From NCBI GenBank assembly GCA_002812745.2, contig NCSJ02000616.1:1-13558 (forward strand): a stretch of DNA of 13,558 nt, in the 5' to 3' direction. This document shows positions 1 through 13,558 of the stretch, one piece after another. Within the stretch, counting starts at the first letter, position 1. Each line of letters starts with the position of its first letter. The stretch is from Scytalidium lignicola (lineage: Eukaryota; Ascomycota; Leotiomycetes). A program made the translations under genes and the position numbers. Under the pieces are notes generated by a model, which saw only the letters and a program-made list of their open reading frames with translations, did no database searches and was not told the origin of the DNA.

Positions 1-321
1 ATAAGGTAAGTCTAGTCACTCTTACAAGGTTTATATAGAAGTAAGATGTTTATAATTATAATAAACAAGTATATATAATAAAGTTATAACTTAAGTTAAA
101 CATAAGGTTCTTAACTAAAGCTTAAAGAATGTATTCTTATATAAACAATTAATATTACTCTATATACAAGTATTCTACTTAGTCTAACAAGTTTAACAGT
201 TAAACTTGTAAACCTTGTAAACTTACGTTAATCATATGACTTAACCCTTTGTTTAGTCTTGATCTTTTATAAGCTGTTATTCTAGTACTTATCAGGTTAT
301 GATAATAAAAGCTATAACATT

Positions 322-575
322 ATGATTAACTTTAAGAGTAACATGAATTTATTAAGAATTTATATTATAGTCAAGTTAATAAGATATCCAATTAAGATAA
401 TTAATAAAATAATATTAGAAGAAGTTATAATACTTAAGATTAAATTATATATTATAATTATAAAAGGTTATAAAGAAATAATCAAGTTTGATATTATTAA
501 TATTAGAAAATACAATATAATCTTAAGATTAGTATAAATGAAGAATTATAATCTTAAAGTAAATTAAATTACTTA
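322..575 (+). pseudogene. Ty3/gypsy retropepsin (aspartic protease) C-terminal remnant
   Basis: A 71-codon open stretch ends in FDIINIRKYNIILRLV, followed after a stop by MKNYN. This matches the end of gypsy retropepsins, where an FDIxxIGKYDIILG block is followed by a PW pair and a basic/asparagine stretch. The changes fit RIP: Gly to Arg in the ILG motif, and the expected Trp codon is now TAA. The catalytic D-T/S-G lies upstream and is not recognisable. Position before the reverse transcriptase agrees with gypsy gene order. It should not be annotated as an independent small gene. Confidence 0.6.
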
Positions 576-769
576 TGAAATCAGATTTACNAAAATGTTA
601 ACATAGTAAAATGAATAGTTTAAAACTTATGAAGATGTATAATATTATAATAAGTAGTATTAAAAACTCAAGGAGAACTTTAACTTTATACTTTTAAATA
701 CTAGAATAATATAAAGGGTTTGAGAAATTGTTTATAAAACAGTTTAAAGATATAACATTATCAGAATAT

Positions 770-1500
770 TATGAATAAGATTATAAAATACTATTAAAAG
801 AAAGATTTAAATTACCTTTCAAATTTATATATTCTACTAACTTAATATAAGATGAAATTACTAAAGAGTAACTAGATAAGATAATAATAAAAGGATTTAT
901 AAGAGAATTACAATTATTATACAAAATGCTTTTAATATTTATACTAAAGTTAAAGGACTCTTAAAGAAAGCCTTGTGAAGATTACAAAGGAATCAACATA
1001 AGAATAATGTTAAATCAATACTTATTACCTTTAATATCAGTTATAAGAGATAAGTTAATAAGAGTTATAATCTTTACTAAGTTAAACTTTTAAACAAGTT
1101 TTAATTTAATCAGGATAAAAGAAGGTAAAGAATAAAAAACAATTATATAAACAAAGTACAAATTGTTCAAGAACTTAGTTATATTATTTAAGCTTACTAA
1201 TACACTAGTTATTATACAAATAGTCAATAACAAGATTATTAAAGAATTTTTAGACAAATTTATAATAGTATATTTAAACAACATTTTAATATACTTAAAG
1301 ATTNAAAAAAGAATATAAAGGATATGTTAAGCAAGTTTTGAAAACACTATTTAAGGAAAGAATACATTGTAAACTGACTAAGTACAAGTTTCATGTTAAA
1401 GAAGTTAAGTTCTTAGAGGAAATCATCATTATTACTAGATTTAAGATAAATCTAGAAAAAATTCAAGTAATTAAGGATTAAGTTATACTAAAGAACATTA
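770..1500 (+). pseudogene. Ty3/gypsy reverse transcriptase, RIP-inactivated
   Basis: In one main frame, with stops, family blocks appear in order: LPFKFIYS and KGFIRE (about 815-905), CEDYKGIN (about 974-997, family CVDYRGLN), YLLPLIS followed by FTKLNF (about 1018-1090), NLIRIKEGKE then a stop where the family has Trp (about 1108-1134), and VYLNNILIYLK (1268-1300). The last is the catalytic motif: the family has YLDD and here both Asp codons have become AAC, so the two metal-binding aspartates are lost by G-to-A change. The connection block FHVKEVKFLE follows near 1390-1420. The enzyme copied the element's RNA into DNA; this copy cannot work. Confidence 0.85.
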
Positions 1501-2053
1501 AGGACATATAATTATTTTTAAGATTAACAAACTATTACAAATGGTATATAAAAGATTATATGATAATCACAAGACTACTAACATCTTTAACTAAGAAGGA
1601 CAAGTTATTTGTTTAAAACAAGAAAAGATNAAAAGGCTTTTGAAGATTAGATCTTAGTACAACNTTAAACTNAAAAAAACTATTTCAAATNAAAAACAAA
1701 CATGTTAGACTATGTACTTAAAACAATGCTTAGTTAATAAGATAACAAAATAAAATGAAGACTAATAATGTTTTATTTTAAAAAGTTCATTCTAGTTAAA
1801 TTGAATTATAAAATATATAACAAGGAATTATTAATAATTGTAAACTCATTTAAGAAATAGCAAGTTTACCTTATAAAGGCTAAACATAAAATNAAAAGTT
1901 TTAACAAATCATAAGAATTTAGTCTATTTTACCATAACAAAAGAGTTGAACAAATAATAAGTAAGATAAGTAAAATTATTAACAAATTACAATTTTTATA
2001 TTCATTATATCAAGGGTTCTAAGAATACCAAGGTGGATACTCTTAGTAGAAAA
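1500..2053 (+). pseudogene. Ty3/gypsy RNase H domain remnant
   Basis: The connection and RNase H part of pol follows the reverse transcriptase. Visible blocks are FLRLTNYYKWYIKDY (about 1515-1560; family FLGFANYYRRFIKDF), LTSLTKKDKLFV then a stop for Trp (about 1580-1616), YKIYNKELLIIVNSFKK (about 1807-1857, containing the YxxxxKELLAIV block of this domain) and NHKNLVYF (about 1907-1932). The domain closes with DTLSRK at 2036-2053, the usual end of RNase H before integrase. Several single N bases in this stretch stand beside A runs, so small frame jumps may be sequencing artefacts rather than mutations. Confidence 0.8.
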
Positions 2054-2349
2054 CTAGAATTCATAAGAAACAATATATATAAATCAAAGGCTATCCTAAA
2101 GNAAAAAAGGCTAAGACTTAGTATTTTGATATATACAAGTTAATAAAATATTATAGTTAGTAAACAAAGAATAACTTAAGAAAATCCAGAAAGTAATTAA
2201 GGNAAAAAGACTAGAAGAAAAATGAAGAATTATATAATAACCTTTTTACAAGCTATTATAACAAGAGAAGAAGTTAAGAGTAAGAATTCTACAATTTTAA
2301 TACTTAGATTTATAACAAAAGACTAGTTATATTAAATACTTTTAAAATG

Positions 2350-2560
2350 TAGAATATTTGCTATATATATATAGATAAATTCTTATTATAATAACTTGTA
2401 AAATCCGAAATAATTACTAAACAACATTTAAATGATTTTTAAACAATTTTTAAATATATTATAAATCATAACTATTTATAATACTTGATTTCAAATTATA
2501 ATATTACTTTGTTGTTGAGTTATTAATTAAATTGTTAGATTTGTAAAGTAAAACAAAATG
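2350..2560 (+). pseudogene. Integrase zinc-binding (HHCC) region remnant of the gypsy element
   Basis: Reading + with stops gives YIYIDKFLL, then LVKSEIITKQHLNDF, and later SYxLNCxIC followed by KVKQND. This resembles the gypsy integrase N-terminal zinc domain, in which an H-rich block (xHHDxPLAGHFG) precedes NYYWPxM and a C-x2-C pair. One His and the C-x2-C are visible; the second His is lost. No DDE catalytic core follows, because the proposed LTR starts about 100 bases later. The assignment depends on its place after RNase H as much as on the weak match. Confidence 0.5.
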
Positions 2561-2656
2561 ACAGAATTTTAAGGTATAACATTACAAATCAAACTGATAA
2601 GAGATAAGAAATCAAGTTATTCTTATTTAAGATTAGTTTGTATTATATAATATATT

Positions 2657-2827
2657 TGTTAACAAAAACTAAACTAATTTAGGTTTAGTGTAATCATGTG
2701 ATATACTATTCGAATAATTATTCGAATATTCAAATATTATTTGATTTGATTTGAATAGTACGTTTTTATGATTTGATTTAAGTTGAATAGTAGTTTATAT
2801 TCAAATCAAATCAAATCAATTCTAACA
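2657..2827 (+). repeat. Candidate 3' LTR of the gypsy element, with palindromic ATTCGA-type repeats
   Basis: The stretch begins TGTTA and ends TAACA, the short inverted ends typical of LTRs. The 2827 end is well supported because host gene sequence resumes next to it; the 2657 start is a guess. Inside are a perfect 20-bp palindrome, ATTCGAATAATTATTCGAAT (2708-2727), and two opposed arrays of a TTTGA/TCAAA unit (2740-2760 and 2799-2820) that are inverted copies of each other. The arrays look like RIP-converted TTCGA repeats. Confidence 0.5.
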
Positions 2828-2832
2828 CTGAT
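2828..2832. other. Candidate 5-bp target-site duplication of the gypsy element
   Basis: CTGAT follows directly after the LTR terminus CTAACA and is still part of the broken transporter's reading frame. Five-base duplications are usual for Ty3/gypsy. The partner copy would lie left of the 5' LTR, outside the window, so this is unconfirmed. Confidence 0.4.
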
Positions 2833-2900
2833 TGTTAGTGAGAAAGACAGTACCTCCAAGTATTTGTGTTAACTGTATAAGAGATATACTAGTTAAGATA
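2828..2900 (-). pseudogene. Displaced 3' fragment of the DHA2 transporter, caught between two transposons
   Basis: Read on the minus strand from the pogo end, these 73 bases continue the frame interrupted at 4891. The codon GAT before the insertion is followed across the junction by ATC, giving ILTSISLIQLTQILGGTVFL. DHA2 transporters have the same layout after the DKKD motif: a PTG(T/I)SL segment, then QxLGGxxFL in the next membrane helix. The Leu where the family has Pro is a C-to-T type change. The frame is cut at 2828 by the gypsy LTR, so the remaining C terminus lies left of the window or is lost. It joins to 4891-6327 if the pogo element and one TA are removed. Confidence 0.75.
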
Positions 2901-2944
2901 CTGAAGAATCTCATATTTAAGATCCGTAGAGTTAACTATATCTG
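2901..2944 (+). repeat. Left terminal inverted repeat of the pogo element
   Basis: It starts CTGAAGAATCTCATATTTAA and matches the reverse complement of 4847-4890 at 38 of 44 positions. All six differences are transitions; five have T or A here against C or G in the right copy, as expected if the left end suffered more RIP. Confidence 0.9.
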
Positions 2945-3034
2945 TTGTTAACCAAGTAAGCTAATGGTGATTAACTCCTTATATAGTTTAACTAAAACAA
3001 GGATCTTGAACACCTGAATCTTTGAATTATGGAT

Positions 3035-4783
3035 TCAATTACTAGTACAAGCTGAGTAGTTTACAATTATTACATCTTCTTCCTTTAATATCACTTCTTC
3101 CATATTATCTACAACTTTAAGGACCTCTTTGAATAGCTTATTTTTGATATATTCAATATCAAAANTCAATAGATTCCTAACTTGTAAAGTTAATTATTAT
3201 ATCTAGGATATCTTTAACCTTGATTTAATTGTCCTTACATTTATCTAGTTATATACTAATTCTACATTGTATAAAAGATTGTTGTACTATTTCCTTTTTC
3301 TCTTAATCTAATTATTAAGTTGCTTTTATAATAATATAAGTAATTATAATTCACTTGTCAAAAGTAATCCATTTAAAATCAAGGTACTCAAATTCTATAA
3401 ATTCTATATATTGATTATTCTTTTCTTTAAGTTATTGTTTGAACAGATTATTTACAATTATATCAAGTGATTATAATAAGCTTGTATAATTAAGAGGAAT
3501 AAGAGTTATAATAATATTAGCTGATTTAAGGTGATTAAAAATAAGATTTGTCTTATAGAATATAATTATATCTATAATTAACAATATATTATTTTGATTT
3601 ATTACAAGAATAAGTTCTTCATCAATCCATTATATAAACAATTCCTTATTATTATATATTGTAAAGTTAAATTCAACTATAACTTTAGAATAATACAAAT
3701 GTTTTTNCCTTTACATATATTTACCTTGAAAGCTTTATAATACTATAAAATATGATCTTTAACTTGATTTACTGAATTTCATCTACAAAGATATACAATA
3801 TTAATGTTGTTTAATGCTTATTCTACTTACTTTAGTCTGTATACCTTAAAACAATTTTAAAGCTTGTTATATCATATGAATAACTATTAAAGTACTTAAA
3901 AGGAATAGAAGTCTTATCCATATTAAGGATTTTAACTTTAAGGAATTAATATAAAGGTGAAGTAACAAAGGTAATATTTAAAGATAAAGAAGGTAATTAA
4001 TTGTTAGGATTAATCACTTTTGCTAGTTAAGAATTCCTTTTAATAAATTAAAGGAAACTATTAATGTAAGTAATATATTCTGAAGGAAGCTTAATAACCT
4101 GCTTTGTAATTCAATATCTAAAAAGGTTATATTACTTTTAAAACTTATAAAACCATCCTTAAGAGAATATAAACAGTGTTATATATTCAGGATTTTGATT
4201 TTTAAATATATTCTTAACTGTACAACATATCCATCTAACAGTTATTATTTGACTAGCCTTCTGATATGTCAGAATTTGCTTAAATAACTCCTTTTCTAAC
4301 TTTAGCTAATAAAGTAAGTAATTAAACTCCTTATTAACTAAAATCTTTTCTTTTTACAACTATCACTTTTTNAATTGTACTATATACAATTTTCTAGAAT
4401 TCAAAGGCTTCTTTTATAATTACTGATCGATATTTGATAGTCAAATTAGAATCTATTGGTTTTAGCTTTAATAACATGCCAAATCGAGCTTTATACTTTT
4501 GGTATATTACAAAAGGTATAACAATAACCTTATAATAAAGGAGGAATTTCAGAACTTCAATTTTACATTCTCTAGTATAAGATCGACATGCTGAAATGAT
4601 TGGCTTGATTTTAAGTGTATAAGTGTACTTTTCTAATAACTTGATTTTAGGGCCCTTTTTAAGGCGCTGTGGCCATTGAGCATTAGCTGATCGTTCTTGA
4701 AGAGCTATAATTGATTGATTAGCTGACACGACACGAGAAAAACAACAAAATCCATGGGAAAGAGAGCATAACAATAATTCCAT
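3035..4783 (-). pseudogene. pogo-type transposase (CENP-B-like DNA binding plus DDE_1 nuclease), RIP-inactivated
   Basis: Minus-strand reading, with stops, follows fungal pogo transposases. An N-terminal block RSYTRECKIEVLKFLLYYKV (about 4585-4526) leads to EAFEF, a stop at the expected Trp, then KIVYSTI, the family's helix-turn-helix start (about 4408-4373). The CENP-B-type block FIFSxGWFYKF lies near 4180-4150, followed by KRNS (about 4030) and NMDKTSIPF (about 3925-3900, family NMDETPI). The nuclease core shows FVDEIQ near 3790, WIDEELI near 3620, LLIIDI near 3575 and IPLNYTSLL then SLD near 3500-3465 (family TSLLQPLD). A SFIQC block follows near 3275. The first Met is uncertain: the open frame reaches back to 4849, the only plausible ATG is near 4783, and the protein-like part begins near residue GPKIK. 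Confidence 0.82.
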
Positions 4784-4846
4784 ATAGTAGTATTGGTGGC
4801 TGACAGCTATACCATATACAGGGTTATTTGCCGAAGTGGTGAGATT

Positions 4847-4890
4847 CAAATGTGGTTAGCTCTACGGATCCTAAATATGAGATTCTTCGG
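4847..4890 (-). repeat. Right terminal inverted repeat of the pogo element
   Basis: Read on the minus strand it starts CCGAAGAATCTCATATTTAG and pairs with the left repeat over 44 bp. It abuts the TA at 4891-4892 that belongs to the interrupted transporter codon. The first bases of the outside gene, GACAAAAAGGA, immediately precede TA on the minus strand. Confidence 0.9.
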
Positions 4891-6327
4891 TATCCTTTTT
4901 GTCAAGGACTGTTTGAACTGCGACAACGGATTGCTGCAAACCAAGGCCGAGGCTGAACCCGACAAGGACTTGGTATCCAATCCACTTCTCGTGATTAGTT
5001 GCGGTAGTAAATGTGGTGAGAAGACCACTACCGATAGACAAGAGAACCACACAGAGATACATAAATGGTGTATAGTACCCTAAGCGTGAAACAAAAGTTC
5101 CAGCAATAATGGTGCCAATAACCAGTCCCAGCATTAGTGGAGCAACCATTGTGCCGGATTTCATAGCACTAGCACCTTTTACTGCCTGGAATCAGAGAGG
5201 TAGGTAATATATAGACGCCATCATTGGTCCAGAAATGCTGAAGGTGAAGAAGAAACCAGCGGAGACGTTTCGATTCTTGAGTAATCGCAGTGGTACCGTA
5301 GAATTTTCTTTCATCCCTCTTTCGATTATCACAAATACAATAAAAGGAATTCTGAAAAGAACAAACAGAACGATTATCCGAGCGTTGGACCATGGGTATG
5401 CAGTTCCTCCCCATTCTAAAGCTAGGAGCAGGCAAATGATACTTGCAAACACACATGTTCCACCCAAGGGATCCAACTGACTCAAGCGACCTCGGGCAGT
5501 TTTGGCCGCGCTTGGATGTAGCGGAGGTGACGGTTTGAGGATGAATAAAACGATTAAAATAGTCACGGCTCCAATTGGTAGGTTGATATAAAAACACCAT
5601 CTCCAGGAGACATGATAAGTCAAAGAGCCTCCCATCAAAGGAGCAACCACAGAAGCTATGCCAAACATAGCCATGAGAAATCCCATGTATACGGGACGCT
5701 GGCTCAAGGGCACGTTGGTGGTTATAATTACCACAGCACCAGAGGCTAACCCAGCGGTTCCCATACCAGAGATAGCTCTGCCGATGATGAAACTTGTTGA
5801 GCTTGGGGCAGCACCGCAAACGGCTGAACCAAGTTCAAATATCACCAGAGCCATGAGGTAGACCCATTTCGAAGAGTAGAAGGTATAGATACGACCGAAA
5901 GTCAAGAGGAATGTAGCGCTGGTTAATAGAAATGCCGTCCCGTACCAACCGATGTCGTCAATTTTCTTAAATGTATTTGTGATGCGTGGAATGGCCGTCG
6001 CAATAATGGTTCGGTCCTGGATCGCTGATTAGCATTTTTTTCAACTTCAAACCAATCCCGGTCTAATTTGTGGACAAATGCATACTAATGAAACAAGAAA
6101 CATTGTGAGATACAAAGCTGCGGTGATACTCGCAAGAGCCCACGGCCTTGGATAGACATGCTCATCTGTTGGGGGCTCGGATTCTGTACGCATCGTCTTC
6201 TCTTCCTGAGTTTTGCTGTACTGGCCATCACAGGGTTTTCTTGTGGTGTATTCTGGTTGTTACTCTTTCGCCCAAATGGGTTCAACGTCTTCGGTTGCTT
6301 TGAAGCCAGCTGAGTGTCTGGATGCAT
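4891..6327 (-). pseudogene. DHA2-family MFS drug/toxin efflux transporter, 5' and central part, broken
   Basis: Two exons resemble fungal 14-helix DHA2 proton antiporters that export toxins and drugs across the plasma membrane. Exon 1 (to 6086) encodes a cytoplasmic tail and helix 1 (YLTMFLVSL). Intron 6017-6085 has GTATGC, GCTAAT branch and CAG. Exon 2 opens DRTIIATAIPRIT and carries LTFGRIYTFYSSKW, the motif C region GIASVVAPLMGG and the hallmark SWRWCFYINLPIG. An in-frame TGA (5192-5194) stands where the family has Trp after YYLPL. Beyond it the frame runs on (FQAVKGASA to VLDKKD) until the pogo element at 4891. The start is doubtful: ATG 6191-6193 is in frame with exon 1, but ATG 6325-6327 gives a plausible longer tail if one A was lost from the A4 run at 6211-6214. 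About 420 residues remain here of an expected 530-580. The continuation is at 2828-2900. Confidence 0.88.
6017..6085 (-). other. Intron of the DHA2 transporter gene
   Basis: A 69-nt intron starting GTATGC and ending CCAG, with GCTAAT as branch-site candidate 16 nt before the acceptor. Splicing joins MFLVSL to DRTIIATAIP, the unbroken helix 1 sequence of the family; reading through gives stops. Confidence 0.88.
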
Positions 6328-7182
6328 GAGTCAAATTTGGGAAATTTAAGAATATAATAAGAGAAAACCAAGTCGAAGTAGATAAAGTAAATAAAGAAAA
6401 GCGTCCACAGTTGCGGGATAATGCGAGAGGGGACTTCACAGAGGCACTTCAAGAGGCATTATATACTCTCTTGTTATTAGACCTTTTTGGTCGATGAGCG
6501 AGGAGACTTCGGACGCGAAGCAGGGGGGAGCGGCCGTGACAGGGGTAGGAGGAGCTGAGAGAGCAAGAACTTAGTGATTCATCAGAGTGAATATCCTCCC
6601 AATCCAACTGCCTCGTCCATCCCGGTTTCCTTTAACCCCCTCGTTCTCTAAGCATTTAAAGAGATATCTGGAACTTTGGCGATAGCGTAATTCACTTGAT
6701 ATAGTCTCGGAGATTGGCTTTTCTAACATAGCTCCGAAAAGGGATAAGATGCGCTATTCAGAAATTGGTGGAGAGACGATATAACTAAAAAAAACCAGAG
6801 GGCTAAAAAAATCATTTAAAAATTAGATTACTGGATAGCAGACACGACTGGTATTACAAGTAAGCATATGAAAAAGCCTTGGCACATTAGCTAAATTGGC
6901 CATAGAAAAGCTTCATTATAGGTGATCATGTTCTGTTGACTATTTATTATATATCGCACATATAATGTTACTCCTTTAATATTTTAGCAAGGCCACCAAG
7001 ATTAAACCCTAAATATTCAACAAAATAATATAATATTGAAAACTGGATCTGATGATGAAAGACGCGCTGGTGACGCACGGTCCAGGTTTGGCCGCACCTT
7101 CCCGTTTGGAAGTAACGTTTCTTCTAATTCCATCTCCCACCTTTTGGAAAGATTCTACACACCATCTATACGAAGAGTCAAA
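6328..7182. promoter_or_regulatory. Divergent intergenic region between the DHA2 transporter and the aldolase gene
   Basis: About 855 bp hold no coding sequence that I can support. They must contain both promoters, since the transporter reads left and the aldolase reads right. Visible candidates are two CCAAT boxes on the minus strand (ATTGG at 6713-6717 and 6895-6899), an inverted pair of CGGAG and CTCCG at 6708-6712 and 6732-6736, and an AT-rich stretch just before the aldolase (6940-7040). A short hairpin, CTTCG-GACG-CGAAG, lies at 6507-6520. None has been tested. Confidence 0.5.
6708..6736. promoter_or_regulatory. Inverted CGG half-sites, candidate Zn2Cys6 regulator operator
   Basis: TCGGAG (6707-6712) and CTCCGA (6732-6737) form an inverted pair separated by 19 bases. 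Zn2Cys6 dimers typically bind paired CGG triplets. The site is in the shared promoter region and a Zn2Cys6 gene lies 3.5 kb away in the same neighbourhood. A 19-base gap is longer than most known sites, so this is only a candidate. Confidence 0.25.
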
Positions 7183-8286
7183 ATGTATGATCCAAAACCT
7201 GGAGATAGGCTGGAAAGCCTCGATACTCCTTCAATGGTGGTTGATCTCGATATTATGGAGGACAATATCCGTAAGCTCATAGGCTTACTGGAACCGACAG
7301 GCGTTAATATCCGGCCGCATCTCAAGACAACAAAGAGTCCCATCCTTGCCAAAAAGCTGGTCGAGGCAGGTGCCAAAGGAGGGTGTGTGGCAAAGCTCAG
7401 TGAAGCGGAGGTCATGGCCGCTAATGGCTTTGACGATCTTTTAATCACTTGCGAAATTGTTGGATCTGTGAAGGCTGCTCGGCTTGTGGAACTATTCCGT
7501 AGTCACCCAAATATCAAAATCGTTGTTGATAGCGAGCTAGGAGCCACGGCCATAAATGATGCCTTGGTTTCCTCTGGTATTAAGCATCCAATCCAAGTTC
7601 TAATTGATCTGGACGTCGGCTTGCACCGGACAGGCATTGCGCCAGAGTCGGCTCTTACCCTGGCCAGACACATTGCCACTCTTAAGCATTTGAAGCTCAT
7701 CGGCGTGCAGGGTTACGAAGGCCATCTCCAACACGTACATGACCGTACAGCGCGAGAAAAGGAATGCCGAGCTTCCATGGCTATCCTTACTCACACGGCT
7801 AACATGCTACGGGAAAATGGATTTGACATACAGGTTGTCACCACCGGCGGAACTGGTACAGCTGAATTCTGCGCAACTACTCCTGGCGTTACCGAAGTAC
7901 AGCCAGGCTCTTTTATATTTATGGATACCGACTACCGTAACGCAGTAGGAACATTTTTCTCAAATAGTCTTACCATTCTTTCTACCGTCATTAGCAAATC
8001 TGAATCGGAACGTCGCGTTACAATAGATGCTGGCTTGAAGGCCCTTACCACTGATAGTGGATTTGCTGAACCCAAAAACTTGCCTGGCATCACCTACACG
8101 CCTATGGGCGATGAGCACGGCCGATTGAGTTGGGAAGGCGAGTCTAGCCTCTTTGTCGGTACTCGTGTTCAGATGATTCCGAGCCATATCGATCCAACAG
8201 TCAACCTCCATGATTTCTACTACGCTTACCGCAAAGGTGTTATTGAAGAGATCTGGCCTGTTGCTAGCAGAGGAAAGGTGCAGTAG
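7183..8286 (+). CDS. D-threonine aldolase-type PLP enzyme (alanine racemase N-terminal fold), 367 aa
   Basis: The intact, intronless gene encodes a fold-type III PLP enzyme of the D-threonine aldolase / D-serine dehydratase-like group, which cleaves beta-hydroxy-D-amino acids to glycine and an aldehyde. LDTPSMVVDLDIMEDNI opens the barrel. RPHLKTTK holds the putative PLP lysine, K48; bacterial relatives usually have KTHK here. Further marks are DLDVGLHRTG, GYEGHLQH, the phosphate loop VVTTGGTGT, QPGSFIFMD, DAGLKALTTDSG and GDEHGRL. Near the C terminus PSHIDPTVNLHDFYY supplies H335 and D337. His-x-Asp is the metal pair known in D-threonine aldolases, whereas D-serine dehydratases have His-x-Cys, so aldolase is favoured. 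The start at 7183 fits family length and has A at -3; the frame is open back to 7036 but holds no earlier ATG. No targeting signal is seen, so the enzyme is probably cytosolic. 3-Hydroxy-D-aspartate or other hydroxy-amino-acid substrates are equally possible. Confidence 0.92.
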   Translation: MYDPKPGDRLESLDTPSMVVDLDIMEDNIRKLIGLLEPTGVNIRPHLKTTKSPILAKKLVEAGAKGGCVAKLSEAEVMAANGFDDLLITCEIVGSVKAARLVELFRSHPNIKIVVDSELGATAINDALVSSGIKHPIQVLIDLDVGLHRTGIAPESALTLARHIATLKHLKLIGVQGYEGHLQHVHDRTAREKECRASMAILTHTANMLRENGFDIQVVTTGGTGTAEFCATTPGVTEVQPGSFIFMDTDYRNAVGTFFSNSLTILSTVISKSESERRVTIDAGLKALTTDSGFAEPKNLPGITYTPMGDEHGRLSWEGESSLFVGTRVQMIPSHIDPTVNLHDFYYAYRKGVIEEIWPVASRGKVQ

Positions 8287-8706
8287 TCTCACAGTGAGGA
8301 CATCAGACTTGTTAGATCTTCTAAGATGCTACCGTAGCAAAAATATCAAATTACCTGGCTAGTCCATGATTCTATCTGCATTGAATTGTTTATGATGGAC
8401 TCGAATCGAATCTGTATCCGGTAGTCCAGTCTTTTGCAGCATTTTCCCCACACACTTCTCCAAGAAAGGATTAAGGTAATATAAAGCAATGGTTATGAAA
8501 TAATTTTGGATTTTTATAGATAGAGTTTGGTTTTCGTTCGAGTAATCCAATAGATTGAGGAGTTGGCATATAACCTCACCTGTAAAAGAGGAGCGTGAAA
8601 ACTGCCCTATCCCGCCGCCCCTCTCAGAAAAATCCTATTTTGGTATTTCTCTTATACTTCTTTTCCTTGGAGGACTGTGAGAATGGATCTAGTGGTAATG
8701 TGCTAA
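8287..8706. other. Convergent intergenic region, 3' ends of aldolase and DHA1 transporter
   Basis: About 420 bp between two genes that face each other. No coding sequence is supported; short open frames here lack family resemblance and splice context. It must contain both 3' UTRs and polyadenylation sites, but no clear AATAAA signal is seen for either gene. Confidence 0.5.
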
Positions 8707-10430
8707 TCACGCCACAAACCGGCTACGCGCTCTCAACTGCGCACCCCGAAAATAGAGCCCGTAGATCCCCCCCGCAGCAGAGCACCGTCAAGCCGCCTAG
8801 CAAGCTGACAGCACCATCAACGCCTAAACTCTTGAACATAGGCCGCGCGTACAGGATCGCACCGGCAGCGAACATACTACGTGCGAAACCATTAGCAGCA
8901 AACAGTGAGCCAGAATACCGCGGGTAGGTAAATGGGAGATAGAGGAACATGGACTGAGTAATGATAAAGACGCCAAACATGCTTGTAGCAACGCCCACAA
9001 GCGAAGGAAACCAGTGAATACCGGCTCTAGCTGTCCATGCTTTTATCACCAAAATGTCAGTCATTGATATTTCAAATGCAGCTAACGTTATTTAAAGTCC
9101 AGAAAAGACGCCTGGAGTGGGGAAAGGTTCGTACCGAAAATAAACAGCCCAATAGGAATGAAGAATGTTGCAATTAGACCCGGCCAGAGACGCGCCTCTG
9201 GAGGGACACCTTCAGGCCCTGAGTGTGCAAACTTGGCATCAGCCACAAAGTAGAAGTACGAACAATACAGCATGACAGCGATAACAAGGCCAACCAATAC
9301 AGCTAAAAATGCTAAACCAATCTCGCCAAGTGAGAATCCATATATGCCACCGTAAACGATAGGAAATGATTCGAAGAACGAGTAGTAGATACCGTAGATC
9401 AAGGCCGTGTAGACTGTAGAGAATAGTACGGCAGGATCGAGAATATTGATCTGCCAAGGTTTGACCAGAGCATCTCGGGCAACGTCTCCAACCCTCATAT
9501 GTGATTGACGGGTCTCGGATTCGGCCTTGAGATTTGTACGACCTGTCAGGACCCTTAGTCGTTTGGCTCGGTAAAGTAATATGAAATCAGATGAAGTTTC
9601 TGGTAGAGTCATGAACATCAAGATGAAAGCAATGCCTGATAGCCATAAAAGCTCCCAGGAACTCCATCGCCATCCCATTAATTGGACAGCAAAGCCTCCA
9701 ATTAGCGGACCAAGTGCCTGGTGCTCATTGTTAGTTGATCGGATCTCGGGCTCCATATCTGATACGAAAATACATAGAAATCATGACTTACTGGTGCTAA
9801 AGTTGCACCACCACCCCATAAAGCAATCACATATGGCATCTGGTTGGCGCTGAAGAAGTCTCCATAGCTAGCTCCCCCAGTAGCTAATGCAGGTGAGCCG
9901 AAGCAACCCAGCAAGAGCCGCAGAATAAGCAAACCAGCAAGAGAATTAACGAGGCACAATGGAATGCAACATATAAAGAACAAGAAGAAGGTGATAATAT
10001 ATGGAAGGTTACGTCCGATACTAGGAATTTCCGAGAGAGGCGACAGAATCATGGGAGCTGCCCCATAACCGAGGACATAAAGCGATAGCCCAAGAGATCC
10101 AACCTCGTTTGTGACATGAAAGACTTCGACAATACCCGGTATGCTTACTACATAGAGTGATGACCCGATGTAGATTGTGAAAGTATATAACAGAATAACG
10201 AAGGAAACCCAACCCTTCTTCAATGGGGACCAGTTGTGAGGATTGTCTGGATCGTCCGCTGAGTACCATGTGACAAGAATACTTCGGTCTTCTTCACAGG
10301 AATGACTATTCGATTTGTAGGCATCAGGTATCTTAAATTGTGGTTGGTGTTCGGAAAAGGCAGCCCATCGATTTCGGGTCAAGTATCGAAGACAGTAGCC
10401 GACAGGGGAGTCGCGAATGAGATCCAACAT
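8707..10430 (-). CDS. DHA1-family MFS multidrug/polyamine transporter, three exons, C-terminal frameshift
   Basis: Exons 10430-9792, 9717-9135 and 9039-8707 encode about 517 residues resembling fungal 12-helix DHA1 plasma-membrane antiporters of the FLU1/polyamine-exporter type. The start MLDLIRDSPVGYCLRY matches the family N terminus and has A at -3; an upstream in-frame ATG at 10511 gives an unlike leader. DPDNPHNW (residues 60-67) is the family signature before helix 1. GYGAAPMILSPLSEIPSIGR (121-140) is the loop 2-3 motif, and ALAPALGPLIGG, assembled across intron 1, is motif C of helix 5. GWRWSSWELLW, LPETSSD and the late FTYPRYSGSLFAANGFARS block follow. A run of seven C (8767-8773) shifts the frame: taken literally the protein stops at 8723 (512 aa), while with six C it continues GGIYGLYF to a basic tail and stops at 8707 as the family does. 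All helices precede or include this point, so function may survive. Confidence 0.9.
8767..8773 (-). other. C7 homopolymer frameshift near the DHA1 transporter C terminus
   Basis: Seven C on the + strand give TGCGGGGGGGATC on the coding strand. Six would read CGGIYGLYFRGAQLRARSRF and stop at 8707-8709, in agreement with the family. It is either a sequencing length error or a late frameshift. Confidence 0.75.
9040..9134 (-). other. Intron 2 of the DHA1 transporter gene
   Basis: A 95-nt phase-1 intron, GTACGA to AAAG, with branch candidate ATGACTGACA. Splicing gives GLFIFAWTAR, the family sequence; without it the frame stops soon after. Confidence 0.88.
9718..9791 (-). other. Intron 1 of the DHA1 transporter gene
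   Basis: A 74-nt phase-0 intron, GTAAGT to CAG, with branch CAACTAACAA. Splicing joins GATLAP to ALGPLIGG and completes motif C. Confidence 0.93.
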
Positions 10431-10779
10431 AATCCTATCTAAAATATTCTTGATAGAGAAGAATTCAAAATAACAGTGAAATTGAAGTTTCACTTTTGAT
10501 CCAGGACTCATGCTCCATCTATAAATTTAAGTTTAATGATGTCCTTTGGTAATAGGACAGCTCACTTCTCCTCTGATAGTAATGCTTAGTCCTTATTTGC
10601 TGTTATCCCTGTCCCGGCGCAAAGCTAGCCTAATGAGGAAAGGAGCTAGATATGATTCTGAGAGCAACGCTAAACTTCATCCTCTGTGTTGATTTTCGCT
10701 AGCATGATCAATTATGGAGCCGATGCAAGTAAACGAGCGGTTTTAGGCTATGTATCATTTACGTCGTGAATCTGGGTGC
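10431..10779. promoter_or_regulatory. Intergenic region upstream of the DHA1 transporter, downstream of the Zn2Cys6 gene
   Basis: About 350 bp between two genes on the same strand. They must hold the transporter promoter and the 3' end of the regulator gene. No defined operator, TATA box or paired CGG site stands out. Confidence 0.4.
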
Positions 10780-12764
10780 CTAATCACTAGTGGATCTCGC
10801 GTTCGGGGGCTCGAGAAGCATTCCCGCCCAGATGAGAACATGACCTTCTGCGATATACTGAAACGGGATACTTATCTTGGGCTAGCAATTGATATCATTG
10901 GTATTTATTGGGATTTAGGAGTAGGGCTGGTAAAACTTACATCTGCTAACAACAAGGCTTGTTGAATACCCAAATTCAATCCGATCCACTTGAGCCATTC
11001 TCGCATACACGTACATATTTCGGACGGAATGATGGAGGAGATACTGACCACCCATAACGGATGCAGCAGAAACAACCCCCCAACTGGCTTGCCGAATTGC
11101 GAAGGTTCCTTAGGACCTCTTGTTTGCTGAGTGTAAGTAGGTAAAGAGGTTTGCAGGTGAAAGGGAATGGATGCAGCGATCTCGTCTGCTAATCTCTTTG
11201 CTTTCAATTCCAAGTATGTAGTCTGGCCATTTCCTAGCCATCTCATACACCTGTATATAACGTCAAGTGCTAATAGATGTGTCTTGCGGTAGGTATTCCA
11301 GACCGCCGCAACGTATACTGTATGATTAGAAATCAGGATAGAGTAGAGTTGTAAGCTCATCAAAAGACTTACAATCGAAATAAGTATCAATATTTCTATT
11401 ACCATGAAACATGAATTCTATGGATGGCATTGGATATTCACTAACTGTCACTGGGAGCCACTCTTGAGGCTGATTTATTGCCCATTCTGCAAACTCCTTG
11501 TCCAGCTCCATTGCCTTCTCCATTATATGTATGATGTCTTGATTCGAAGCCTCGGATGTGTCTGATAGCAGATCATTTGCCGTATAAAAAATAGGATTGA
11601 AATTTATCAAGATAGTATCTAGATTTTGGACGGAAGTATTTGATATTGGGGCACAAAGTACCCTTGCTGTATTCTTCTGCTATGAGGTGTAAGTGGATAT
11701 ATCGAAGCCCACCATCATCTACGCAACAAACCTGAAGAGGTTCTTTGAGTATGAGAGGATTGCTTAACTGGAACAGCTGCATACCACCCAATAGATCGAA
11801 TGGAGAACCTTTACTGGATAAAATTGCAGACACACCTCTAGCATGGGTAACGTGTTCACCAATGTTTTCTTTTGTGCAGGTTAGGATCTAGACCCTGTTA
11901 GTCGTAGTATTCAATATTTCATTAAAGACAGACCTCATAAAGGCCTAGCAAGACAGCAGTAATTAATGACTCGACAGTATTTGCAGTGGCTGTGACTGAA
12001 AGTGTCATCCGGAATGAGTGCAGCAGATTACTATAAGCCTGTTTCGTCTTTTGCAGAAGGCCGTCTCTACGGTACCTGTTTCCTATACCTGCTAGTGCAA
12101 CGATCCGGGCTGCTTGTGCAACATCGGCTGATTGAGCCATCAGTAGTGTCAACCCGTCTAGGAATCCCCGGGACACTGATCTATCTCTTGACTCGACACA
12201 ATAGTCTGCTGAAAAAATCTCGAGAGCAATATACTCTAGTTGATTATCACTTAAGCATTGATAAGCCGCATTTGATCTCACCAAATTTTCTGACTCAATC
12301 GGGCTCGAATATGCCGTGTGAGTCAAGTGATATACTCCATTTCCCTCTGTTGGAGGACCATAATGCCGAAATACTAAAGAATCGCTTTCTTCCTCGTAGC
12401 CCAGGCATTCTATACTTAATCTGACGCACTGGTTGCAAGACTTTGAAGGATAATGTTAGAGATATTGCTAAAAGGTTGAACTTCCTAATAAAACATCGAG
12501 AAATTAAAGAGATTTCTTGCATTCTTGGAAGCTGGAAGAACAAAAGCTTACCGGGCGACCCATATCACACTAGATTCGTATGAGATTAGCATTGATTCCT
12601 AAAAGTAACTGTTTAATTCACTTTCTAAAATTACATGGAAACTAGAGTCTAAAGCAGGGGAGATATTACAGCATAACGACAAAAAATCAAAGCATTCGGA
12701 TACTTGCCCTCTTCTTCCTCGCTTTACACGTCCTACAAGCTTGCGAAACTCCGTAGTTGACCAT
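10780..12764 (-). CDS. Zn2Cys6 fungal transcription factor, seven exons, 506 aa
   Basis: Exons 12764-12708, 12569-12552, 12440-11934, 11887-11732, 11676-11373, 11317-10941 and 10881-10780 join in frame without stops. The N terminus MVNYGVSQACRTCKARKKR joins CDMGRP and SCNQCVRLSIEC to give six Cys (10, 13, 20, 27, 30, 37) spaced C-x2-C-x6-C-x6-C-x2-C-x6-C, a perfect zinc binuclear cluster built from three exons. The C-terminal part, with VSAILSSKGSPFDLLGG, VAAVWNTYRKTHLL, LADEIAASIPFHL and GKPVGGLFLLHPLWV, is the fungal-specific regulatory domain of this class. It is a nuclear DNA-binding regulator, probably of nearby genes. Start 12762-12764 has G at -3. The last exon (IPFQYIAEGHVLIWAGMLL) looks like a genuine C terminus but its acceptor is weak; without that splice the protein ends at 10905. 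No lesion is seen, unlike the two transporters. Confidence 0.88.
10882..10940 (-). other. Intron 6 of the Zn2Cys6 gene
   Basis: A 59-nt intron with a consensus GTAAGT donor after LLLAD. The acceptor GCTAG (or AAG six bases later, same frame) lacks a clear branch site. Use is inferred from the 34-codon in-frame continuation. Confidence 0.6.
11318..11372 (-). other. Intron 5 of the Zn2Cys6 gene
   Basis: A 55-nt phase-1 intron, GTAAGT to ACAG with branch TTTCTAATC. It gives TYFDLYVAAVWNTYRKTH, continuous with the family pattern. Confidence 0.88.
11677..11731 (-). other. Intron 4 of the Zn2Cys6 gene
   Basis: A 55-nt phase-0 intron, GTTTGT to GCAG. It joins LILKEPLQ to KNTARVLCAPISNTS; without it the frame is wrong for the rest of the domain. 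Confidence 0.82.
11888..11933 (-). other. Intron 3 of the Zn2Cys6 gene (46 nt)
   Basis: GTCTGT to CTAG with branch CGACTAACA. It joins LLGLYE to ILTCTKENIGEHVTHARG, and is among the shortest practical fungal introns. Confidence 0.75.
12441..12551 (-). other. Intron 2 of the Zn2Cys6 gene
   Basis: A 111-nt intron, GTAAGC to CAAAG, with branch TCTCTAACATT 19 nt before the acceptor. Reading through meets TAA and TAG stops. Confidence 0.8.
12552..12569 (-). other. 18-nt microexon encoding CDMGRP of the zinc cluster
   Basis: Six codons between TCTAG and GTAAGC supply the third Cys and the conserved Asp/Pro of the zinc cluster. Both flanking introns are phase 0. Skipping it would keep the frame but remove one zinc ligand. 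Confidence 0.75.
12570..12707 (-). other. Probable GC-AG intron 1 of the Zn2Cys6 gene
   Basis: A 138-nt intron opening AGG|GCAAGT and ending TCTAG. The donor is GC rather than GT but otherwise matches consensus perfectly, as GC donors usually do. No GT donor nearby keeps the third Cys of the zinc cluster in frame and spacing. Confidence 0.75.
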
Positions 12765-13125
12765 CCTGATGGAGCAACATTTATGTTAACTGTTTATGTT
12801 TATCGGTACACCTGTAAGCATGTAGTACAGTACGTATCCATACGTGATATACTAGTTGTGCTTCTTATTCAGGTTGTTATCTACTAGGAGGTGGGAGCGT
12901 TGCGAAGGCTGTAAGAGCTTAGCCTCGCTGCTATTACCTAAATGAGACTAGTCTGTAAACGCACGTGTTCATCACGTGACTAAGCTAGTTGAAGAGCAAT
13001 ATTCTACGTAAGGGGGTGAACAAAATGAACCGCGCACCTTAGCGAGGCGGTGAAGCCAATATATTGCCGCTTTTATAAACACGCATTGTTTACTTTATCC
13101 TTCTTTATTATTTACTACTATTTTA
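12765..13125. promoter_or_regulatory. Intergenic region with regulator promoter and left end of a Tc1-like element
   Basis: About 360 bp without a gene. It must hold the promoter of the Zn2Cys6 gene (leftward) and the left end of the transposon that follows. Visible structure is a 14-bp inverted repeat ACGTATCCATACGT (12832-12845), a stem pair GCGAAGGCT / AGCCTCGC (about 12901-12929), and two CACGTG boxes (12962-12967, 12973-12978). The transposon's left terminus is probably near 13010-13017 (TACGTAAGGGGGTG), but the partner repeat is outside the window. Confidence 0.4.
12962..12978. promoter_or_regulatory. Paired CACGTG E-boxes
   Basis: Two perfect CACGTG palindromes lie 11 bp apart start to start, about one helical turn, so bound proteins would face the same side. 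CACGTG is the core site for bHLH regulators in fungi. They lie about 200 bp upstream of the Zn2Cys6 start codon and about 150 bp upstream of the transposase ATG. Confidence 0.35.
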
Positions 13126-13558
13126 ATGGCTTGGGATACTCCTACCCGTGTTCGTTATAAAACCAAAATAGAAGATGACTATTCTAAACGTCAAGCAGCT
13201 CGAAATTTACAAGTCCCTAAATCAACAACTCGAGAGTGGCTCCAAAAGGGAGATCGTGTACAGAAATCAACTGGCCGACCGAAAAGCATTCCTGATTCTA
13301 CAGTCCTTGCAATTATCCACTGGTTTACTGGCCATTATGAACGACGAATTTTTTCTCCTAAACAAATCAAAAAGCAATTTAATTTAAGGGTGTCTAGACT
13401 TACAATTTTAAGAGCTCTAACACGATTTGGATATCATTACCATGTCCCTGATTGCAAGCCTGGAACCTCTGCAAAGAATAGATTATTACAATGGACTTTT
13501 TGCATTGCAAACTAGGATCGACCACTTTGGTATTGGAGGAATAGGATATATACAGATG
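13010..13558 (+). mobile_element. Tc1/mariner-like DNA transposon, 5' part, cut by the window end
   Basis: The transposase reading that starts at 13126 and its short leader mark the left part of a Tc1-type element. The left boundary is a guess (a TA near 13016-13017); no inverted repeat can be checked because the right end is missing. Base composition is much less AT-skewed than in the left-hand elements, so this copy is younger or escaped most RIP. Confidence 0.6.
13126..13558 (+). pseudogene. Tc1/mariner-like transposase N-terminal half, one nonsense codon, partial
   Basis: The protein opens MAWDTPTRVRYKTKIEDDYS, the typical start of fungal Tc1-type transposases. Residues about 15-55 form the first helix-turn-helix (RQAARNLQVPKSTTREWLQK). 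A linker with GRPKS acts like an AT-hook/GRPR region, and a second helix-turn-helix (FSPKQIKKQFNLRVSRLTILRAL) ends before GYHYHVP. After WTFCIAN a TAG (13513-13515) stands where relatives have Trp, then the frame continues DRPLWYWRNRIYTD, ending at the first Asp of the DDE/D catalytic triad as the window stops. TGG to TAG is a RIP-type change. The enzyme would cut and paste its own element; this copy is probably inactive, though the rest is not visible. Confidence 0.85.

What the first reader, a model, noticed from the sequence alone, without database searches (positions are those of the whole stretch)
2828..4892. One transporter gene split by two different transposons, with its lost segment recovered between them
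The DHA2 transporter frame stops at 4891 after the DKKD motif. Excising 2901-4890 plus one TA makes the frame continue at 2900 on the minus strand into a QLTQxLGGTVFL helix, as the family does. That segment is itself cut at 2828 by the gypsy LTR. Standard annotation would miss the 73-bp fragment and call the gene simply truncated.
Basis: partly seen in the sequence, partly recalled or inferred. Interest (0 to 1): 0.75.

Follow-up and report, generated by a model that had tools for sequence, protein, structure and literature searches.

The report
Fungal transporter pseudogene broken by transposons
In the mould Scytalidium lignicola, a gene for a drug-efflux-type pump has been cut by two DNA transposons, and a 70-base scrap of it survives, heavily mutated, between them; this is a neat but ordinary example of gene decay in a fungal genome.

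Summary
The window is a whole 13,558-bp draft contig of Scytalidium lignicola. The core of the finding holds. A minus-strand DHA2-type efflux-transporter gene (exons 6086-6193 and 4893-6016) is interrupted by a 1,990-bp TA-flanked Tc1/mariner element of pogo/Fot1 type (2901-4890). The bases beyond it encode, in the expected strand, register and phase, the next transporter helix (best of 25,554 window segments by 32 bits; one genome match). Three corrections follow. (1) The far boundary is not a gypsy LTR. The gypsy remnant ends about 490 bp further left, at a unique join with truncated hAT DNA. (2) The gene carries an in-frame TGA at 5192-5194, where 116 of 119 homologues have Trp. (3) The frame stops at 4871-4873, inside the transposon, where the public gene model also ends. 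The trapped 70 bp shows RIP-type decay; the adjoining gene hardly does. The missing C-terminus was not found. Ordinary pseudogene; low novelty.

The parts
6086..6193 (-). DHA2-type transporter gene, exon 1 (36 codons)
   Evidence: Start and splice site as in deposited model P0003; translated alone, with the 69-bp GT..AG intron 6017-6085
4893..6016 (-). Transporter exon 2, broken off at the TA site 4891-4892; MFS_1/TRI12 profile matches
   Evidence: Pfam MFS_1 3.8e-32, TRI12 3.6e-15 on the part upstream of the TGA; 67% identity to a Xylogone protein
5192..5194 (-). In-frame TGA; 116 of 119 homologues have Trp and 3 Tyr in this column
2901..4890 (.). Tc1/mariner-superfamily element (pogo/Fot1 type), degraded, TIRs CTGAAGAATCTC.. 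/ ..GAGATTCTTCGG, TA at 2899-2900 and 4891-4892
   Evidence: 51 matches in own genome (itself and TIR cross-matches included), near full-length relatives 73-89% identical; TA flanks in 11 of 13 copies compared; relatives encode DDE_1 + HTH_Tnp_Tc5
2831..2900 (-). Surviving 70-bp host fragment of the transporter gene (the segment directly after DKKD), single match in the genome, C-to-T type decay
2336..2830 (.). Terminal 495 bp of a hAT DNA transposon (end ..CTAACACTG; not an LTR); 96-97% identical to eight other places
2831..2838 (.). Predicted 8-bp hAT target duplication (ATTGTTAG); the other copy was not found
   Evidence: 8-bp duplication seen at the relative in L050; no exact left junction in the pattern search
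348..2342 (+). RIP-degraded Ty3/gypsy remnant (RNase H profile; YLDD-like motif read by eye), cut off before the integrase; 7-bp overlap with the hAT end at 2336-2342
1..323 (.). Another repeat family, running off the contig end
   Evidence: 12 near full-length matches of about 320 bp elsewhere, 84-88% identical; a lower bound, 40 of 325 candidates were scored

Best explanation
This is a dead DHA2-type efflux-transporter gene. A pogo/Fot1-type Tc1/mariner element inserted at a TA directly after the DKKD segment. A hAT transposon inserted 70 bp further along the gene. Repeat-induced point mutation (RIP) then degraded both transposons and leaked into the 70 bp trapped between them, but hardly into the gene body on the other side. 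A later deletion or rearrangement joined the truncated hAT end to a gypsy remnant, and the rest of the gene was not found in the assembly. Shown: the two element ends, the TA sites, the homology, register and single match of the 70 bp, the internal TGA, and the hAT identity of the second element. Inferred: the order of insertions, RIP as the cause of the decay, and deletion as the cause of the 2336 join.
For: Copies and TA flanks of 2901-4890; DDE_1 and HTH_Tnp_Tc5 in two relatives scanned. hAT end: 14 of 16 loci inspected end in AACACTG or AATACTG, the next base varies, and a 151-bp relative in L050 has CAGTGTTGG...CCAACACTG inside a perfect 8-bp duplication. Inward-reading frames in a copy, one of which matches the stretch upstream of a Dimer_Tnp_hAT match at 54% over 48 residues, E 2e-11 in a search of that 2.4-kb locus. 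The 70-bp piece continues the homologues in register and has one genome match. Decay: 6 of 23 residues occur in none of 119 homologues, against 9 of 375 columns in the gene piece P0001 (p 7e-5; one of the nine is the TGA itself, without it 8 of 374, p 4e-5) and 0 of its last 55 columns before the transposon. Dinucleotide indices of the 73 bp, 1.83 and 0.67, pass RIP reference values (>0.89, <1.03; quoted in PMC4188875, passages seen); gene stretch 5195-6013 gives 0.72 and 1.26.
Against: The last residues of the fragment (T-N-N) fit the family poorly, and one of the six unseen residues is not explained by C-to-T/G-to-A change. The CAG codon at 2828-2830, which the hAT reading assigns to the transposon, happens to encode the commonest homologue residue (Q in 89 of 119). 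The second hAT target duplication was not found. The RIP indices of the fragment rest on few dinucleotides, and 4893-5194 passes one of the two indices. GC of the 70 bp (30%) is not outside the range of 70-bp stretches of exon 2 (28.6-61.4%). The assembly comes from about 200-bp fragment-library Ion Torrent reads (PMC6256649, whole text), so joins through repeats are less certain.
Confidence: 0.88

Rival explanations
1. The contig is a chimera: the 70 bp and the transporter body come from different loci and were joined through a repeat by the short-read assembler.
For: Reads of 140-260 bp from a fragment library, MIRA assembly (PMC6256649, whole text); 12 N positions, all in 1-4372; the gypsy/hAT join at 2336-2342 is spanned by 0 of 15 other matches.
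Against: The nearest other copy of the 1,990-bp element is 89% identical, so 200-bp reads can tell them apart. The 70 bp is the next part of the same protein family, on the right strand and in the right phase at the TA site, which a random join would not give. The 70 bp has no other match in the genome. The chimera case is strongest for the 2336 join, which the main claim does not need.
Confidence: 0.07
2. One reading: the fragment is cut by a gypsy LTR at 2828 with a CTGAT duplication.
For: A Ty3/gypsy remnant does lie to the left (RT_RNaseH E 8e-8).
Against: The gypsy homology ends at 2342 in 9 of 10 gypsy matches that reach the join and at 2345 in the tenth, and two copies fetched past that point continue into integrase-like sequence. 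The unit that touches the fragment is hAT. CTG is shared by all nine close copies and so is not target DNA.
Confidence: 0.02
3. The decay of the fragment is plain neutral pseudogene drift, not RIP.
For: The fragment is non-coding once separated; only 6 unusual residues and few dinucleotides are available.
Against: The gene body is dead too (internal TGA), yet shows 9 unusual columns of 375, the TGA included. 5 of 6 changes in the fragment are explainable by C-to-T/G-to-A and 0 by the reverse, against 2 and 3 of 9 in the gene body (p 0.04; with the TGA left out 5 of 6 against 1 of 8, p 0.03).
Confidence: 0.2

Closest known systems
DHA2 (14-TM) drug:H+ antiporter family / TRI12-type fungal efflux pumps
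   Same: MFS_1 and TRI12 Pfam matches; PDB relatives EfpA and EmrB (that these are DHA2 pumps is recalled); 67% identity to a Xylogone sp. protein
   Different: Broken copy: internal TGA, two transposons, no C-terminus found
pogo/Fot1-type Tc1/mariner elements of fungi
   Same: TA duplication, TIRs, about 2 kb, relatives with DDE_1 and HTH_Tnp_Tc5; TA sites, DDE and HTH_Tnp_Tc5 are described for Sclerotinia Tc1/mariner elements (PMC4188875, passages)
   Different: RIP-like indices in this copy (1.10 and 0.99), unlike the Sclerotinia elements in that paper
hAT DNA transposons
   Same: CAGTG..CACTG ends, 8-bp duplication in a relative, transposase remnants
   Different: The window copy is only one terminal 495 bp; the rest is not there
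RIP leakage into single-copy DNA, as in Cladosporium fulvum (PMC9453070, abstract and passages)
   Same: RIP-type decay of single-copy DNA in a genome with RIP-affected repeats
   Different: Here seen in 70 bp caught between two repeats, with little effect beyond the outer edge of the Tc1/mariner element

Membership tests
Tc1/mariner superfamily, pogo/Fot1 type | TA target duplication | tested here: met
   TA at 2899-2900 and 4891-4892; 11 of 13 copies compared have TA on both sides, one lacks its left end at a contig edge, one lacks terminal bases
Tc1/mariner superfamily, pogo/Fot1 type | Terminal inverted repeats | tested here: met
   Arms 2897-2965 / 4826-4894, 77% complementary
Tc1/mariner superfamily, pogo/Fot1 type | DDE_1 transposase with Tc5/CENP-B-type HTH | tested here: met
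   Met in the two relatives scanned, L011 and L016 (DDE_1 5.6e-15 and 3e-12; HTH_Tnp_Tc5); the one frame of the window copy that was scanned gave no match
hAT superfamily | Short TIR of CAGNG...CNCTG kind (recalled) with 8-bp target duplication | tested here: met
   L050: gtttcaac-CAGTGTTGG...CCAACACTG-gtttcaac. The duplication of the window copy could not be seen
hAT superfamily | hAT transposase | tested here: met
   An 82-aa frame in a copy matches upstream of a Dimer_Tnp_hAT match at 54%, E 2e-11; Pfam scans of this piece and of a second short frame gave nothing
Ty3/gypsy LTR at 2827/2828 (reader) | The terminal unit is an LTR flanking the gypsy element | tested here: not met
   Gypsy homology stops at 2342-2345; other copies of 2336-2830 are preceded by DNA that does not match the window's gypsy part
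DHA2 drug:H+ antiporter | MFS_1/TRI12 profile and closest solved relatives in DHA2 | tested here: met
DHA2 drug:H+ antiporter | 14 transmembrane helices, transport activity | not testable with these tools
   Gene broken and incomplete; pieces not joined
[quoted passage not shown]
   1-2827: 1.21 and 0.70; 2828-2900: 1.83 and 0.67; 2901-4890: 1.10 and 0.99; also 12600-13558: 1.17 and 0.97. Not met in 5195-6013 (0.72 and 1.26); 4893-5194 passes only the first (1.00 and 1.17)

The most novel reading that the evidence does not exclude
RIP leakage is bounded by repeat edges in this fungus: single-copy DNA caught between two repeats is mutated over its whole length, while DNA just outside the last repeat is spared. 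A 70-bp host fragment of known ancestry would then be a natural gauge of how far leakage reaches.
Probability: 0.3. Interest if true: 0.35.

Novelty: new member of a known kind. Interest (0 to 1): 0.2.

Why it matters
Mostly as a worked example. Short host fragments between transposons are missed by gene finders, and here the deposited model even skips an internal stop with an improbable intron and ends inside a transposon. It also gives a local contrast between trapped and flanking DNA that could be used to measure RIP leakage.

Tried and rejected
Missing C-terminus: a search of the own genome with the C-terminal 110 residues of the Xylogone homologue gave 34 matches, the highest identity 44%. 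In 33 of 34 the match starts at query residue 1-11, so it already contains the segment that our gene keeps in the 70 bp and cannot be the lost remainder. The one late-starting match (C310, from residue 21) turned out to be another transporter with an intron, whose upstream part lies next to it. Left hAT junction: a pattern of predicted duplication plus TIR, up to 2 mismatches, gave 122 sites against 84 for the reversed control, so it has little power; the list is not complete but runs from the fewest mismatches and begins at one, so no exact match was found. Three sites were fetched (C465, C330, C358), and no homologue C-terminus matches any of them at E 0.01. LTR reading: considered first, dropped when copies showed a shared CTG and hAT ends. 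Pfam gave nothing for two short hAT frames, and a PDB search of one of them gave only matches at E 0.18 and worse. One reading frame of the RT stretch matched a Ty5 Gag model weakly (E 0.016); this was not used. Papers: no paper held both Scytalidium lignicola and 'transposable element'; two broader searches of RIP and gene disruption showed no account of this locus in the 10 of 100 and 10 of 18 papers listed (listings only).
Full report
Source. The window is the whole of contig C573 (13,558 bp) of a 46.85-Mb, 664-contig genome. The transporter's closest database entry is B7463_g12558, partial, Scytalidium lignicola, on a 13,558-bp contig. The genome paper (PMC6256649, whole text read; [quoted passage not shown] Because of that, and because some relatives are named efflux or antibiotic-resistance pumps, I compared the gene's pieces apart and joined nothing.

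The gene. On the minus strand, exon 1 (6086-6193), a 69-bp GT..AG intron and exon 2 (from 6016) encode an MFS transporter (exon limits): MFS_1 E 3.8e-32 and TRI12 E 3.6e-15. The best matches among solved structures are EfpA and EmrB. The best relative from another fungus is 67% identical, from Xylogone sp.. An in-frame TGA lies at 5192-5194; in the 119 homologues compared (P0004-P0122; 5,612 were found and 120 listed, of which P0003 is this gene itself) the column is W in 116 and Y in 3. The deposited model (326 aa) leaves out about 90 residues around this TGA and ends ...DKKDTEESHI. TEESHI and the stop at 4871-4873 are transposon TIR sequence.

First transposon. 2901-4890 has inverted ends and TA at both sides. 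The genome search gave 51 matches, this copy and cross-matches of the TIRs included, with near full-length relatives of 73-89% identity. Of 13 copies compared at their ends, this one included, 11 have TA on both sides, one runs off a contig and one lacks its first bases. Some relatives keep long open frames, and the two scanned have DDE_1 and HTH_Tnp_Tc5 domains, so this is a Tc1/mariner element of pogo/Fot1 type.

The fragment. Minus strand 2828-2899 translates to ILTSISLIQLTQILGGTVFLTNNQ. I placed the 119 homologues by alignment of the 150 residues up to DKKD and read on without gaps: GG stands at columns 15-16 in 111, Q at column 12 in 112, F at column 19 in 101. Against a profile of those 119 segments the fragment scores +15.1. 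The next best of 25,554 segments of the window, both strands and all frames, scores -17.2, and no segment of a 300-kb first-order Markov sequence with the composition of 1-4890 reaches it (best -12.3). The homologues themselves score 41.8 at the lowest, and 72.2 at the last rank printed, so the fragment is a decayed member. The best single identity is 11 of 23 and the median is 7. It has one match in the genome, itself.

Second transposon. The repeat that touches the fragment matches eight other places at 96-97%. In longer alignments it ends at 2830 or up to three bases beyond in these copies, and CTG at 2828-2830 is present in all nine (this one included), followed by varying bases. Fourteen of 16 loci inspected end in AACACTG or AATACTG. 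In L050 a 151-bp relative reads CAGTGTTGG...CCAACACTG between two copies of gtttcaac, an 8-bp duplication. A longer copy (L039) has inward-reading frames, the first beginning about 520 bp from this end. Another of them matches, at 54% over 48 residues (E 2e-11 within the 2.4-kb locus fetched), the stretch upstream, on the same strand, of a Dimer_Tnp_hAT match. The element is therefore hAT, and host DNA is 2831-2900.

Further left. A gypsy remnant (RT_RNaseH E 8e-8) matches other copies up to 2342 (9 of 10) or 2345 (1 of 10), while the hAT copies begin at 2336 (4 of 5) or at their contig's first base (1 of 5); 0 of these 15 matches span the join. Two gypsy copies fetched past this point continue into integrase-like sequence (zinc-finger motif judged by eye). 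So a truncated gypsy is fused to a truncated hAT with a 7-bp overlap, by deletion or by assembly error. Bases 1-323 are yet another repeat.

Decay. Of 375 comparable columns in P0001 (4 of 379 dropped for too few homologues) 9 hold something seen in no homologue, one of these being the TGA; in the 23-residue fragment it is 6 (Fisher p 7e-5; 4e-5 without the TGA column), and in the last 55 columns before the transposon 0 (p 4e-4). Five of the 6 could come from C-to-T/G-to-A change and none from the reverse, against 2 (one the TGA) and 3 of 9 in the gene piece. RIP indices exceed the usual reference values (as quoted in PMC4188875, passages) in 1-2827, 2828-2900 and 2901-4890 but not in 5195-6013; 4893-5194 passes one of two; the far right end, 12600-13558, passes both. 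GC of 2831-2900 is 30%, but 70-bp stretches of exon 2 go down to 28.6%, so base composition alone does not separate it. RIP leakage into single-copy DNA is reported in Cladosporium fulvum (PMC9453070, abstract and passages).

What is missing. A search with the homologue C-terminus found 34 DHA2-like matches in the genome (highest identity 44%). Thirty-three start at query residue 1-11 and so carry the segment our gene keeps in the 70 bp; the one late-starting match belongs to another gene. No exact left hAT junction was found and three near matches fetched have no transporter C-terminus. The end may be deleted, mutated beyond recognition, or unassembled.

Verdict. A real, well-supported, ordinary transposon-broken pseudogene.

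Noticed in passing
4874-6193: The deposited gene model (P0003, 326 aa) seems to use an extra intron of roughly 270 bp that removes conserved residues and the in-frame TGA, and ends inside the transposon TIR.
   Followed up: partly
2336-2342: A gypsy remnant and a truncated hAT end are fused with a 7-bp overlap; 0 of 15 other genome matches span the join.
   Followed up: partly
L050, about 1441-1591 of the reverse complement: A 151-bp hAT-type miniature element with a perfect 8-bp target duplication (gtttcaac).
   Followed up: no
1-323: A further repeat family with at least 12 near full-length matches elsewhere, cut by the contig end.
   Followed up: no
12992-13558: The right contig end is a transposase-like frame with a weak Tc3-type HTH match, related at 68% to DNA in L037; 12600-13558 passes both RIP indices.
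   Followed up: no
7183-8286: Open D-serine-dehydratase-like frame (Ala_racemase_N + D-ser_dehydrat), 88% identical to its best relative, between the broken transporter and a second MFS gene (about 9091-10526, minus).
   Followed up: no
1-4372: All 12 N positions of the window lie in the AT-rich repeat part, many next to A or T runs, as might be expected of Ion Torrent reads.
   Followed up: no
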